Shown: positions 1 through 64,000 of the stretch, one piece after another
Position numbering within the stretch: position 1 is the first letter of the stretch
Layout: each line of letters opens with the position of its first letter
DNA from: Saccharothrix sp. NRRL B-16314
Lineage (GTDB): Bacteria > Actinomycetota > Actinomycetes > Mycobacteriales > Pseudonocardiaceae
Length of the DNA: 64,000 nucleotides
Reading direction: 5' to 3'
NCBI RefSeq assembly: GCF_000716595.1
Contig: NZ_JNXC01000007.1
Coordinates: 186,001-250,000, forward strand
Position numbers and translations under genes: made by a program
Notes under the pieces: model-generated
The model's database searches: none
What the model saw: the letters and a program-made list of their open reading frames with translations, nothing else
What the model was told of the DNA's origin: nothing

Positions 1-34
1 GCTAGTAATTCTGTCTCTTCAACTACGGCTGAAG

Positions 35-247
35 TCAGTCTCGGGATCTTCTGGACGCTCTGACGCAGCCCGCGGCGACACCGAGGCACAGTGCCGCGAG
101 GGCGCCCTGCCACCACGCGGCCTCGCTCACGGCGAGGATCACGTTGACGCCGGCGACCAGCGTGAAGAGGCCCGCGAGGAGCGTCCAGAGCCGCCGTTCG
201 GCCTTCTCACCGCGAGGGAAGAGGACGAATGTGGGTGGGTGGGTCAC
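35..247 (-). CDS. small two-helix membrane protein
   Basis: A 70-residue protein of unknown function. Two hydrophobic stretches (about residues 18-40 and 43-58) separated by a short polar turn suggest a helical hairpin in the membrane, followed by a basic Arg/Ser tail on the cytoplasmic side. The GTG at 245-247 is chosen because GGAGG (complement of 256-260) sits 8 bases ahead of it; a longer frame back to GTG at 328 adds a low-complexity N-terminus without a ribosome site. No family is recognised. Confidence 0.6.
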   Translation of the reverse strand: MTHPPTFVLFPRGEKAERRLWTLLAGLFTLVAGVNVILAVSEAAWWQGALAALCLGVAAGCVRASRRSRD

Positions 248-384
248 GGCGGGCACCTCCAGTCCGGACTTGCCGCGTTCAGCCTCGACAAGTCCGCCCG
301 GGGTACCCGCAGATTGCGTACTCCACACCTTGGAGTGGTGACTTTTTCCGAGCGATCACGCAGCGTGCGCGCTTGTGATCCCAG

Positions 385-1089
385 TCACCCCACCGTTACG
401 CCGAACAGGAGGCCGACGTAGTAGGTGACGAACATCGTGAGTGACCCGACGACGACGTTCCGCCGGACCGCGCGGCCGACGTGGCTCGACCCGAGGCGTG
501 CGCTGATCGCGCCGGTGAGCACCAAGCCGACCAGCACGGCCACCGCGCACGCCCACACCCGCCACGCCGTCGGTGGCACCACGATCGCGATCACCGGGAT
601 CAGCGCGCCCACGGCGAACGCCACCAGCGACGCCCACGCGGCCTGCCACGGGCTGGTCAGGTTGTCCGGGTCGATCTGGAGCTCGGCCTCGGCGTGCGCG
701 CGCAGGGCGTCCTGCTCGGTCAGCTCGCGGGCCACCCGCGCGGCCAGCTCGTCGGACAAGCCCTTGTCCCGGTAGATGCCGGCGAGTTCCTGTTCCTCGG
801 CCTCCGGCATGTCGCGCAACTCCTGCGCCTCCAACCGGAGCGCGGCCTTTTCGGTGTCCCGCTGGGTGCTGACCGACGCGTACTCGCCGCCCGCCATCGA
901 CAGCGATCCCGCGACCAGCCCGGCCACGCCCGCGGCGAGGATCGTGGTCCGGTCGGTGGTGGCGCCCGCGACGCCCACCACCAGGCCGGCCGTCGACACG
1001 ATGCCGTCGTTCGCTCCCAGGACACCGGCGCGCAGCCAGTTGAGCCGTCCGGAGAGGTCGTCGTTGTGCGGTTCACCGGCGTGCGTCAT
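385..1089 (-). CDS. VIT1/CCC1-family membrane transporter
   Basis: 234 residues of the VIT1/CCC1 (Fe2+/Mn2+ transporter-like) family. The N-terminal segment LRAGVLGANDGIVSTAGLVVG is the family signature; a Glu/Asp-rich cytoplasmic section (about residues 75-135) corresponds to the metal-binding domain of the family, and the C-terminal third has three hydrophobic helices. Members move divalent iron or manganese across the membrane; the substrate here is not shown by the sequence. No strong ribosome site precedes the ATG. It diverges from the amidase at 1220. Confidence 0.88.
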   Translation of the reverse strand: MTHAGEPHNDDLSGRLNWLRAGVLGANDGIVSTAGLVVGVAGATTDRTTILAAGVAGLVAGSLSMAGGEYASVSTQRDTEKAALRLEAQELRDMPEAEEQELAGIYRDKGLSDELAARVARELTEQDALRAHAEAELQIDPDNLTSPWQAAWASLVAFAVGALIPVIAIVVPPTAWRVWACAVAVLVGLVLTGAISARLGSSHVGRAVRRNVVVGSLTMFVTYYVGLLFGVTVG

Positions 1090-1219
1090 GACGATGATGG
1101 AACCACCACGCGGCTACCGGGTGGTGTCGTGGGCGCGAACGGGTGAGGGGCTGGACAGCGGCCGTCCGCCGCACGGCGATCACCGTGTGATCCACTCGTG
1201 GCTGACGAATGGGGGAGTC

Positions 1220-1843
1220 GTGGTCGGCAGGCGCGCGGTGTTGCTCGGGGTGGGTGCAGTGGTGGGGCTGGGCGCCGTGACGCTGCCGCCGCGTCCCGTC
1301 CGGCGGCGGGTCGAGCCGTGCGCCGAGTGGGGTGCCCGGCCGCCGGTCGAACGGCCGGTGTCGTTGGCCCGCGAGCCGGAGCGGATCTTGATCCACCACA
1401 CCGCGACGGAGAACGTGGCGGACTCGTCGCGGGAGCACGCGCACCGACTGGCCCGGTTCTTCCAGGGGCTGCACATGGACCGCAACGACTGGGGCGACAC
1501 CGGGCAGCACTTCACCATCACCCGGGGCGGGGTGTTGTTGGAGGGGCGGCACGGGAGCCTCGACGCGTTGCTCGCCGGTGACCGGATGGTGGAGGGCGCG
1601 CACGCGTTCGGGCAGAACCGGAACTCGATCGGCATCGAGAACGAGGGCACGTACGTCGACGAGGAGCCGCCGGCGGTCCAGTGGAACGCGTTGGTGTGGC
1701 TGTGCGCGGTGATCTGCCGCCAGTACGGCATCCCGCCGACGGAGATCCACGGCCACCGGGACTTCTGGGACGGCACGGTGTGCCCCGGCGACGCCTTCCA
1801 CGCCCTGCTGCCGAGGCTGCGGGCCCGGGTCGCGTTGGCCTGA
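1220..1843 (+). CDS. twin-arginine exported N-acetylmuramoyl-L-alanine amidase
   Basis: 207 residues, PGRP/Amidase_2 fold. It begins with a GRR motif and a hydrophobic helix (twin-arginine-like signal), then a type 2 amidase domain with the zinc/catalytic signatures IHHTA, GHRDF and CPGD and the central SIGIENEGTY strand. It should cleave the bond between N-acetylmuramic acid and L-alanine in peptidoglycan outside the membrane. GTG at 1220 is chosen because it places the RR motif at the N-terminus; the purine run GGGGGAG (1211-1217) is very close to it, and an in-frame GTG at 1187 is an alternative. Confidence 0.85.
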   Translation: MVGRRAVLLGVGAVVGLGAVTLPPRPVRRRVEPCAEWGARPPVERPVSLAREPERILIHHTATENVADSSREHAHRLARFFQGLHMDRNDWGDTGQHFTITRGGVLLEGRHGSLDALLAGDRMVEGAHAFGQNRNSIGIENEGTYVDEEPPAVQWNALVWLCAVICRQYGIPPTEIHGHRDFWDGTVCPGDAFHALLPRLRARVALA

Positions 1844-1860
1844 GTCGTGGCGGTTCGGCT

Positions 1861-2223
1861 TCAGCCGGCCATCATCGGCCGCCACGCGGTGGCGTCGAAG
1901 ATCAGTTCGATGGCGGCGATGCGGCCGTCGGTGAGGCGGAAGTGCTCGGCGGTGCGCTGTGTGCCGACCGGCGTGGCCGTGTGCACGTCGTAGACCAGGG
2001 TGGCTTCGGACTCGCCGTACAGCTCGCTGATCAGGTCGACGCCCGTCACCACCCCGAGGAACGCGTCCAGCCCGGCCAGGTGCCCGGCGGCGTCCGACCG
2101 CATCAGCGGGCTCTCGAAGGTGAACGGGTCGGCGAGTTGGGCGACCGCGGTCGGCACGTCGCCGCGGAACCTGGCGTCGTGGTAGGCCCGGACCCGGCGT
2201 CGGGTTCCCTCGTGGTCGGTCAT
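1861..2223 (-). CDS. SnoaL-like / NTF2-fold protein
   Basis: 120 residues, NTF2/SnoaL-like alpha+beta cone: the N-terminal helix RVRAYHDARFRGDVPTAVA, then strands ending in FRLTDGRIAAIELIFD. Members are small ligand-binding proteins or polyketide-cyclase relatives; the substrate is unknown. Its ATG overlaps the stop of the MarR gene upstream by four bases (ATGA), so the two are translationally coupled and the MarR protein probably controls its expression. Confidence 0.75.
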   Translation of the reverse strand: MTDHEGTRRRVRAYHDARFRGDVPTAVAQLADPFTFESPLMRSDAAGHLAGLDAFLGVVTGVDLISELYGESEATLVYDVHTATPVGTQRTAEHFRLTDGRIAAIELIFDATAWRPMMAG

Positions 2224-2795
2224 GGCGTCTCCCCCTGGTCGGTGGCGTTCAGGTGCTGCTCGATCCGGGTCTGGTTGTCCGCCAACCGGAGGCAGAGGTG
2301 TCGGAGCTGGGTGAGTTCGGCGGGCGTGAAGCCGCGGAAGATCGCGGCCATGGCGAGCTGGGACGGTCGGCGGAACGCGTCGAGCCATTCCTCGCCGCGC
2401 GGCGTGATCCGGGCCAGCACGGACCGGCGGTCGTTCCGGTCGGGGACGCGCTCCACCAGGCCGTCGCGTTCGAGGGTGTCGACCAGACCGGTCGCGTTCC
2501 TGGCGCTGACCCCGGCCGACCCCGCCAGCGCACCGAGGCTCATGCCGTCCTCGGGCGCGGTGCTCAGGCGGATCAGGACGTCCAGCGCGCCGGAGCTGAG
2601 TCCCCGGCTGTCGGTTCCGCGCGACCGCAGGCGTTCCACGGCGTGGAAGGCGGTGCGAACGGCCGCCGCCGCCTCGAACGCGAGCGTGTCGCCGTCGTCG
2701 GTGAACGCGGTCATCGCGGTTCGGACGCGCGAGTCGAAGAGGGTTCCGTCGGGGTCGTTGGCGAGCTCGACCGCTGGTTTGTTTACTGGACTCAT
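2220..2795 (-). CDS. MarR-family transcriptional regulator
   Basis: 191 residues with a winged helix: SLGALAGSAGVSARNATGLVDTL is cut by the usual recognition helix and is followed by the wing RVPDRNDRRSVLARITPRG. MarR proteins bind palindromes as dimers and release on ligand binding. The gene starts immediately beside an imperfect 25-bp palindrome (2799-2823), which suggests autoregulation, and it is coupled to the SnoaL-like gene downstream. No Shine-Dalgarno is visible before the ATG, so a leaderless or near-leaderless mRNA is possible. Confidence 0.9.
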   Translation of the reverse strand: MSPVNKPAVELANDPDGTLFDSRVRTAMTAFTDDGDTLAFEAAAAVRTAFHAVERLRSRGTDSRGLSSGALDVLIRLSTAPEDGMSLGALAGSAGVSARNATGLVDTLERDGLVERVPDRNDRRSVLARITPRGEEWLDAFRRPSQLAMAAIFRGFTPAELTQLRHLCLRLADNQTRIEQHLNATDQGETP

Positions 2796-2798
2796 AGT

Positions 2799-2823
2799 GA
2801 AGCAGTACTTTATTACCTACTTC
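2799..2823. promoter_or_regulatory. candidate MarR operator
   Basis: Arms GAAGCAG (2799-2805) and CTACTTC (2817-2823) are inverted repeats with one mismatch around an AT-rich 11-base spacer. The spot is the least GC-rich stretch nearby and abuts the MarR start codon. Operator function is inferred from position and symmetry. Confidence 0.5.
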
Positions 2824-2843
2824 AGCATCTGTGCAACGGGCGG

Positions 2844-3395
2844 CTAGCCGGTCTCCACGATGCGCCACTGCGGTCCGCCGACCCAGGTGGCTTCCAGCCT
2901 TGACGTGTGGCCGGGCCCGGTGAACTCGACCACGACGGCGTCCGCGGGCTGTTCGACGGTCGCGGCGAAGCCCTGGCGCGGGGTCGCGGAGATCGGCTGC
3001 ATGTCGTCGGGGGAGAAGCGGATCGCGGCCACCCCGCCGTGCAGGCGGAAGCTCCGGAGGTACACCGGTCGGCCGTCCTCCTCGGTCCACGTGCCGTTCT
3101 CGGACGGCAGGGGCGGCGTCGTGGTCGTCGTGACGGGGACCGTCGTGGTGGTCGGGACGACCGTCGCCACGACCGCGGCCACCGTCGTCGTCGTGGTGGT
3201 GGGTACGGGGGCGACGGTCGTGGTCGTCGTTGCGGCGGTGCTGCGGATCGCCGACGACTGCGTCGGCCCGGCGACGACCCGCGGCCGTTCGGGCACACCC
3301 GCGTCCAGCACGAACCGGATGCCCAACCAAGACAGCGCCACCGCCACCGCGGTCGTCGCCGACCACGCGGCGAGGTACTGGAGGCCCCTGGTCAC
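2844..3395 (-). CDS. membrane-anchored protein with Thr-rich stalk, unknown function
   Basis: 183 residues: a single N-terminal membrane helix (about 8-30), a Thr/Val/Pro-rich stalk (about 52-98) and a compact C-terminal beta-rich domain of about 85 residues ending WVGGPQWRIVETG. The layout indicates an extracytoplasmic domain held off the membrane by a flexible linker. I do not recognise the domain. Starts with GTG at 3395 and stands alone between the MarR and SGNH genes. Confidence 0.7.
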   Translation of the reverse strand: MTRGLQYLAAWSATTAVAVALSWLGIRFVLDAGVPERPRVVAGPTQSSAIRSTAATTTTTVAPVPTTTTTTVAAVVATVVPTTTTVPVTTTTTPPLPSENGTWTEEDGRPVYLRSFRLHGGVAAIRFSPDDMQPISATPRQGFAATVEQPADAVVVEFTGPGHTSRLEATWVGGPQWRIVETG

Positions 3396-3498
3396 GCGGC
3401 CATACTGCCGGCGGCGGCGACACGGCGGACCCCTGACCGGCAGAGTGACGCGCCGCCCCGCGTCCGGAGTGGCCCCGGACGCAGGACGGCGAGGGTGG

Positions 3499-4281
3499 TC
3501 AGCCGGTCACGGTGTTGAGCAGGGCCAGGTAGCCCGCGCTGTAGCCGGTGGCGTTGGGGTGGAACGACTCCGCCAGCCGGAACAGCGAGAACTGGTTGAT
3601 CCACGGTGACCGGCCACAGGCCCCGTGGCCCGCGAAGTGCGCCCGCGAGTCGACGTAGCGCACCCCGGCCGCCGCGGCGCGTCCGGCGATCACCTCGTGC
3701 AGCGCGTCGGCGCCGCGGTTGAGCGCGGCGCGCTTGGTGGTGTTCATGCACGTGCCGGTCGGCTCGACCAGCCTCGGGTAGCCCAGGACGATCACCGTGG
3801 CGTTCGGGGCGCGGTCGCGGATGGTGGCGTAGGTGGCGTCGAGCCGACCGGGCAACGTCGTGCGGGCGCTCTCGATGCCGGCGTCCACGGCGTTGACGCA
3901 ACTGGTGTCGCTGCCGGTGACGCACGTGATCATGGTGTTGGCGAACCCGACGTCGTTGCCGCCGATGGTGATCGTGACCTGGTCCGTGCCCGCGTCGAGC
4001 GAGGCGAACTGGTCGGTCATGCTCTGCGTGGTGGCTCCACCGCAGGCGGCGTACTTGAAGGACGCCACCGCGTGCGTGTCCGCCCAGAGCTGCGCGTACC
4101 CGCGAGGGCTTCGGAAGCACGAGCCGCTCACGTACGGCGGCGCGCCCGTCCCGGAGGAGTACGAGTCGCCGAGCGCGACGTAGTCGACGGCCGCCGCGGC
4201 CTGCGCCGCGGTCGAGGTGAGCATGACGGCCAGCGCGGCGGGCAGCACCGCGCACACGACCTTGCGAAGACGTAAGCGCAC
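3499..4281 (-). CDS. secreted SGNH/GDSL esterase-lipase
   Basis: 260 residues with a Sec signal peptide (about 1-29) and the four SGNH blocks: GDSYSSG with nucleophile Ser40, the oxyanion Gly block (CGGAT), GGND with the oxyanion Asn, and ESFHPN with catalytic His241. The arrangement matches the single-domain secreted lipases of Streptomyces (S. rimosus type), which hydrolyse carboxylic esters outside the cell. It diverges from the TetR gene at 4417; an inverted repeat lies between them. Confidence 0.9.
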   Translation of the reverse strand: MRLRLRKVVCAVLPAALAVMLTSTAAQAAAAVDYVALGDSYSSGTGAPPYVSGSCFRSPRGYAQLWADTHAVASFKYAACGGATTQSMTDQFASLDAGTDQVTITIGGNDVGFANTMITCVTGSDTSCVNAVDAGIESARTTLPGRLDATYATIRDRAPNATVIVLGYPRLVEPTGTCMNTTKRAALNRGADALHEVIAGRAAAAGVRYVDSRAHFAGHGACGRSPWINQFSLFRLAESFHPNATGYSAGYLALLNTVTG

Positions 4282-4344
4282 GTCCGGTCCTTCCTCGGGG
4301 AGTCACCTGCGTGAAGGCGGCAGGTCGCCGACGTTACGAAGGCG

Positions 4345-4390
4345 TTCCGAGGGATCACAGTCGGTGCTATTCTCGTTACCTGCGAGTAAC
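4345..4390 (+). promoter_or_regulatory. candidate promoter with overlapping TetR operator
   Basis: TTCCGA (4345-4350) and TATTCT (4368-4373) are 17 bases apart and could be -35 and -10 elements for the TetR gene at 4417. Directly after, GTTAC (4375-4379) and GTAAC (4386-4390) form an inverted repeat where a bound TetR dimer would block initiation. Inferred from spacing and symmetry only. Confidence 0.42.
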
Positions 4391-4416
4391 ATAGACCGCT
4401 TCGCCGGGGTGCCGCC

Positions 4417-4953
4417 ATGATCGTTCCGCGCCGCAGCGACGCCCTGAGGAACCGGGCGGCGATCATCCGCGCGGCCGAGGAGCTGGTGGTCCGCGGCACG
4501 ATCCCGTCGCTCGCACGGGTCGCCCGGCTGACCGGGCTCGGCCAGGCCACCGTGTACCGGCACTTCTCCGACCGCCGCACCTTGTTGCTGGCCATGGCGC
4601 GGGAACACCTGGCGCTGCTGGCCGAGGCCGCCGACCGGAACGCCCACGACCCCGCCGCGTTCCGCGCACTGCTGGCCGCCGTGATGGCCTACCAGGTGTC
4701 GATGCGCCCGCTGGTCGACGAGCTGCGCCGGGTACCCGAACCCGACCAGCGGGGACACGTGCGCCGACTGCTGGACGCGCTGCGCGGCCCGTTCGCCCGT
4801 TCGCAGGAGGCCGGCCACCTCCGCCACGACGTCGTGCTGAACGACATCGTGGTCGTGCTGACGATGCTCCAGGCCGCCGTCGACTCGACACCGGACCCCG
4901 GCCGCGCCATCCCGGTGCTGCTCGACGGTCTGTTCCACCAGGAACCCCGTTGA
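4417..4953 (+). CDS. TetR/AcrR-family regulator
   Basis: 178 residues; the N-terminal TetR helix-turn-helix runs through SLARVARLTGLGQATVYRHFSDRRTLL split across helices 2-4 (about residues 26-55), followed by an all-helical ligand domain. It most likely represses itself and perhaps the divergent SGNH esterase; an inverted repeat sits in the shared 135-bp interval. The ligand is unknown. The response regulator gene follows 31 bases after its stop, but a shared transcript is not certain. Confidence 0.88.
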   Translation: MIVPRRSDALRNRAAIIRAAEELVVRGTIPSLARVARLTGLGQATVYRHFSDRRTLLLAMAREHLALLAEAADRNAHDPAAFRALLAAVMAYQVSMRPLVDELRRVPEPDQRGHVRRLLDALRGPFARSQEAGHLRHDVVLNDIVVVLTMLQAAVDSTPDPGRAIPVLLDGLFHQEPR

Positions 4954-4984
4954 GCCTCACGGCGCGCGTTATACCGTGCGCGCC

Positions 4985-5665
4985 ATGGTCTCGGTGCTGC
5001 TCGTCGAGGACGACCCGGTGGTGCGGTCTGCGGTGACCCGGGCGTTGACCGGGCTGGGGCACGCCGTCCTGCCGGTCGGCACCGCGCTGGAGGCCCTGCG
5101 GGAGATCACCAACGGCAGGTTCGACCTCGTCGTGCTCGACCTCGGCCTGCCGGACATGGACGGCGCGGACGCCCTGCGGATGATGCGCGGGGTGTGCGAC
5201 GTGCCGGTCATCGTCGCCACCGCCCGCGACGACGAGAAGGAGATCGTCCGCCTGCTCAACGCGGGCGCCGACGACTACCTGGTCAAGCCGTTCTCCAGCG
5301 AGCACCTCGCCGCGCGGTTGTCCGCAGTGCTGCGTCGCGCGCGCAAGGAAACCGTGCCCGCGACGCTCCGGGTGGGTCGGCTCACCGTCGACCCGGACCG
5401 CCGGGAAGCGACGCTCGACGGGCGCGAGCTGAACCTGACCCGCAAGGAGTTCGACCTCCTCGCCTACCTCGCCGCCCGCGAGGGCAAGGTCGTGCCGCGC
5501 GCCGAACTCCTGGCGAACCTGTGGAACCTGCCCGGCCGGCACGACGACCAGACGCTGGACGTGCACCTGTCCTGGCTGCGCCGCAAGCTCGGTGAACGCG
5601 CCGCCCAGCCCCGCTACCTGCACACCGTGCGCGGCGTCGGGTTCAAGCTCACGGCGGCCGAGTGA
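4985..5665 (+). CDS. OmpR/PhoB-type response regulator
   Basis: 226 residues: receiver domain (1-115) with the acidic pair E8/D9/D10, phosphoacceptor Asp52 in LVVLDLGLPD and Lys in LVKPF, then a winged-helix output domain (about 130-225) with LTRKEFDLLAYL and a C-terminal VRGVGFKL strand. ATG at 4985 starts directly at the first strand (VSVLLVEDD); a GTG three codons earlier is possible. The stop overlaps the GTG of the histidine kinase by four bases, so the pair is one unit. Confidence 0.94.
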   Translation: MVSVLLVEDDPVVRSAVTRALTGLGHAVLPVGTALEALREITNGRFDLVVLDLGLPDMDGADALRMMRGVCDVPVIVATARDDEKEIVRLLNAGADDYLVKPFSSEHLAARLSAVLRRARKETVPATLRVGRLTVDPDRREATLDGRELNLTRKEFDLLAYLAAREGKVVPRAELLANLWNLPGRHDDQTLDVHLSWLRRKLGERAAQPRYLHTVRGVGFKLTAAE

Positions 5666-6942
5666 GGAAGTCGCTGGGCCTGGTCTCGCTCGCCGTCACG
5701 TCGATGGTGGCGCTGGCGTTCCTCATCCCGCTGGCCCTGGTGGTGCGCCAACTCGCCGAGGACCGGGCGGAGGCCGACGCGGAACGGCTGGCGGGCGCGC
5801 TCACGCCGGTCCTGGTGATCACCACCGACCCGGCGGCCGTCGGCCAGGCCCTGCTGAGCACCGGCGGCCGGGTCGCGGTGCACCTGCCGGGCGGCGAGGT
5901 CGTCGGCGTGCCGATGGCCAGCGAGGTCCAGCTCACGACCGCCCGTGAGCAGGGCCGCGCGTCCACCGAGGTCATCCCCGCTGGCCGGGTGCACCTGCAA
6001 CCCGTGCTGCTGGACCAGGGCCGCGTCGCGGTGGTGGAGGCGTTCGTGCCCGTGGCCGAGCTGTCCCGCGGTGTCACCGAAGCCTGGCTCGCGCTCAGCG
6101 GCGTCGCGATCACCCTCGTGCTGGGCTCCGTGCTGGTCGCGGACCGCCTCGGCGCGCGGGTCGTCAAAGCCTCCGCCGCGCTCGCCGAAGGCGCGCGCAA
6201 AATGGGTCAGGGCGATCTCGCCACCCGGGTCACGCCGAGTGGTCCACCGGAATTGCTGGACGCCGGCACCGCGTTCAACCGAATGGCCGACCGCATCGGC
6301 CAACTGGTCGCCAACGAACGCGAAATCCTCGCGGATCTCTCGCACCGGCTGCGCACACCGCTCACCGCGTTGCGGCTCGATTCGGAAACGCTCGGCCAGG
6401 ACCCCAACGCCAACCGCGTCCGCCAGGCCGTGCACGCGCTGGAGCGCGAGGTGAACGAACTCATCCGGGCCGCCCGCCGCGAACTGGACGACCCCGATGG
6501 CGGTCGGTGCGACGCCGCGCAGGTCGTGCACGACCGGCTGGTGTTCTGGTCCGCCTTGGCCGACGACCAGCAGCGGCTGTGGAACCAGCGCGGCACCGAG
6601 CGCCGCGCCCTCGTCCCGCTGACCCGCAGCGACCTCGCCGCCGCGATGGACGCCGTGCTGGGCAACGTCTTCCGGCACACGCCCGAGGGTGTCGGCTTCG
6701 TGGTGGCCCTGTTCCACCAGGCCGACCGGGTGGTGATCGTGATCGAGGACGCGGGGCCCGGCATCGACGACCTGGAGGCGGCGTTGCGGCGGGGGAGCAG
6801 CGGCGCGGGTTCGACCGGGCTCGGGCTGGACATCGCCCGCCGGGCGGCGGAGTCCACCGGCGGTTCGCTGGTGGTCGACCGGGGACCGCTCGGCGGCACC
6901 CGCGTCCAGCTGTGGTTGGGCCGTGCGGAGGAGCAAGTCTGA
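5662..6942 (+). CDS. membrane sensor histidine kinase
   Basis: 426 residues. Two membrane helices (about 5-28 and 140-160) flank a small extracytoplasmic sensor domain; a HAMP segment follows, then the dimerisation helix with His228 in DLSHRLRTPL, and the ATPase domain with the N box (NVFRHTPEG), G1 box (DAGPGI) and G2 box (GSTGLGLDI). It should autophosphorylate and pass phosphate to the regulator at 4985, to which it is translationally coupled. The signal is unknown; the CAP-domain lipoprotein downstream is a possible target. Confidence 0.94.
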   Translation: MRKSLGLVSLAVTSMVALAFLIPLALVVRQLAEDRAEADAERLAGALTPVLVITTDPAAVGQALLSTGGRVAVHLPGGEVVGVPMASEVQLTTAREQGRASTEVIPAGRVHLQPVLLDQGRVAVVEAFVPVAELSRGVTEAWLALSGVAITLVLGSVLVADRLGARVVKASAALAEGARKMGQGDLATRVTPSGPPELLDAGTAFNRMADRIGQLVANEREILADLSHRLRTPLTALRLDSETLGQDPNANRVRQAVHALEREVNELIRAARRELDDPDGGRCDAAQVVHDRLVFWSALADDQQRLWNQRGTERRALVPLTRSDLAAAMDAVLGNVFRHTPEGVGFVVALFHQADRVVIVIEDAGPGIDDLEAALRRGSSGAGSTGLGLDIARRAAESTGGSLVVDRGPLGGTRVQLWLGRAEEQV

Positions 6943-7001
6943 CCGAGGCTGCCTTTTCGGCGCCTGATGCCAGGTTTAAATGTTCCTTAAATAAATGCGT
7001 G

Positions 7002-7029
7002 TTGACAGTTCCGCGTTACCGGATAAAGT
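7002..7029 (+). promoter_or_regulatory. sigma-70-type promoter of the CAP lipoprotein
   Basis: A consensus TTGACA at 7002-7007 and TAAAGT at 7024-7029, 16 bases apart, lie in an unusually AT-rich 60-bp stretch of the 240-bp gap after the kinase gene. The start codon at 7183 would then have a 5' leader of about 145 bases. I see no known riboswitch core in that leader. Confidence 0.6.
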
Positions 7030-7182
7030 TATTCACGGAATTGAGGTCGACCGTCGCGCTCCCACCCTTGCCCGGTCGCCCGGTTCCCCGTTCGGTGCGG
7101 CGACCGCGGCACTTACCCTGCGAAGAAGTGCACACGGTCGCCGCGCCCGAAATACCGCCGAATGCAGATTGAGGTTTTTCGC

Positions 7183-7890
7183 TTGTCGCGCAAGAGCAGT
7201 GTGCTGCCCGTCACGATCGTCCTCGCCGGGTTGGCCCTGGCCGGGTGCGAGCACCCGGACGGGATGGCCCTGGTCACGGTGAGCGCGACGGCCACGATCC
7301 GCGCCTCCTCCCAAGCCGACACCCCGCCGGTGACGACCACGGCGGACGCCACGACGTCCGCGCCGAGCGCCACGACACCCGAGGCGCCGCCCGTGACGAC
7401 GGCCGTCACCACCACTGCCGAGCCCGCACCGGCCCCGCCTGCGGCCAAGACACCGGTGGAGCCACCCGCGCCGCCCGCACCCGCGCCCGCCGTGCCGACC
7501 AGGACCGAGGTCGAGATCGCGGAGTCCAAGGTGGTCGAGCTGACCAACGCCGAACGCGCCGCCCACGGCTGCCCGGCCCTGGCCGCCGACGACCGACTCG
7601 CCACCGCCGCCCGCGCGCACAGCGCCGACATGGCCGCCCGGAACTACTTCGACCACGTGTCCCGGGACGGCCGCACGTTCGTGGACCGGGTCAAGGCCGC
7701 CGGCTACCCCGCACCCGGCGCGGAGAACATCGCCGCCGGTCAGCGCACCGCCGAGGCCGTGGTGAAGGGCTGGATGGACTCGCCCGGCCACCGCGCCAAC
7801 ATCCTGAACTGCAAGCTCAAGACGCTGGGCGCGGGCATGGCGCGTGGCGGTTCCTACGGCATCTACTGGACTCAGAACTTCGGCTGGTGA
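7183..7890 (+). CDS. CAP/SCP-domain lipoprotein
   Basis: 235 residues from TTG 7183. This start is preferred over ATG 7162 because GAGG (7171-7174) lies 8 bases before it and because it gives a compact lipoprotein signal with lipobox LAGC (Cys22). A Thr/Pro/Ala-rich stalk (about 30-105) follows, then a CAP/SCP (YkwD-like) domain with the signatures LTNAERA, HSADMA, ENIAAG and GWMDSPGHRANIL. Such proteins are surface-attached; their biochemical role is unsettled. It overlaps the converging Lrp gene by 19 bases. Confidence 0.87.
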   Translation: MSRKSSVLPVTIVLAGLALAGCEHPDGMALVTVSATATIRASSQADTPPVTTTADATTSAPSATTPEAPPVTTAVTTTAEPAPAPPAAKTPVEPPAPPAPAPAVPTRTEVEIAESKVVELTNAERAAHGCPALAADDRLATAARAHSADMAARNYFDHVSRDGRTFVDRVKAAGYPAPGAENIAAGQRTAEAVVKGWMDSPGHRANILNCKLKTLGAGMARGGSYGIYWTQNFGW

Positions 7891-8363
7891 CCGTCGCGGT
7901 CGTTGCCGCCGGCCGGTAGTTCGTCGAGGATCAGGACGGTGTGGCTGGACGTCACGTCCGGCATCGTCTGCAAGCGGGACAGGACGAGGTCGCGGAGGCT
8001 GTGCGCGTCCGGGGCGCGGACCAGCAGGACCAGGTCGTAGTCGCCGGACACCAGCGCGCCGTGCCACACCTCCGGGATCTCCAGCACCCGCTGCCGCACC
8101 GCCTTCCACGAGTGCTGGCTGATCTTGAGGTAGACGTACGCCGAGATGCCGAAGCCGTAGCGCTCCGGGTCGACCACCGCCGCGTACCCCGTGATCACGC
8201 CGTCGCGGTGCAGCCGTTCGACGCGTGAGTACGCGCTCGCACGCGAGATGTGCAGCTTCTCCGCGAGCGTGCGCATGGACATCCGGCCGTCCGCCCGCAG
8301 CTCCTCCACGATGCGCCGATCGAGCGCGTCGAGCGGAGCCGAATGTCCAACCCTCACCGTCAT
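7872..8363 (-). CDS. Lrp/AsnC-family regulator, probable BkdR
   Basis: 163 residues: N-terminal helix-turn-helix (LDALDRRIVEELRADGR, then SMRTLAEKLHISRASAYSRV) and a C-terminal RAM/ligand domain. It is transcribed away from the dehydrogenase operon starting at 8486. In Streptomyces an Lrp-type regulator divergent from bkd genes controls branched-chain oxoacid dehydrogenase, and the same job is inferred here. The 122-bp shared region holds repeated CCGGAT/TTCCGG motifs but no clean operator. Confidence 0.87.
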   Translation of the reverse strand: MTVRVGHSAPLDALDRRIVEELRADGRMSMRTLAEKLHISRASAYSRVERLHRDGVITGYAAVVDPERYGFGISAYVYLKISQHSWKAVRQRVLEIPEVWHGALVSGDYDLVLLVRAPDAHSLRDLVLSRLQTMPDVTSSHTVLILDELPAGGNDRDGHQPKF

Positions 8364-8485
8364 GTGGCTGACGATAACCCGTCCGCGAGGCCATTCGTCC
8401 GGATTTCCGGGCCGGATCTGGAACTTTGGCCGCCGTGACGCGGACCATGCGCAGCATCTCGTCACATGAGACACCGGAGGAGCCC

Positions 8486-9559
8486 ATGGCCCGCACCCGC
8501 GCGCCCGAGCGAACGTTGCTGCCCAGCGACGAACCGCTGTCCCTGCTGCGCAAGGACGGCTCACCGGTGGACGACTCACCGCTGGCCATGCCCGACGACG
8601 ACGTCCTGGTCGAGCTGTACCGGCGCATGGTCGTCGGCCGCCGCTTCGACACCCAGGCCACCTCGCTGACCAAGCAGGGCAGGCTGGCCGTCTACCCGTC
8701 GTCACACGGTCAGGAGGCGTGCGAGGTCGGCTCGGTGCTCGCCCTGCGCCCCACCGACTGGCTGTTCCCGACCTACCGCGACTCGGTCGCGCTCGTGACC
8801 CGGGGCGTCGACCCGGCCGAGACGCTGACCCTGCTCCAAGGCGGCTGGCACCTGGGCTACGACCCGTACGAGCACCGCGTCGGCCCTCAGTGCACGCCGT
8901 TGGCGACCAACACGCTGCACGCGGTCGGGTTCGCGCACGCGGCGCGGTTGAAGGGCGAGGACACGGCGGCGCTGGTGCTGCTCGGCGACGGCGCCACGTC
9001 CGAGGGCGACACGCACGAGGCGTTGAACTTCGCCGGGGTGTGGCACGCGCCGGTGGTGTTCCTGGTGCAGAACAACGGCTACGCGATCAGCGTGCCCATG
9101 TCCAAGCAGAACGCCGCGCCGTCGTTGGCGCACAAGGGCATCGGGTACGGCGTGCCGTCCGTGCTGGTGGACGGCAACGACGTGGCCGCCGTGTACGCGG
9201 TCGTGCGCGAGGCGGTGCTGTCCGGCGGTCCGACGTTGATCGAGGCGTTGACCTACCGGATCGAGGCGCACACCAACGCCGACGACGCCACCCGCTACCG
9301 CACGTCCGACGAGGTCGCCGCGTGGCTGGACCGCGATCCGGTGGACCGGTTGGAGACGTACCTGACGTCGCGGGGGCTGCTGGACAACGCGCGCCGGGCG
9401 GCGATCGCGGCCGAGGCCGAGGAGTTCGCGGCGTCCGTGCGGGCGAAGATGAACGTGGACGTGGAGCCGTCGCCGGACGACCTGTTCGAGCACGTGTACG
9501 CCACGATGCCGCGCCACCTGCGGGAGCAGGCGGCGGCGTTGCGCGAGGAACTGGCATGA
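8486..9559 (+). CDS. bkdA: branched-chain 2-oxoacid dehydrogenase E1 alpha subunit
   Basis: 357 residues of the thiamine-diphosphate E1 alpha family. The ThDP motif runs from GDGATSEGD to FLVQNNGYA; SSHGQEACEVG and FPTYRDS are the family's substrate-side motifs. With E1 beta it decarboxylates a 2-oxoacid and passes the acyl group to lipoyl-E2. A GGAGGAG ribosome site (8477-8483) fixes the ATG at 8486. Branched-chain rather than pyruvate specificity is inferred from the divergent Lrp gene and three-gene layout, so pyruvate remains possible. Confidence 0.88.
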   Translation: MARTRAPERTLLPSDEPLSLLRKDGSPVDDSPLAMPDDDVLVELYRRMVVGRRFDTQATSLTKQGRLAVYPSSHGQEACEVGSVLALRPTDWLFPTYRDSVALVTRGVDPAETLTLLQGGWHLGYDPYEHRVGPQCTPLATNTLHAVGFAHAARLKGEDTAALVLLGDGATSEGDTHEALNFAGVWHAPVVFLVQNNGYAISVPMSKQNAAPSLAHKGIGYGVPSVLVDGNDVAAVYAVVREAVLSGGPTLIEALTYRIEAHTNADDATRYRTSDEVAAWLDRDPVDRLETYLTSRGLLDNARRAAIAAEAEEFAASVRAKMNVDVEPSPDDLFEHVYATMPRHLREQAAALREELA

Positions 9560-10569
9560 GCGCGGTCTCGATGGCCGGTGCGCTGAACCGGGCGCTGGCC
9601 GACTCGCTGGCCGCCGACCCGAGCGTGCTGGTGTTCGGCGAGGACGTCGGCCCCCTGGGCGGGGTGTTCCGGGTGACCGACGGCCTGGCCGCGCGGTTCG
9701 GCGAGGAGCGGGTGTTCGACACGCCGCTCGCCGAGTCCGGCATCGTCGGCACCGCCATCGGCATGGCGATGAACGGCTTGCGGCCCGTGGTGGAGATGCA
9801 GTTCGACGCGTTCGCTTACCCGGCGTTCGAGCAGATCACCAGCCACCTGGCGAAGCTGCGCAACCGGACGCGCGGGCAGGTGTCGTTGCCGGTGGTGATC
9901 CGGGTGCCGTACGGCGGCGGGATCGGCGGGGTGGAGCACCACTGCGACTCGTCGGAGGCGTACTACACGCACACGCCGGGGCTGCGGGTCGTCACGCCGG
10001 GTACGCCGGATGACGCGTACCGGTTGCTGCGCGACTCGATCGCGTCGCCCGATCCGGTGATCTTCCTGGAGCCGAAGCGGCGGTACTGGGCGAAGGGCGA
10101 GCTGTCGGCGGACTCGGCGGACTCGGCCGACTCCGTCGCGTTCGACCGGGCGCTGGTGCGGCGGACCGGGCGGGACGTCACGTTGATCGCGTACGGGCCG
10201 ATGGTCGCGACCGCGCTGGAGACGGCGGACGCGGCGGCGGAGGAGGGCTGGGACGTCGAGGTGGTCGACCTGCGGTCGCTGTCGCCGTTCGACGACGAGA
10301 CGGTGTGCGCGTCGGTGCGGCGCACCGGCCGGGCGGTGGTCGTGCACGAGGCGTCCGGGTTCGGCGGGTACGGCGCGGAGGTCGTCGCCCGGGTCACCGA
10401 GCGGTGCTTCCACCACCTGCACGCGCCGGTGCTGCGGGTGACCGGCTTCGACATCCCCTACCCGCCGCCGAAGCTGGAGGAGCACCACTTGCCGAGCGTC
10501 GACCGGATTTTGGACGCGATCGCCCGGCTCCAGTGGGACGACGAGGTCGTGGGGGGTCACGGTGCCTGA
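9556..10569 (+). CDS. bkdB: branched-chain 2-oxoacid dehydrogenase E1 beta subunit
   Basis: 337 residues, transketolase-type pyrimidine-binding domain (1-180; FGEDVGPLGGVFRVTDGL, DTPLAESGIVG) and C-terminal transketolase domain (200-330; TLIAYGPMV, VVDLRSLSPFD). It completes the alpha2beta2 E1. Its ATG overlaps the E1 alpha stop by four bases and its end overlaps the E2 start by eight. A short Ala-Asp-Ser repeat near residue 190 (SADSADSADS) is a local expansion in a surface loop. Confidence 0.9.
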   Translation: MSAVSMAGALNRALADSLAADPSVLVFGEDVGPLGGVFRVTDGLAARFGEERVFDTPLAESGIVGTAIGMAMNGLRPVVEMQFDAFAYPAFEQITSHLAKLRNRTRGQVSLPVVIRVPYGGGIGGVEHHCDSSEAYYTHTPGLRVVTPGTPDDAYRLLRDSIASPDPVIFLEPKRRYWAKGELSADSADSADSVAFDRALVRRTGRDVTLIAYGPMVATALETADAAAEEGWDVEVVDLRSLSPFDDETVCASVRRTGRAVVVHEASGFGGYGAEVVARVTERCFHHLHAPVLRVTGFDIPYPPPKLEEHHLPSVDRILDAIARLQWDDEVVGGHGA

Positions 10570-11842
10570 CTTCCGGCTGCCCGACCTGGGCGAGGGGTTG
10601 ACCGAGGGCGAGATCGTCACCTGGCTGGTGTCGGTCGGGGACCACGTGTCCATCGACCAGCCCGTGGTCGAGGTGGAGACGGCGAAGGCCGTGGTCGAGG
10701 TCCCGTGCCCGTACGAGGGCGTGGTGAGCGCCCGTTTCGGCGAACCGGGCGAGCAGCTGCCCGTCGGCTCGGTCCTCCTGACCGTCGGCGAACCCGCCAA
10801 GCAACCCGCCCCGGCCGAACCGGCCGCCCCCGCCGAACCGGGGGAGCCGGAGAAGTCGGGCAGCGGCAACGTCCTGATCGGCTACGGCACCTCCGACACA
10901 CCGCGGCGCCGCCGCCGCCCCCGTGAGTCCAACGCTCAGAACGCGAGAGTCCTACGTTCGGAACCCCCGAATTCAACGCTCAGGACACCCGAACCGCCCA
11001 CCGTCCCCGCCGCCCGCCCCGCCACCGCACCCGCCGTGATCTCGCCGTTGGTGCGGCGGATGGCCAGGGAGAACGGCCTGGCGCTCGACCAGGTCGAGGG
11101 CACCGGGCCGGGCGGCGTGATCCGCCGGGCCGACGTGGAACGCGAACTGACCGCGCGCACCGCTCCGGTCGCCCCCGGTCGCCGCATCCCGCTGCGCGGC
11201 GTGCGCGGCGCGGTGGCGGAGAAGCTGGCCACGTCACGGCGGGAGATCCCCGAAGCGACCGTGTGGGTGGACGTCGACGCCACCGACTTCCTCGCCGCAC
11301 GCGCCGCGCTGCCCTCGGTGTCGCTGCTCGCGCTGCTGGCGCGGTTCACCGTGCTGGGGCTCAAGAAGTTCCCCGAGCTGAACTCACGGGTCGAGGGCGA
11401 CGAGATCGTGGTCCTCGACGAAGTGCACCTCGGCTTCGCCGCGCAGACCGACCGCGGCCTGATGGTGCCGGTCGTGCGGGACGCGCAGTCCCTGACCACC
11501 GCCGAACTGGCGTCCGCCATCGCCGCGCACACCGCCTCGGCACGTGAGGGCAAGCTCGCGCCCGCCGCGATGACCGGCGGCACGTTCACGGTCAACAACT
11601 ACGGCGTGTTCGGCGTCGACGGCTCGGCCGCGATCATCAACCACCCGGAGGCCGCGATCCTCGGCATCGGGCGCATCATCGACCGGCCGTGGGCGGTGGA
11701 CGGGCAGCTCGCGGTCCGGAAGGTCGCGCAGCTGACCCTCGCCTTCGACCACCGGGTGTGCGACGGCGGCACGGCGGGCGGGTTCCTGCGGTTCGTCGCC
11801 GACTGCGTCGAGTCCCCGATCACCGCCCTGGCGGATCTGTAG
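10562..11842 (+). CDS. bkdC: dihydrolipoamide acyltransferase E2
   Basis: 426 residues: one lipoyl domain (1-80) with the lipoyl-lysine Lys42 in ETAKAVVEV, an Ala/Pro linker, an E1/E3-binding domain (about 158-195; ISPLVRRMARENGL), a second linker and the catalytic acyltransferase domain ending in the DHRVCDGG active-site motif. It transfers the acyl group from lipoate to CoA. The first linker is interrupted by a basic RRRRR stretch and by a 66-bp tandem DNA repeat (10925-10990). No E3 gene is present in the operon, as is usual. Confidence 0.91.
   Translation: MPDFRLPDLGEGLTEGEIVTWLVSVGDHVSIDQPVVEVETAKAVVEVPCPYEGVVSARFGEPGEQLPVGSVLLTVGEPAKQPAPAEPAAPAEPGEPEKSGSGNVLIGYGTSDTPRRRRRPRESNAQNARVLRSEPPNSTLRTPEPPTVPAARPATAPAVISPLVRRMARENGLALDQVEGTGPGGVIRRADVERELTARTAPVAPGRRIPLRGVRGAVAEKLATSRREIPEATVWVDVDATDFLAARAALPSVSLLALLARFTVLGLKKFPELNSRVEGDEIVVLDEVHLGFAAQTDRGLMVPVVRDAQSLTTAELASAIAAHTASAREGKLAPAAMTGGTFTVNNYGVFGVDGSAAIINHPEAAILGIGRIIDRPWAVDGQLAVRKVAQLTLAFDHRVCDGGTAGGFLRFVADCVESPITALADL
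10925..10990 (+). repeat. three tandem 22-bp units inside the E2 linker
   Basis: Units begin at 10925, 10947 and 10969. Each has an 18-base core close to GAGTCCAACGCTCAGAAC followed by a 4-base spacer; the second core reads GAGTCCTACGTTCGGAAC and the third GAATTCAACGCTCAGGAC. Sixty-six bases equal 22 codons, so the block is tolerated in frame in a linker, encoding Asn/Arg/Ser-rich residues unlike the Ala/Pro linker around it. The composition is lower in GC than the flanks and looks inserted. Confidence 0.7.
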
Positions 11843-11851
11843 GTTGGCCGG

Positions 11852-12349
11852 ATGACCCGTGTGGCGTGGGACGAGGAGTCCTACCTGGACCTCGTCCGCC
11901 GAGCGTGCTTCATCTGCGAGATGCTCGCCGGGAACCCCGACTACCCGCACCACGTCGCCCACCGCGACGAGCGGGCCGTGGTGTTCCTCAGCAAGTTCCC
12001 GTTCATGTGGGGGCACCTGCTGGTCGCACCGGTCGAGCACCGCGAGCACGTCATCGGCGACTTCCCGTTGGAGGACTACCTCGCCCTCCAACGGGTGGTC
12101 CACGCCGCCGGCACCGCGCTGACCTCCCTGGTACCCACCGAACGCCTGTACGTGCTGAGCCTGGGCAGCCAACAGGGCAACCGGCACGCCCACTGGCACC
12201 TCGCGCCCCTGCCACCCGGAGTGCCGTACGACCGGCAGCAGTTCGCCGCGTTCTCGGCCGAGCTGGGCTCGTGCGACTTCCCCGAGCGCGACCTAGCCGA
12301 GCTGGCCGCAGAACTCGGAGGACGGCTGCGCCGGATCCTCGTAGATTGA
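11852..12349 (+). CDS. HIT-family hydrolase
   Basis: 165 residues with the histidine triad HAHWHLAP near residue 115 and the N-terminal CFICEMLAGNPDYPHH zinc-like segment of bacterial HIT proteins. Members hydrolyse or transfer nucleotide monophosphates (for example from adenosine polyphosphates). It starts 9 bases after the E2 stop, so it may be read through from the dehydrogenase operon, but a metabolic link is not evident. The GNAT gene follows 5 bases later. Confidence 0.86.
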   Translation: MTRVAWDEESYLDLVRRACFICEMLAGNPDYPHHVAHRDERAVVFLSKFPFMWGHLLVAPVEHREHVIGDFPLEDYLALQRVVHAAGTALTSLVPTERLYVLSLGSQQGNRHAHWHLAPLPPGVPYDRQQFAAFSAELGSCDFPERDLAELAAELGGRLRRILVD

Positions 12350-12354
12350 CCGGC

Positions 12355-12918
12355 GTGACGAAGCCCGACTACCCCATTCGGACCCGGCGCCTGACCCTGC
12401 GCCCCTTCACCTTCGCCGACCAGGACGCGCTGCACTCCTGGCAGTCCCGCCCGGACGTCGTGCGCTACCTCTACGGCGAGGCCCGCAGCCCCGAGGAGAC
12501 CGCCGACAGCCTGGCGGTGAAGGTCGCGGTGACGTGGCCGGAGAAGGAGGGCGACCACCTCTCGCTGGCCGTGGAGAAGGACGGCGAGGTCATCGGCGAG
12601 ACGGTGCTCAAGTGGCTCAGCGAGGCGCACCGGCAGGGCGAGGTCGGCTACATCTTCCACCCCGACCACCACGGTCAGGGCTACGCCACCGAAGCCGCCG
12701 CCGCCATGATCGACCTCGGTTTCACGAACCTCGGCCTGCACCGCATCGTGGCGTCGTGCGACGCGTTCAACGAGCCGTCGTGGCGGGTGATGGAGCGGCT
12801 GGGCATGCGCCGGGAGGCCCACTTCCGGCACGGCGAGGTCTTCAAGGGCGCGTGGGGCGAAGAGCTGATCTACGCCATCCTGGAGGACGAGTGGCACCGG
12901 ATGGCGGACAGCACCTGA
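12355..12918 (+). CDS. GNAT-family N-acetyltransferase (RimJ-like)
   Basis: 187 residues, RimJ/RimL-type acetyltransferase: start TRRLTLRPFTFADQDAL, the acetyl-CoA loop in HPDHHGQGYATEA and the C-terminal NEPSWRVMERLGMRREA motif. It should transfer acetyl from acetyl-CoA to an amine, most often the N-terminus of a protein or a small molecule; the substrate is not shown. GTG at 12355 is chosen because it directly precedes the conserved N-terminal strand and lies 5 bases after the HIT stop. Confidence 0.86.
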   Translation: MTKPDYPIRTRRLTLRPFTFADQDALHSWQSRPDVVRYLYGEARSPEETADSLAVKVAVTWPEKEGDHLSLAVEKDGEVIGETVLKWLSEAHRQGEVGYIFHPDHHGQGYATEAAAAMIDLGFTNLGLHRIVASCDAFNEPSWRVMERLGMRREAHFRHGEVFKGAWGEELIYAILEDEWHRMADST

Positions 12919-12943
12919 GGACCGGACGGCGGATGATGGCTCG

Positions 12944-13195
12944 ATGCACGAGTACACCGTGGACAGCGGCGCCTACGAGCGGTGGCTGGCGGAGCACCAG
13001 GACGAGTTCGTGGTCAACGCCGAGCGCAGCTTGAACCCGAACAACCTGGTCCTGCACCGCGCCAGCTGCCACACCATCAACGGCACCCCGAGCCGGGGCA
13101 CGACCTGGGTCGGCAGCTACATCAAGATCGTCGGCCGCCGCACCGAACTGGAGGCCACGCACCCGACCGCCCGCCCGTGCCGCCTCTGCCTGTGA
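12944..13195 (+). CDS. small conserved protein with HxxxxC and CxxC motifs
   Basis: 83 residues of unknown function. The sequence has His-x4-Cys (HRASCHTI) in the middle and a C-terminal CRLCL, an arrangement that could bind one zinc ion. The aromatic segment TTWVGSYIKIVGRR lies between. Its stop overlaps the GTG of the next gene by four bases, so the two are coupled. The family is unidentified. Confidence 0.62.
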   Translation: MHEYTVDSGAYERWLAEHQDEFVVNAERSLNPNNLVLHRASCHTINGTPSRGTTWVGSYIKIVGRRTELEATHPTARPCRLCL

Positions 13196-13830
13196 CACCC
13201 GGGAGGCCGAGCCGGTTGGTCTGGTACGTCAGCTACGGCTCGAACATGCACGCCGAGCGGTTCGCGTGCTACCTCACGGGTGGGACGCCGGTCGGTGCGA
13301 CGAGGTGCTACCCGGGGTGCCGGGACGGCAGTCCGCCGGTCGACACCAGGGCGTTGGAGCTGCCCGGCGGGATCTACTTCGCCACGCACTCGCCGGTCTG
13401 GCTCGGCGGTCGGGCGTTCTATGACCCTGGCCTGCCCGGCACCACCTCTGCGCGCGGCTACCTGGTGACCGCGCCGCAGTTCGCCGACGTAGCCGAACAG
13501 GAGATGTACCGCGAACCGGGCGCCGACCTCGACCTGACCGCCGTGCTGGCCGACGGCAGGCACGCGTTCGGCCCCGGCCGCTACGAGACGCTGCTCCACC
13601 TCGGCGAGCACGACGGCCACCCGGCCCTGACGTTCACCGCACCGTGGAGCGCGGCCGACGTCGAGCACACCGCACCCTCGGCCGCCTACCTGAGGATGCT
13701 CGGCTCCGGCCTCGCCGAAGCGCACGGCTGGACCGCCGGACGGATCGCCGCCTACCTCGCCCGCCGCACGCCGTTCTGGACCGCCGCCGACATCGCGGCG
13801 CTGGTCAGTCCTTCTCCACCACGGCGGTGA
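13192..13830 (+). CDS. gamma-glutamylcyclotransferase-like protein
   Basis: About 212 residues. The start of the fold, WYVSYGSNMHAERF, carries the YGSN substrate-binding loop of the gamma-glutamylcyclotransferase/AIG2 fold; the conserved acidic residue region follows with TSARGYLVTAPQF. Members cyclise gamma-glutamyl compounds to 5-oxoproline, though many of this subgroup are uncharacterised. GTG at 13192 gives four-base coupling to the upstream gene; TTG at 13216 is an alternative. The 3' end overlaps the converging SGNH gene by 26 bases. Confidence 0.7.
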   Translation: MTPGRPSRLVWYVSYGSNMHAERFACYLTGGTPVGATRCYPGCRDGSPPVDTRALELPGGIYFATHSPVWLGGRAFYDPGLPGTTSARGYLVTAPQFADVAEQEMYREPGADLDLTAVLADGRHAFGPGRYETLLHLGEHDGHPALTFTAPWSAADVEHTAPSAAYLRMLGSGLAEAHGWTAGRIAAYLARRTPFWTAADIAALVSPSPPRR

Positions 13831-14848
13831 GGTTCCCGTCGTCACCGGCGACGCACGACGCCTCCCGGTCCGGCATGGTCAGGAACTCCGTCATGCACCG
13901 ACCGAACTGCTCGTACCCGCGTGCGTTGGGGTGGAACGACTCCTGCAAGGCGTGCCGCGCCCGCGACTCCTCCCGCAGACCGTCGAAGTCGATCGTGAGC
14001 CGGGTGAACCACTCGTCCTCGGGCTTCTTCCCGCGCATGCACGCCTCGCGCTCGTCACCCGCCTTGGACAGGTCGAGGAACCTCGCGTCCACCTTGTCCG
14101 CCGCCGTGCGCAGGCCGTCCGACAGCTGGTCGACGGCCGTGTCCCGGACCCACTCCAGGTCACCGGTCCGCAGCGGGCACCCGGCGAGGTTCTGGAGGTC
14201 GAACGGCAACCCCGGCGCGACCGGCGCGGCGTAGGACTGGAGGACGAGCGTGTACGACCGGGGCGTGTAGCCCTCGTCCTGCAACACCCGGCGGACGTCG
14301 CGCAGCGCCCGTTCCACCTTGGGGGTCATCCGCTTGACCCGGGCCTCCCACTCGGCGGCCATGGCGTCCGCGCAGTCGGTGCTGCGCTCGATCCACGCCC
14401 GCAGGCACGCGCCCAGCACGTCCGCGAACCGCGGGTCGTCGTTCGCGCCGACCGCCACCACGACCACCGACACCCGGTACTCGCGCGCGATCGCCGCCAG
14501 CTGCGCGGCCTGCGAACCCTCCGTGTTGCGCACTTGGTCGGTGATGCCGACCTGTTCCGAGTTCGCGCCGGAGCAGGCGAGGTTGAACACCCGGTCCACG
14601 CCCGCGACCTGCGTCTTGTACACCGAGGCCTTCAACGACCGGTGGCACCAGTTGCCGTTCTCGCCGTCCGTCCCCGGCTCGTACGTGCCCGCGCCCTCAC
14701 CGGCCATGGTGCTGTCCCCGAGCGCGACCAACGCCCGCGGCGCGTCGCGCGAGGGGCCGGGTGACGACGGGTAGGGCGAGTCGCTGACCACCAGCAACAG
14801 GGCGAGCAGCGGGAACACCAGGGCGACGGCAACGAATCGACGCAACAT
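13805..14848 (-). CDS. exported SGNH hydrolase, last gene of an ABC operon
   Basis: 347 residues with an N-terminal membrane anchor or signal (about 3-22), the nucleophile block VALGDSTMAGEG, oxyanion Asn in VGANDD and catalytic His in ESFHPNARGYEQ. Several cysteines suggest extracellular disulfides. It starts only 6 bases after the second ABC ATPase stop and belongs to the permease-ATPase-ATPase operon. An esterase acting at the cell surface on an envelope lipid or acylated polymer is inferred, not shown. Confidence 0.85.
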   Translation of the reverse strand: MLRRFVAVALVFPLLALLLVVSDSPYPSSPGPSRDAPRALVALGDSTMAGEGAGTYEPGTDGENGNWCHRSLKASVYKTQVAGVDRVFNLACSGANSEQVGITDQVRNTEGSQAAQLAAIAREYRVSVVVVAVGANDDPRFADVLGACLRAWIERSTDCADAMAAEWEARVKRMTPKVERALRDVRRVLQDEGYTPRSYTLVLQSYAAPVAPGLPFDLQNLAGCPLRTGDLEWVRDTAVDQLSDGLRTAADKVDARFLDLSKAGDEREACMRGKKPEDEWFTRLTIDFDGLREESRARHALQESFHPNARGYEQFGRCMTEFLTMPDREASCVAGDDGNLTAVVEKD

Positions 14849-14854
14849 CGGTGC

Positions 14855-15538
14855 CTATCCTACGGAGACCCGCCCGCCGTCGAGCACCACAGTGCGGTCC
14901 GCCGCGCGGTGCACCTCGTCGTGGTGCGTGGCGATGAGCACGGCCGCGCCCGCGTCCGCCGCCTGGCGCAACGCCCGGACCGCCTTGGGCGCGCTGTTCA
15001 GGTCGAGGTGCGCGGTGGGCTCGTCCGCCAGCAGCACCCTCGGCGACCCGACGACGGCCCGTGCCAGCGCGGCGCGCTGCTGCTGCCCGAACGACACCTC
15101 GGCCGGGTACCGGTCGGCCAGGTCGGCGATGCCCAGTTCCGCCAGCAGTTCCGCCACCCTGGCCGGCGAACCGACCCGGCCGAGCCGGACGGGCAGCGCC
15201 ACGTTCTCCGCCAACGTCAGCTCGCCGGCCAGCCCCAGCGCCTGCGGCAGCAGGGCGCACAACTGCCACGGCGGCGGCGACGTCAGCACCTCGCCGCCCA
15301 GCTCCACCGTGCCCGCGTCGGCCTGGTCGAACCCGGCGAGCACGGCCAGCAGCGCGCTCTTGCCCGACCCGGACGGACCGGACAGCGTCACCAGCTCACC
15401 GGCCGCCACCTCCAGGTCCACCCCGCGCAGCACGTGCACCGGCCCGCCGGCGTGCTGGAACGTCCGCTCGATCCCCGTCGCCCGCAGCGCCACGGCGCGT
15501 GCCACCGCCGTCGACCCGACCTGTCGCGAAGCCGTCAC
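14855..15538 (-). CDS. ABC transporter ATPase (second)
   Basis: 227 residues, MacB/LolD-type ATPase: Walker A GPSGSGKS, Q-loop LLPQALGL, signature VSFGQQQRAALARA (a variant of LSGGQ), Walker B VLLADEPTAHLD and the switch His in ATHHDEV. GTG at 15538 overlaps the stop of the first ATPase by four bases. Two distinct ATPases probably form a heterodimer on the large permease at 16193. Confidence 0.9.
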   Translation of the reverse strand: MTASRQVGSTAVARAVALRATGIERTFQHAGGPVHVLRGVDLEVAAGELVTLSGPSGSGKSALLAVLAGFDQADAGTVELGGEVLTSPPPWQLCALLPQALGLAGELTLAENVALPVRLGRVGSPARVAELLAELGIADLADRYPAEVSFGQQQRAALARAVVGSPRVLLADEPTAHLDLNSAPKAVRALRQAADAGAAVLIATHHDEVHRAADRTVVLDGGRVSVG

Positions 15539-16200
15539 GCCGCCAACACCCCGTTCCGCAGGTCGAACCTCGTGTCGGCCAGCGCGATCAGCCTCGGGTC
15601 GTGCGACGCCACCACCACGGGCACACCCCGCTGCGCCAAGTCCGTCAACGTCTCCAGCACCAGGTCCGCCGAGACCACGTCCAACTGGGACGTCGGCTCG
15701 TCGGCCAGCACGACCGTCGCCTGCCGCGCCAGCGCGCACCCGAACGCCAGCCGCTGCTGCTGCCCGCCGGACATCGCGGACACCTTCCAACCGGCGGTGC
15801 CGGGCAGGCCCAACTGCTCCAGCAGCTCCTCGACCGGCGCGACCCGCCCGGCCGCCTGCGCCGCCGCACGCAGGTTGTCGCCCACGTCCAGGTGGTCGAT
15901 CAGGTTGTCCGCCGGGTTCTGGAACACCAGCGCGACCTCCTTCCGCCGCAGCTGCCGCCTGGCCCGCGACGACAGCCGCTCCGTACCCGCGCCCCGCAGC
16001 TCCACGCCACCGACCGTAGGCCGCTCCACCAGGCTCAGCACGCGCAGCAGTGTCGACTTGCCCGACCCGGAAGGCCCCGCCAGCACCGTCATGCCCTGCG
16101 CGGGCACGTCCAGCGACACGTCCGACACCGCCGTCACCGCACCGGCGGACGTCCGGTACTCCACACCCACGCCGCGCAGCCGCAGCACGTGATCAACCAC
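15535..16200 (-). CDS. ABC transporter ATPase (first)
   Basis: 221 residues with Walker A GPSGSGKS, Q-loop VFQNPADN, canonical signature MSGGQQQRLAFGCAL, Walker B VVLADEPTSQLD and switch His in ASHDPRL. It overlaps the permease gene upstream by eight bases and the second ATPase downstream by four, so all three proteins are made in fixed ratio. Its signature is canonical, unlike the partner's, as seen in asymmetric ABC pairs. Confidence 0.91.
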   Translation of the reverse strand: MVDHVLRLRGVGVEYRTSAGAVTAVSDVSLDVPAQGMTVLAGPSGSGKSTLLRVLSLVERPTVGGVELRGAGTERLSSRARRQLRRKEVALVFQNPADNLIDHLDVGDNLRAAAQAAGRVAPVEELLEQLGLPGTAGWKVSAMSGGQQQRLAFGCALARQATVVLADEPTSQLDVVSADLVLETLTDLAQRGVPVVVASHDPRLIALADTRFDLRNGVLAA

Positions 16201-18706
16201 GGATCAACTCCCCGATCTTCGCCGAACGCGCCGCGCGCACCGCGATCCACGCCGCCACCAGCACCACCAGCACGCTCCCCGCGACCGTCGCCGCCACCAG
16301 CGGCAGCGCGTTCGGGACTTCCGGCGCCGGGGTGAGTCGCGGTGCGGGGTCGAGCTTCGGCACGGTGACACCGCTGCTCACCGCGCTGGAGGCCATCCCG
16401 ACGACGACCGCCGCAGCGGCCACCGAGCCCAGTTCGAACAGGTGGCTGCGCAGCATCGCGGCCGGGCTGAGGCCCATCCGGCCGCTGAACGCGCTCGACA
16501 GCGCGTTCTGCCGCCGCCGCACCTCCACCGCCAGCAGCAGCGCGATCGCCGCCACCACCGCGAGCACCGCGCCGAGGGCCGTGACGAAACCGAACGTCCA
16601 CTGGATCGTCAGGAACGGCAGGCCCTGCACCGCCTTCGACTTCTCGTCGGGGTCGTGGTGCTTCACGCCGGCCGCCGACAACGCCGCGGTCAGCTCGCCG
16701 AGCGGCTTGCGCGACCACACGTACCAGGAGCCGACGTCGTCCCGGTCCTCGATCCGGTCCACCGGCACCACCCAGCCGGCCTTGCCGAGCTTCGGGAACG
16801 TCGGCACCCACGCCGACGGGTTCACCGGCGGCAGCCCCGGCAGCCGGACTTCACGGCGCGGCACGGAGCCCACCCGCAGCGGCTCGGTCAGCAGCGCCGG
16901 GTCGATCTCGAACGGGTACGCGCCGTCGCGGAACGTCCGCGGGTCCACCACCAGGGCACGGCGGTCGAACTGCTCGACGTAGCCGACGATGGTGGAGTCG
17001 GCGCGCAGCGACTCCGGCAGCTCGGTCGTCCCCGGTGCGATCCGGGCGTAGCTGTTCGAGCCCGTGAACATGCCGGACTTCACGTCCAGCGCCGTCGCCT
17101 GCGACCCCGCGATGGCGGTGCCGACCGCGATGGTGCCGACGGCCAGCACGCCCACCAGCAGCACGCCCGTCACCGGTCCGCGTGCCGCGGCGAGGCGGCG
17201 GAGGGCCAGCTGCGCGGCCGGTTTGGACCAGAACTTCGCGCGGTGCGACGCGGCCAGCCCCCACTTCGCCAACCGGGCCGTCAGCAACGCGGCCGTGAGC
17301 ACGACAAGCAGCGGGAACGCCAGGGCCGCCGCATCGATGCGAGGCAGTCCGCCGATCTTGGTCGTGGTGGCCAGACCGCTGTGCTGCACCCGGTTCCACG
17401 CCCACACGGCCAGCGCCGCGGTCGCCAACTCCCACGGCAGGGCGGCCAGCACCTTGCGCAGGCGGTTGCCGCGCACCGCGACCTGGAACATCCGGTGCGT
17501 GCGCAGGGCGGCGGTGGCGAACGTGACCACGATGCCCAGCGCCACCACCACGACCACCGCCGACGCCGCCGTGGAGACGGTGCCGGGCGGCAGGACGTCG
17601 GACGGTGCGTACACGGGCAGCAGGAGCCGGGCCGTGCCCAACCCGGCCGCGCCGCCGACCACCAGCGGCAGGCCCAGTTCCAGCACGCCCCGACCGCCGA
17701 GCGCGAACGGGCCCGCTCCGCGCACCCACAGCAGCCGCAGTTCGTGCTGCCGGCGCTGTGCCCATTGGACGGTCACCGTGGCGATGCCCGCCAGGCCGAT
17801 GAGCAGGCTGATCAAGGTGAGGGGCAGGACGGCGGACCGCACGTTCGTCACGGTCTGCGCGGCGTTCTCGACCGGCAGGACCAGCGGTGACACCTTGCGG
17901 TTGAACATCTCCTCGATCGGGGCGACGCGCTGGGTGCCCGCGGCGAGCAGCGCCGAGGCCTCGTCGATGGTGCGCGGCACGTCGGCGGGGAAGCGCACGG
18001 TGATGTCGGTGGGGGTCGTCGCCTCCGGCGGCAGCGCGGCGAACGACTCGGCGCTGGGCATCCACACCACGGCGGTCGCGAGCTCGTCGCGGTCCAGCAC
18101 GTTCGGCACGATGAAGTGGCGTTCCGAGCACCACCACTCGGGCAGCGGGTCGAACACGTCGGCGTAGACCGCGGTGACCGGTGGCAGCCGCCCGCCCATG
18201 CCGCGCTCGCCCAGTCGGAGGTCGGTGGTGACGGCGATGCTCTGCGGCACCCACAGGCCGTCCTTCGAGCCGCCCTGGAGCACCTTCAGGTGGTCGGTGG
18301 CGCCGGGTCGGTAGCCGAACTTGGCCTCGGTCGGCTGCCCGCCGAAGTCCACCCGCTTCTCGCGCGTGTAGGTGCCGATCAGCGGTGGCTTGTCCGGCGT
18401 CGCGGCGGTGATTCCCCGAACCACCTCGGCGACGTACGCGTGGGGGAGCGCGCCGACGCCCGTGGCCTCCAGCGACGGGTGCAGCGCCTCCGCGCACAGC
18501 TGGTCCTGCTGGTAGGCGATGGCGGCGCTGCCGGAAGCGGCCGAGTGCATCACGGCGGCGGCGACCACGAAGCTGAGCAGCAGCGCGGTGACCACGCTGA
18601 CCAGCAGCGTCAACGGGCTCGACAGGGCAGCGCGCGGGGCGGCTCTCCACGGGATCTGCACCAGCGAACGGTAACCGCCGGTCTGTTCACGCAGGAGAGT
18701 TTCCAT
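16193..18706 (-). CDS. large FtsX-like ABC permease
   Basis: About 837 residues. A first membrane helix (about 27-52) is followed by a long extracytoplasmic region, a helical bundle near 285-560 and a second extracytoplasmic region, with three helices in the last 150 residues (near 690-837). This is the duplicated FtsX/MacB-like layout used for lipid or lipoprotein handling or mechanotransmission rather than import. No good ribosome site precedes ATG 18706, so the exact start is uncertain. It heads the operon with two ATPases and an SGNH hydrolase. Confidence 0.83.
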   Translation of the reverse strand: METLLREQTGGYRSLVQIPWRAAPRAALSSPLTLLVSVVTALLLSFVVAAAVMHSAASGSAAIAYQQDQLCAEALHPSLEATGVGALPHAYVAEVVRGITAATPDKPPLIGTYTREKRVDFGGQPTEAKFGYRPGATDHLKVLQGGSKDGLWVPQSIAVTTDLRLGERGMGGRLPPVTAVYADVFDPLPEWWCSERHFIVPNVLDRDELATAVVWMPSAESFAALPPEATTPTDITVRFPADVPRTIDEASALLAAGTQRVAPIEEMFNRKVSPLVLPVENAAQTVTNVRSAVLPLTLISLLIGLAGIATVTVQWAQRRQHELRLLWVRGAGPFALGGRGVLELGLPLVVGGAAGLGTARLLLPVYAPSDVLPPGTVSTAASAVVVVVALGIVVTFATAALRTHRMFQVAVRGNRLRKVLAALPWELATAALAVWAWNRVQHSGLATTTKIGGLPRIDAAALAFPLLVVLTAALLTARLAKWGLAASHRAKFWSKPAAQLALRRLAAARGPVTGVLLVGVLAVGTIAVGTAIAGSQATALDVKSGMFTGSNSYARIAPGTTELPESLRADSTIVGYVEQFDRRALVVDPRTFRDGAYPFEIDPALLTEPLRVGSVPRREVRLPGLPPVNPSAWVPTFPKLGKAGWVVPVDRIEDRDDVGSWYVWSRKPLGELTAALSAAGVKHHDPDEKSKAVQGLPFLTIQWTFGFVTALGAVLAVVAAIALLLAVEVRRRQNALSSAFSGRMGLSPAAMLRSHLFELGSVAAAAVVVGMASSAVSSGVTVPKLDPAPRLTPAPEVPNALPLVAATVAGSVLVVLVAAWIAVRAARSAKIGELIRG

Positions 18707-18721
18707 GAACAACAGTCGCGA

Positions 18722-18780
18722 TCCGGACAACGTCCGGACAACGCGCGGGGTGTCCGGAAACGCCGCGCGCGGGCCGGACA
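18722..18780. repeat. clustered CCGGACA motifs between divergent genes
   Basis: TCCGGACAACG occurs twice head to tail (18722-18732 and 18733-18743), then TGTCCGGA in the opposite orientation (18751-18758) and CCGGACA again (18774-18780). GTCCGGAC at 18732-18739 is a perfect 8-bp palindrome. The cluster lies in the 120-bp gap between the permease operon and the small lipoprotein gene and may be an operator array. Confidence 0.5.
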
Positions 18781-18826
18781 ACGGGCGGGCGGTGTCGAAA
18801 TGGTCTTGTCGGGGTACTGGGACACC

Positions 18827-19030
18827 ATGAAGCCGACCTTGATGAAGAAGTCGCTCGCCGTGCTGGCCAGTGGGGCCGCGCTGTTCCTGACCCTGGGCGC
18901 CGGGTGCAACGAGGAGGGCGGCAACCAGAACGACGACCGTCCGGGCGTCGAGAACAACCAGGAGAACGAGCAGGACGGCGAAGGCGGCGAAGACGGGAAC
19001 GGCGAGGGCGACGAGGGCGGCGACAACTGA
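18827..19030 (+). CDS. small acidic exported protein or lipoprotein
   Basis: 67 residues from ATG 18827: Lys-containing N-terminus, hydrophobic core and GAGC at about residue 27, a weak lipobox because Gly occupies the -3 position. The mature part is almost entirely Glu, Asp, Gly and Asn and should be disordered and strongly negative. ATG at 18842 would start just before KKSLAVLASG and is an alternative. Function unknown; a metal-buffering or envelope-charge role would be speculation. Confidence 0.55.
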   Translation: MKPTLMKKSLAVLASGAALFLTLGAGCNEEGGNQNDDRPGVENNQENEQDGEGGEDGNGEGDEGGDN

Positions 19031-19073
19031 CCCGGGGCCGCGCGCCCTCGTGACACCCACCCGGCGGTCTCTC

Positions 19074-19079
19074 TTGACA
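19074..19079 (+). promoter_or_regulatory. -35 element of the chitinase promoter
   Basis: TTGACA at 19074-19079 is a consensus -35 hexamer. The expected -10 position falls in the DasR-like palindrome that begins at 19088, and the GGAGG ribosome site and ATG at 19142 follow, so the promoter and operator overlap. Confidence 0.5.
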
Positions 19080-19087
19080 CGCCGTGA

Positions 19088-19103
19088 CGTGGTCTAGTCC
19101 AAT
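19088..19103. promoter_or_regulatory. DasR-responsive element (dre-like)
   Basis: CGTGGTCTAGTCCAAT matches the Streptomyces dre consensus AGTGGTCTAGACCACT at 13 of 16 positions and keeps the central palindrome TGGTCTAG-CCA. It overlaps the chitinase promoter. In Streptomyces DasR, a GntR regulator responding to glucosamine-6-phosphate, represses chitinase genes through such sites. No dasR gene lies in this window. Confidence 0.7.
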
Positions 19104-19141
19104 TCTCCCTCAGGAGGCCGCCACCGCCTGGGAGGAGAACG

Positions 19142-20662
19142 ATGTCGCGAGTCCTGTTCGCCAGGGTGGGGGTGGTGGCGGCGTTGGTGGTCGGCGCGGC
19201 GGCGGTGGGCTTCGCGCCCGCGTACGCCGCGTCGGTCACCGCGACGTTCACCAAGACCGCGAGTTGGGATACCGGCTACACCGCGCAGTTCTCGATCAAG
19301 AACGGGACCAGCGCGGCGATCTCGGGGTGGAAGGTCGAGTTCGACCTGCCGGCCGGGACGGCGGTCGGCGCTTACTGGGATTCCCTGCAGACGAACGCCG
19401 CTGGGCACTACACGTTCACCCACCGGGAGTACAACGGGAGCGTCGCGCCCGGCGCCACGGTGACGTTCGGCTTCAACGCCTCCGGCACCGCGTCGCCGGC
19501 CAACTGCAAGATCAACGGAGCGTCGTGCGCAGGGTCCACGACGACCACCACGACGACCACCACGACGACGACCACCACTTCCACCACCACTTCCACGACC
19601 ACGACGACCACCGGCCCGACGACGACCACGACCACGCCACCACCCACCGGGCTGCCGAAGCGCGTCCTGGTCGGCTACCTGCACGCGAGCTTCGCCAACG
19701 GCTCCGGCTACATCCGGATGAAGGACGTCTCCGACGACTGGGACATCGTCAACCTGTCCTTCGCCGAACCCACCTCCGCGACCTCCGGCGACCTCCGCTT
19801 CGCCCAGTGCCCGGTCGCCGAGTGCCCGAACGTGGAGTCCGAGGCCGAGTTCATCGCGGGCATCCGGGAGAAGCAGGCCAAGGGCAAGAAGGTGCTGATC
19901 TCCATCGGCGGCGCGAACGGCCAGGTGCAGCTGTCGACCACGGCCGCGCGCGACGCGTTCGTGCGCTCGGCCTCGGCGATCATCGACCGGTACGGCCTCG
20001 ACGGCCTGGACGTCGACTTCGAGGGCCACTCGCTGTCCCTCAACGCCGACGACACCGACTTCCGCGCGCCGACCACGCCGGTGATCGTCAACCTGATCCA
20101 GGCGCTGAAGACGCTGAAAGCCCGCTACGGCGCGAAGTTCGTGCTCACCATGGCACCGGAGACGTTCTTCGTTCAGATCGGCTACCAGCACTACGGCGGC
20201 AGCGGCGGCGCCGACCCGCGGGCGGGCGCGTACCTGCCGGTGATCCACGCGCTGCGCGACGACCTGACCCTGCTGCACGTCCAGCACTACAACTCCGGCC
20301 CGATCATGGGCCTCGACAACCAGTACCACTTCATGGGCGGCCACGACTTCCACGTGTCGATGGCGGACATGGTGCTGGCCGGGTTCCCGGTGCGCGGTGA
20401 CGCGACGAAGTTCTTCACCGGGCTGCGGCAGGACCAGGTGGCCATCGGCCTGCCGGCGAGCATCAACGCGGGCAACGGGTTCACGTCGGTCGCGGAGGTG
20501 CACAAGTCGTTGGACTGCCTGATGAAGGGCGCGAACTGCGGCACGTACAAGCCGAAGGCCGTGTACCCGGCGTTGCGCGGTCTGATGACGTGGTCGGTGA
20601 ACTGGGACCGCCACAACGGGTTCGAGTTCTCCCGTTCACACCGGGCCTACCTGCCCCGGTGA
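19142..20662 (+). CDS. secreted GH18 chitinase with N-terminal CBM2
   Basis: 506 residues: signal peptide (1-29), a CBM2 domain (about 30-130; TKTASWDTGYTAQFSIKN to NCKINGASC), a Thr-only linker (about 131-165) and a GH18 barrel (about 168-500). The catalytic DxxDxDxE motif is DGLDVDFE with Glu294 as acid/base. It hydrolyses beta-1,4 linked GlcNAc polymers outside the cell by substrate-assisted catalysis. Regulation by a DasR-like repressor is indicated by the dre-like site at 19088. Confidence 0.93.
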   Translation: MSRVLFARVGVVAALVVGAAAVGFAPAYAASVTATFTKTASWDTGYTAQFSIKNGTSAAISGWKVEFDLPAGTAVGAYWDSLQTNAAGHYTFTHREYNGSVAPGATVTFGFNASGTASPANCKINGASCAGSTTTTTTTTTTTTTTSTTTSTTTTTTGPTTTTTTPPPTGLPKRVLVGYLHASFANGSGYIRMKDVSDDWDIVNLSFAEPTSATSGDLRFAQCPVAECPNVESEAEFIAGIREKQAKGKKVLISIGGANGQVQLSTTAARDAFVRSASAIIDRYGLDGLDVDFEGHSLSLNADDTDFRAPTTPVIVNLIQALKTLKARYGAKFVLTMAPETFFVQIGYQHYGGSGGADPRAGAYLPVIHALRDDLTLLHVQHYNSGPIMGLDNQYHFMGGHDFHVSMADMVLAGFPVRGDATKFFTGLRQDQVAIGLPASINAGNGFTSVAEVHKSLDCLMKGANCGTYKPKAVYPALRGLMTWSVNWDRHNGFEFSRSHRAYLPR

Positions 20663-20670
20663 GCCGCTGA

Positions 20671-20701
20671 GGACCCGCCGGGGCACCACCCCGGCGGGTC
20701 C
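20671..20701. terminator. bidirectional terminator hairpin
   Basis: GGACCCGCCGGGG (20671-20683) and CCCCGGCGGGTCC (20689-20701) form a perfect 13-bp stem with a 5-base loop between the converging chitinase and methionyl-tRNA synthetase genes. No U tract is present, as is common in actinomycetes. Confidence 0.85.
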
Positions 20702-20705
20702 GACG

Positions 20706-22208
20706 TCACAGCCGGGGGAAGAGGGGCTGCGGTAGCGGGAGCCGGTCCGACAGCGTGACGCACTGCCCGGAGATCCGCGCGGCCAGTGTCGGGATGAACG
20801 GGGTCAGCTCGGTGGCCAGCACGCGGCAGGCCGACAGCAGGGCCGTGATCGCGGAGTCGAGCCGCCGTCCCGCCCCGACATCACCACCCCGTTCGGCGCG
20901 GGCCAGCTCCCACGGCCGCACGTGCTCGACGTAGCGGTTGGCCTCCTCCACGATCCGCCACACCGCCGCGGCGGCCCGCCCGAAGTCGAAGTCGGTCAGC
21001 GCGGCGTGCACCAGGTCCGGGCACTCCCGGCACGCCACGCCCAACGGCTCCGCGTCCGAGTCCGGGCCCGCGCCGACGGGTGGTCGGCCGTCGCGGTAGC
21101 GGTGGGCCATGACGGTGACCCGGTTGACGAGGGTGCCCAGGCCGGTGGCCAGGTCCTCGTTGGCGCGGGCGACGAGCCGGGGCACGGTGAAGTGGGCGTC
21201 ACCGACCCGGGGCACCTCGCGCAGCAGCCACCACCGCACCGCGTCCGCGCCGTACCGGTCGGCCAGGCCCACCGGATCGACCACGTCACCGGCGGACTTG
21301 CCGAGCCTGCGGCCGTCGGTGGTGAGGTGGTCGTGCACCAGGACGTCGGTCGGCACCGGCTCGCCCGCGGACAGCAGCACGGCCGGCCAGAGCACCGCGT
21401 GGAAGCGCAGCACGTCCTTGCCGATCACGTGCACGCGCCGGTCGTTCTCCACCCACCAGCGCCGGTAGTTCGACCTGCCCTCGCCGTAGCCCAGGCTGGT
21501 GACGGAGGTGCCCAGCGCGTCCCACCACACCTGGACGACCTGGTCCGGGTCGCCCGGCACGGGGATGCCCCAGTCGTGGGCGCGGGTCCGTGACCGGGAG
21601 ATGGCGAAGTCCCGCAGCCCGGCGGCGATGAACCCGAGCACCTCGTCCCGCCGCGACGCCGGTTCGACGCGGATCGTGCCGCCGCTGATCAGGTCGTGGA
21701 GCCGGTCCGCGTAGCGCGACAGCCGGAAGAACCAGTTCTCTTCGGTGACGAACCGCGGCGCAACGTCGTGCTCCGGGCACTTGCCGTCCACCAGTTCGTC
21801 GGACGTGCGGAACTGCTCGCACCCGACGCAGTACAGGCCTTCGCAGTGCGCGCGGTAGATGTCGCCCGCGTCCGCGCAGGCCCGCCAGAGCCGTTCGACG
21901 CCGGAGCGGTGTCGGGCGTCGCGGCTCGTGCGGATGAAATCGCTGAACGACAACGCCAACGGCTCGCGCAGCGCCGCGAACGCCGCCGCGTTCCGGTCGA
22001 CCAACTCGCCGGTCGACAGCCCGGCCTCTTCGGCGGCCGGCACGTTCTTGGACGAGTTCTCGTCGATGCCGGTCAGGAACCGCACCCGGTCGCCGCGCAG
22101 GCGGTGGTGCCGGGCCAGCACGTCGGCCTGCACGACCTCCAGCGCGTACCCGAGGTGCGGGCCCGCGTCGACGTCCGGGATGGCGGTGGTCACGTAGAAC
22201 CGCGACAT
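20706..22208 (-). CDS. divergent methionyl-tRNA synthetase
   Basis: 500 residues, class I synthetase of the MetG type: HIGH-like PHLGYAL, the MetRS-specific DENSSKNV loop, a CxxC knuckle (CVGCEQF) with a partner Cys-x2-His (KCPEH), WWDALG and a KMSKS equivalent read as RRLGKSAG, so Met and the first Lys/Ser are replaced. The anticodon-binding helical domain fills the last 170 residues. It should charge tRNA with methionine; the altered KMSKS loop and isolated location suggest a secondary copy. A strong GGAGG (complement of 22216-22220) and a structured leader precede it. Confidence 0.85.
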   Translation of the reverse strand: MSRFYVTTAIPDVDAGPHLGYALEVVQADVLARHHRLRGDRVRFLTGIDENSSKNVPAAEEAGLSTGELVDRNAAAFAALREPLALSFSDFIRTSRDARHRSGVERLWRACADAGDIYRAHCEGLYCVGCEQFRTSDELVDGKCPEHDVAPRFVTEENWFFRLSRYADRLHDLISGGTIRVEPASRRDEVLGFIAAGLRDFAISRSRTRAHDWGIPVPGDPDQVVQVWWDALGTSVTSLGYGEGRSNYRRWWVENDRRVHVIGKDVLRFHAVLWPAVLLSAGEPVPTDVLVHDHLTTDGRRLGKSAGDVVDPVGLADRYGADAVRWWLLREVPRVGDAHFTVPRLVARANEDLATGLGTLVNRVTVMAHRYRDGRPPVGAGPDSDAEPLGVACRECPDLVHAALTDFDFGRAAAAVWRIVEEANRYVEHVRPWELARAERGGDVGAGRRLDSAITALLSACRVLATELTPFIPTLAARISGQCVTLSDRLPLPQPLFPRL

Positions 22209-22221
22209 CGGGGAACCTCCT

Positions 22222-22313
22222 GGTGCGGGGGCTCCGCACCGGGCGGAGGCACCCGGCGTGGGCGCCTCGGACCTCGTCACCGGTCCAGCGTCGGCAGCCC
22301 CGCGTGGCGGGGC
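22222..22313 (-). promoter_or_regulatory. structured mRNA leader of the MetRS gene
   Basis: On the minus strand four stems precede the ribosome site: arms at 22297-22303/22307-22313 (7 bp), 22248-22254/22260-22266 (7 bp with one G-U), 22232-22237/22243-22248 (6 bp) and 22222-22228/22234-22240 (7 bp). The last two share bases and exclude each other. The segment complementary to GGAGG (GCCTCCG, complement of 22244-22250) could mask the ribosome site. No known riboswitch or T-box core is recognised. Confidence 0.45.
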
Positions 22314-22405
22314 GCCATGACCGGGCAGGACGAGGACATGGCGGCGACGCTAGCAGTGCCGCCGCCCGTCCCGCGCGTCGTTATCGCCCGGCCGTCGCCG
22401 TGGCG

Positions 22406-22439
22406 GCCGTCGCCCTGGCGAACCAGGGGCGCCGACGGC
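22406..22439 (-). terminator. terminator after the Cip1-like gene
   Basis: Read on the minus strand, GCCGTCG pairs with CGACGGC and CCCTGG with CCAGGG around a TTCG tetraloop (complement of 22419-22422), with a 4-base bulge. It starts 7 bases after the stop of the gene at 22446. Confidence 0.75.
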
Positions 22440-22445
22440 GGTCTC

Positions 22446-23219
22446 CTAGCAGCCGATGCGGTCGGTGCCCAGCGCGATGTCGTCCATCCAGATGTCGTAG
22501 CTGCCCTCGTTCGGCTGGTAGAGCTGCCAGCCGAGCTTCACCGTGTCGAACCTCGGGAACAGGAAGTCGACCGGGTTGCCCCCGTGCTCACGGGTCGACA
22601 CGGTCAGGTCCGGGTTCGCCACACCGTCGAACCACAGCGTGATCCGGTTGTCCGCGGCGTCCATCCGCCACTCGACGCACTGCCACGCGCCGGCCTCGGA
22701 CGGCGCCGACTCACGCCAGTTCGTCCAGTCGCCGGTCGGGCCGCCGTCCGCGCCGACACCCCACAGCGCCTGGTCGAGCGGCGGCACGTACTGGCCACCC
22801 AGCGGGCGCACCACCTCGGGGCCGTCGCCGGTGGCCTCGATCAGGGTGTAGTGCGCCCAGTCCGGCTGGTCCGGGAACGCCGCCACCTTGACCCGGACCC
22901 GGCCGTAGAAGCTGTTGCCGGGCGCGGCGAAGTCGTCCACCTTGAGGAACGCCCGGCCGTTGCCCTCGGCGCGCACGTGCAGCACCTTCTGGCCGCGCCG
23001 GTCCCGTTCGACCTCCAGCGAGCCGTTCCTGGTGTCGACACCCCACTTCAGGCTGGTGCCCGCGCCGGTCGGCACGTTCTGGAAGTCCTCGCAGAACAGC
23101 AGGCCGGGACGGGCGCAGGTCTTCAGCCGGTGGTCGGCGGGGCTGGAAGCGGTCGCGACCGGGAGGGTGACGACCGACAGCAGGACGGCGAGGACCGCCG
23201 AGGACAACCGTTTCCGCAC
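22446..23219 (-). CDS. secreted Cip1-like protein
   Basis: 257 residues with a Sec signal (1-24). The mature protein starts with a Cys pair region (CARPGLLFCEDFQNV) and is a single beta-rich domain with many aromatic residues, ending in DIWMDDIALGTDRIGC. This resembles the Cip1 family first found as a cellulose-induced protein in Trichoderma and present in actinomycetes; it has a jelly-roll fold and an unsettled activity, possibly lyase. GTG 23219 has AGGAG 6 bases ahead. The CebR-type palindrome at 23266 indicates control with cellulose or xylan use. Confidence 0.65.
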   Translation of the reverse strand: MRKRLSSAVLAVLLSVVTLPVATASSPADHRLKTCARPGLLFCEDFQNVPTGAGTSLKWGVDTRNGSLEVERDRRGQKVLHVRAEGNGRAFLKVDDFAAPGNSFYGRVRVKVAAFPDQPDWAHYTLIEATGDGPEVVRPLGGQYVPPLDQALWGVGADGGPTGDWTNWRESAPSEAGAWQCVEWRMDAADNRITLWFDGVANPDLTVSTREHGGNPVDFLFPRFDTVKLGWQLYQPNEGSYDIWMDDIALGTDRIGC

Positions 23220-23265
23220 GGGTAGCTCCTTCTGCGCTGAGGGGGCAGCAGGAAGCTATCTGTTC

Positions 23266-23279
23266 TGGGAACGCTCCCA
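23266..23279. promoter_or_regulatory. CebR-type operator
   Basis: TGGGAACGCTCCCA differs by one base from the CebR consensus TGGGAGCGCTCCCA known from Streptomyces. It lies 47 bases before the start of the Cip1-like gene. CebR (LacI family) is released by cello-oligosaccharides. Confidence 0.75.
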
Positions 23280-23328
23280 TACCTCTGAGCGGCGCAACAG
23301 TGTTGATCTGTTCGCCCGATCCGCGGCG

Positions 23329-23949
23329 CTATTCGAAGCGTGACGGGTCGCCGGCGCCGTGCCGGACGACCTCCGGGTCGCCCTGCGAGAAGTCGACCAC
23401 GGTCGTCGGCACGGTGCCGCAGTCGCCCGCGTCCAGCACGGCGTCGACCACGTGGTCCAGTCGTTCCTTGATGTCCCAGCCGTGCACCAGGGGCTCCTCC
23501 TGGTCGGGCAGCAGCAGGGTGCTCGACAGCAGCGGCTCGCCCAGCTCCTCCAGCAGCGCCAGCGCCACCGGGTGGTCCGGGATGCGCGCGCCGACCGTCT
23601 TCTTCTTCGCGTGCATCAACCGGCGCGGCACCTCGGTGGTCGCCGGGAGGATGAACGTGTAGCTGCCCGGCGTCGCCGCCTTGATCGCCCGGAACACCGC
23701 GTTGTCCACGTGCACGAACTGGCCGAGCTGGGCGAAGTCGCGGCACATCAGGGTGAAGTGGTGCTTGTCGTCGAGCTGCCGGATCTGCCGGATCCGGTCC
23801 AGGCCCGCCTTGTTGCCGAGCCGGCAACCGAGCGCGTAGCACGAGTCGGTGGGGTAGGCGATCAGCCCGTCCGCCTTGATCAGCGCGACCGCCTGGTCGA
23901 TGGACCTGCGCTGTGGGTTCACCGGGTGAACGTCGAAGTACCTCGCCAT
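23329..23949 (-). CDS. YrdC/Sua5-family protein (YciO type)
   Basis: 206 residues with the YrdC fold: GLIAYPTDSCYALGCRLGNK is the N-terminal nucleotide-binding motif when read in two parts, and KHHFTLMCRDFAQL and TPGSYTFILPAT follow. Sua5/YrdC proteins make threonylcarbamoyl-adenylate for tRNA t6A; the YciO branch is a paralogue whose activity is weaker or different. The length and C-terminal VDFSQGDPEVVRHGAGD fit YciO. It is convergent with nothing and stands alone. Confidence 0.82.
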   Translation of the reverse strand: MARYFDVHPVNPQRRSIDQAVALIKADGLIAYPTDSCYALGCRLGNKAGLDRIRQIRQLDDKHHFTLMCRDFAQLGQFVHVDNAVFRAIKAATPGSYTFILPATTEVPRRLMHAKKKTVGARIPDHPVALALLEELGEPLLSSTLLLPDQEEPLVHGWDIKERLDHVVDAVLDAGDCGTVPTTVVDFSQGDPEVVRHGAGDPSRFE

Positions 23950-24104
23950 GTGGGGAGCCTAGTCTCCCCGGTCGCGGCCTGCGGGATGCCCCGGACTCCA
24001 CCCGTCTTGGCCGGGACGGGCGGGACGGTCGTGGTCAACGTGAGGGTGCTTCGGAACCGATTCACACGTTCGCGTGGATGATCCGCACGGTCGGATAGCG
24101 TTGA

Positions 24105-24121
24105 TCGTCCTAATTGGACGA
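24105..24121. promoter_or_regulatory. palindrome in the 23950-24231 gap
   Basis: TCGTCC (24105-24110) and GGACGA (24116-24121) flank the AT-only spacer TAATT. The 282-bp gap between the divergent YciO-like gene and the gene at 24232 holds little else of note. An operator is plausible but no regulator is encoded beside it. Confidence 0.35.
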
Positions 24122-24231
24122 GGTCGGCCCGGTGTGGTGAAGATGCCTCCAGTGCCCGGGATTCGAGTGCGGAGATCACGTGCCGTCCCGGGTGCTGACG
24201 CTCCTCTCGGATCGAAAGCAGAACAACACTC

Positions 24232-25299
24232 ATGTCCAGCAACGAAAAATCTTCCGAAGACTGCTCGCTTCCCGTCCACCTCGTGGGTTCGCTGCCGCGT
24301 CCGCTGTGCGAAGACCCAGCCACTTCCATGGGCTGGGTGCTCGAACACCGTGGCAGCGCAAGGTTGACAGCCCTGCCGTGGGACCGAGACCCGCGCTGGA
24401 TCATCGACTGGCTCACGTACCACCTCGCGTCGCTGCCCGCGCTCGACCAGGTGCGCGGTGGGGACAGCCGCGGCTACGACGACATGCCCTACTACCGCGT
24501 CCGACCAGGGCACCGACTGCGGTCCGAGGACATCGGCCTCGCCCGGGTCGACCAGGCCGACGCGGCGTTCGCGGCGCTCGAACGGCTCGACACGGGTGGA
24601 CCGATGCGGGTCCAGGTCGGCATCCCCAACGCGCTCGACCTGGCCGTCTTCGCGTTCGGTTCGATCGACGCGGCCTGCGAGTGGTTGCCTGTCGTGCAAG
24701 CCGCGGTGGTGGACGAGGTGGCCGGGCTCGCCGCCCGGTGGGGTGATCGGCTGCAGTTGCAGCTGGAGACGCCCGCCGTGCTGGTGGCGTACCACCACAC
24801 ACCGGAGGCGGCCTGGCCGGAGGTGACCGGCCGGATCATCTGGCAGGTGGCCGAGGTGCTCGCCGCCGCCGCGCCGGACGTCCGTTGGGTGGTGCACCTC
24901 TGCTACGGCGACCTGGAGCACGTGCCGGTGTTCACGCCGACCGACCTGCGTTCGCCGGTGTTGCTCCTCAACGCGCTGGCCGACCTGCTGGCCGAGCGCG
25001 GCATCCCGATGCCGGTGGTGCACCTGCCCATCGCGAGCGGTGACAGCCCGCCGTCCACGGATCCGGCGTTCTTCAGCGCGTTGCGAAGCCTGCGGCCCGG
25101 GGTGGAGATCATCGCGGGGGTCGTGGCCGAGGACAACCCCGAGGAGACGCGCGAGGCACTGGAGTTGACCGTGGACGCCCTCGGTCGGCCCGTTGCCGGC
25201 GTCGCCGCCGCGTGCGGGTACGGGCGGCGCACGGAGTCCGCGGCGGCGGCGAACCTGAAGTTGGCGGCACAACTGGCGAAGGAGTGGAGCGCGCGCTGA
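24232..25299 (+). CDS. MetE/UROD-superfamily-like protein
   Basis: 355 residues. The start LPVHLVGSLPRPL resembles the TTVGSFPRP opening of the cobalamin-independent methionine synthase C-terminal barrel, and the end (ALGRPVAGVAAACGYGRRT) resembles its zinc-site region with Cys. The middle LQLQLETPAVLV also fits a TIM barrel. An alkyl or methyl transfer to a thiol is therefore possible, but the expected His-x-Cys zinc ligands are not clearly conserved, and full-length MetE is twice as long. The ribosome site is weak. Confidence 0.55.
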   Translation: MSSNEKSSEDCSLPVHLVGSLPRPLCEDPATSMGWVLEHRGSARLTALPWDRDPRWIIDWLTYHLASLPALDQVRGGDSRGYDDMPYYRVRPGHRLRSEDIGLARVDQADAAFAALERLDTGGPMRVQVGIPNALDLAVFAFGSIDAACEWLPVVQAAVVDEVAGLAARWGDRLQLQLETPAVLVAYHHTPEAAWPEVTGRIIWQVAEVLAAAAPDVRWVVHLCYGDLEHVPVFTPTDLRSPVLLLNALADLLAERGIPMPVVHLPIASGDSPPSTDPAFFSALRSLRPGVEIIAGVVAEDNPEETREALELTVDALGRPVAGVAAACGYGRRTESAAAANLKLAAQLAKEWSAR

Positions 25300-25378
25300 C
25301 CGTCGCCGGCGAAACCTGCCGGGGCAACGGTTCCTGACTGTCCGGTTCGGACGGTTCGGGACCTCGGGAGGAGTGGTG

Positions 25379-25406
25379 CGGCCCTGGGTGGGTGAGCGCA
25401 GGGCCG
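25379..25406. terminator. hairpin between converging genes
   Basis: CGGCCCTG (25379-25386) pairs with CAGGGCCG (25399-25406) across a 12-base loop, just outside the TetR stop at 25410 and 80 bases after the stop at 25299. A second small stem GTCCG/CGGAC lies at 25340-25352. Confidence 0.55.
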
Positions 25407-25409
25407 AGC

Positions 25410-26036
25410 TCAGCCGAGGGCGTCCGCCAGTCCCAACGGGACCGGTGGGGGCAGCGGGTCACCGGCCTGGAACGCCTGGAGGAAGTAGGCGACCAGGCGG
25501 CGCGAGGCGGCCACGGTGGCTTCCACCGAGTCGGCGACGAGGCCGTTGTTCGCCATCAGCACGAGGTTCAGGTCTTCGGGGGTGAAGTCCGGGCGCAGCC
25601 GGCCGGACTCCTTGGCCCGCAGCACCAACCGGGCGAACGCCTCCTCGGCCCGCGCGCGTTCCTCGTCCACCGGCAACGCGTTCGGGAACCTGCTCAGGAA
25701 CGCCGCGCTGAACCCCCGGTCCCGTGACTGCATCTCGCACAGCTCGCCCACCACCCGGCAGAAGGCCCGCCACGGGTCGGGATCGTCCAGCGCGTCGTGC
25801 ACGACCGCCGCGCAGTTCGTCAACTGGTCCGCGAACACTTCCGTGACCAGTGACTCCTTGGTCGGGAAACGTCGGTAGAGGGTGGCTACGCCCACTCCGG
25901 CGCGGCGGGCGATCTCGGTCATCGAGACGTCCAGCCCGACCGCGGCGAACGTCTCCCGCGCCGAGGCGACGATGCGGTCGCGGTTGTGCTGCGCGTCCAC
26001 GCGCAACTGAGTCGTCCCACCGGTCACCCCTCTCAC
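25410..26036 (-). CDS. TetR-family regulator of the divergent oxidoreductase
   Basis: About 208 residues; the DNA-binding helices are SMTEIARRAGVGVATLYRRF (about residues 38-57) followed by PTKESLVTEVF, and the C-terminal ligand domain is of the common TetR_C type. It diverges from the quinone oxidoreductase at 26119, and two copies of the same palindrome lie between them. GTG 26036 and GTG 26027 are both possible starts; neither has a convincing ribosome site. Confidence 0.88.
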   Translation of the reverse strand: MRGVTGGTTQLRVDAQHNRDRIVASARETFAAVGLDVSMTEIARRAGVGVATLYRRFPTKESLVTEVFADQLTNCAAVVHDALDDPDPWRAFCRVVGELCEMQSRDRGFSAAFLSRFPNALPVDEERARAEEAFARLVLRAKESGRLRPDFTPEDLNLVLMANNGLVADSVEATVAASRRLVAYFLQAFQAGDPLPPPVPLGLADALG

Positions 26037-26043
26037 TTTAGCT

Positions 26044-26104
26044 CAAGTGGAGGGAGCCTTCCGCTTGTCGTGTTAGCGTCGAAGTGGAGGGTAGCTTCCA
26101 CTTC
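26044..26104. promoter_or_regulatory. two matching TetR operators
   Basis: The second site has perfect 8-bp arms GAAGTGGA (26081-26088) and TCCACTTC (26097-26104); the first has CAAGTGGA (26044-26051) and TCCGCTTG (26060-26067). Both have 8-base spacers beginning GGG, and their centres are 37 bases apart. They fill the interval between the TetR and oxidoreductase starts, so binding would control both directions. Confidence 0.72.
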
Positions 26105-26118
26105 TTGAGGGGTGCGGG

Positions 26119-27045
26119 ATGCGCGCAGCGCTGTTCGACCGGTACGGGCCGCCGGAGGTCTTGCACGAGGGCACCGCGCCCGATCCGGTGGTCGAGCCGG
26201 GGCACGTGCTGGTCCGGGTCCACGCGGCCAGCGTCAACGGCGGCGAGGTGATGGCGCGGGCCGGGAAGCTCAAGCTCCTGCTCGGCCGGAAGTTCCCGAA
26301 GCGCGTCGGTCTCGATTTCGCGGGCGAGGTCGTGTCGGGTCCTGGTTTCGAGCCCGGCGCGCACGTGTGGGGAGGGCTGCCGCGCGGTTCGTTCGGCAGC
26401 GCCGCCGAGTACGTCGCCGTGCACCCGCGTCAGATCGCGCGGAGCCCCGCCGGTCTGGACCTCGTCCAGGCCGCCGCGCTGCCGGGCGTCGGCACCACCG
26501 CCATCACCGCGCTGCGAGACAAGGCCAAACTTCGCCGGGGCGAACGCCTGCTCGTCCGCGCCGCGAGCGGGGGAGTGGGCAGCGTCGCGGTGCAAGTGGG
26601 GAAGGCGTACGGCGCACACGTCACCGCCCTGGCCGGTGAGCGCAACCTCGACTTCGTGCGCGAACTGGGCGCCGACGAGGCGATCGACTACCGCACCGAT
26701 CCCGCGGACCTCGGCAGCTTCGACGTCGTCCTGGACACCTACGGCAGCACACCCCGCGCCTACCGCGGCCTGCTCGCCCCCGGTGGCCGGATGGTCGGCA
26801 TCGCGTTCCGGTCCGCCGCCGACGTCGGCTACGTCCTCGCGTCGACGGTGTTCGGCTCGCGGCGCGTCCGGTTCTTCAGCGGCAACCCCCGGTCCGACCT
26901 GTTCGCGGACCTCACCGCCCTGGTCGAGAGCGGTGCGGTCCGGCCGGTGGTCGACGCGGTCCACCCGCTCGGCGGGATCGCCGAAGCCCACCGCGCGCTG
27001 GAAGCCGGTGGCGTGCGGGGCAAGCACGTCGTCCGCGTGGTGTGA
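26119..27045 (+). CDS. zinc-independent quinone oxidoreductase (MDR family)
   Basis: 308 residues, QOR-type medium-chain reductase: GroES-like N-terminus (RAALFDRYGPPEVL, GLDFAGEVV), PGVGTTAITAL, the NADPH-binding AASGGVGSVAVQVGK motif and the C-terminal HPLGGIAEAHRALEAG. Structural and catalytic zinc ligands are absent. It reduces quinones or enones with NADPH. Expression is probably released when the neighbouring TetR protein binds a toxic ligand. Confidence 0.88.
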   Translation: MRAALFDRYGPPEVLHEGTAPDPVVEPGHVLVRVHAASVNGGEVMARAGKLKLLLGRKFPKRVGLDFAGEVVSGPGFEPGAHVWGGLPRGSFGSAAEYVAVHPRQIARSPAGLDLVQAAALPGVGTTAITALRDKAKLRRGERLLVRAASGGVGSVAVQVGKAYGAHVTALAGERNLDFVRELGADEAIDYRTDPADLGSFDVVLDTYGSTPRAYRGLLAPGGRMVGIAFRSAADVGYVLASTVFGSRRVRFFSGNPRSDLFADLTALVESGAVRPVVDAVHPLGGIAEAHRALEAGGVRGKHVVRVV

Positions 27046-27060
27046 GACCGGGGGCAGGGC

Positions 27061-28203
27061 TCAGACGAACGGGCTCAGGATGTTCTCGGCACCCACCAGC
27101 GCCGCGCCGTAGAACTCGAAGTTCACTTGCGGGATGAGCATGCCGTGGCGGGCGGACACGTTGGCGTCGCGCCAGATCCGCTGCAGCGGGCTGGCGTCGG
27201 CGAAGCCGCTCGAACCGTGCGCGTAGACGAGGGTTTCCAGCGCGCGGGTCACGTTGCGGGCGGCCACGGAGGCGTCGGCGCGGCAGCGGGCGCGGAGGAG
27301 TTCGGACGGGTAGGTACCCTCGGCGGCGTGGTCGTCGAGGGTGTCCGCGGCCCGGTAGGTGTGCAGCTCGGCGCTGTCCAGGGCGGCGGCCTCGGCGACC
27401 TGGAGCTGGAAGGCGACCGAGTCGCGCTGCCGGGCGAAGTCGGTGTAGGCGATGGCCTTGCGCCCGGCGGCGGAGGTCACGTGCGCGAGGGCGGCGCGGC
27501 CCAGGCCGAGCAGCGGCGCGGCGAGCATCACGACGAGCGTCGCCACGAACGCGGCGCGGTAGGTGGGCGGGGTGGCGGGCGTGACGTTGGAGCCCTCCAC
27601 CAGGGGGCCGAGCCGCAGGACGCGGTGGTCCGGCACGAACGCGTCCTCCACCACGAAACGGTGGCTGCCGGTCGACTTCATCCCGGCCATGTGCCACTCG
27701 TCCACGATCCGGTAGTCCTCGCGCGGCACCAGGAGGACCGCCGGGCCGTCGTCGAGGACGACGGCCGCCAGCCCCCACGTCGCGTGCCAGATGCCGGAGG
27801 CGTAGCTCCAGCCGCCGCTGAGCCGGTAGCCGCCCGGCACGCGGTGGACCGGGCCGCTCGGCTTCAGGGCGCCGCTGATCCGGGCGTCGGGATCGGCGCC
27901 CCACACGTCGTCCTGCGCCTGCTCGGGGTACTGGGCCACGATCCAGCTGCCGCCGTTCCACAACGACGCCACCCAGCCCGCGCCGCCGTCGAGGGTGGCG
28001 AGTTCGGCCGCGACGTCGAGGTGCGTGCGGATCGACGCCTCACCGCCGCCGTAGCGCGCGGGGGTGGCGATGCGGAACGCGCCCGCCTCCCGCATCGCCG
28101 CCACGGTGTCGTCGGCCAGTCGGCGTTCGGCATCGGCCCGGTCGGCGGCGCGGGTCAGCTGGGGAGCGAGGGTCCTGATGGCGTCGAGGACGTCGGAGCT
28201 CAT
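27061..28203 (-). CDS. flavin-dependent monooxygenase, acyl-CoA dehydrogenase fold
   Basis: 380 residues in the acyl-CoA dehydrogenase/HsaA-type class D monooxygenase family: N-terminal helical domain (about 1-110), beta domain with YRLSGGWSYASGIWHATWG and KSTGSHRFVVEDAFVP, and C-terminal helices ending SARHGMLIPQVNFEFYG. The acyl-CoA dehydrogenase catalytic Glu context is not seen, favouring hydroxylation of an aromatic with FMNH2/FADH2 supplied by a separate reductase. AGGAGG 6 bases before ATG 28203 decides the start over a TTG two codons earlier. No reductase gene is adjacent. Confidence 0.8.
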   Translation of the reverse strand: MSSDVLDAIRTLAPQLTRAADRADAERRLADDTVAAMREAGAFRIATPARYGGGEASIRTHLDVAAELATLDGGAGWVASLWNGGSWIVAQYPEQAQDDVWGADPDARISGALKPSGPVHRVPGGYRLSGGWSYASGIWHATWGLAAVVLDDGPAVLLVPREDYRIVDEWHMAGMKSTGSHRFVVEDAFVPDHRVLRLGPLVEGSNVTPATPPTYRAAFVATLVVMLAAPLLGLGRAALAHVTSAAGRKAIAYTDFARQRDSVAFQLQVAEAAALDSAELHTYRAADTLDDHAAEGTYPSELLRARCRADASVAARNVTRALETLVYAHGSSGFADASPLQRIWRDANVSARHGMLIPQVNFEFYGAALVGAENILSPFV

Positions 28204-28383
28204 CGGCAACCTCCTGCGGAGAAGTTACGGTGAGTGACGATCGTCCCACTGCGGCTCGCGGAACGGCGCGACCATTCGCGTGGCATTCCCGGCCGGAGGG
28301 GTGGTGCCCGATTCGGGAGTGCGGCGCTCGACGACAACCGAACCGTGGCCCCATCTCGTCGTGACGGCTGAGGAGGTGGACGG

Positions 28384-28884
28384 ATGAAGGACAAAGACGC
28401 CGAGTTCGTCGCGTTCGTCCGGGCGAGGCACCGCCACGTGCGGCGGACGGCGTTCTTGCTGTGCGGCGACTGGCACCTGGCCGAGGACCTGGCACAGGCG
28501 ACGCTGCTGAAGCTGTACCGGTCCTGGTCACGGGCGCGGCGGGCCGATTCGGTCGACGCGTACTGGCGCAAGGTGCTCGTCCGCACGGTCATCGACCACC
28601 GCCGGCCGATGAAGAGCGCGGAGAGGCCGGTGGCCGAGCCGCCGGACCTGGCCGCCGCGGAGATCGACCCCGACCAGGGCATCGACGTGCTGCGCGCGCT
28701 GGCGACGCTGCCGCCGGGACAGCGCGCGGCGGTGGTGCTGCGGTACTGGGAGGACCAGTCGGTCGCGCAGACGGCGAAGTTGCTCAAGTGCGGTGAGGGA
28801 ACGGTCAAGAGCCAGTGCGCCAAGGGGATCGCCGCGTTGCGCCGCGAACTGCAAGGCGCGTTCGACAAGGGAGGGGTGGCTTGA
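28384..28884 (+). CDS. SigE-family ECF sigma factor
   Basis: 166 residues: region 2 (EFVAFVRARHRHVRRTAFLL to AEDLAQATLLKLY) and region 4 (ALATLPPGQRAAVVLRYWED, then SVAQTAKLLKCGEGTVKSQ). This is the short actinobacterial SigE-family type. It should direct RNA polymerase to its own stress regulon. Its TGA shares one base with the ATG of the next gene, a membrane protein likely to act as its partner or anti-sigma factor. Confidence 0.92.
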   Translation: MKDKDAEFVAFVRARHRHVRRTAFLLCGDWHLAEDLAQATLLKLYRSWSRARRADSVDAYWRKVLVRTVIDHRRPMKSAERPVAEPPDLAAAEIDPDQGIDVLRALATLPPGQRAAVVLRYWEDQSVAQTAKLLKCGEGTVKSQCAKGIAALRRELQGAFDKGGVA

Positions 28885-29690
28885 TGAACGACGTGGACGA
28901 GGTGCGGGGGATGCTGGCCTCGGTGCTGGAGGGTGATGCCGGACCGCGGCACTCACCGGAGGAGGTGCTGAAGTCGGCGCGCAGGGCGTCGGCGCAACGG
29001 CGGGCGGTGGTGGCGAGCGCGTTGTCCGTCGGTGTGGTGCTGGCGACCGGAGCGGGCGTGCTCATGAGCGTGCAAGCTCCGTCCACTGTGGAGTCTGCGG
29101 CCAGTGCGACGCTCACGACCACGACGCGGCAGGCGCTGCCCGGTGCCGTGCCGCCGGTGCCCGTCACGGTGGAGCACGCTGCCGAGCTCACCGCGAAGCT
29201 GTCGACGGCCGGCGTCATCCCCGCCGGCTACCGGCTTTCCCGGGCTGCCGGGTCACCGGCCGGGCCGTTGCAGTTCTACGGCATCGGTGAGGACAGCTCG
29301 GACGGGTACAAGGCCACCGCTGTCGTCGAGGACGGCAAGGGGTGGGCGACGTTGACGATCTCCGTGCGGTCCGTGTCGGAGGCGCCCGAGTGCGGGCCGG
29401 AGAACCCCTGCACGAGTGCCATCCCGGTTTCGACCCCACCGATCGCCCCGCCGACCACGCGGCCCGTCGAGGGTGTGGACATCCGAGTGGTGGCCAACCT
29501 GGTCGACCGCGGCAGCGGCGAGGTGGCCATGATGACGGCGAGCAAGCTGTTCCCGGACGGAACGGTGGTGGAGGCCGTGGTTCAGAGCTGGGTGGACGAC
29601 GGCCCGCCGCTCGACTTCTCTCCGGGCGGCGTTCTGCTCACCGAGCAGCAGCTGGCCGACATGGTCGGCAAGCCCGGGTTCACCTACTGA
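28884..29690 (+). CDS. single-pass membrane partner of the SigE-type sigma factor
   Basis: 268 residues: cytoplasmic N-terminus of about 40 residues (SPEEVLKSARRASAQRR), one membrane helix (about 41-63), a Thr/Ser-rich link and an extracytoplasmic domain of about 180 residues with one Cys pair (ECGPENPC). The overlap with the sigma gene and topology fit a membrane-bound regulator, but no zinc anti-sigma His-x3-Cys-x2-Cys motif is present, so an anti-sigma role is inferred from context alone. Confidence 0.7.
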   Translation: MNDVDEVRGMLASVLEGDAGPRHSPEEVLKSARRASAQRRAVVASALSVGVVLATGAGVLMSVQAPSTVESAASATLTTTTRQALPGAVPPVPVTVEHAAELTAKLSTAGVIPAGYRLSRAAGSPAGPLQFYGIGEDSSDGYKATAVVEDGKGWATLTISVRSVSEAPECGPENPCTSAIPVSTPPIAPPTTRPVEGVDIRVVANLVDRGSGEVAMMTASKLFPDGTVVEAVVQSWVDDGPPLDFSPGGVLLTEQQLADMVGKPGFTY

Positions 29691-29701
29691 ACCGGACGAG
29701 A

Positions 29702-29734
29702 GGTGCGGCGTGACCTTTCCGGACACGCCGCACC
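29702..29734. terminator. terminator after the sigma operon
   Basis: GGTGCGGCGTG (29702-29712) and CACGCCGCACC (29724-29734) form a perfect 11-bp stem with an 11-base loop, 12 bases after the operon's last stop. Confidence 0.8.
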
Positions 29735-29782
29735 GACTGCGGTGCAGGACCGGCGGCGACGATCCGGGCCGAAGAAGGCTGC

Positions 29783-30238
29783 TCAGTCCGAGCCGCCGGT
29801 TCCGATGCGGCTCAGGGGGGTGATCTCGTGACCGAAGGCGACGACGAGGCGTCACCGGGTGCCACGGCCACCGAGTTGACCGGGGCCGGGAACCGCAGCT
29901 CGCGGCCCACCACGCGGCCGGTGGCGACGTCCCACAGGCGCACCCTGCCGGACGTCCCGTAGTCGCCGCCGCCGGTCACGACGAGCGGACGTCCGTCGAT
30001 CGTGACCGTCGCCAACGAGAACGCCATGGTGGCGAACCGCGTCTCGGGACGGCCGACTTCCTCGCCCGTGGTCAGGTCCCACACCCGTTCCGCGCCGTCC
30101 CAGCTCCGAGGCGCGGTGTAGGTGCGCGGAAGCCTGGTGCACAGCTGCGGCCAACGGGTCGGCGCCGCCCTTCAGCAGCGCTGTGACCTGGGCGGGGTCG
30201 GTGTTGACCAGGTCCACACCGGAGGTTTCGTCCATCAT
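29783..30238 (-). pseudogene. WD40-repeat gene broken by frameshifts
   Basis: From ATG 30238 the frame reads DLVNTDPAQVTALLKGG and then loses sense near 30135; WD40 sequence (VWDLTTGEEVGRP, then RVRLWDVATGRVVGREL) continues in a second frame to about 29860, and a third frame gives LVVAFGHEITPL and a stop at 29783-29785. Intact relatives carry many more repeats, so this is a short remnant. The repeat style matches the decayed gene at 45121. Sequencing error in this GC-rich stretch is an alternative explanation. Confidence 0.6.
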
Positions 30239-30325
30239 GATCGAAAACCGTAACCGGGCCCACCGACAGTTCCCGCGCGCCGAACGCCCGGTGGCAGACC
30301 GCCGAGTCTTCGGACCGCCCGGTGA

Positions 30326-30913
30326 TCAGTGGGGAACGCGCACGTCGTCCAGCCGGCGGAAGCCCGCGGCGTGGAGCAGGCGGGTGCCGCGGTCGTTGAC
30401 GCTGGTCCTGACCAACCGTCCGGGCGGACCCGAGGTGACGCCGCCGGACAGTGCCCCGGCGAGGAAGACGAAGATCAGCAACGGCAGCAGCACCGTCCTG
30501 ATCATCATCGCCCACGGGGCCTTGAGGCCGATCCGGCTGCCGTCGGCGGTCCGCACGAGCCGAGTGCCGGCGAGCACCGCGCCGACCGCGCGGCCGTTGC
30601 CGTAGAAGAGGCCGTACAGGGGTGGCACCAGGAACAGCAGTCCGAGCCAGCACAGGACGAGCTGGGTGTCGTCGATCGTTCCGGCGTTGTACACGAGGCT
30701 GGCGACGACGATGCCGACGGCCACACCGAGCAGGTAGATCACGAAGTCGACCAGCCACGCCCACAGCTGCGACCACGAGCCGGCCCGGACGTACAAGGTG
30801 CCGTCCTCGAACGCCTCGACCTGCCCCGCGTCCGCCTTCCCGAGGGCGTGCACCACCTCGCTCCTGACGATCTCCAGCCGGCTCGGCGCACGGCCGACGT
30901 GAGGAACGACCAT
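30326..30913 (-). CDS. RDD-family membrane protein
   Basis: 195 residues. After a 65-residue cytoplasmic N-terminus come three membrane helices (about 68-90, 100-118, 150-170); the RDD signature is seen as WLVDFVIYLLG, GRAVGAVLAGTRLVR and the basic end. RDD proteins are integral membrane proteins, some linked to ion or solute transport. ATG 30913 is fixed by AGGA 7 bases ahead. It lies beside the WD40 remnant on the same strand. Confidence 0.8.
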   Translation of the reverse strand: MVVPHVGRAPSRLEIVRSEVVHALGKADAGQVEAFEDGTLYVRAGSWSQLWAWLVDFVIYLLGVAVGIVVASLVYNAGTIDDTQLVLCWLGLLFLVPPLYGLFYGNGRAVGAVLAGTRLVRTADGSRIGLKAPWAMMIRTVLLPLLIFVFLAGALSGGVTSGPPGRLVRTSVNDRGTRLLHAAGFRRLDDVRVPH

Positions 30914-31056
30914 CACACTCTCCTGTCCGTTTGCGACCGGCGACATTCTGTCCGCCCCGGATCCGAGGCCTGCCGGCGCGTACGACCTGAGACGCGGACG
31001 GCGGGTCCGGGGATCCCCGGACGTATCATCCGGGGCCCACGACCAGAGGACGGGAC

Positions 31057-31425
31057 ATGAACTCGGATCGGAACGCCGCCCGCCGCGGCCAGGCGCGTCC
31101 AGGGCAGGGCGGCAAGGGCGCACCGCCACCGGCCCGGCCGCAGATCCCGTTCCTCAAGTACCTCGCGGCGCACCTGCTGACGGGGATCGTGGTGTTCGTG
31201 GTGCTGACCTTCGCCGTGCCCGGCCAGAACCCGCTCACCGCCGCCGACGTGATCGACTACGTGGCCTTCCACATGCCGATCCCGGTGATCCTCTCGGCCC
31301 TGCTGTCGTGGCTCATCAGCCGACGCATGGCGCTGCCGTACTGGGCGATCCTGCTCATCTCCCTGCCGACCTACCTGTGCACGCTCTTCGTCTACGAGAT
31401 GGGCCTGCTCATGGCCGCCTCGTAG
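31057..31425 (+). CDS. small membrane protein, unknown function
   Basis: 122 residues: a basic, Gly/Pro/Gln-rich cytoplasmic start of about 30 residues, then three hydrophobic helices (about 35-57, 68-88 and 93-118). Conserved-looking features are the NPLTAADVIDYVAFHMPIP loop and ISRRMALPYW turn. No family is recognised. It diverges from the RDD gene and converges with the hydrolase at 31441. Confidence 0.65.
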   Translation: MNSDRNAARRGQARPGQGGKGAPPPARPQIPFLKYLAAHLLTGIVVFVVLTFAVPGQNPLTAADVIDYVAFHMPIPVILSALLSWLISRRMALPYWAILLISLPTYLCTLFVYEMGLLMAAS

Positions 31426-31440
31426 GAGGCGGCCGGCAGG

Positions 31441-32106
31441 TCAGGCCCCGGCGAGGAGCCGGGCGAGTTCGACCGGCTTGGTGACCATCGGCCAGTGGCC
31501 CGAGTCGATGTCCACGAAGTCGACGTGCCGTGCTTTGGAGAGTTCACCGCCGCCGATCCACTCCCGGGCCTGGTCCGGGCTGAACTCGGGGCACACGACC
31601 ACGACCGGGACGTCGAAGCGGCGCTCGTCCGTGAAGCGCACCACGCCCTTGGTCACGCCTTCGGGAACGGGGATCGCGCGGGCCGCGAAGCGCTCCCTCG
31701 CCTCGTCGTCCAGGTCGACGGAGTCCGGACCCTCGAACGGTTCCCAGCCGGGGAAGGGCATCGCGCCGTCCTCCGTCTCGAAGAAGTCCGCGAACGGCTG
31801 CCCGTCACCGGCCGGGAAACCGCCGACGAGGACGACCTTGGCCACCTTCTCCGGTCGGGCGTCGGCGGCCAGCCACGCCAGGGTCGCGGCGGCGGAGTGC
31901 CCCACCACCACGGGCTTCCCGGCCGCCGCGTCGACGGCCGCGAGCACCGCCGCCAGCTGGTCGTCCAACGTCGCGGACGTGGCTCCGTCGCCTTGGCCCG
32001 GCAGGGTGACCGGCACGGGGTCGTGGCCGAGTGCTTCGAGTGCCGGGACGACGTCGTCCCAGGCGGACGCGTCGAGCCACAGGCCGGCGACGAGCAGGAT
32101 TTCCAT
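31441..32106 (-). CDS. alpha/beta hydrolase
   Basis: 221 residues, alpha/beta hydrolase core: oxyanion region LLVAGLWLDASAW, nucleophile elbow VVGHSAAATL, and catalytic His in DSGHWPMVTKP. The lid segment is short and acidic. Family members cleave esters, amides or epoxides; the substrate cannot be read from the sequence. Stands alone, converging with the small membrane protein gene. Confidence 0.85.
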   Translation of the reverse strand: MEILLVAGLWLDASAWDDVVPALEALGHDPVPVTLPGQGDGATSATLDDQLAAVLAAVDAAAGKPVVVGHSAAATLAWLAADARPEKVAKVVLVGGFPAGDGQPFADFFETEDGAMPFPGWEPFEGPDSVDLDDEARERFAARAIPVPEGVTKGVVRFTDERRFDVPVVVVCPEFSPDQAREWIGGGELSKARHVDFVDIDSGHWPMVTKPVELARLLAGA

Positions 32107-32254
32107 GATCAGTCCACCTTCTCCGGCGAGGCCTCATCCGGTGACCTCGTGGACGCCCATCATGCCCACGTCCTCTTGGGACGCGGCACGGCAGTGGTGC
32201 GGCGGTCTGGTAAGGCGCTCACGCCTGCTCGTAACGGTCGGTCGAACCGCGCCG

Positions 32255-33244
32255 ATGAGCGACGTAGACACGTTCGTCGCTGGAGTGCGTATGGAGAACT
32301 CGGCGTCAGGCCTGGTCATGCTGGAGGCCGGGGTCCCGGTGGTCGTGACCGGGGAGGAACACCAGCAGGCGTGGCTGGCGAGGTATCCCACAGTGCCGGC
32401 GGAGAGACGGGTCGCGGTCTCGCTGGCGTGGTGCGTCATCGGAGCGGGCAAGCACCGCGGCCAGTACGCCATCGAGGTCCGGTTGGACGGGCAGCGGGTC
32501 GGCGAGCTGACGTACCTGATGTCGCGGCGCTACGCCGACGTGGTCGGCCAGGTCATCGACGGTGGCGGCACGCCGGGCTGCGAGGCCGCGATCCGGCGGG
32601 GTGATCGCGGTCTGGAAGTCGTGCTCTACCTGCCGCGCAACCCGTTCAACCCGTCCAACGTCGTCGCGCCACCTCCGCAGAACGCCTCCGCCCCACCGGA
32701 AAAGGCCAAGTCACGCCGCAAGGTGGTGAACGCCGTCGGTGCTGTGGTGGCCTTGTTCGTCGTCATCGGCTTGTTGTCCGACCCGAAGTCCACTGAGGTC
32801 CCGTCCGGCGCACTGACGACGTCCGCCGCGTCCGCCACGGAGGCGATGACCACCGCCGCGCCGACCACGACCACCACGTCGACGACAACTGCGACAACGA
32901 CAACCACCACGACGACGACTCCCACCACCACCACCACGACTTCGACCACCACCACGGCTGCGCCAGCCCCCAACCCGCAGCCGCAGCCGAACCCGCAGCC
33001 GAACCCGCAGCCGCAGCCGCAGCCCAACCCGGCCACGCAGGCTCCGCAGCCCCCGCCCGCACCCGTGCCCGCACCCAACGACGGCTGCCACCCCAGTTAC
33101 GTGCCGTGCGTGCCGATCGTGAGCGACGTCGACTGCGAGGGCGGCAGAGGCGACGGTCCCGAGTACGTGCTGGGCCCGATCACCGTCATCGGTCCGGACG
33201 ACTACCGCCTGGATGGCAACAACGACGGCGTCGGGTGCGAGTAG
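32255..33244 (+). CDS. membrane protein with Thr stalk and Excalibur-like C-terminus
   Basis: 329 residues. A cytoplasmic domain of about 140 residues (YAIEVRLDGQRVGELTYL) is followed by a membrane helix (about 155-172), a Thr-rich stalk (190-230), an Asn/Pro/Gln repeat (NPQPQPNPQPNPQPQPQPNP) and a Cys-rich outer domain. That domain holds CHPSYVPCVP, SDVDCEGG and the closing DGNNDGVGCE, the calcium-loop pattern of Excalibur-like domains found beside extracellular nucleases. No nuclease catalytic domain is present. A membrane sensor or scaffold is possible. Confidence 0.7.
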   Translation: MSDVDTFVAGVRMENSASGLVMLEAGVPVVVTGEEHQQAWLARYPTVPAERRVAVSLAWCVIGAGKHRGQYAIEVRLDGQRVGELTYLMSRRYADVVGQVIDGGGTPGCEAAIRRGDRGLEVVLYLPRNPFNPSNVVAPPPQNASAPPEKAKSRRKVVNAVGAVVALFVVIGLLSDPKSTEVPSGALTTSAASATEAMTTAAPTTTTTSTTTATTTTTTTTTPTTTTTTSTTTTAAPAPNPQPQPNPQPNPQPQPQPNPATQAPQPPPAPVPAPNDGCHPSYVPCVPIVSDVDCEGGRGDGPEYVLGPITVIGPDDYRLDGNNDGVGCE

Positions 33245-33313
33245 GCGGGCGTTTGGGCTGAATGGCGGCTGGGCGGCGTCCTCCGGGGCTGCCTATAGTC
33301 CGGGCGAGATGTC

Positions 33314-33327
33314 TGGGAGCGCTCCCA
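33314..33327. promoter_or_regulatory. CebR operator, perfect consensus
   Basis: TGGGAGCGCTCCCA is identical to the Streptomyces CebR box. It lies 30 bases before the xylanase ATG and about 15 bases after a TATAGT (33294-33299) that could be the -10 element, a position suited to blocking transcription. It is the second such site in the window. Confidence 0.85.
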
Positions 33328-33357
33328 GAAATTGCCCCGACGGAAGAGGGATTCTCG

Positions 33358-35331
33358 ATGAGGAGAGTTCTCGCCGGTGTGCTCGCGACCTCGGTCCTGG
33401 CCGGCCTGGTCGCGATCGCAGCGCAAGCGAGCCCCCGGGCCGCAGCAGCCGACGAGCCGGTGGTCGTCGTCTCGAGCACGTTCGACGACGGAACCGCGCA
33501 AGGGTGGACGGGCCGGGCGAGCGAAGTCGTCGAGCCCAGCACCGCGGTGGCACACAGCGGCACGCACAGCCTCGCCGTCACCGGTCGCACCGCCGGTTGG
33601 CAAGGTCCCGCCCTGAGCATCCTGGACAAAGCGCAGAAGGGCGTCCGCTACGAGCTCTCGGTGTGGGTGCGGCTGGCCGCGGGCCAAGCGGCCACGAGCG
33701 CCGGCCTGTCGGTCGAGCGCCACACCGCCGGCACCCCGTCGTACGACCAGGTGGTCGGCAGCACCGCTGTCACCGCCGACGGGTGGGTCAACCTGAAGGG
33801 CACCTACACGCTCGCCGCCGACGTCGACTTCCTCACCACCTACGTCGAGGCGGCCGGCGCGACCGCCTCGCTGCACATCGACGACTTCTCGATGTCCTAC
33901 ACGCCGCTGCCGCCGATCCAGACCGACATCCCGTCGGTGAAGGACGTGCTGGCCGACCACTTCACGGTGGGCGCGGCGGTCGAGAACGCGCAGATCCTCA
34001 ACAACCACGGGCAGTTGCTCGCCAAGCACTTCAACTCCATCACCCCCGGCAACCAGCTCAAGTGGGACGCCACCGAGCCCGCCGAGGGCACGTTCCGGTT
34101 CGCCGACGCGGACGCCCTGGTCGACTGGGCGAAGGCCAACGGCTCCACGGTGCGCGGGCACACGCTGGTCTGGCACCAGCAGACCCCGGCGTGGGTGTTC
34201 AAGGACGCGGCGGGCAACGACCTGACCGCGACGCCGGAGAGCAAGGCGCTCGTGCTCGCCCGCCTGGACGCGCACATCCGTGCCGTTGTCGGCCACTACG
34301 GCGCCGACATCCCCGTGTGGGACGTGGTGAACGAGGTCATCGACGAGAACCAGTCCGACGGGCTGCGCCGCAGCAAGTGGTTCGAGCTGACCGGGCTGGA
34401 CTACCTCCGCACGGCGTTCCGGGTGGCCCGCGAGGTCGCGCCGGACGCCCGGCTGGTGATCAACGACTACAACACCAACGTGCCGTCGAAGCGCGACAAG
34501 CTCTACGACCTGGTCGTGCAGCTGCGCGCCGAGGGCGTGCCGATCGACGCGGTGGGCCACCAGATGCACATCAACGTGCAGTGGCCGTCCGTCGCCGAGA
34601 CCGAGGCGATGCTGACCAAGTTCGCGCCGCTGGGGATCGACCAGCAGATCACCGAGATGGACATCTCCGTCTACACCGACAACAGCCAGTCGTACCCGAC
34701 GCCGCCGCGCGAGGTGCTGCTCACCCAGGCCTACCGCTACCGCGACATGTTCGAGCTGTACAAGCGCTACTCCGACGACGTCAGCTCGGTCACGTTGTGG
34801 GGCTTGGCGGACGACGGCACCTGGCTGGACAGCTTCCCGGTGACCCGCAAGGACCACCCGCTGCTGTTCGACACCCGCTTGCAGGCCAAGGACGCGTACT
34901 GGGGCGTCGTGGACCCGAGCCGGATCGGCCAGACCACGACGACGACCACGACGACCACCACCACGACGACTACAACCACCACGACCACGACCACGACCAC
35001 GACTGTGCCGCCGTCGACGTGCGCGGTGGCGTACACGATCGGCAGCCAGTGGCAGGGCGGGTTCCAGGGCGAGGTCCGGATCACCAACCGGGGCACCGCG
35101 GCCGTGAACCCGTGGACCTTGGCCTGGTCGTTCGCCGACGGTCAGCGGATCACGCAGCTCTGGGGCGGCGTCCACACCCAGGACGGCGCGTCGGTGACCG
35201 TGCGGCACGCGGCGTGGAACAGCACGCTGCCGCCCGGCGGCTCCGTGTCGTTCGGGTTCCTGGGCAGCTGGACCGGCGCCAACGCCAAGCCGAACTCCTT
35301 CAGCCTCAACGGGGTGGCCTGCCAGAGCTGA
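33358..35331 (+). CDS. secreted GH10 xylanase with two carbohydrate-binding modules
   Basis: 657 residues: signal peptide (1-35), an N-terminal CBM22/CBM4_9-type jelly roll (about 38-185), a GH10 barrel (about 195-535), a poly-Thr linker (about 524-548) and a C-terminal CBM2 (about 553-657). In GH10 the acid/base is Glu326 (WDVVNEV) and the nucleophile Glu433 (ITEMDIS). It cleaves internal beta-1,4-xylosidic bonds of plant xylan with retention. The CebR box upstream ties expression to cello-oligosaccharides. Confidence 0.94.
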   Translation: MRRVLAGVLATSVLAGLVAIAAQASPRAAAADEPVVVVSSTFDDGTAQGWTGRASEVVEPSTAVAHSGTHSLAVTGRTAGWQGPALSILDKAQKGVRYELSVWVRLAAGQAATSAGLSVERHTAGTPSYDQVVGSTAVTADGWVNLKGTYTLAADVDFLTTYVEAAGATASLHIDDFSMSYTPLPPIQTDIPSVKDVLADHFTVGAAVENAQILNNHGQLLAKHFNSITPGNQLKWDATEPAEGTFRFADADALVDWAKANGSTVRGHTLVWHQQTPAWVFKDAAGNDLTATPESKALVLARLDAHIRAVVGHYGADIPVWDVVNEVIDENQSDGLRRSKWFELTGLDYLRTAFRVAREVAPDARLVINDYNTNVPSKRDKLYDLVVQLRAEGVPIDAVGHQMHINVQWPSVAETEAMLTKFAPLGIDQQITEMDISVYTDNSQSYPTPPREVLLTQAYRYRDMFELYKRYSDDVSSVTLWGLADDGTWLDSFPVTRKDHPLLFDTRLQAKDAYWGVVDPSRIGQTTTTTTTTTTTTTTTTTTTTTTTTVPPSTCAVAYTIGSQWQGGFQGEVRITNRGTAAVNPWTLAWSFADGQRITQLWGGVHTQDGASVTVRHAAWNSTLPPGGSVSFGFLGSWTGANAKPNSFSLNGVACQS

Positions 35332-35334
35332 CGC

Positions 35335-35847
35335 TCAGTCCTCGGTGATCCGGTAGTAGCGGACGGGCGTGTAGGCGCCCGCCGTCGCCGCAGACCACGT
35401 CCGCTCCACCGGCGGTGCGCCGTCGGGGCCGGTCTGCTCGCGCACGACCGGTTCCGACTGCGCACCGTCCGCCCAGCGCACGAACAACGCCGCGTGGTTG
35501 GCGTTGGTGAGCGCGTCACCCGGCCGGAGGTCGGCGCGCGGGATCTCGGTGGCGACGTCCCGCAGCGTGACCGTGGTGCGGGAGTGGGTGAGGCCCCACG
35601 CCATCGAGACGTAACCGGAGCAGTCGGTGCGGTAGCTGCCGTACTCGTTCTGGTAGCAGGACTGCTGGTTGTACGGCACCTGCGCGTCGAGCCAGGACCG
35701 CGACCTGGCGTCGGTCTCGCTGCGCGAGGTCACGCGGTCCTCGGCCGTCGTGCCGCACGCGATCTTCGCGTCGGGGGCGGCGTGCACGACCGGGGCGTGG
35801 AACGCCGCCGTGCAGGCGAGGACGGCGATCAAAGTACGGGTGCTCAT
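35335..35847 (-). CDS. secreted NlpC/P60-like cysteine hydrolase
   Basis: 170 residues with a signal peptide (1-23). The core has the NlpC/P60-type Cys in TDCSGYVSMAWG and a His in NANHAALFVRW, with an extra Cys pair upstream. Such enzymes cleave peptides in the cell wall, although this diverged form lacks the usual long P60 insertions and its third catalytic residue is not obvious. Its stop lies 3 bases from the xylanase stop; the genes converge. Confidence 0.68.
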   Translation of the reverse strand: MSTRTLIAVLACTAAFHAPVVHAAPDAKIACGTTAEDRVTSRSETDARSRSWLDAQVPYNQQSCYQNEYGSYRTDCSGYVSMAWGLTHSRTTVTLRDVATEIPRADLRPGDALTNANHAALFVRWADGAQSEPVVREQTGPDGAPPVERTWSAATAGAYTPVRYYRITED

Positions 35848-36027
35848 CGAAATCCCCTCTGCCGAGGTGCGCCGCCGCTGTGCGTCCGGCGGCGTCGGCG
35901 ACAGGTTTCCCGCGCCGGCCCGGACTAGCGGGAATCCACCCGGGCGGGTGGTGTGCTGTGCGTGCGGACGGTTTCACGCGGCGTGACGGGGGTAGTCGGC
36001 CGGTGACCGACGTCGAAGGGAGCCGGT

Positions 36028-36627
36028 ATGCGCACCGTCATCGTCGTCTCCGCGCTCTGCGTCGCGGTGGGTTGCGGCACGGCGGGTTGCGGCGGTGAGT
36101 CGGCGCCACCCGATCGGACGGCCCAGGCGAAGGTGACCAGCAGGCAGATCGGCGTGCTCGCACCGGTGGACGCGGCCGACACGGCGTTCACCTACGACCA
36201 GTCCGCCGCCCCGGCCGGCGGCCGGCTGGAACTGGAAGTGATGGAGGGCGAGGGCGCGACGACCGTGCGCCTGACCGTCGAACTGCTCCAGCCCGACCGG
36301 GGTTACGCCGTCCACGCGCACACCGAACCGTGCGGCCTCACCGGCACCGACGCGGGTCCGCACTACCAGCACGAGGTCGACCCGGCCGCGACACCGGACC
36401 GGCCGTCCGTCGACCCGGCGTACGCCAACCCGCAGAACGAGATCTGGCTGGACCTCACCACCGACGGCCAGGGCAACGGTTCGGGTGAGACCACCGTCCC
36501 GTTCGTCTTCGGCGACCGCGTGCCGTCCTCGATCGTGTTCCACGAACAGCCCAAGACCGCGACCGAGCAGGGCCGCGCGGGCAGCGCCGGCGGCCGGGTG
36601 GCCTGCTTCACCGCCCCGTTCCGCTGA
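36028..36627 (+). CDS. Cu/Zn superoxide dismutase-like lipoprotein
   Basis: 199 residues with a lipoprotein signal (Cys near 16-21) and a SodC-like domain. Copper-site residues are visible as VHAHTEPCG, GPHYQHEVDP and a late His in IVFHEQ. The zinc-loop His/Asp of classical enzymes is replaced by an Asn/Gln/Glu stretch (ANPQNEIW), as in copper-only relatives. It should act on superoxide outside the membrane or simply bind copper. It stands alone. Confidence 0.78.
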   Translation: MRTVIVVSALCVAVGCGTAGCGGESAPPDRTAQAKVTSRQIGVLAPVDAADTAFTYDQSAAPAGGRLELEVMEGEGATTVRLTVELLQPDRGYAVHAHTEPCGLTGTDAGPHYQHEVDPAATPDRPSVDPAYANPQNEIWLDLTTDGQGNGSGETTVPFVFGDRVPSSIVFHEQPKTATEQGRAGSAGGRVACFTAPFR

Positions 36628-36792
36628 CCGCGCCGCAGCCGGAGGCGTGCTGGGTGGCCGGCTCCTGTGATGGCGGCGTTTCCGCCGGTGAAGCCGGAAA
36701 TTCCAGCCGAGGTCGGCGCACCCGTCTGGCAAGATCCGGTGCGCCGGGCGCGGCTGAATGCCGGCCCGCACGGTCGAAGGGGGTCATGCGTC

Positions 36793-38115
36793 ATGCACGG
36801 TCGAACACCAAGAATCCGGCGAAGATCAGCCGCGCTCGTCGTCCTGCTCGTCGCGGGCCTGATCGCGTCGGTGCCCACCACGGCGACGGCCGACGACAGG
36901 CCCAACAGCATCGGCGTCGGGTCGAACCCGATCTGGGTCGCGATCAGCCCGAACGGGGCGTTCGCGTACGTCACCAACGCGTACGACCGCACGGTGTCGG
37001 TCATCGACACCGCCACCAGGACGGTCACCGGCACCATCAAGGTCGGCACGCAGCCCGAGGGCATCGCTTTCAGCCCGGACAACCGGACCGCGTACATCGC
37101 GAACGTCGGTGACCACAACACCGATCAGGGCTCGGTGTCGGTGATCGACACCGCGACCAAGTCGGTCGTCAGGACTGTTTCGGTGGCACCGCTGAGGTCC
37201 CCGAACGCCGTCACCGTCACGCCGGACGGGAAGAAGGCCTACGTCGTCGGCTTCGGTTACCTGTCGGTGATCGACACCGCCACCGGCACCGCCCGCGCGG
37301 TCCACATCGGCAACAACGGCCCGACGGACGTGAAGGTCACTCCTGACGGTTCTCGCGTCTACATCGCGGACTTCCACACCAAGAGCGTCATGGTGGTCAG
37401 CACCGCGACCGACAGCGTGATCGCCACCGTGCCGCTGGGCACCGCCCCCAACAGGCTCGCCATCACGCCGGACGGCCTGCGCGTGTACGTCACCAGCGGC
37501 TTGGGCGACAAGGTGTACATGATCGCGACCGCGGCCAACCAGGTCAGGGCGACCATCGACGCGCCCGGGAAGCCCGTGGGCGTGGCCGCCGCGCCGAACG
37601 GTCGCCAGGTGCACGTCACGGGTCACGACGGGAACACCCTGACGACGATCGACGTGGCCACCAACGCCGTTGTCCGCACCAAGCCGGTCGGCCTCACCCC
37701 GTTCTCCCTGGCCATCACGCCGAACGGCGCCGAAGCGTACGTGGTCCAGCGAGGGGGCCAGTACGTCGCGGTCGTCAACGTCGCGGACGACCGGGTGGTG
37801 CGCGGCGACCGCCTGGCCGTCGGCGAGTACCGGACCTCTCCCGACAACAGGTTCCGGCTGATCATGCAGCCCGACGGCAACCTGGTGCTCTACGCCTCGA
37901 CCGGCGAGGCGTTGTGGCACAGCCGCACCGACGGCTCCGGAGCCACCTACGCGATCCTGCAGCCCGACGGCAACTTCGTCGTCTACACCCCCGCCGGCGA
38001 AGCCAAGTGGCACACCCACAGCTGGGGGACCGCGGCCGATCGCTTCGTCGTGCAGAGCGACTCCAACCTCGTGCTCTACGGCCCCGACGCCACCCCCTAC
38101 TGGCACCGCTGGTAG
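36793..38115 (+). CDS. secreted YVTN beta-propeller with C-terminal bulb-type lectin
   Basis: 440 residues: signal peptide (about 1-37), a seven-bladed YVTN-type propeller (about 40-330) built of repeats such as VSVIDTATRTVTGTI and GIAFSPDNRTAYIAN, and a bulb-type mannose-lectin domain (about 335-440) with three QxDxNxVxY sites: MQPDGNLVLY, LQPDGNFVVY and VQSDSNLVLY. The lectin should bind mannose-type sugars on a surface or polymer. ATG 36793 is set by GAAGGGGG about 9 bases earlier and gives a clean signal peptide. Confidence 0.85.
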   Translation: MHGRTPRIRRRSAALVVLLVAGLIASVPTTATADDRPNSIGVGSNPIWVAISPNGAFAYVTNAYDRTVSVIDTATRTVTGTIKVGTQPEGIAFSPDNRTAYIANVGDHNTDQGSVSVIDTATKSVVRTVSVAPLRSPNAVTVTPDGKKAYVVGFGYLSVIDTATGTARAVHIGNNGPTDVKVTPDGSRVYIADFHTKSVMVVSTATDSVIATVPLGTAPNRLAITPDGLRVYVTSGLGDKVYMIATAANQVRATIDAPGKPVGVAAAPNGRQVHVTGHDGNTLTTIDVATNAVVRTKPVGLTPFSLAITPNGAEAYVVQRGGQYVAVVNVADDRVVRGDRLAVGEYRTSPDNRFRLIMQPDGNLVLYASTGEALWHSRTDGSGATYAILQPDGNFVVYTPAGEAKWHTHSWGTAADRFVVQSDSNLVLYGPDATPYWHRW

Positions 38116-38141
38116 CGGCCGACCCGGGGGGACCGTCGAGC

Positions 38142-38178
38142 CCCCGTGCACGCCCCGGTTGACGAGGCGTGCACGGGG
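38142..38178. terminator. bidirectional terminator
   Basis: CCCCGTGCACGCC (38142-38154) and GGCGTGCACGGGG (38166-38178) form a perfect 13-bp stem with an 11-base loop between the converging lectin and SGNH genes. Confidence 0.85.
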
Positions 38179-38206
38179 ACAGCCGATGCGCGGCGCACGA
38201 CGGGGC

Positions 38207-39424
38207 TCAGCGCTCCAGCAGCATCGCCAGGTCGATCGCGTTCGCCATCGCTTCCGTGCCCGCGTCGTTCGGGTGCAGGTGGTCGCCGCTGTCGTAGGCG
38301 GGTGCCAGCGTGGCCGGATCGCCCGGGACCGCCGTCGCGGCGGCGAAGTCCACCACGCCGTCGAACTCGCCCGAGGTGCGGATCCAGTCGTTCAGCGCGC
38401 GCCAGGTCGCCTCGCGCTCCTCGGTCCAGATGAACGACCCCTTGAACGGCAGGACCGTGCCCCCGTACACCTTCACGCCCTTGGCCCGCGCCTGTGCGAT
38501 CACGTCGCGGTGCCCGGCGATCAGGTCCTCGGCCGACGCGCTGTAGCCGATGTCGTTCACGGCCTCCAGCAGGATCATCGCCTTCACGCCGGTCTGCGAC
38601 AGCACGTCCCGCTGCACCCGCGTCACGCCCGCGACGCCCCAGAACGGCTCGTCCCGGTCTGCGATGAGGCGGTTGCCGCCCAGGCCCGCGTTCACCACGG
38701 ACAGCGTCCTGCCCGGCACCGCGTCCAGCCGCCGGGCCAGGAAGTCCGGCCAGCGGCGGTTCGCGTTGCCGGTGGTGTTCGCGGTGTCGGTGATCGAGTC
38801 GCCGAAGGCCACCACCGCGCCCGCGACCCGCCGTGACGGCGCCACGTCCACGCCGTTGACGACCATCCAGCACGGCGTGTCCTGGAACCCGCCCGACTGC
38901 ACGCCGGTCCGGTCGCCCGGCGCCAGGTAGTTGCCCTGCGCGGTGAACGGGTGGTTCGTCAGCGGACCGGTGGCGCGCGGCACGTAGGCGCTCACCAGCA
39001 GGGTCGACAGCGCCTGCACGTCCAACCGGACCGGGTCGCTGAAGACCTCCCGCCCGGCCGGCACCGTGACGCTGCGCCTGCCCTTGAACGTCAACGCGCG
39101 CATCGTGCCCGGCACCGCCGCGTCACCGGACGCCTGCACCGCGACCGAGGCCCGTCCGACCTCCAGCGGCGTGGCGCCGAACGCGTTCGTCAGCCGGACC
39201 CGCACGGATCGACCGCCGGCGCTCAGGAACACCACGTTCCGCACGGTCTGGTTCTCCAGTCCCCGTCCGGCCGGGCAGTCGCTCCACGGGATCTCGCTGC
39301 CGACCACGGGGCTCGCCGCCCAGCCGGCCACCCACGGTGTGCCGTGGGCGGTGGCGGCGGGCTGCGCCGTCATGGTCGCCACGAGTGCGGCGATCACGGC
39401 CAGTTTCCCGACGTGTCCTGCCAT
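38207..39424 (-). CDS. secreted two-domain SGNH hydrolase
   Basis: 405 residues: signal peptide (1-26), an N-terminal beta-rich domain (about 30-190) with WVAGWAASP and VRVRLTNAFGATPL, then an SGNH domain with nucleophile block VAFGDSITDT, GLGGNRL, oxyanion Asn in LEAVNDIG and catalytic His in DHLHPNDAG. This layout is widespread in actinomycetes next to plant-polymer enzymes; deacetylation of xylan or pectin is possible but unproven. It is the third SGNH enzyme in the window. Confidence 0.88.
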   Translation of the reverse strand: MAGHVGKLAVIAALVATMTAQPAATAHGTPWVAGWAASPVVGSEIPWSDCPAGRGLENQTVRNVVFLSAGGRSVRVRLTNAFGATPLEVGRASVAVQASGDAAVPGTMRALTFKGRRSVTVPAGREVFSDPVRLDVQALSTLLVSAYVPRATGPLTNHPFTAQGNYLAPGDRTGVQSGGFQDTPCWMVVNGVDVAPSRRVAGAVVAFGDSITDTANTTGNANRRWPDFLARRLDAVPGRTLSVVNAGLGGNRLIADRDEPFWGVAGVTRVQRDVLSQTGVKAMILLEAVNDIGYSASAEDLIAGHRDVIAQARAKGVKVYGGTVLPFKGSFIWTEEREATWRALNDWIRTSGEFDGVVDFAAATAVPGDPATLAPAYDSGDHLHPNDAGTEAMANAIDLAMLLER

Positions 39425-39565
39425 GAAGGTCTCCCAACGCCAGTCGTCAGTGGTGGCGTCGCCGACCGTGGCAGCGAGGTGATTAACCGGTCAAGCAAGC
39501 CACGACGAGCGGTGCAGGAGTTGCGATGAGTGGTTCGACTTAACGCATAAGTCCGACCACCCGTG

Positions 39566-39601
39566 CCTGGCCGCGCCCCGCGGCAGGGGGACGCGGCCAG
39601 G
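39566..39601. terminator. terminator of the glycosyltransferase gene
   Basis: CCTGGCCGCG (39566-39575) pairs with CGCGGCCAGG (39592-39601); inside, CCCC and GGGG extend the stem with one bulged A. It lies just past the glycosyltransferase stop at 39607. Confidence 0.75.
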
Positions 39602-39606
39602 GTGGT

Positions 39607-40752
39607 TCAGGCGTACTCGTGCAGCCTGCGGGCCACGTCGTGCGGTGACGGCATGGCGGCCACCTCGTCGGCGATCGCCCGCGCCGCACCGCGCACGGCC
39701 TCGTCGGCGAGCAGGTGCCGCGCCTTGGCCGCGATCGCCTCGGCGGTCAGGTCGTCACCGATCAACCGGTCGCCCAGCCCCGCCTCGACCACCATCTCGG
39801 CGTTGCTGAACTGGTCCGCGCCCTGCGGCAGGACGAGCTGCGGCGCGCCGACGCCGAACGTGCCCAGAGTCGTGCCGCTGCCACCGTGGTGCACGACGAG
39901 GTCCACGTGCGGCAACAGGTCCGCCTGCGGCACCCACGGCACCACGACGACGTTGTCGGGCACGTCGCCGAGCGCGCCCACCTCGACCGTCGGACCGGCG
40001 GCCACGAGCACCCGCACGCCCGTCGCCGCCAAGCCCTCGATGGCGGTCCGCAGCACGCCAACGTCACCGAACGCGGTGCCCAACGTCAGGTACACCAACG
40101 GCTCGCGGTGCTCGACCACCCACGACGGCAGGTCGCCCGGCTCGGCGAACGACACCGGCCGCAGCTCGACCCGCTCGGGGGACCTCGCCAGGAAAGCCCG
40201 GTCCTGCACCGAAGACGGGCAGATGTCCACGTACGGGTTGCCAAGCACCATCAGGTCGTCGGTCGGCACTGAGACGCCGAGGTCCGCGGCGACCTCGGCC
40301 AGGTGCGCCTGCGAGTTGGCGCCGACGTCGTCCGGCTGCCACATTCGCCCGAACGAGTGGCACAGGGCGGGCACGCCGGCGACCTTCGCGGCCAGCCCCG
40401 CGCCCGGGTTGGCCAGTTCGTGCACGATCAGGTCGGGCTTGCGCTCGGCGACGATCGGCGCGAGGTCGGCGGCGAAGCGGCGCGGCAGCACCGAGCCGAA
40501 CACCAGCGGGATCACCTGTGGCCGGACGTCCTGCGCCCTCCCCACCGGCATGCCCTCTTGTGCCAGCGCGAACGCATCGCGCATGCCGAAGCCGCCGGTG
40601 ACGTGCTCGATGCCGTGCGCGGTCAACGCGTCCGCGAACGCTTCCCCGGTGACGAACGTGACGTCGTTGCCCAACGCGCGCGCGGCGATCGCGAGCGGCA
40701 TCAGGGGGTAGGTGTGTCCGTGTGTCTGCAGGCTCGAGAAGAGGATTCGCAC
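39607..40752 (-). CDS. GT1 glycosyltransferase, EryCIII/macrolide type
   Basis: 381 residues, GT-B fold. The N-terminal acceptor half starts RILFSSLQTHGHTYPLMPLA; the C-terminal donor half has VVPWVPQADLLPHVDLVVHHGGSGTTLG in pieces, that is the PSPG-like nucleotide-sugar site with HHGGSGTT, and LPQGADQFSNA. Such enzymes attach a sugar to a small-molecule acceptor, either in antibiotic biosynthesis or as a resistance step. No sugar-biosynthesis or aglycone genes are adjacent, so resistance or broad detoxification is as likely. Confidence 0.86.
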   Translation of the reverse strand: MRILFSSLQTHGHTYPLMPLAIAARALGNDVTFVTGEAFADALTAHGIEHVTGGFGMRDAFALAQEGMPVGRAQDVRPQVIPLVFGSVLPRRFAADLAPIVAERKPDLIVHELANPGAGLAAKVAGVPALCHSFGRMWQPDDVGANSQAHLAEVAADLGVSVPTDDLMVLGNPYVDICPSSVQDRAFLARSPERVELRPVSFAEPGDLPSWVVEHREPLVYLTLGTAFGDVGVLRTAIEGLAATGVRVLVAAGPTVEVGALGDVPDNVVVVPWVPQADLLPHVDLVVHHGGSGTTLGTFGVGAPQLVLPQGADQFSNAEMVVEAGLGDRLIGDDLTAEAIAAKARHLLADEAVRGAARAIADEVAAMPSPHDVARRLHEYA

Positions 40753-40828
40753 TGGACCGAGCGTAGCGAAATTTTTTCCACAGCGGGTGAATTATGCCCG
40801 TTCGCGCCTCGCGGCGGCGACGCGGAGG

Positions 40829-41293
40829 TCAGTCCGGCACCGAGGCCTGGTCGGCCCGCACCGACACGGTGGCGTCGATGCTCGCGCTCAGGAACCGCGC
40901 GACGACCTCCTTGTCCGCTTCGCTGAACTGCTCCCACGCCCTGGTGAACGCGCCGTCGAGCGGGCCGAAGAAGCGGCGGCCCAGCTCCAGCGCCTTGTCC
41001 CGCACCAGTACCTCGACCTTGCGCCGGTCGTGCGCGCTGCGGGTGCGCTCGACGTGCCCGGCGGCTTCGAGCCGGTCGAGCACGGACGTGGTCGCCGACG
41101 CGCTCATGTGCAGCGATTCTGCCAGTCTGGTCGGCGTCATCGGCTCTCCGCCCCAGCGCGCGTCCATGATCACCGCGAGCGCGTTCAGGTCGGTGCGGTG
41201 CATCCGCTGCTTCTCGCCGAACAGTTCCGCGAACCGGTCGGTTTCGACGGTGAGCTGCCGGAGCAACCTGACCAGGTCCGAGTTGTCGGCCAT
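40829..41293 (-). CDS. MarR-family regulator
   Basis: 154 residues; winged helix with PTRLAESLHMSASATTSVLDRL and wing RTRSAHDRRKVEVLV. A GGGGAGGG site directly before ATG 41293 sets the start. It diverges from the MMPL exporter at 41368, and repeats in the 74-bp gap are probable operators, so it most likely represses the exporter until a toxic ligand binds. Confidence 0.9.
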   Translation of the reverse strand: MADNSDLVRLLRQLTVETDRFAELFGEKQRMHRTDLNALAVIMDARWGGEPMTPTRLAESLHMSASATTSVLDRLEAAGHVERTRSAHDRRKVEVLVRDKALELGRRFFGPLDGAFTRAWEQFSEADKEVVARFLSASIDATVSVRADQASVPD

Positions 41294-41311
41294 CCACCCT
41301 CCCCTTATTGT

Positions 41312-41343
41312 TTCGATTGTCGAACTATCAGACTGTCGAACTA
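41312..41343. promoter_or_regulatory. operator repeats between MarR and MMPL genes
   Basis: TGTCGAACTA occurs at 41318-41327 and again at 41334-41343, 16 bases apart in the same direction. TTCGA (41312-41316) and TCGAA (41320-41324) also form a palindrome with a 3-base spacer. The stretch is AT-rich and probably holds both promoters. Confidence 0.6.
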
Positions 41344-41367
41344 CGTGGCCCTGGAGGTCATTCTCCC

Positions 41368-43389
41368 GTGCAGGCAACCCGCACCCGAACCCGCACCCGC
41401 TGGCTGTTGCCCGCCCTCGTGGCGGTCGCGTGGCTGGCGCTCGGCGGCATCTCCGGTCCGTTCGCGGGCAAGCTGAGCGAGGTGGCCGTCAACGACAGCA
41501 CCGCGTTCCTGCCGTCGTCCGCCGAGGCCACCGAGGTCTCGGAGCTGGTCAAGTCGTTCGGTGACGCGCGCGGCCTGCCCGCGATCGTGGTGGCCGAACG
41601 CGCCACCGGGCTCACCCCGGCGGACCGCGAGTACCTGGGCAGCCGCGGCTTCCCCGGTCAGGCGTCGCCGGTCATCCCGTCCACCCGGGACGACCAGGGC
41701 GCGCAGGTCGTCATCGTGGTCGACCCCGAAGACCCGGCGGGCGCGGTGGAGGACATCAGGGGGAAGGTGACCGACCCGCCCGACGGGCTCACCGTGCTGG
41801 TCACCGGCCCCGCCGCCCAGGTCGCCGACCTGAAGGAGGCGTTCAGCGGCATCGACGGCCTGCTGCTCCTGGTCGCGGGCGCGGTGGTGGCGCTGATCCT
41901 CGTGCTGGTCTACCGGAGCCCGCTGCTGCCGCTCGTGGTGCTGGTGTCCGGTGTGTTCGCGCTCGGCCTGGCCAGCCTCGCCGTGTACCTGCTCGCCGAC
42001 GGCGGCGTGCTCGACCTCAACGGCCAGAGCCAGGGCATCCTGTTCATCCTCGTCTTCGGCGCGGCCACGGACTACGCGTTGCTGCTCGTGTCCCGGTTCC
42101 GCGAGGAGCTGCGCGACACCGACGACCGCTACCAGGCCATGCGGGTGGCGTGGCGGGCCACCATCGAGCCCATCGCCGCGTCGGCGGGCACGGTGGTGCT
42201 CGGCGTGCTGTGCCTGCTGTTCAGCGACCTCAACTCGAACAAGGGCCTCGGCCCGGTGGCCGCGATCGGCATCGGCGCGGCGCTGCTCGCCTCCGTCACG
42301 TTCCTGCCCGCCGTTCTGGTGCTCCTCGGCCGGGCCGCGTTCTGGCCGCGTCGACCGGAGCTCGGCTCGCCGCACCCGGAGGCGAGCGGGCTGTGGGCGC
42401 GGGTCGCCGGGCTGATCTCCGCCCGGCCACGGGCCACGTGGGTCCTCACGACGCTGGTGCTGCTCGTCGGTGTCGCGTTCGTGCCGCAGCTCAAGGCGTC
42501 CGGCACGGCCCAGTCGGACGTGTTCCTCACCGACGTCGACTCGGTGGCCGGGCAGGAAGTGCTGTCCCGGCACTTCCCGGGCGGCAGCGGCGCGCCGACG
42601 GTGGTGCTGGCGCGCGCGGCTCAGGCCGAGGCGGTGACCAGGGCGGCGGACGTGCCGGGCGTGTCCGGGGTGCGTGCTGCCGGCGAGGCTTCGGGCCTGG
42701 TCCGGCTGGACGTCGTGCTCGACGACCCGGCCGACTCCGAGGCCGCGCTGGCCACCGTGCAACGGCTGCGTGACGCGGTCCGCGCGGTGCCGGACGCCGA
42801 CGCCAAGGTCGGCGGACCCACCGCGACCCAGCTCGACACGCAGACCACGTCCGAGCGCGACCGGCTGGTGATCATCCCGATCGTGCTGCTGGTGATCTTC
42901 CTGGTGCTGGCGCTGCTCCTGCGGTCGCTGCTCGCGCCGTTGCTGCTGATCGCGACGGTCGTGCTGTCGTTCGCGGCGACCATGGGCGTGGCGGCGCTCG
43001 TGTTCAACGGGATCCTCGGCTTCCCCGGCGCCGACCCGGTGGTGCCGCTGTTCGGGTTCGTGTTCCTGGTGGCGCTGGGGATCGACTACAACATCTTCCT
43101 GATGACCAGGGTCCGCGAGGAAGCCGTCGGACAAGGCACGCGGGCAGGCGTGCTGCGTGGGCTGACCATCACCGGCGGTGTGATCACGTCGGCGGGCGTG
43201 GTGCTCGCGGCGACGTTCTCGGCGCTGGCGGTGCTGCCCATCCTGTTCCTCGCTCAGATCGCGTTCATCGTGGCGTTCGGCGTGCTGCTGGACACGTTCG
43301 TGGTGCGCTCGCTGCTCGTGCCCGCGCTGGCCGTGGACGTCGGCCGGCGCATCTGGTGGCCGTCCCGACTGGCCCGGGGCGAGGACTGA
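41368..43389 (+). CDS. MMPL-family RND exporter
   Basis: 673 residues with the duplicated MMPL layout: one helix, an outer domain (about 30-160), five helices with GQSQGILFILVFGAATDYALLLVSRFREEL as two joined helices, then the same pattern again (FGFVFLVALGIDYNIFLMTRVREE). The Asp-Tyr pairs in both DYALL and DYNIF are the proton-relay positions. It should export a lipid or drug using proton flow. GTG 41368 has GGAGG 10 bases earlier. Controlled by the divergent MarR gene. Confidence 0.92.
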   Translation: MQATRTRTRTRWLLPALVAVAWLALGGISGPFAGKLSEVAVNDSTAFLPSSAEATEVSELVKSFGDARGLPAIVVAERATGLTPADREYLGSRGFPGQASPVIPSTRDDQGAQVVIVVDPEDPAGAVEDIRGKVTDPPDGLTVLVTGPAAQVADLKEAFSGIDGLLLLVAGAVVALILVLVYRSPLLPLVVLVSGVFALGLASLAVYLLADGGVLDLNGQSQGILFILVFGAATDYALLLVSRFREELRDTDDRYQAMRVAWRATIEPIAASAGTVVLGVLCLLFSDLNSNKGLGPVAAIGIGAALLASVTFLPAVLVLLGRAAFWPRRPELGSPHPEASGLWARVAGLISARPRATWVLTTLVLLVGVAFVPQLKASGTAQSDVFLTDVDSVAGQEVLSRHFPGGSGAPTVVLARAAQAEAVTRAADVPGVSGVRAAGEASGLVRLDVVLDDPADSEAALATVQRLRDAVRAVPDADAKVGGPTATQLDTQTTSERDRLVIIPIVLLVIFLVLALLLRSLLAPLLLIATVVLSFAATMGVAALVFNGILGFPGADPVVPLFGFVFLVALGIDYNIFLMTRVREEAVGQGTRAGVLRGLTITGGVITSAGVVLAATFSALAVLPILFLAQIAFIVAFGVLLDTFVVRSLLVPALAVDVGRRIWWPSRLARGED

Positions 43390-43398
43390 CGGAGGAGA

Positions 43399-43425
43399 TG
43401 TCACAGCCCGGCCGGCCCGATCGTC
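43399..43425 (+). promoter_or_regulatory. ECF41-type promoter
   Basis: TGTCACA (43399-43405) and CGTC (43422-43425) with exactly 16 bases between match the published ECF41 target promoter. It stands before the epimerase gene that is translationally coupled to the ECF41 sigma gene, giving an autoregulatory loop. Confidence 0.85.
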
Positions 43426-43469
43426 CTGTCAGTGGCAGATTCCCGGTCAGGACGAGTCGAGGGTGGACG

Positions 43470-44204
43470 ATGAAGGTCGCGGTCGCGGGCGGTACGGGTG
43501 TGGTGGGGCGCAGGGTGGTCGAGGAGCTGACCCGGACGGGGCACGACCCGGTCGTGCTCAGCCGGTCGAGCGGGGTCGACCTGACCACCGGCGCCGGGCT
43601 CGACGCGGCGCTGGACGGGTGCGAGGCGGTGATCGACGTGTCCAACTCGCCGGAGTGGGGTCGTGCGGAGGCCGAGCGGTTCTTCACCGAGGCCACCGGC
43701 AACCTGCTCGACGCGTCGGTCCGGGCGGGCGTCCGGCACCTGGTCCTGCTGTCGATCGTCGGTGTGGACGAGGTCGACCTGGACTACTACTTCGCCAAGC
43801 GGCACCAGGAGGCGTTGGTGTCGGGCGGGCCGGCGCCGTGGACGGTGCTGCGGGCGACGCAGTTCTTCGAGTTCCCGTCCCAGGTGCTGGCCGGTGCGAC
43901 GGGGCCGGTGGCCCAGGTGCCGGCGATGCTGTCGCAGCCGGTGTCGACGGCGGAGGTGGCGGCGCGGCTGGTGGAGCTGGCGGAGGGCGGACCGCAGGGC
44001 TTCAGCCTGCCGATCGCCGGTCCCGAGCGGCTGCGGCTGGTCGACATGGCGCGGCAGCTGGTGGCGCGCCGGGGTGACGACCTGCGGGTCGAGGAGGCGG
44101 GGGAGGGGCCGGACGGTCTCGCGACCGGCGGTCTGACGCCGCAGGGCGAGTACACCGAGGGCAAGGTGACGTTCGCCGAGTACCTGGAGTCGGTGCGCCC
44201 GTGA
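43470..44204 (+). CDS. NAD(P)-binding epimerase/oxidoreductase paired with ECF41
   Basis: 244 residues, atypical short-chain fold: AVAGGTGVVGRRVVEEL is the dinucleotide-binding start, then VLLSIVGVDEVDLDYYFAKRHQE and WTVLRATQFFEF of the NmrA-like/epimerase class. ECF41 sigma genes are typically linked to a carboxymuconolactone decarboxylase, oxidoreductase or epimerase (COE), and this is the COE gene here. Substrate unknown. The stop overlaps the GTG of the sigma gene by four bases. Confidence 0.87.
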   Translation: MKVAVAGGTGVVGRRVVEELTRTGHDPVVLSRSSGVDLTTGAGLDAALDGCEAVIDVSNSPEWGRAEAERFFTEATGNLLDASVRAGVRHLVLLSIVGVDEVDLDYYFAKRHQEALVSGGPAPWTVLRATQFFEFPSQVLAGATGPVAQVPAMLSQPVSTAEVAARLVELAEGGPQGFSLPIAGPERLRLVDMARQLVARRGDDLRVEEAGEGPDGLATGGLTPQGEYTEGKVTFAEYLESVRP

Positions 44205-45082
44205 CCGACCGGGTCGCCGAACTGGCCGCCGAGTACACCCGCATCCGACCGCGCCTGGTCGGGGTCGCGTACTCGTTGGTCGGCACGCTCGCCGAGGCGC
44301 AGGACGTGGTGTCGGACTGCTGGCTGCGGCTGACCGTCGCCGACGGGCACGACCCCGTCCGGGACGTCGAGGCGTGGGCGGTGGTGGCCGTGGCACGTCG
44401 GGCGGTGGACGTGCTGCGGTCGGCCCGCGTGCAGCGGGAGGAGTACGTCGGCCCGTGGCTGCCGGAACCGCTCGTCGGCCTCGCCGCCGACCCCGCCGAG
44501 CAGGTGACGCTGGACGACACGGTGAGCTTCGCGCTCATGGTCGTCCTGGAGACCCTCACGCCCGCCGAGCGCACGACGTGGGTGCTGCACGAGGTGTTCG
44601 GCATGCCGTTCCCGGAGATCGCCGCGGTGGTCGGGCGCAGCCCGGCTGCCGTGCGGCAGCTCGCGGTGCGGGCGCGGGCGCACGTCGCCGCTGGTGCGCC
44701 ACGCGTCGAGGTGGAGTCGGCGGAACATCGGCGGGCGGTGGATGCCTTCGTGCGTGCCGTGGGCCAAGGCGACCTGCGCGGACTGCTGGCCGTGCTGGAC
44801 CCGGACGTGCTGCTCACCACGGACGGCGGCGGCATGCTCGGCGTGGCCCGCCGTCCGGTGCTGGGCGCGGATCGGGTGGGCCGGTTCCTGGTCGGCGTGC
44901 GCCGCAAGATGGCCGCCGGTGAACGCATCGCGGCACTCGCCGTCAACGGCGGTCCGGGATTCGCCGTGCTCACCGGCAACGCCACCCGGTTCGTCTGCGC
45001 GTTCACCGTCCACGGAGGACTGATCAAGCGGGTGGACTTCGTGGTGGCGCCCGCGAAGCTGCCGCGCGAGCTGGAGGTCTGA
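44201..45082 (+). CDS. ECF41 sigma factor with SnoaL-like C-terminal domain
   Basis: 293 residues: sigma region 2 (about 10-75), the linker hallmark YVGPWLPEPL, region 4 (ETLTPAERTTWVLHEVFG, then EIAAVVGRSPAAVRQL) and a C-terminal SnoaL-like domain (about 180-293) that senses and restrains activity in this family. The conserved DGGGK motif reads DGGGM here, so the lysine is lost. No anti-sigma gene is needed in ECF41 systems, and none is adjacent. Confidence 0.93.
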   Translation: MTDRVAELAAEYTRIRPRLVGVAYSLVGTLAEAQDVVSDCWLRLTVADGHDPVRDVEAWAVVAVARRAVDVLRSARVQREEYVGPWLPEPLVGLAADPAEQVTLDDTVSFALMVVLETLTPAERTTWVLHEVFGMPFPEIAAVVGRSPAAVRQLAVRARAHVAAGAPRVEVESAEHRRAVDAFVRAVGQGDLRGLLAVLDPDVLLTTDGGGMLGVARRPVLGADRVGRFLVGVRRKMAAGERIAALAVNGGPGFAVLTGNATRFVCAFTVHGGLIKRVDFVVAPAKLPRELEV

Positions 45083-45120
45083 GCCGCGCCGGCGCACCTA
45101 CCGCGCGGTGCCCGCGAGCG

Positions 45121-46119
45121 ATGGCGAATGATCATGTCCATGGGAACCGAGAGCTCTGGCGAGCCGGGCGACCATGGTCGATCCAGCCCCCGCACCGCGG
45201 ACCGGTCACCGCGCTGGCCGTCGTCCGGCCGCCCGGCGGGCGCACGGTGCTCGTCAGCGGGTCGAGCGACGGCGGTGTGCGCCGGTGGGACGCGATCACC
45301 GGAGTGGCGCTGGACGGCCCGCTCCACGGCACCGGCTGGGTGTGGTCGTCGGCCGCCACGACCGCCGACGACGGACGCGCGCTGGTCGTCGGTGGTTTCC
45401 AGGACGGCCGGCTGGAGCGGTGGGACGCGGCGACCGGCCGGCGGTTGGCGGGCGGCGCCCGCACCGGGTGGGTGAGGGCGGTGGTCACGGCACGCTTGAA
45501 CGGCCGCACGGTCGCGTTCAGCGGGTCCGACGACGGCGACGTGCGTCGGTGGGACGCGACAACGGGCCTGCCCGTGGGCGATCCGCTGCACGGACGCCGG
45601 TCCTCGGTCTGGTCGCTGGCCGCGGCCTCGGTGCGGGACGGCCGCACGGTGCTGGTGGGCGGCTTCGCCGACGGCGCGCTGTGGCGGTGGGACGCGGTGA
45701 CGGGCCTGCCCGTGGGCGACCCGATCACCGCCCACACCGGACCCGTGCGGACGTTGGCCGTCGCCGGCTCGTCGCTGTTCAGCGCTTCCGACGACGGCGA
45801 CGTGCGCTGCTGGGACCTTGGGACCGAGCGGGCTGGCGATTCGCTCACCGGCCACACCGCGCCCGTGCTCTCCCTGGTCCCGGTCGTCCTGCCGGACGGG
45901 CGAACGCTGCTCGTGGGCGGCTGCCGTGACGGCGCGGTGGGACGCCGAGACCGGCGTGTTGCGGTGGGACGCCGCGACCGGGGGACGAGTGGGAGAACCG
46001 GTCAGCTGTGACGGCGAGGTGGCGACCATGACCGCGTGCGGCGACGCCACGGCCGACTCGTGATCGCCACCGGCTCCCGCGACGAAGTGGGCATCGCGGT
46101 GCGGCGGGTGAACCGGTGA
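45121..46119 (+). pseudogene. WD40-repeat gene with frameshifts
   Basis: Six or seven WD40 blades are readable (for example VRRWDAITGVALDGPL and LWRWDAVTGLPVGDP). The main frame is lost near 45940; RWDAETGVLRWDAATGG continues in a second frame to about 46055, and LVIATGSRDEVGIAV in a third, ending at TGA 46117-46119. The N-terminus is also vague, with no ribosome site, so the 5' part of a larger gene may be missing. Either a decaying gene or assembly errors in GC-rich sequence. Confidence 0.65.
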
Positions 46120-46169
46120 TCGGCGTGGCGGGCGGCACGGGCAACGGACGAACGGAAGGGCACGACCCC

Positions 46170-46790
46170 ATGGACGTGGAACGGCTGTTGTGGCGCTTGG
46201 CCGACAAGTACGCGCCGGCTCCACCCGCGCGGTCCAGCACGGTCAGACCCGAGTGGTTCGACCACGCGGGCGACCTCGTGGTGGTGAACGGCCGGGTCAC
46301 CTGGGAGACGCCGTCGCACACCGAGGGCGGGTTCACGCACGGGCTACCCGCAGGCTCCCATCCGGTGTACGTGGGCAGCCACGCCACCATCCCGGACGCC
46401 TGGAACCCCGACGCGTTCCGGTACTCCGTCAGCATGGTCGTGATCCCGCTGGCCGAGCCCGCGCGGATCGAGGCGGCGAAGTGGGGCACCGACGGCTACG
46501 ACGACATCCACATGATCGAGGACTTCGCGGTGCTGTGGGCGGAAGAGGCCCTGTACCCGGGGCACCACTTCGACGACGACCACGTGCCCGACTTCCTCCA
46601 CCGCGCGCGGGACGACATCGCGGCCAGGGGGCGGCACCACCGGCGGGCCGGCTGGGTGGAGGCGCTGCTGGACCGGGACACCGGCGCGAACGCCTTCGTC
46701 TTCCCCGTTGACTCCGAGAACGTCACCGGCTTCGAGATCGTGGACGACGACGAGAACCTGCTCTGCCTGGTGCTGCGGACGTACGACTGA
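46170..46790 (+). CDS. DUF4241-like protein
   Basis: 206 residues from ATG 46170, which has GGAAGGG about 9 bases earlier; GTG 46116 in the same frame overlaps the WD40 remnant. The central GLPAGSHPVYVG followed by SVSMVVIPLAEPARIEAAKWG resembles DUF4241, a family also seen among immunity proteins of contact-dependent toxins. The C-terminus FEIVDDDENLLCLVLRTYD is acidic. No toxin gene is recognised next to it. The assignment is tentative. Confidence 0.55.
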   Translation: MDVERLLWRLADKYAPAPPARSSTVRPEWFDHAGDLVVVNGRVTWETPSHTEGGFTHGLPAGSHPVYVGSHATIPDAWNPDAFRYSVSMVVIPLAEPARIEAAKWGTDGYDDIHMIEDFAVLWAEEALYPGHHFDDDHVPDFLHRARDDIAARGRHHRRAGWVEALLDRDTGANAFVFPVDSENVTGFEIVDDDENLLCLVLRTYD

Positions 46791-46797
46791 CGCCGGT

Positions 46798-46843
46798 CCA
46801 CGAGCAGGGACGACGAGCCCGAGCCCGTCCTCCCTGCTCGTGG
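46798..46843. terminator. bidirectional terminator
   Basis: CCACGAGCAGGGA (46798-46810) pairs with TCCCTGCTCGTGG (46831-46843), and GACG/CGTC extends the stem after one mismatch. It separates the converging DUF4241-like gene and ilvD. Confidence 0.85.
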
Positions 46844-46846
46844 CAC

Positions 46847-48544
46847 CTACCCGCAGACCGCGCCGTTCGAGGCCGAGCCGACCAGCTTCGCGTACTTCGC
46901 CAGCACGCCCCGCTGGTAGCGCGCGGGCAGCGGCTCCCAGCCCACCCGGCGGGCAGCCAACTCGGCGGCGTCCACCCCGATGTCCAGCGTGCCGTCGGCG
47001 ACGTTCAGCGTGATCGGGTCGCCGTCGCGGACGAACGCGATCGGCCCGCCGTCCGCCGCCTCCGGCGCGACGTGGCCGACGCACAGGCCGGTCGTGCCGC
47101 CGGAGAACCGGCCGTCGGTGAGCAGCAGCACGTCCTTGCCCAGGCCGGCGCCCTTGATCGCGGCCGTGATGGCCAGCATCTCGCGCATCCCCGGCCCGCC
47201 CTTCGGGCCCTCGTACCGGATGACCACCACGTCACCGGCCTTGACCGTGCCGTCCTCCAGCGCGTCCATCGCGGCGCGCTCGCGGTCGAACACCCTGGCC
47301 GTGCCGGTGAACACGTCCGAGTCGAACCCCGCCGACTTCACCACCGCGCCGTCCGGCGCCAGCGAGCCGCGCAGGATCGTGATGCCGCCGGTCCGGTGGA
47401 TCGGCTCGTGCACCGCCCGCAGCACGCTGCCGTCCGGGTCCGGCGGCGCGATGTCGGCCAGGTTCTCGGCGACCGTGCGGCCGGTGACGGTCAGGCAGTC
47501 GCCGTGCAGCAGACCCGCGTCCAGCAACGCCTTCATCACCACCGGCACACCGCCGATCCGGTCCACGTCCGTCATCACGTGCCGGCCGAACGGCTTCACG
47601 TCCGCCAGGTGCGGCACCCTCGCGCCGATCCGGGTGAAGTCGTCCAGGCTCAGCTCCACCTCCGCCTCGTGCGCGATGGCCAGCAGGTGCAGCACGGCGT
47701 TCGTGGAGCCGCCGAACGCCATCACCACGGCGATCGCGTTCTCGAACGCCTCCCGCGTCATGACCTGCCGGGCGGTGATGCCCTTGCGCAGCATCTCCAC
47801 CACCGCCTGACCGGACCGCCGGGCGAACCCGTCCCGGCGCCGGTCGGTCGCGGGCGGGGCCGCGCTGCCCGGCAGCGACATGCCCAGCGCCTCGGCCGCG
47901 CTCGCCATCGTGTTCGCCGTGTACATGCCGCCGCACGCGCCCTCGCCGGGGCAGATGGCCCGCTCGATCAGGTCGACGTCCGCGCGGCTCATCAGCCCTC
48001 TGGAGCACGCGCCGACCGCCTCGAACGCGTCGATGATCGTCACCTCGCGCTCGCTGCCGTCCGACAGCGTGACCCGGCCCGGCAGGATCGAGCCCGCGTA
48101 GAGGAACACGGAGGCCAGGTCGAGGCGTGCCGCGGCCATCAGCATCCCGGGCAGCGACTTGTCGCACCCGGCGAGCAGCACCGACCCGTCCAGGCGCTCG
48201 GCCTGCATGACCGTCTCCACGCTGTCCGCGATCACCTCGCGCGACACGAGCGAGAAGTGCATGCCCTCGTGGCCCATCGAGATGCCGTCGGACACGGAGA
48301 TCGTGCCGAACTCCAGCGGGTACCCGCCGCCGGCGTGCACGCCGTCCTTGCTCGCCTTCGCCAGCCGGTCCAGCGAGAGGTTGCACGGGGTGATCTCGTT
48401 CCAGGACGACGCGACGCCGATCTGGGGTTTGACCCAGTCGTCGTCCCCCATCCCCACGGCCCGCAGCATGCCGCGCGCAGCGGTCCGCTCCAGGCCGTCG
48501 GTGACGTCGCGGCTGCGTGGCTTGATGTCGGGCATCTCGTCCAT
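46847..48544 (-). CDS. ilvD: dihydroxy-acid dehydratase
   Basis: 565 residues, full length for the family. Cluster ligands are in [17 protein letters not shown] and [15 protein letters not shown], and the C-terminal [11 protein letters not shown] is the signature. It dehydrates 2,3-dihydroxy-isovalerate and -methylvalerate to the 2-oxoacids that lead to valine, leucine and isoleucine, the same oxoacids used by the dehydrogenase at 8486. Starts at ATG 48544, with ATG 48535 as an alternative. It stands alone. Confidence 0.95.
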
Positions 48545-48640
48545 GGGGCGAACCTAACGCTTCCCGGGGTGTTGTTCACGCCGTGCCACGCGCGCCAGGT
48601 ACTACGGTGGTGACGTGGCCGGACGCGGGAGGCAACGACG

Positions 48641-49033
48641 GTGACCACCTGGACCGATGTGATCAGCTACGTCCGCACGCGGTACGAGGTGCTGGAGGAG
48701 ACGGACAGCTGGCTGCGCTTCCGGCTGGACACGGAGAACAGCCGGACCCAGCAGGTCGCGGTGCACCACGTGCCGGACGAGGACGGCGGTGGCTGGCTGG
48801 AGATCTCCTCGGCCGTCGGCCGCGCCGACAAGGTCGACCCGGGCCGGCTGCTCGAACTCGCCGGCACGTGCCTGGTCGGCGGCGCGGCGGTGGTGGACGG
48901 CGTCGCCCTGCTCAAGCACACCGTGCCGCTGGAGGACCTGAGCGTCCTGGAGGAGTTCGAACGGCCGCTGACGATGCTCGTCGCCAGTGCGGACGCGTTC
49001 GAGCACGAGCTGACCGAGAAGGACCACTTCTGA
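48641..49033 (+). CDS. YbjN/secretion-chaperone-like small protein
   Basis: 130 residues with the compact alpha/beta pattern of YbjN-like proteins: N-terminal helix DVISYVRTRYEVLE, strands around WLRFRLDT and QQVAVHHV, and a long helix near the end (LSVLEEFERPLTMLVASADAFEHEL). The fold resembles type III secretion chaperones but the role in actinomycetes is unknown. GTG 48641 is set by GGGAGG ending about 8 bases before it. Confidence 0.62.
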   Translation: MTTWTDVISYVRTRYEVLEETDSWLRFRLDTENSRTQQVAVHHVPDEDGGGWLEISSAVGRADKVDPGRLLELAGTCLVGGAAVVDGVALLKHTVPLEDLSVLEEFERPLTMLVASADAFEHELTEKDHF

Positions 49034-49094
49034 CACCGGTCCGCGGCTTGGCGGGCGGTGCGCGCGACCGGCGCGGGCGGTGCGGGCTCGGCGG

Positions 49095-50207
49095 CTACCC
49101 GACCAGGATCTCCAGGTCGGCGCACACCGGGCCCACGTCGCCCGCGCACAGCTCGGCGGGCTTGATCGCGTTCTCCGCGACGACCACCTGGCGGACGTTC
49201 TCCGCGGTGATCAGGTCCGCGCCCAGCAGCACCGACTTCACGTCCCGGCCGGACACCAGGTCGCGGGTGTTGCCGGTGGCCAGGTCGTCGGCGCCGCTGA
49301 GGTCACCCCTGGCGACGGCCGCCGCCAGGCGCGCGGCGGCCTCGGCCTCGTCGCGGATCGGCTTGTAGACCGTCATGCACTGGTCGCCGCGCAGGATGGA
49401 GCGCAGGCCGTCGAGGGTGGCGTCCTGGCCCGTCACCGGCACCCGGCCGGCGGCGAGACCCCGCTCCTCGAGCACCTCGATCGCCGCGCCCGCCAACCCG
49501 TCGTTGGCGGCGACCACGCCGTCCACCCGGCCGCCGTTCGCGTCGAGCATCCGGGCGAACGCGATCCGGCCCTCGGCCACGTCCCACTTGTCGACCGCGT
49601 GGCTCTGCGCCAGTTTCAACGTGCCGTTGTCGTACAGGGGCCGGAGTTTGCGGTGCTGGCCCTCCGCGAACAAGGTGGCGTTGTTGTCGGTGGGTGAGCC
49701 TTGGAGTTCGATGATGTGCGCGCCCGGTTTGTCTCCCAGGCACTTCAGCAGACCTTCGGCCTGGAGTTCGCCGACGTTGATGTTGTCGAACGAGACGTAG
49801 TAGTCCGCGTGGCCGCCCATGCTGATCCGGTCGTAGTTGATGACCGGGATGCCGGCGGCTTTCGCCATGGCCTCGACGTCCGCACCGCCTCGCGGGCTCA
49901 GCGGCGTGGTCACCAGGACGTCGACCCGCTGCCGGATGAGGTCTTCGGCGATGCTCGCGAACCTGCCCTCGTCGTTGTCGGCGTGCTCGATCAACGGCTC
50001 GACACCGGCGAACCGCAAGGCCTGGGCGAGCTTCGGTCTGTCCTGCTCCACCCACCGCGAGGACGCCTCGTCGTCCGGCAGGATCACCCCGACGACGGGT
50101 TTGTCGGCGATGTCGCCGTCGGCTCCGGCCCCCGTCCGGCCGTCAGCGCCGCACGCCGTGGCGAGCAACGCGACGAGTAGGACGGAGAACGCGCTCCGAC
50201 GGTGCAT
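49095..50207 (-). CDS. XylF-type sugar-binding lipoprotein, orphan
   Basis: 370 residues: lipoprotein signal with Cys19 in LLATAC, then a type I periplasmic-binding fold (PVVGVILPDDEASSRW, PVINYDRI, GVVAANDGLAGAAIEVL, VTGQDATLDG) of the D-xylose-binding XylF family. It should capture a pentose for an ABC importer, yet no permease or ATPase gene is adjacent. ATG 50207 has GGGAG about 8 bases upstream. Its promoter lies at 50251-50280. Confidence 0.87.
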   Translation of the reverse strand: MHRRSAFSVLLVALLATACGADGRTGAGADGDIADKPVVGVILPDDEASSRWVEQDRPKLAQALRFAGVEPLIEHADNDEGRFASIAEDLIRQRVDVLVTTPLSPRGGADVEAMAKAAGIPVINYDRISMGGHADYYVSFDNINVGELQAEGLLKCLGDKPGAHIIELQGSPTDNNATLFAEGQHRKLRPLYDNGTLKLAQSHAVDKWDVAEGRIAFARMLDANGGRVDGVVAANDGLAGAAIEVLEERGLAAGRVPVTGQDATLDGLRSILRGDQCMTVYKPIRDEAEAAARLAAAVARGDLSGADDLATGNTRDLVSGRDVKSVLLGADLITAENVRQVVVAENAIKPAELCAGDVGPVCADLEILVG

Positions 50208-50250
50208 GGCCGACACTCCCGGGCCTCAGGGGTGAAATGGGAAGAACGGG

Positions 50251-50280
50251 ATTCCAGCCTGTTCGTCGGGGTCGAGTCAA
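50251..50280 (-). promoter_or_regulatory. promoter of the XylF-type gene
   Basis: On the minus strand TTGACT (complement of 50275-50280) and TGGAAT (complement of 50251-50256) are 18 bases apart, 44 bases before the start codon. Confidence 0.5.
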
Positions 50281-51090
50281 GCTTTTCCGTGATTTGTATT
50301 CACGTGGTGACCGGCCGGTGGAAATAAAGTGCGGAAACAACCGTGACCGGTGAAATCGCGGCGCAATACCGGGAATTGTGGCTTCGACCGGACCCGCGGC
50401 GGCGCCGTGACCGGCCCCCGCGAGGGCGCGGTGGGTCGTAACGCGATCACTGCTCGTGCCGACAGGTGGGCAGGGGAGGTCGACGTGGCGGACGTGTTCA
50501 CCAGCCGTGCGGGGGAGGGCTCGTGGTCGAACTGCGGGAATGGCCGGCCGTAGTCCGGTCGCCGGCGCCGGAACGCGGTCGACGACGCGTCGGCCCTGCG
50601 CGGCCGGGTCGGTGGGACGTGACGGCACGATGATCGCCACCGGCGGCCGAGGCGCGACCGTCACGCTGGGGGTCGAGGCCGATCCCGACCCGGCCGGTCG
50701 GGTGCACCACCCCATCCTCCGGAGCGTGAAGGACCACGTTCGGGCGCACCGCGATCGGCGTTCCCCGACTCGGCGCGGCACCAGCCGACGACCTGGGCGC
50801 TGTCCGCACTCCGCGACCGGCCGGGCGAAATGGCCCGCCTGGTGACTGCCGGCCGCCTGAACCAGGCGCTACCTGCCCGATCCGGACCAACCGGACACGT
50901 GCGGCGGAGTGCGCTCCAGTGGTGTCAATACGGCAAGCCGCGCCCGGTGGAAACTGAAATATGCTCACTAATCTTGTCGTTGTTCGAAACGGTTCGCGGG
51001 AACGGCCCCCGACGGTCCGGTGAACACCCCGGCTGGTGCCGGCGCTTTCCTCGGCAGGCCATTGCGCCCGATCGTGCTTTCGCGCGAAAG
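50281..51090. other. non-coding gap with a possible WD40 remnant
   Basis: About 800 bases without a convincing gene. AT-rich pieces with repeated GTGACCGG flank 50290-50370. A ribosome-like GGGGAGG precedes GTG 50485 that opens only a 22-codon frame (ending CGNGRP). From about 50615 to 50700 the plus strand reads GRDGTMIATGGRGATVTLG, which resembles the end of a WD40 blade and could be debris of a third such gene. The rest shows nothing I can name. Confidence 0.35.
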
Positions 51091-51117
51091 TTGACCGGTT
51101 GAAATGCGCACTAAGGT
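51091..51117 (+). promoter_or_regulatory. possible promoter of the SARP gene
   Basis: TTGACC (51091-51096) and TAAGGT (51112-51117) are 15 bases apart, shorter than ideal, in an AT-richer patch about 115 bases before the start codon. A TAGCGT at 51141-51146 is an alternative -10. Confidence 0.35.
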
Positions 51118-51230
51118 GCTCAACGTGCGTGAACAGGTGCTAGCGTGCCCTGGCCGAGTCCGGGGGCGGTGGCAGCTCGGCGCAACGGTCGGGTGGCCGC
51201 GCAATCACGCGAGAATGTGAGGTGCGTGCG

Positions 51231-54200
51231 GTGGGATTGCGGATTCTCGGTCCTCTCCAACTCGTCGTCGGGAGTCGCTCGTACAAGATCGGCGGCCCTC
51301 GGGAGCACGTCGTGCTCGCCACGCTCGCCCTGAAGCCCAACCGGGTCACGTCCGTCGAGCAGTTGGTGGACGCCATCTGGGGCGACGTGCCGCCCTCCAC
51401 CGCACGCGGCCAGATCCAGGGCTGCATCTCCGGCCTGCGCAAGCTGTTCAGCGACGCCGGCATCCCGGACGCGATCAAGACCTGGCCCTCCGGCTACCTG
51501 CTCGCCCTGTCCGACGACGAGCTGGACAGCGGCACGTTCGGCAAGCTCGTCGCCGCCGCGCAGCGGGAAGCCGCGGACAACAAGCCGGACCAGGCGGCGG
51601 CGACGCTGCGTGCCGCGTTGGACCTGTGGCGCGGCCCCGCGCTCGACGGCATCCAGAGCGACGCCGTGCGCCGGGCCGCGGCGTTGCTGGAGGACGCGCG
51701 CATCGCCGCCGTCGAGGAACGGGTGCGGCTCGACCTCGAACTCGGCCGGCACGACGAGATCACCGGCGAGCTGCGCGGACTGGTGGCCGAACACCCCCTG
51801 CGCGAGCGGCTGCACGGCTTCCTGATGCTCGCGCTGTACAGGTCGGGCAGGCAGGCCGAGGCACTGGACGTGTGCCGCCGCGTCCGCGCCACCCTCGTGG
51901 AAGAGCTGGGCATCGACCCCGGCCAGGAGTTGCAGGACCTGGAACACGCGGTGCTCAACCGCGATCCGTCGCTCGACCTGGCGCCGCCGCCCGGCGCGCC
52001 GCCCGAGTCGGCCGAGCAGCCGCCCGCGAGCCCCCGCCAGCTCCCCAGCAGCATCGCCGACTTCATCGGCCGCGACCAGCACATCGCCGAGATCCGCCAC
52101 GTCCTGCCCGGCGCGGGTCGCCCGGAGGCCGCCCGGTACGCGGTGCCGGTCGTGGCGATCTCCGGCCGCGGCGGCGTCGGCAAGTCGACGCTCGCGCTGC
52201 GGGTCGCGCACGAGCTGAGCGAGCACTACCCGGACGGGCACCTCTACGTCGACCTGCAAGGCGGCGAAGTGCGCACCGGTCTGCTCCTGGCCCGGTTCCT
52301 GCGCGCCCTCGGCGTCAGCGGCGCGGTCATGCCGAACGACGTCGCCGAGCGCGCCGAGCTGTACCGCAGCCGGCTCGCCAGCAAGCGGCTGCTGCTCCTG
52401 CTGGACGACGTGACCAGCGAGGACCAGGTGCTGCCGCTGTTACCGGGCAGCCCGAGCTGCGCGGTCATCGTGACCAGCCGGGTCCGGTTGGCGGGGTTGG
52501 CGGGCGCGCACCGGGTCGACCTCGACGCGTTCGACGACGCCACCTCCGCCGAGTTGCTGGCGAAGATCGTCGGCCCCGAACGCCTGCGCGCCGAGCCCGA
52601 CCGCACGGACGAGCTGGTCCGCTACTGCGGCGGCCTGCCGCTGGCGCTGCGGATCGCGGGCGCGCGGCTGGCGTCCCGGCCGCAGTGGCGGATCGCCGAG
52701 CTGACCCGGCGGATGCGCAGCGAGGTGCGCCGGCTGGACGAGTTCAGCCACCACGGCCTGGAGCTGCGTTCCAGCATGGGCATGACCTACCGCAGCCTGC
52801 CCGACCGGGCCAAGCGCCTGTTCCGGCTGTTCGCGCTGATCGAGGCGCCGGACTTCCCCGGCTGGACGGCCGCCGCGCTGCTGGACTCCGACCCCATCGA
52901 CGCCGAGGAGGCGTTGGAGCGGCTGGTCGACGCCCAGATGATCGACACGGTCCACGGGCAGTCGCGACAACTGCGCTACCGCTTCCACGACCTGGTCCGC
53001 GTCTACGCGCGGGAACAGCTGGTGGAGGTCGAGACGGAAGCCGAGCGCGCCGACGCGACGACCAGGGTGCTCGGCGCGTGGCTGGCGCTCGCGGAACGGG
53101 CGCACCGCAAGGAGTACGGCGGCGACCACACGATCCTGCACGGCACCGCGCCGCGGTGGCACGTCGACGAGTGGGCCGACACGGTGCTGGTCGACAACCC
53201 GGTGGACTGGCTGGAGAACGAGCGGTACGCGCTGGTGGCCGCCGTCCGCCAAGCCGCGGCGGCCGGCCTGGACGAGCTGTGCTGGGACCTCGCGCTGACC
53301 GCGGTCAGCGTCTTCGAGGTCAAGGGCTACCTGGACGACTGGCGGGAGACCGCGGAACTGGCGCTGCGCGTGACCGAGTGCGCGGGCAACCGCACCGGCT
53401 GCGGTGCGATGCTCTACTCGCTCGGCACGCTGCACACCATCCAGAAGCAACTGCCCGCGGCCGAGCGGTACTTCACGTCGGCCCTGGCGCTGTTCGAAGC
53501 CGACGACAACGTCCACGGCCAGGCGCTGGTGCTGCGCAACGCCGCGCTGGTCGACCGGATGCGCGGCGATTTCGAGCCCATGCTCGCCAAGTACGGCGAC
53601 GCGCTGGTGAAGATGCGCGCCGTCGGCGACCTCATCGGCGAGGCGAACATCCTGCGCAGCCTGGCGAAGTTCCACATCGACGAGGGTGAGGTCGACGTGG
53701 CCCGCCAGATGCTCGGCGACGCGCTGGCGCTCTGCCGGCGCGCCGGCTACCTGCGCGGTGAGGCGCAGGTGATGAGCCGGTTCGCCGAGCTGCACCTGCG
53801 CGCCGGCCAGGTCCTCCAGGCCAGGCGGGCGCTGCACAGCGTGCTGCGGACCGTGCGGGAGATCGGCGACCGGATCGGCGAAGCGCACGCGTTGTACGGG
53901 CTGGCGATGGTGCGGCGCCGGGAGGGTCGGATGGACAGCGCGGAGACGACGCTCGTGCACGCGTTGTCCATCGCCCAGCGCGTCGGGGACCGCATGATCG
54001 AAGGGCAGTCCCACTTCGCACTGGGGGAGATCGCGGTCGTCCGGGACGACACCGCGAGCGCGGCGGGGCACCTCGCGGAGGCGCGCACGGTGTTCGGCGA
54101 CCTCGGCTCGTCGGTGTGGCTGGCGAAGACGCTGATCCTGCTGTCGGAGGTGCAGGACGGCGGGGACGACCCGACCCTGGCCGACGAGAGCCTGGAGCAG

Positions 54201-54320
54201 GCCGCGATCCTGCTGTCGAAGGTGGATTCGAAGGAAGCGGTCCGGCTGCTCAAGAGCCTGGACACGGCGAGGTCCGCGCTGTTCGACGACGGTGGCGAAG
54301 CGGCGCGGATCTTGGACTAG
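51231..54320 (+). CDS. AfsR/SARP-type regulator with NB-ARC and TPR domains
   Basis: 1029 residues: OmpR-type winged helix (about 1-95; LGPLQLVVGSRSYKIGGPRE), bacterial transcriptional activation domain (about 98-243; RAALDLWRGPALDG), NB-ARC ATPase (about 270-520) with Walker A ISGRGGVGKST and LLLLLDDV, then TPR repeats (about 720-1000). Such proteins activate secondary-metabolite operons. GTG 51231 has GAGG 8 bases upstream and begins directly at the conserved strand. Codon 404 (52440-52442) is TTA, a rare leucine codon read by the bldA tRNA in streptomycetes. Confidence 0.93.
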   Translation: MGLRILGPLQLVVGSRSYKIGGPREHVVLATLALKPNRVTSVEQLVDAIWGDVPPSTARGQIQGCISGLRKLFSDAGIPDAIKTWPSGYLLALSDDELDSGTFGKLVAAAQREAADNKPDQAAATLRAALDLWRGPALDGIQSDAVRRAAALLEDARIAAVEERVRLDLELGRHDEITGELRGLVAEHPLRERLHGFLMLALYRSGRQAEALDVCRRVRATLVEELGIDPGQELQDLEHAVLNRDPSLDLAPPPGAPPESAEQPPASPRQLPSSIADFIGRDQHIAEIRHVLPGAGRPEAARYAVPVVAISGRGGVGKSTLALRVAHELSEHYPDGHLYVDLQGGEVRTGLLLARFLRALGVSGAVMPNDVAERAELYRSRLASKRLLLLLDDVTSEDQVLPLLPGSPSCAVIVTSRVRLAGLAGAHRVDLDAFDDATSAELLAKIVGPERLRAEPDRTDELVRYCGGLPLALRIAGARLASRPQWRIAELTRRMRSEVRRLDEFSHHGLELRSSMGMTYRSLPDRAKRLFRLFALIEAPDFPGWTAAALLDSDPIDAEEALERLVDAQMIDTVHGQSRQLRYRFHDLVRVYAREQLVEVETEAERADATTRVLGAWLALAERAHRKEYGGDHTILHGTAPRWHVDEWADTVLVDNPVDWLENERYALVAAVRQAAAAGLDELCWDLALTAVSVFEVKGYLDDWRETAELALRVTECAGNRTGCGAMLYSLGTLHTIQKQLPAAERYFTSALALFEADDNVHGQALVLRNAALVDRMRGDFEPMLAKYGDALVKMRAVGDLIGEANILRSLAKFHIDEGEVDVARQMLGDALALCRRAGYLRGEAQVMSRFAELHLRAGQVLQARRALHSVLRTVREIGDRIGEAHALYGLAMVRRREGRMDSAETTLVHALSIAQRVGDRMIEGQSHFALGEIAVVRDDTASAAGHLAEARTVFGDLGSSVWLAKTLILLSEVQDGGDDPTLADESLEQAAILLSKVDSKEAVRLLKSLDTARSALFDDGGEAARILD

Positions 54321-54465
54321 CCGGAGTTGCCGGACTTGTCGAAGTGGCCGGAGTTTCCGGACTTGCCCGAGTTGTCGAAGTTGTCGGGGTCGCGGGACTT
54401 GCCGGGGATCGCAGGACTTGCGGTGGTTGCGAGGATCGCACGACTTGCCGGAGTTGCCGGGCGCG
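54321..54465 (+). repeat. 9-bp imperfect tandem array after the SARP gene
   Basis: About sixteen 9-base units with consensus CCGGACTTG/CCGGAGTTG begin at the base after the SARP TAG stop (54318-54320). Units 1-10 keep exact phase; one unit near 54411 has an extra base. Several CCGGA/TCCGG pairs allow small hairpins, so the array may act as a diffuse 3' end. The SARP frame stays open through it as a tripeptide repeat. Confidence 0.75.
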
Positions 54466-54472
54466 CAGTCGG

Positions 54473-54679
54473 TCAGTCCCAGGGCGAGTCGTTGTTGGCG
54501 GACCGCGGCGGCGCGGTGGGCAGGCGCATCGCGTTGCTGGACCCGGTGTCGTTCACCGCGGGGTGGGGCGCGTCCCTCAGCGAGTCGGAGGCCAGGGCCA
54601 CCGGGGACGTCTCGACCACGATGGCGAGGAAAGCCGACAACCCCACGGCGGATCTGGCGAAGTTTCGTTTCGTGAACAC
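54473..54679 (-). CDS. small secreted peptide precursor
   Basis: 68 residues. From GTG 54679 (GGGAG about 11 bases upstream) the N-terminus is KRNFAR, followed by a hydrophobic core and the cleavage site PVALA/SD near residue 30. The predicted mature peptide of about 38 residues is Asp/Asn/Pro-rich, has no Cys and ends NNDSPWD. It converges on the SARP gene and diverges from the cyclodeaminase-like gene. No family is recognised; a signalling, bait or precursor peptide is possible. A TTG at 54697 would add six residues. Confidence 0.55.
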   Translation of the reverse strand: MFTKRNFARSAVGLSAFLAIVVETSPVALASDSLRDAPHPAVNDTGSSNAMRLPTAPPRSANNDSPWD

Positions 54680-54878
54680 GGCGGCGGATTCTCCCAAACC
54701 TCGGGCGGCAGTTTTCTGGTGCTTCTCCGATCTCGACCGTAGCCACGCCGCTGCCGGATGACCGTTGAACGGCTGTCGATGCCTTCCGGGCCACCGGAAG
54801 CGGTTCGGAAGAGGTTGGGAAGCGCGGTGTGCACGATAGGGCGGGAACCGTCCTCATTCGGCACGCCGGAGGCGTCAC

Positions 54879-55847
54879 ATGACCGGAGCTGTCCTGCGAC
54901 TCAGCGCCGACGAGGTCTTGCGCGCGATCGAGGACGTGGACCCGGTCGCCGTGGTCGCCGAAGAGCTGACCGGTGGAACCCACCCGGACGAGCCGCCGAC
55001 GTGCAGGTTCGTCGCCGACCCGGAACGCGCGGCGCACCTGCGGCACGAGCAGACCGCCGTGCAGGACCTGGTCACCGGCGACGTGTGCCTGTTCCCGGCG
55101 TCCTGCCTCCGGCTGGTCCGCGCCGCCGCACTGGTCGGTCTCGCCGCCCGTGAGGTGCACGCCGACGGGGTGGTGACCGCCGCGCTGTTCGCCTCGCCCG
55201 CGGCCACTCCGCTGCACCTCGCCGTCATCGCCCGGCACGTGCCCTGGCTGACCCACATCTCCGTGCACACGGCGGACATCGCGAGTCCGGTGCCGATCGG
55301 ACGGGCGTTGCTGGACCAACTCGAAGCGGCGGGCATCGGCATCTCCGCCACCGCCGACATGCGGCACGCGGCAGCCGGTGCGAACCTGCTGATCACCTCC
55401 GACTTCGCCGCGGACCGGCTGGCGGTCGGGCTGCCGCCGCTCGGTTCGCTGACCGTCAACGCCACCGGCGTCGACCTGCCGTCGGACCTGCTGGACAGCG
55501 TCGACCAGGTCTACGTCGACGACCTCGGCCTGCTGCCGGCCAACCGGCACCGGGCCGTGGCCGCGATGCACCTGGCGGAGCCCGGAACGCACGAAGAGCT
55601 GGCACCACGCACCGAGGGCTGGTACCGCCCGCACGCCGCGTGGCGGCACCGGCGGCGCGTCGAAGCGGACCTCGGCCGGGTGCTCACCGGACACCACCCC
55701 GGACGAAGCGACCCCGACGACATCCTGCTGGTGGAACTGCTCGGCGTCGGCACGGAGAACGCCGCGCTGGGCGGCCGGCTCCAGCGTGCCGCGCTGGAAC
55801 GCGGCCTGGGTGTCCGGCTGGCCGATCGTCCCCGTTCGACCCGATGA
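54879..55847 (+). CDS. ornithine cyclodeaminase/mu-crystallin-like protein with altered cofactor loop
   Basis: 322 residues aligned in layout with the OCD/mu-crystallin/SbnB family: substrate domain with ERAAHLRHEQ, then a Rossmann-like half (VTAALFASPAATPLHLAVIARH, split here at ASPAAT; LTHISVHTADIA; GANLLITSDFA; NATGVDLPSDL). The position of the usual GxGxxA nucleotide loop reads ASPAAT, so NAD(H) binding may be lost or changed. Family members make or use amino-acid imines such as proline from ornithine. GGAGG 6 bases before ATG 54879. It opens a run toward the second regulator. Confidence 0.66.
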   Translation: MTGAVLRLSADEVLRAIEDVDPVAVVAEELTGGTHPDEPPTCRFVADPERAAHLRHEQTAVQDLVTGDVCLFPASCLRLVRAAALVGLAAREVHADGVVTAALFASPAATPLHLAVIARHVPWLTHISVHTADIASPVPIGRALLDQLEAAGIGISATADMRHAAAGANLLITSDFAADRLAVGLPPLGSLTVNATGVDLPSDLLDSVDQVYVDDLGLLPANRHRAVAAMHLAEPGTHEELAPRTEGWYRPHAAWRHRRRVEADLGRVLTGHHPGRSDPDDILLVELLGVGTENAALGGRLQRAALERGLGVRLADRPRSTR

Positions 55848-55931
55848 CCCACACGGCGTGCCCCGCGCCGTGCGCAGTTCCGCGGTGTCCCGCCGGATGC
55901 CGCGTGTCGAGGTGAAGCAGGAGAACCGACC

Positions 55932-56924
55932 ATGCAGACCGTGATCGCGTTACGCCCGGAGATCGTCAGAATATCGGAGCACCAACTCCTCGACGTCTAC
56001 CGCTACGCCACCCGGAACGGCGCGATCGACGGGATCGACCGGGTGGCCGCGGAACTGGGGATGGGCACCCACGAGGTGAACGCCGCGGTGAACCAGCTCC
56101 TGGAGAGCCGGCTGCTGCGCGCCGACCGGGACCGCAGGCTGGTGCCCGTCGACCCCGAGGTGGCGACGGCGCTGCTGGTCTCGCCGATGGAACGGGAGAT
56201 CTACCAGCGCCGCGAGCTGATCGCGCAGATCCGGCAGCGCGCCGAAGCGTTCCGCCAGGACTACGCCGACACCGCCGGGCAGGCCGCGGTGGAGCGGATC
56301 ACGGGCGACCTGGAGGTCAACGGTCTGCTCCGGGTCGCGGCCGAGGCCTGCCGCGAAGAGGTGCTGGTGCTGCGGTCCGGCGCGTTCGACTCCGACGAGC
56401 TGGACGACTTCCTGTCGGTGTGCGGCGGGCTGGTCGAGCGGGGCGTGGCGGTCAGGATGGTCTGCCAGCACCGCGACCGGGCCGACTTCGCCAGCCGGGT
56501 GAAGATCCGGCGGCTGACCGACTCGGGCGCCGTGGTGCGCACGGTGAGCCACCTGCCGCGGACCGCCGTCGTCTTCGACCGGTCGTCGGCGGTGCTGATG
56601 GGCAGCCACCCGGCGGAAGCCGTCGCGTCCTGGGTGCGGCACGACGAGGTGGTCCCGTTCCTGCTGGACGTGTTCAACCACCTGTGGGACGTGGCGACGT
56701 CGTTGGAGGCGGCCGATTCCGGTTACGCCGAGGTCGCCGACGACCTGTTGCAGACGGTGGCCAGCTTGATGGCCAAGGGGTTCACCGACGAGGTCGTCGC
56801 GCGCAAGCTCGGCATGTCGGTGCGCACCTGTCGGCGGCACATCGCCGCGTTGATGCGTGATCTGGACGCGGTGAGCCGGTTCCAGGCGGGCGTGCGCGCT
56901 GCCTGCCGCGCGTTGGTGAGCTGA
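55932..56924 (+). CDS. HTH regulator with LuxR-type C-terminus
   Basis: 330 residues. The N-terminal winged helix resembles TrmB-like domains (LLDVYRYATRNGAIDGIDRV), the middle is a phospholipase-D-like alpha/beta domain (ARAVVFDRSSAVLMGS pattern), and the C-terminus is a LuxR-type helix-turn-helix (KGFTDEVVARKLGMSVRTCR). This composite regulator type is frequent in actinomycete biosynthetic loci. Codon 7 (55950-55952) is TTA, so translation should depend on a bldA-like tRNA. AGGAG precedes ATG 55932. Confidence 0.82.
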   Translation: MQTVIALRPEIVRISEHQLLDVYRYATRNGAIDGIDRVAAELGMGTHEVNAAVNQLLESRLLRADRDRRLVPVDPEVATALLVSPMEREIYQRRELIAQIRQRAEAFRQDYADTAGQAAVERITGDLEVNGLLRVAAEACREEVLVLRSGAFDSDELDDFLSVCGGLVERGVAVRMVCQHRDRADFASRVKIRRLTDSGAVVRTVSHLPRTAVVFDRSSAVLMGSHPAEAVASWVRHDEVVPFLLDVFNHLWDVATSLEAADSGYAEVADDLLQTVASLMAKGFTDEVVARKLGMSVRTCRRHIAALMRDLDAVSRFQAGVRAACRALVS

Positions 56925-56940
56925 GTGCGGTGGTCGGCAC

Positions 56941-56990
56941 TGCCGGGTGCGCCGAGCCCGCCGATCCGGCATGGCTCGGCCCACCCGGCA
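56941..56990. terminator. bidirectional terminator
   Basis: TGCCGGGTG (56941-56949) with CACCCGGCA (56982-56990) and GCCGAGCC (56951-56958) with GGCTCGGC (56973-56980) form a 17-bp stem with one C-C mismatch and a 14-base loop between the converging regulator and condensation genes. Confidence 0.88.
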
Positions 56991-56993
56991 CGG

Positions 56994-58580
56994 TCAGGGT
57001 GCGGTGAGCTTCGTGGCCACGTGCCGCATCGGTCGGCCGCCGGCGAGGTCGTAGACGGAAACGCCGGTCCAGCCCTGCTCGGCGAGGTCCGCGAGCACGC
57101 GGGGGATGCGCAGGACCCGGCCGCCGGCGCTCACGTAGCCGTCGTCCGGGGACGCATCCGGGAGCCCGTTCACCTGGCTCACGGCCGTCAGGAGTGCTTG
57201 TACCGCTTCAGGGTCGGCTGTCTCGTGGGTGGGGGGAACGACCGGGACCGGCTCGGCGAACCCGCAGAGGTCGGTCACGTTGTCGACGGTGAGGTCGGCG
57301 GCGGGGTCGTCGAGCGCGAGCAGCACGGCCTCGTAGCCGCGCAGGAACCGCTCCACAGCGTCGGCGTCCATCACGGTCGACGCGGCGTTGAGCCCGACGA
57401 CCACGGCGTCCTGCAGTTCGATCACGCGGAAGTACGTGTCGGCCCCGTACTCGGCCCAGGCGGCCGGGGTGGGGTTCCAGGTGAACTTCGTCCGCCTGGC
57501 GCGGGTGGCGTGGTCGCCGTGGTTGAGGAAGTTCAGCTCCGAGCCCGTCCGCAGCACCTCGCCCCGCCGGGAACCCTCGCGGGACACCAGCTCCAGCAGC
57601 TCGTCGTACGGGACGTAGGCGTGGTCCTGCCCCTGCCGGAAGCGTTCGGCGGCACGTTTGAGCAACACGGAGAACGGAGGGTTGTCGTGGCAGTCGACCC
57701 GCATCAGCAGCGGCGAGAACAGGCACGTCATCACGTCCGTGCACGGGGTGGCGTCACGGTTGCCGGTGAACGACAGGTGCGAGACCTCACGGCTCCCCGT
57801 GTACGCGGCCATCACCGCCGAGTACACGGCGACGTGCACCAGCGACGGCCACACCCTGTGCCGGTCCGCGACCCGACGGCTCGCCTCCAGCATCGTCGGC
57901 GACGTCAGCGTGGCGCCACGCGCGACGGGGTCGGCCGGTGTGCCGCGCCGCGTGGCGAACACGTCCGGGACGAGCCCGGCGACCTCGTCCCGCCAGTACC
58001 CGAGCGCGATGTCCTTGGCGGCCAGCGCTTCGACGGACGCCTCGTGCGCCGCCAGGTCCGCGGGTTGGCGCAGGACCGGTTCCAGGGCGGCGGGACGGCG
58101 TGCGGCCAGACCCGCGCCCAGCGCCTCGAACTCGCGCTCGAACCGGTCGATCGTCCACGCGTCGAACGCCAGGTGGTTCAGCACCAGCACGACCTGCCTC
58201 GGCGCTCCGTCGCGGGTGATCAGGCACGCCCGCAACGGCCACTCCCCGGCCAGGTCGAACGCGGACGACGACAGCCGTTCGACGACGTCCGCGGGAGTCG
58301 GCGTGCCGTCACGCTCGACGGTCGTTTGGACGAGCGGCACGGCCGCGGGCGGGTGCACGCGCTGCCGCGGCGTGCCGTCGGCGTCCAGGTGGTAGGTCGT
58401 CCGCAACGCCTCGTGCCGGCGCACCAGGTAGTTGAGCGTCGAGCGGACCATCACGGTGGTGACGCCGGCCGGCATGTCGAACCGCAGCACGATGTGGGAC
58501 TCGTGCCGGGCGTGCGGCGGCACCTGGTGGTGTCGCAACCAGATGTAGCGCTGGCCCCAGCACAGGTTCGCACTCTTCAC
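56994..58580 (-). CDS. free-standing NRPS condensation protein with degenerate carrier domain
   Basis: 528 residues from GTG 58580. The condensation domain (about 1-420) has the opening CWGQRYIWL, RRHEALRT and the active-site motif NHLAFDAW: of HHxxxDG the catalytic second His (136) and Asp (140) remain, the first His is Asn and Gly is Ala. The last 75 residues look like a carrier domain (DDGYVSAGG, then GVSVYDLAGGRPMRHVA), but the pantetheine serine position is Val489 (GGRVL). It could join an aminoacyl group from the carrier at 58763 to an acceptor. Transcribed divergently from that carrier gene. Confidence 0.84.
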   Translation of the reverse strand: MKSANLCWGQRYIWLRHHQVPPHARHESHIVLRFDMPAGVTTVMVRSTLNYLVRRHEALRTTYHLDADGTPRQRVHPPAAVPLVQTTVERDGTPTPADVVERLSSSAFDLAGEWPLRACLITRDGAPRQVVLVLNHLAFDAWTIDRFEREFEALGAGLAARRPAALEPVLRQPADLAAHEASVEALAAKDIALGYWRDEVAGLVPDVFATRRGTPADPVARGATLTSPTMLEASRRVADRHRVWPSLVHVAVYSAVMAAYTGSREVSHLSFTGNRDATPCTDVMTCLFSPLLMRVDCHDNPPFSVLLKRAAERFRQGQDHAYVPYDELLELVSREGSRRGEVLRTGSELNFLNHGDHATRARRTKFTWNPTPAAWAEYGADTYFRVIELQDAVVVGLNAASTVMDADAVERFLRGYEAVLLALDDPAADLTVDNVTDLCGFAEPVPVVPPTHETADPEAVQALLTAVSQVNGLPDASPDDGYVSAGGRVLRIPRVLADLAEQGWTGVSVYDLAGGRPMRHVATKLTAP

Positions 58581-58762
58581 GGTGTCCGATGATCGGGGGT
58601 GGGACCGGCCGGGACAATGCGTCCGCCGGTGGCAGCTAGCGGCCGAAATTAATGGCCGGCACCTGCTCGGCGTGATCCTTGACCGGTGCTCGGGTGTTCG
58701 GCGAACCTGACCGTCGACGTGGTGCTCTGTCGGTTCCCGCATCGGCGACCAGAGGTGAAACC
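58581..58762. promoter_or_regulatory. divergent control region of the biosynthetic genes
   Basis: This 182-bp gap contains CGGCC (58640-58644) and GGCCG (58654-58658) around an AT-rich 9-base centre, the perfect palindrome GTTCGGCGAAC (58696-58706), and TTGACC (58679-58684) as a possible -35 toward the carrier gene. These are candidate sites for the locus regulators. I found no clear SARP heptamer direct repeats. Confidence 0.45.
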
Positions 58763-59035
58763 TTGGCTACCTTGGAAATACCCGGCAAATTCCAGGAAAT
58801 CCTCCGGCCGCACCTGCCGTACGCGGATTCCGGCGAGCTGACCGGTGCGAGCGAGCTGGCGAGCCTGGGGCTGGACTCGATGAGCATCGTCCAGCTCCTG
58901 GGTGACATCGAGAGCTCCTACGACGTCGAGCTGCCGGACGAGATCATCGAAGAGAGCACGTTCGCGACCGTCGGCTCCCTCTGGCAGGCGCTGTCACCGT
59001 TGGTGGCCGGGACCGATGCCGACCCGACTCGATGA
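58763..59035 (+). CDS. acyl/peptidyl carrier protein
   Basis: 90 residues. The phosphopantetheine site is Ser39 in SLGLDSMSI, flanked by the usual acidic helix 2 (QLLGDIESSYDVELPDEII). TTG 58763 is chosen because GAGG (58752-58755) lies 7 bases ahead and the frame upstream is out of character. The stop lies inside the ligase gene (20-base overlap), so carrier and ligase are co-translated. It should carry the amino or acyl group activated by that ligase. Confidence 0.9.
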   Translation: MATLEIPGKFQEILRPHLPYADSGELTGASELASLGLDSMSIVQLLGDIESSYDVELPDEIIEESTFATVGSLWQALSPLVAGTDADPTR

Positions 59036-60533
59036 CCTGCCGCGGTGCGGCGCCGACGACCGGCCCGCGCTCACGTTCAAGGACGAGACCCTCACCTACG
59101 GCGAGCTGAACCGGCGAGTCGCCCGCGCGGCGGCCGGTCTGCGCCGCCTCGGCCTGCGCCGCGGCGAGCGGGTGGTGGTGTACGTCGAGAAGCGCCTCGA
59201 AGCGGTCGTCGCGCTGTTCGCGGTGTCCGCCGCCGGCGGCGTCGTGGTGCCGGTGAACCCGGTCTTCAAGGCGCGGCAGGTGGAACACGTCCTCGCCGAC
59301 TGCGCGGCGGCCGTGGTGATCACGACCGCCGAGCGGCACCGGACCCTGAGTGCGACCCCGACCGTGCGGCACGTGGTGCTGATCGGCGAGGTCGACGACG
59401 AGCCGGGCGTGACGGGCTGGGCGGACCTGTGCCCGACGGACCTGTGCTCGGCGGACGGGTCACCGGTGCGCGACGGCGTGATCGACGTCGACGTGGCCGC
59501 GATCTTCTACACGTCCGGCAGCACGGGTGGACCGAAGGGCGTGGTGTTGTCGCACCGCAACCTGCTCGCCGGTGCGGCCAGCGTCGCGGAGTACCTGGAG
59601 CACACCGCGGACGACGTGGTGCTCGCGGTGCTGCCGCTGAGCTTCGACGCCGGGTTCAGCCAGCTCACCACGTCGTTCCTGGCCGGTGCGCACGTGGTGC
59701 TGGTGAACTACCTGCTGCCGCGCGAGGTCGTGCGGCTGTGCGCGCGTCACGGCGTCACCGCGTTGACCTGCGTGCCACCGCTGTGGCTGCAACTGGCGGG
59801 CGTGGCGTGGCCGGAGGAGGCGACGCGGCGGCTGCGGTACTTCGCCAACACGGGAGGCCGGATGCCCGGTCCGACGCTCACCCGGCTGCGCGGGCTCTTC
59901 CCCCTGGCGCGACCGTTCCTGATGTACGGCCTGACCGAGGCGTTCCGGTCCACCTACCTCGACCCGGCCGAGGTCGACCGGCGGCCGGACTCGATCGGGC
60001 GGGCCATCCCGAACGCCGAGGTGCTGGTCGTCCGGCCGGATGGAACGCCGTGCGATCCCGGTGAGCACGGCGAGATCGTGCACCGCGGCGCGCTGGTCGC
60101 CTTGGGCTACTGGAACGACCCGGAGCGCACGGCCGAGCGGTACCGCCCGTACCCGCCCGGTGCGTCGGAGCTCGCGGTGTGGTCGGGCGACGTGGCCTAC
60201 CGCGACGACGAGGGCTTCCTGTACTTCGTCGGCCGCACGGACGACATGATCAAGACCTCGGGTTACCGGGTGAGCCCGGCGGAGATCGAGGAAGCCGCCT
60301 ACGCCACCGGACTGGTGGGCGAAGCGGTCGCGTTCGGCGTGCCCGACGACGCGCTGGGGCAGCACGTCGTCCTGGCGGTCAACGGCCCGTGTGACGTGGA
60401 GACCCTGCTCAAGGCGCTGGCGGTGGACCTGCCGAAGTACATGCTGCCCCGGCGGGTGGAGGTGCTGCCCGAACTGCCCAGGTCGGGCAACGGCAAGTTC
60501 GACCGGACCGAACTGCGGCGGAGGTGCACGTGA
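59016..60533 (+). CDS. AMP-dependent acyl/amino acid-carrier ligase
   Basis: 505 residues, ANL superfamily: P-loop-like YTSGSTGGPKGV, A5 region MYGLTEAF, A7 WSGDVAYRDDEGFLYFVGRTDDMIK read in two parts, and C-terminal Lys in RSGNGKFDR. It activates a carboxylate with ATP and loads the neighbouring carrier. It resembles the exosortase-A-associated acyl-CoA ligase subfamily that travels with a PLP decarboxylase. The substrate cannot be read, but the partner decarboxylase points to an amino acid. Confidence 0.88.
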   Translation: MPTRLDDLPRCGADDRPALTFKDETLTYGELNRRVARAAAGLRRLGLRRGERVVVYVEKRLEAVVALFAVSAAGGVVVPVNPVFKARQVEHVLADCAAAVVITTAERHRTLSATPTVRHVVLIGEVDDEPGVTGWADLCPTDLCSADGSPVRDGVIDVDVAAIFYTSGSTGGPKGVVLSHRNLLAGAASVAEYLEHTADDVVLAVLPLSFDAGFSQLTTSFLAGAHVVLVNYLLPREVVRLCARHGVTALTCVPPLWLQLAGVAWPEEATRRLRYFANTGGRMPGPTLTRLRGLFPLARPFLMYGLTEAFRSTYLDPAEVDRRPDSIGRAIPNAEVLVVRPDGTPCDPGEHGEIVHRGALVALGYWNDPERTAERYRPYPPGASELAVWSGDVAYRDDEGFLYFVGRTDDMIKTSGYRVSPAEIEEAAYATGLVGEAVAFGVPDDALGQHVVLAVNGPCDVETLLKALAVDLPKYMLPRRVEVLPELPRSGNGKFDRTELRRRCT

Positions 60534-61729
60534 ACGGGTTCACCCTGCCGGACGGGCGGTTGGCGGTGGGCGGCGTCGACCTCCCGCTGCTGGCGGCACG
60601 GGTGGGCAGCACGCCGTTCTTCGCCTACGACCGCGCACAGGTGACCGGGCGCGTGGCTGCCGTGCGCGCCGTGCTGCCTTCCTCGGTGCACTTGAGCTAC
60701 GCGGTGAAGGCCAACCCGATGCCCGCGTTGGTGCAGCACCTCGGTGGCTTGGTGGACGGCTTCGACGTGGCGTCGGCGGCCGAGATGCGGCACGCCCTGG
60801 ACACGCCGATGCCCGCGGACCGGATCAGCTTCGCCGGACCGGGCAAGGCCACCGCCGAGTTGACGCAAGCGGTCGCGGCGGGCGTCACCGTCGAACTGGA
60901 GTCGGCCGCCGAGGTGCGACGGGCACAGGAAGTCAGCTCGGCGCTCGGGATCGCGGCACGGGTGGCGGTGCGGGTGAACCCCGACTTCGCCGTGCGCGGG
61001 TCCGGGATGCGACTGGGCGGCGGGCCGCGGCAGTTCGGGATCGACTCGGAGCAGGTGCCGTCGGTGCTGGCGCAGCTGGGCGACCTGGACTTCCAGGGGT
61101 TCCACGTGTTCGCGGGCTCCCAGAACCTCGACGCCCAGAGCCTCTGCGAGGCACAGCGGCAGACCGTCGAACTGGTGCTGGAACTGGCGGACAGCGCGCC
61201 GTCGCCGGTGCGGTACGTGAACCTCGGTGGCGGGTTCGGCATCCCCTACGCGGCCCGCGACAAGCCGCTGGACCTCGCGCCGATCGCGGACAACCTGGCC
61301 GCGCTGGCCGACGTGCTCGGCCCGCGCCTGCCGCGGGCCAGGGTCGTCGTCGAGCTGGGCCGGTACCTGGTCGGCGAGGCGGGCGTCTACGTGACCAGGG
61401 TGGTCGACCGGAAGGTGTCGCGCGGCAAGACGTTCCTGGTCGTGGACGGCGGGATGCACCACCAGCTCGCGGCCTCGGGCAACCTGGGCCAGGTGATCCG
61501 CCGCAACTACCCGATCGCGGTGGCCGGCCCGGTGGGGCGGCCGGTGGAGAAGGTGACCGTGGTCGGCTGCCTCTGCACGCCGTTGGACCTGCTCGGTGAC
61601 GACGTGGAGCTGCCCGCCGCGGATGTAGGCGACCTCGTCGTCGTCTTCCAGGCGGGCGCCTACGGCCTCACCGCCAGCCCGACCGGGTTCCTCAGCCACC
61701 CGGCGCCCGTCGAGGTGCTGGTCGGGTGA
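60530..61729 (+). CDS. PLP-dependent decarboxylase of the DapDC/BtrK type
   Basis: 399 residues, fold III PLP enzyme: Lys60 in SYAVKANP binds PLP, with HVFAGSQNLD, NLGGGFGIPY (phosphate loop), ELGRYLVGEAG, VDGGMHHQLAASGN and the dimer-interface active-site Cys in VGCLCTPLD. The HHQLAASGN segment fits the exosortase-A-associated subfamily and BtrK-like enzymes, which decarboxylate carrier-bound glutamate in butirosin synthesis. GTG 60530 has GGAGG 5 bases ahead and overlaps the ligase stop by four bases. Confidence 0.88.
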   Translation: MNGFTLPDGRLAVGGVDLPLLAARVGSTPFFAYDRAQVTGRVAAVRAVLPSSVHLSYAVKANPMPALVQHLGGLVDGFDVASAAEMRHALDTPMPADRISFAGPGKATAELTQAVAAGVTVELESAAEVRRAQEVSSALGIAARVAVRVNPDFAVRGSGMRLGGGPRQFGIDSEQVPSVLAQLGDLDFQGFHVFAGSQNLDAQSLCEAQRQTVELVLELADSAPSPVRYVNLGGGFGIPYAARDKPLDLAPIADNLAALADVLGPRLPRARVVVELGRYLVGEAGVYVTRVVDRKVSRGKTFLVVDGGMHHQLAASGNLGQVIRRNYPIAVAGPVGRPVEKVTVVGCLCTPLDLLGDDVELPAADVGDLVVVFQAGAYGLTASPTGFLSHPAPVEVLVG

Positions 61730-61763
61730 CCGCGCCGAGCGGACCTCCACCGGGTCGGCGGCG

Positions 61764-63869
61764 TCACGGTTGCTCCGGAATGGCGGACAGTTCTGCTGGT
61801 GGCCGACCGGGGTGCACGATGCCCAGTCGCTGGGTGGCCCTGGTCATCGCGACGTACAGGTCGTTGTGGCCCAGTGGCGCGGTGCCGAGGATTTCGGCCG
61901 GGTCGACGATCAGGACCGAGTCGAACTCCAGGCCTTTCGCCTGATCGGGGGTGAGCAGCACCACCTTGCCGGTCAGGTCCGGTGGTGTGGCAAGGGAGAG
62001 CGCGGCGGCCAAGGGCTCGATGTGGGCGCTCGGGGCGATGATCGCGAGTTGGCCGTCGGTGTGCGCCGCGGCGAGGGCGGCGGTGGTCGTGATCAGGTCG
62101 GCGCGGGCGGTGCCGACGCGCCACGGTGGTTCGCCGGTCGAGCGGACCGACCGGGGTGGCGGCGTTCCGGGGTGGTGGGCGGCGAGCAGGTCCGCGGTGG
62201 CGGCCATGATCTCCGCCGGTGTGCGGTAGTTGACCGTGAGCCGGGCGAGCTGCCAGCGGTCCTGGACGTGCGGCCGGAGCACCCGCTCCCACGAGGAGGT
62301 GCCGGCCGGGTTCCCGGTCTGGGCGGGGTCCCCGACGACGGTCATCGACCTGGTCGGGCACCGGCGCAGCACCATCCGCCAGGCCATCTCGGACAGTTCC
62401 TGCGCCTCGTCGACGACCACGTGCCCGAACGTGGCGCGGTCGTCGACCCGGCCGATCAGGGCGGCGGCCTCGTCCAGCAACGGGACGTCCGCGGCGCTCC
62501 ACCCGTCGGTCCGCTCGCCGGTCCGCTCGTGGAGGAGGTCCGACACCACGTGCTCCGGTGTCAGCGGCGGCCACAGCGGGTCGAGTGCGGCCCGGACGCC
62601 GGTGTCGGCGAGCAGCGAGTCCGTGAGAGCCGTCCGGTCGGTGTCGTCCAGCAGGGTCCTCGGCCCGTCGTCGTGCTCATCCTGGTCGACCACGACTCCC
62701 GCGGCGGCCAGCGCACGCAGATCCGCCTCGCCGAGCCGGCCGTCCGGGCTGCCGCCGTCGATCGCTTCGCCGGTGTCGGTGAGCACGACCGCCTCCATGC
62801 CCTCGACCAGGCGCCGCGCGAGCACGTCCACGACCTCCCGCTGGAAGACCAGCCTCGCCTGGTTGTGCGGAAGCCCGGTCCGCCTGGCCTTCCGCACGGC
62901 ACGAGCGCAGTCGCCGGGGTCGAGCCGCAGCACCTGCTGCTCGAACTCGACGTCGACCGGGTGGTCCGGTGTCCGGACCCGTGACCGCACCACCGCCGCC
63001 AGCCGTTCGGCCATGGCCGCCGCGCCCTTGAACTCGGTGGTCGAGGGCGGGTCCACCCGGCTGACCCGGACGCCCTGCCCCAGGTCGGCGATGGTCGCCG
63101 TCACCACGCCGTTCTCACCGAGACCCGGCAGGACCTGGCCGATGTAGTCCAGGAAGATCCGGCTGGGACCGACCACCAGGACACCGCGGGTGCGCAGGTG
63201 CGGACGGGTGTAGAGCAGGTACGCGACCCGGTGCAGCGCGACGGCCGTCTTCCCCGTCCCGGGACCGCCCTGCACCACCAGCACCCCGCCGGACTCGTGC
63301 CGGATGATCCGGTCCTGCTCGGCCTGGAGGGTGGTCACGATGTCGTGCATCCGCCCGGTCCGCTCCGCGGTCACCGCCGCCAGCAACGCCGCTTCGCCGA
63401 CCAGACCGTCATCGCCGGCGCCGTCCCGGTCCAGCAACTCGTCGTTCAGCGCGACGACCGTCCGGCCGCGCGTGGTGATGCGGCGCCGTCGCCGCACGCC
63501 GTTCGGAGCGGTCGCCGTCGCGGTGTAGAACGCCCGCGCCACGGGGACGCGCCAGTCCACCAGCAGCGGTTCGCCGCCCTCGTCGCGGAACAGGCCGAGC
63601 CTGCCGATGTAGAGGCGCCGGCCGTCGTGCAGGTCCAGCCGCCCGAAGCACAACCCCTGCTCAACGGCGCCCAGTCGTGCCACCTCCGCCTGCCAGACGG
63701 CCACCGCCTCCCGATCCCCTGCCGCCGCCAGCCGCCCGGCCGCCTCCTCTCGCAGGGCGTCCAGCCGGGCGTACAGGCCCGCCACGTAGTCCTGCTCGAT
63801 GTCGATCTCACGGTCGATGCCACTGCCGGCCACGGCCACGCGGTCCCCCCGGACGACGATCAGTGCCAT
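61764..63869 (-). CDS. helD: HelD/HelR-type RNA polymerase-associated helicase
   Basis: 701 residues, UvrD-like superfamily 1: N-terminal coiled arm with IEQDYVAGLYARLDALREEAAG, Walker A GGPGTGKTAVALHRVAYLL, DEAQELS, GDPAQTGNP, NYRTPAEI and TRATQRLGI. HelD-type proteins enter RNA polymerase and release stalled complexes; HelR relatives displace rifamycin. The two cannot be separated here by eye. The gene converges with the decarboxylase 34 bases away. A strong palindrome precedes it at 63890. Confidence 0.87.
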   Translation of the reverse strand: MALIVVRGDRVAVAGSGIDREIDIEQDYVAGLYARLDALREEAAGRLAAAGDREAVAVWQAEVARLGAVEQGLCFGRLDLHDGRRLYIGRLGLFRDEGGEPLLVDWRVPVARAFYTATATAPNGVRRRRRITTRGRTVVALNDELLDRDGAGDDGLVGEAALLAAVTAERTGRMHDIVTTLQAEQDRIIRHESGGVLVVQGGPGTGKTAVALHRVAYLLYTRPHLRTRGVLVVGPSRIFLDYIGQVLPGLGENGVVTATIADLGQGVRVSRVDPPSTTEFKGAAAMAERLAAVVRSRVRTPDHPVDVEFEQQVLRLDPGDCARAVRKARRTGLPHNQARLVFQREVVDVLARRLVEGMEAVVLTDTGEAIDGGSPDGRLGEADLRALAAAGVVVDQDEHDDGPRTLLDDTDRTALTDSLLADTGVRAALDPLWPPLTPEHVVSDLLHERTGERTDGWSAADVPLLDEAAALIGRVDDRATFGHVVVDEAQELSEMAWRMVLRRCPTRSMTVVGDPAQTGNPAGTSSWERVLRPHVQDRWQLARLTVNYRTPAEIMAATADLLAAHHPGTPPPRSVRSTGEPPWRVGTARADLITTTAALAAAHTDGQLAIIAPSAHIEPLAAALSLATPPDLTGKVVLLTPDQAKGLEFDSVLIVDPAEILGTAPLGHNDLYVAMTRATQRLGIVHPGRPPAELSAIPEQP

Positions 63870-63889
63870 CGAGCGTGCACCGCGATTTC

Positions 63890-63915
63890 GGGGAAGAACA
63901 GTCTTGTTCTTCCCC
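63890..63915. promoter_or_regulatory. 26-bp palindrome upstream of the HelD-type gene
   Basis: GGGGAAGAACA (63890-63900) and TGTTCTTCCCC (63905-63915) are perfect 11-bp inverted repeats around GTCT, 21 bases from the start codon. It may be an operator, an mRNA stem in the 5' leader, or the end of a gene outside the window. It does not match the rifamycin-associated element (GGGGCTTGCGGCAAGCCCC), though both begin and end with GGGG/CCCC. Bases 63916-64000 show nothing further. Confidence 0.65.
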
Positions 63916-64000
63916 GCCGGCTCAGCCGCGCAAGCGCGGAAGTGGCCCGCCCTTTCGGGTGCCGCGGTTCAGCGGGTGGCGGCCAGTTCCGGTTCGGACT

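Follow-up and report, generated by a model that had tools for sequence, protein, structure and literature searches.

The genes at positions 51,222 to 63,869 of the window (the whole stretch of 64,000 nucleotides of Saccharothrix sp. NRRL B-16314 DNA that was analysed) are one flank of a large gene cluster for an antibiotic-type, assembly-line type I polyketide synthase (PKS). In this cluster, an acidic amino acid is probably loaded on a carrier, decarboxylated and then attached to the polyketide chain by separate proteins. A preliminary description of the same DNA had reported that no PKS is present, which is correct inside the 64 kb but is an artefact of the window edge, because a PKS gene starts at contig position C7:253967, i.e. 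3,967 bases beyond the end of the window.

Gene content of the window and the adjoining PKS

The following genes were considered, of which ACP, LIG and DEC are referred to as the trio:

51,222-54,320, plus strand: SARP-type regulator, accessory to the cluster (Pfam: BTAD 156 bits, NB-ARC, TPR)
54,879-55,847, plus strand: ornithine-cyclodeaminase (OCD)/SbnB-like protein, accessory (Pfam 24.5 bits, cut-off 24)
55,932-56,924, plus strand: LuxR-type HTH regulator of the cluster (Pfam 21.9 bits, under the cut-off of 23.5)
56,994-58,580, minus strand: C1, stand-alone condensation protein whose carrier tail lacks the serine (PF00668, 92 bits)
58,763-59,035, plus strand: ACP, stand-alone carrier with the motif LGLDSM (PF00550)
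59,016-60,533, plus strand: LIG, AMP-forming ligase (PF00501; TIGR03098, 687 bits, cut-off 592)
60,530-61,729, plus strand: DEC, BtrK-like PLP decarboxylase (TIGR03099, 580 bits, cut-off 478)
61,764-63,869, minus strand: HelR/HelD-like ATPase (NF041258, 590 bits, below the cut-off of 1100)

The overlaps of 20 and 4 bases previously described for the trio were exact (ACP and LIG, 59,016-59,035; LIG and DEC, GTGA at 60,530-60,533). The SARP regulator and the OCD-like protein, the latter just over its cut-off, were likewise recovered, while the second HTH regulator showed a LuxR-type match that stayed under the threshold. The gene of the condensation protein, which had been listed between the HTH regulator and the carrier, is real but lies on the minus strand, so that it converges with the HTH gene and diverges from the ACP gene; its start (GTG) was set from the database copy P0008. 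The open plus-strand frame at 56,925-58,592, antisense to C1, matched no Pfam family and was rejected as a gene. A small secreted peptide had also been listed (54,473-54,697, minus strand, 74 aa), for which 12 related regions gave only weak, chance-like matches, the best at E 0.022, and it is probably not a conserved gene. The HelR-like ATPase was not retained as part of the system either: it lies within the cluster, yet none of the 12 related regions fetched gave a match to it at 1e-10.

Among the accessory genes, the SARP regulator had relatives of 71% identity in G228 and 64% in G030, with SARP proteins of 38-40% elsewhere in the related regions, while in G201 the part fetched yielded no counterpart. 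Of the 12 related regions, G228 (48%) and G030 (41%) were the only ones with the OCD-like gene, whose product left the N-terminal third of the Pfam profile unmatched and is possibly degenerate. The HTH regulator was matched at 49-69% in 11 of those 12 regions.

Beyond the window, the PKS side carries a set of extender-unit genes as well as C2, another condensation protein. The PKS is of the modular type I, with KS-AT-(DH)-KR-ACP modules in line, amounting to about nine modules by our own count and nine also in a Herbidospora relative. In all six regions examined, the first PKS protein opened with a KSQ-AT loading module (motif DTGQSSSL or DSGQSSSL). No thioesterase domain was detected in the Pfam-scanned PKS stretches, which took in the last ORF's end as well as an AT-less KS-KR-ACP protein of the cluster; for two middle PKS ORFs and the beginning of the last one, coverage was by motif only. 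A discrete TEII was the only thioesterase in the scanned PKS part. The AT-less protein could in principle take a second starter. No product of the cluster was named in the literature searched (open-licence PMC papers). Foxicin was considered on account of the C domain in its PKS, and was discarded since, in the passages retrieved from PMC5318452, the loading module has one ACP and the C domain is fused.

Co-occurrence across actinobacterial genomes

C1, ACP, LIG, DEC, C2 and the PKS were found together in Actinokineospora, in Herbidospora and in a Catenulisporales MAG, the genes lying side by side in the last two. Herbidospora pks-1 (Komaki 2015) is among the closest known systems, and the passages retrieved from that paper (PMC4599437) neither discuss the trio and the C proteins nor name a product. 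Moreover, a PKS was located near the trio in 12 out of 12 DEC-holding regions. Among 297 genomes of the own family, a close DEC was present in 12 and C1 in 13, and all 12 DEC genomes had C1 (Fisher 1.7e-20; by genus, 6/6 vs. 1/40, p 7.5e-7), while among 200 Streptosporangiaceae genomes C1 appeared in 11 of the 12 DEC genomes and in 17 overall (p 3.7e-13); these p-values overstate the association because the genomes are related, and the identity and E-value cuts were placed at gaps in the results. The trio and the condensation protein, for which a search for conserved co-occurrence had been proposed, are thus found together in related genomes.

The distance between DEC and C1 was variable. It was about 2-4 kb in nine of the 11 Streptosporangiaceae genomes with both genes, but about 2 kb in only three of the 12 own-family genomes (G000, G201 and G228). 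In seven others it was 35-46 kb, in G030 the two genes marked the two ends of a single cluster (60 kb), and in G011 they were on different contigs. In the three of those seven that were read (G057, G291 and G126), and in G729, C1 identity was only 41-47% and C1 belonged to an adjacent sub-cluster that has its own, second BtrK-like gene, so that it may serve that set; C2 was not found in these four regions. A phylum-wide C1 search over 396 genomes (E<=1e-70) returned the own genome only. At least six clear C1 relatives (49-54% identity) were found among the 78 loci listed; the other 72 (22-31%), presumably ordinary C domains, were left out of all counts.

Furthermore, six Streptosporangiaceae clusters had C1 without DEC. 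In each of them ACP, C1, C2 and PKS1 were kept, another ligase (LIG') occupied the place of LIG and DEC, and the HTH regulator was matched at 53-57%. However, LIG' was found alongside the trio in G030, G057 and G126, three regions that weaken the idea of a strict exchange. The window's cluster itself yielded no second, LIG'-type ligase.

Properties of the trio and the condensation proteins

The ACP serine was retained in 13 out of 13 regions, the window's included, and the LIG segments FDAG and YGLTEAFRSTYLDP were identical in all 12 LIG-holding regions, again including the window's. In LIG, the Asp of FDAG and a loop Arg, which may correspond to the conserved Asp and the basic residues of the short loop in a beta-amino-acid A-domain pocket, were invariant in 12/12, and the loop was two residues shorter than in LIG'. 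The VinN structure (3wvn, named in PMC11253843) matched LIG with 212 bits, seventh among the matches listed. In the passages retrieved from PMC11253843, the VinN pocket has bulky residues opposite the loop; these seemed unmatched in LIG, as judged by reading. For DEC, the closest solved structure was BtrK (265 bits), compared to 166 bits for the best diaminopimelate (DAP) decarboxylase. The motifs VDGGMHH and LCTPxD are common to DEC and BtrK, the best DAP decarboxylase having VDAGMND and CETGD. By sequence, DEC is therefore BtrK-like and unlike the decarboxylases of free diaminopimelate, an activity that had been raised as the possible undoing of the earlier proposal.

The predicted structure of C1 (pLDDT 90.1) resembled NRPS C domains in general, the enacyloxin protein (6cgo) being at rank 46 of the best 50 with a TM of 0.58. 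The carrier-like tail reported previously was confirmed as a fold of four helices (pLDDT about 90), but its phosphopantetheine serine is replaced by Arg. The [NS]HxAxDxW core (His/Asp) appeared in 115 of the 120 C1 relatives listed, and the tail serine was absent from all 115 scorable proteins among them. With this serine missing, C1 presumably uses an external carrier. By inspection, the N-termini of C1 and C2 seem to start directly at the C domain, and an N-terminal beta-hairpin docking extension was not seen on either. Roles may be divided between the two proteins in more than one way.

Proposed chain release and its alternatives

We give an even chance to a dissociated NRPS-like module in which an omega-aminoacyl-ACP, generated by on-carrier decarboxylation, is joined by C1 to the polyketide as an amide, off-loading the chain. 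The trio and C1 would then work for a modular type I PKS that lacks a terminal thioesterase. LIG would adenylate the side-chain carboxylate of an acidic amino acid, which may be Asp, Glu or 3-methyl-Asp, and load this amino acid on ACP, and DEC would strip the alpha-carboxylate on the carrier to give an omega-aminoacyl-ACP (beta-alanyl, aminobutyryl or similar). C1, its own carrier being dead, would take the charged ACP as acceptor partner and couple the amine with the acyl chain that the final carrier of the PKS bears, producing the amide and off-loading the chain, and C2 or the discrete TEII would complete release. The substrate, the on-carrier decarboxylation here, the direction of condensation, the amide bond, the release step and the product are parts that we infer. 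More tentatively, the module may be fully dissociated and exchangeable, pairing a dead-carrier C protein and a free ACP, the latter receiving its charge from LIG', as a ligase for ready-made amino acids, or from LIG with on-carrier decarboxylation; the nucleophile releasing the polyketide from its synthase would be made on the carrier itself. We know of no PKS off-loaded onto an amine made by on-carrier decarboxylation.

The composition of the trio recalls vicenistatin, for which the passages retrieved from PMC11284099 describe 3-methylaspartate loading and on-ACP decarboxylation by VinN/VinL/VinO, the unit becoming the PKS starter with VinM, VinK and VinJ. An AMP-forming ligase, a stand-alone ACP and a PLP decarboxylase within a type I PKS cluster are common to both, the sequence comparison being with VinN only and VinO and VinL being set alongside by description. 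By the same logic, the omega-aminoacyl-ACP would be the starter and the product a macrolactam. This is unlikely, since the PKS here makes its own starter with the KSQ-AT module, and C1 and C2 would be left without a role; in addition, no discrete acyltransferase was noticed on inspection of the cluster ORFs. The same inspection brought up no VinK-like transferase or VinJ-like hydrolase. Slightly less doubtful is a decoration of the finished polyketide, as in butirosin, where C1 or C2 would acylate a hydroxyl or amine with the omega-aminoacyl-ACP as donor. An acyl side chain is what BtrK makes, ester formation is within the reach of C domains, and two C proteins are available; however, the PKS would have TEII alone as its release route, the free amine of the donor would need protection, and the window's cluster yielded no LIG'-like ligase. 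The analogy with BtrI/BtrJ/BtrK drawn previously stands for DEC but not for the ligase: BtrJ is an ATP-grasp enzyme while LIG is AMP-forming, as VinN is, which makes VinN/VinL/VinO the set apparently closer in make-up.

Membership of LIG and DEC in TIGR03098 and TIGR03099, over both cut-offs, would also fit an exosortase or exopolysaccharide system that is a mere neighbour of the PKS. Such a case may exist in G873, where the pair (62-64% identical) occurs, with no C1, in a locus of polysaccharide type, next to a gene for Wzy_C (O-antigen ligase) and a weak match to Wzz. Nevertheless, we regard it as highly improbable here, given the PKS linkage in three groups of actinobacteria and the lack of any exosortase over the cut-off in the genome (PF09721 on contig C5 at 21 vs. 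25.7 bits). The minimal amide-forming pathway of its own kind that had been proposed, self-contained and without a PKS, holds for the window alone; with the trio near a PKS in every DEC-holding region, and the genes flanking one here, it is the least credible reading.

The dissociated off-loading module has a parallel in enacyloxin (Bamb_5915/Bamb_5917), where, according to the passages retrieved, a stand-alone C protein and a carrier release the chain of a PKS. A stand-alone C protein and a carrier likewise accompany the PKS here, in which no terminal thioesterase was found where scanned. Enacyloxin release differs in the beta-hairpin docking domain of the enacyloxin C protein, which was not seen on C1 or C2. 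To our knowledge, enacyloxin release involves no on-carrier decarboxylation. The chemistry of the cluster may be a variant, new in form, of that of VinN/VinL/VinO. Together, the clusters point to an uncharacterised family of PKSs that recurs in at least three groups among the rarer actinobacteria and in which small exchangeable proteins probably determine the chain end, with LIG plus DEC and LIG' as natural variants for comparison. If right, this suggests a plug-in way to place different omega-amino acids on a polyketide terminus, and would provide a testable role for the TIGR03098/TIGR03099 pair, so far named only after exosortase loci.

Gene content of the locus and of the cluster beyond the window

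All the genes named in the preliminary description proved real by Pfam and NCBIfam, except the small peptide. A SARP regulator, a weak ornithine-cyclodeaminase-like (OCD) and a weak LuxR-type (HTH) match, and the carrier (ACP), AMP ligase (LIG) and PLP decarboxylase (DEC) forming the trio were assigned, together with a condensation domain (92 bits) in the stand-alone protein C1 (minus strand), and the overlaps of 20 and 4 bases within the trio were confirmed. Codon-position GC indicated coding frames for SARP, OCD, HTH, C1, LIG and DEC; the carrier frame was missed by this simple caller and is supported by Pfam and conservation. Nothing convincing was found for the 74-aa peptide across 12 related regions (best E 0.022). 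Moreover, a HelR/HelD-like RNA-polymerase-recycling ATPase, below family cut-offs, lies inside the cluster (window 61764-63869, minus strand), with no counterpart found in any of the 12 related regions. Proteins of the HelR type are associated with rifamycin tolerance, so the gene might point to a product that targets RNA polymerase, or its position might be coincidental. A GH10 xylanase with CBM2 and CBM4/9 domains (window 33262-35331) is unrelated to the cluster.

The window corresponds to positions 186001-250000 of contig C7 in a draft genome. Past its end, the contig continues with the following features:

C7:249969-252254, minus strand, MMPL transporter
C7:252190-253560, minus strand, C2, second condensation protein (PF00668, 91 bits)
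C7:253967 onward, modular polyketide synthase (PKS)

Pfam assigns to the first PKS protein (PKS1) a pair each of KS, AT and ACP domains plus a single DH and a single KR; Gln replaces Cys in its first KS (DTGQSSSL). Later PKS proteins contribute KR-containing modules, the Herbidospora counterparts of the next two being annotated with DH and KR. Downstream, a 3-hydroxyacyl-CoA dehydrogenase, an ACP, an acyl-CoA dehydrogenase and a HAD protein resembling FkbH were found, which from gene content we take to be a hydroxymalonyl- or methoxymalonyl-type extender set. The TEII that comes next is discrete, and after it lie another acyl-CoA dehydrogenase, a KS-KR-ACP protein lacking an AT, and an ABC transporter. 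No thioesterase was detected by Pfam in PKS1, three middle ORFs, the last 718 aa or the KS-KR-ACP protein; the beginning of the final PKS ORF and two more in the middle were covered by motif only, and the single TE-like match of the motif scan falls within a KS. Frame breaks in two KS domains of near-identical sequence (G000:C7:282982-287373, G000 being the window's genome) likely reflect a draft-assembly problem in repeats; the related genome G201 has one 4,586-aa frame there.

Co-occurrence and gene order in related genomes

A total of 297 genomes from 46 genera of Pseudonocardiaceae, the organism's own family, were searched for DEC and C1. DEC was present in 12 at 72-100% identity, with the next matches only at 41%, and C1 (E<=1e-60) in 13, namely all 12 DEC genomes and G257 (36% identity). 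The association gave a Fisher P-value of 1.7e-20, or 7.5e-7 by genus (6/6 vs. 1/40), and in 200 genomes of Streptosporangiaceae, the family of Herbidospora, DEC (at least 65%) appeared in 12, C1 in 17 and both in 11 (3.7e-13), these P-values being overstated because the cuts were placed at a gap in the results and the genomes are akin. The two genes lie ~2 kb apart in G000, G201 and G228, 35-46 kb in G057, G109, G126, G158, G194, G278 and G291, 60 kb in G030, at opposite ends of one cluster, and on separate contigs in G011. Among the 11 Streptosporangiaceae genomes, the distance was ~2-4 kb in nine and ~11 kb in G729, with separate contigs in G824. The cluster is sporadic, since C1 was absent from all other sampled genomes of the window's own genus; at E<=1e-70 it appeared in the own genome only (1/396) of a phylum sample. 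By name, the C1 relatives (246 proteins, of which 120 were listed) include members from Nonomuraea, Streptosporangium, Sphaerisporangium, Herbidospora, Catenulispora, Jatrophihabitans and others.

Most of the cluster is present in G201 and G228, with the order around the trio as in the window; neither has the HelR-like gene, and the fetched regions showed no SARP or OCD in G201 and no MMPL in G228. Four Herbidospora records share the order PKS1-C2-DEC-LIG-ACP-C1-HTH, and a fifth begins within this block. A Catenulisporales MAG has PKS1, C2, DEC, C1 and extender genes, then LIG and ACP, and in G030 C1, C2, the trio, the PKS and the extender genes are all present in a different arrangement, along with a gene for asparagine synthetase. 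G057, G291 and G126 each group the trio with SARP, HTH, extender genes and a PKS of reduced length; no C2 was found there, and their C1 (41-43%) is in an adjoining cluster holding a second BtrK-like gene. By our comparison of scaffold number and protein sizes, the PKS of Herbidospora corresponds to pks-1 described by Komaki et al. 2015; the available text gives it seven genes and nine modules, compares it with polyenes and states that its products still await isolation (PMC4599437).

Furthermore, C1 occurred without a close DEC in six Streptosporangiaceae genomes (G709, G752, G781, G851, G862 and G870, the last with two DEC matches of 38-39%). Over the ~20 kb inspected per genome, PKS1 (61-68%), C2 (52-57%), ACP (62-66%), C1 and HTH are retained in all six, DEC and a close LIG are absent, and another ligase, LIG', sits between C2 and C1. 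LIG' is 72-93% identical to that of G752 and ~30% to LIG, and scores above the cut-off of TIGR01733 (general amino-acid adenylation) and below that of DltA. This suggests that the same carrier is charged by two routes, LIG with DEC and LIG'; counter to a simple swap, however, LIG' (43-46%) coexists with LIG and DEC in G030, G057 and G126.

Several other loci were observed. The own genome has a second BtrK-like decarboxylase (36-37%) followed directly by an AMP ligase (34%) (G000:C22:54970-58294; L065, L066), with no cluster-PKS match in the 40 kb read. A second DEC-like group (~40% to DEC; L022, L069, L070, L071 and G057:C1:3810000-3823300, on a contig C1) combines a BtrK-like gene and an ACP with, by eye, varying ATP-grasp-like, ketosynthase-III-like and acyl-CoA dehydrogenase genes; its DEC-like gene lies ~34-44 kb from the trio in G057, G109, G126, G158, G194 and G291. 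G873 (L225:8751-14807) has a LIG/DEC pair, together with an ACP, that shares 62-64% identity with that of the window; its neighbours are a Wzy_C gene and a weak match to Wzz, which connects the pair of the PKS cluster with a polysaccharide habitat. Streptosporangiaceae clusters carry a cysteine-desulfurase-like gene (L219:7070-9140, and similar places in L074, L222, L227 and L228), and some have a ~300-aa protein (LPD16 just over cut-off) beside C1, a similar stretch being apparently fused to C1, by eye, in P0025. A product with sulfur is possible.

Features of C1, DEC and LIG

The C1 model (pLDDT 90, 17-sequence alignment) predicts a C domain with a four-helix tail. Its best fold matches are NRPS C domains, among them teixobactin and PCP-C; the enacyloxin release enzyme ranked 46th. 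The core [NS]HxAxDxW was found in 115 of the 120 listed proteins, the window's included, and five did not fit the pattern. In the 115 readable tails, the residue at the carrier position is Arg in 93, Gln in 10 and another in 12, and never Ser. Because some relatives (e.g. P0014 and P0015) retain, by eye, an apparent A-domain C-terminal remnant between C domain and tail, C1 may have descended from a C-A-PCP module after loss of the A domain and the serine.

DEC scored 265 bits to BtrK of the butirosin set (L-glutamyl-[BtrI ACP] decarboxylase) vs. 166 to the best diaminopimelate (DAP) decarboxylase, and has VDGGMHH and LCTPxD like BtrK, in place of the VDAGMND and CETGD of the best DAP enzyme. 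LIG has FDAG, and Arg in the loop after YGLTE, in 12/12 regions; the Asp of FDAG binds the amino group in related enzymes. The corresponding loop of VinN, from the vicenistatin set, is described in the accessible text as having K330 and R331 and as shorter by one residue than its counterpart in enzymes for alpha-amino acids (PMC11253843). On our reading, F231 and S299 of VinN, as reported there, are unmatched in LIG, so that loading of Asp or Glu through the side-chain carboxylate is only inferred.

A proposed split module and its alternatives

The simplest reading is a split NRPS module that would take the PKS chain as its donor: LIG would act as the A domain, ACP as the PCP, DEC would tailor the substrate on the carrier by decarboxylation, and C1 would act as the C domain, forming the bond that would release the chain. 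The genes and their families are established here; substrate, decarboxylation, bond and release are predicted. It follows two precedents: VinN/VinL/VinO, for which thioester formation must precede decarboxylation according to the text available (PMC11284099), and enacyloxin, whose PKS chain is reportedly released by a stand-alone carrier and C protein (PMC13324335). That the trio supplies a starter unit instead is improbable, the Gln-type first KS found in six of six regions speaking against it; that it serves to decorate the product is less probable than the split module. Among open-licence PMC papers, which leave out most subscription chemistry journals, none was found that treats the cluster's trio or its C proteins. 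For the favoured split module, the novelty is the combination of these elements.
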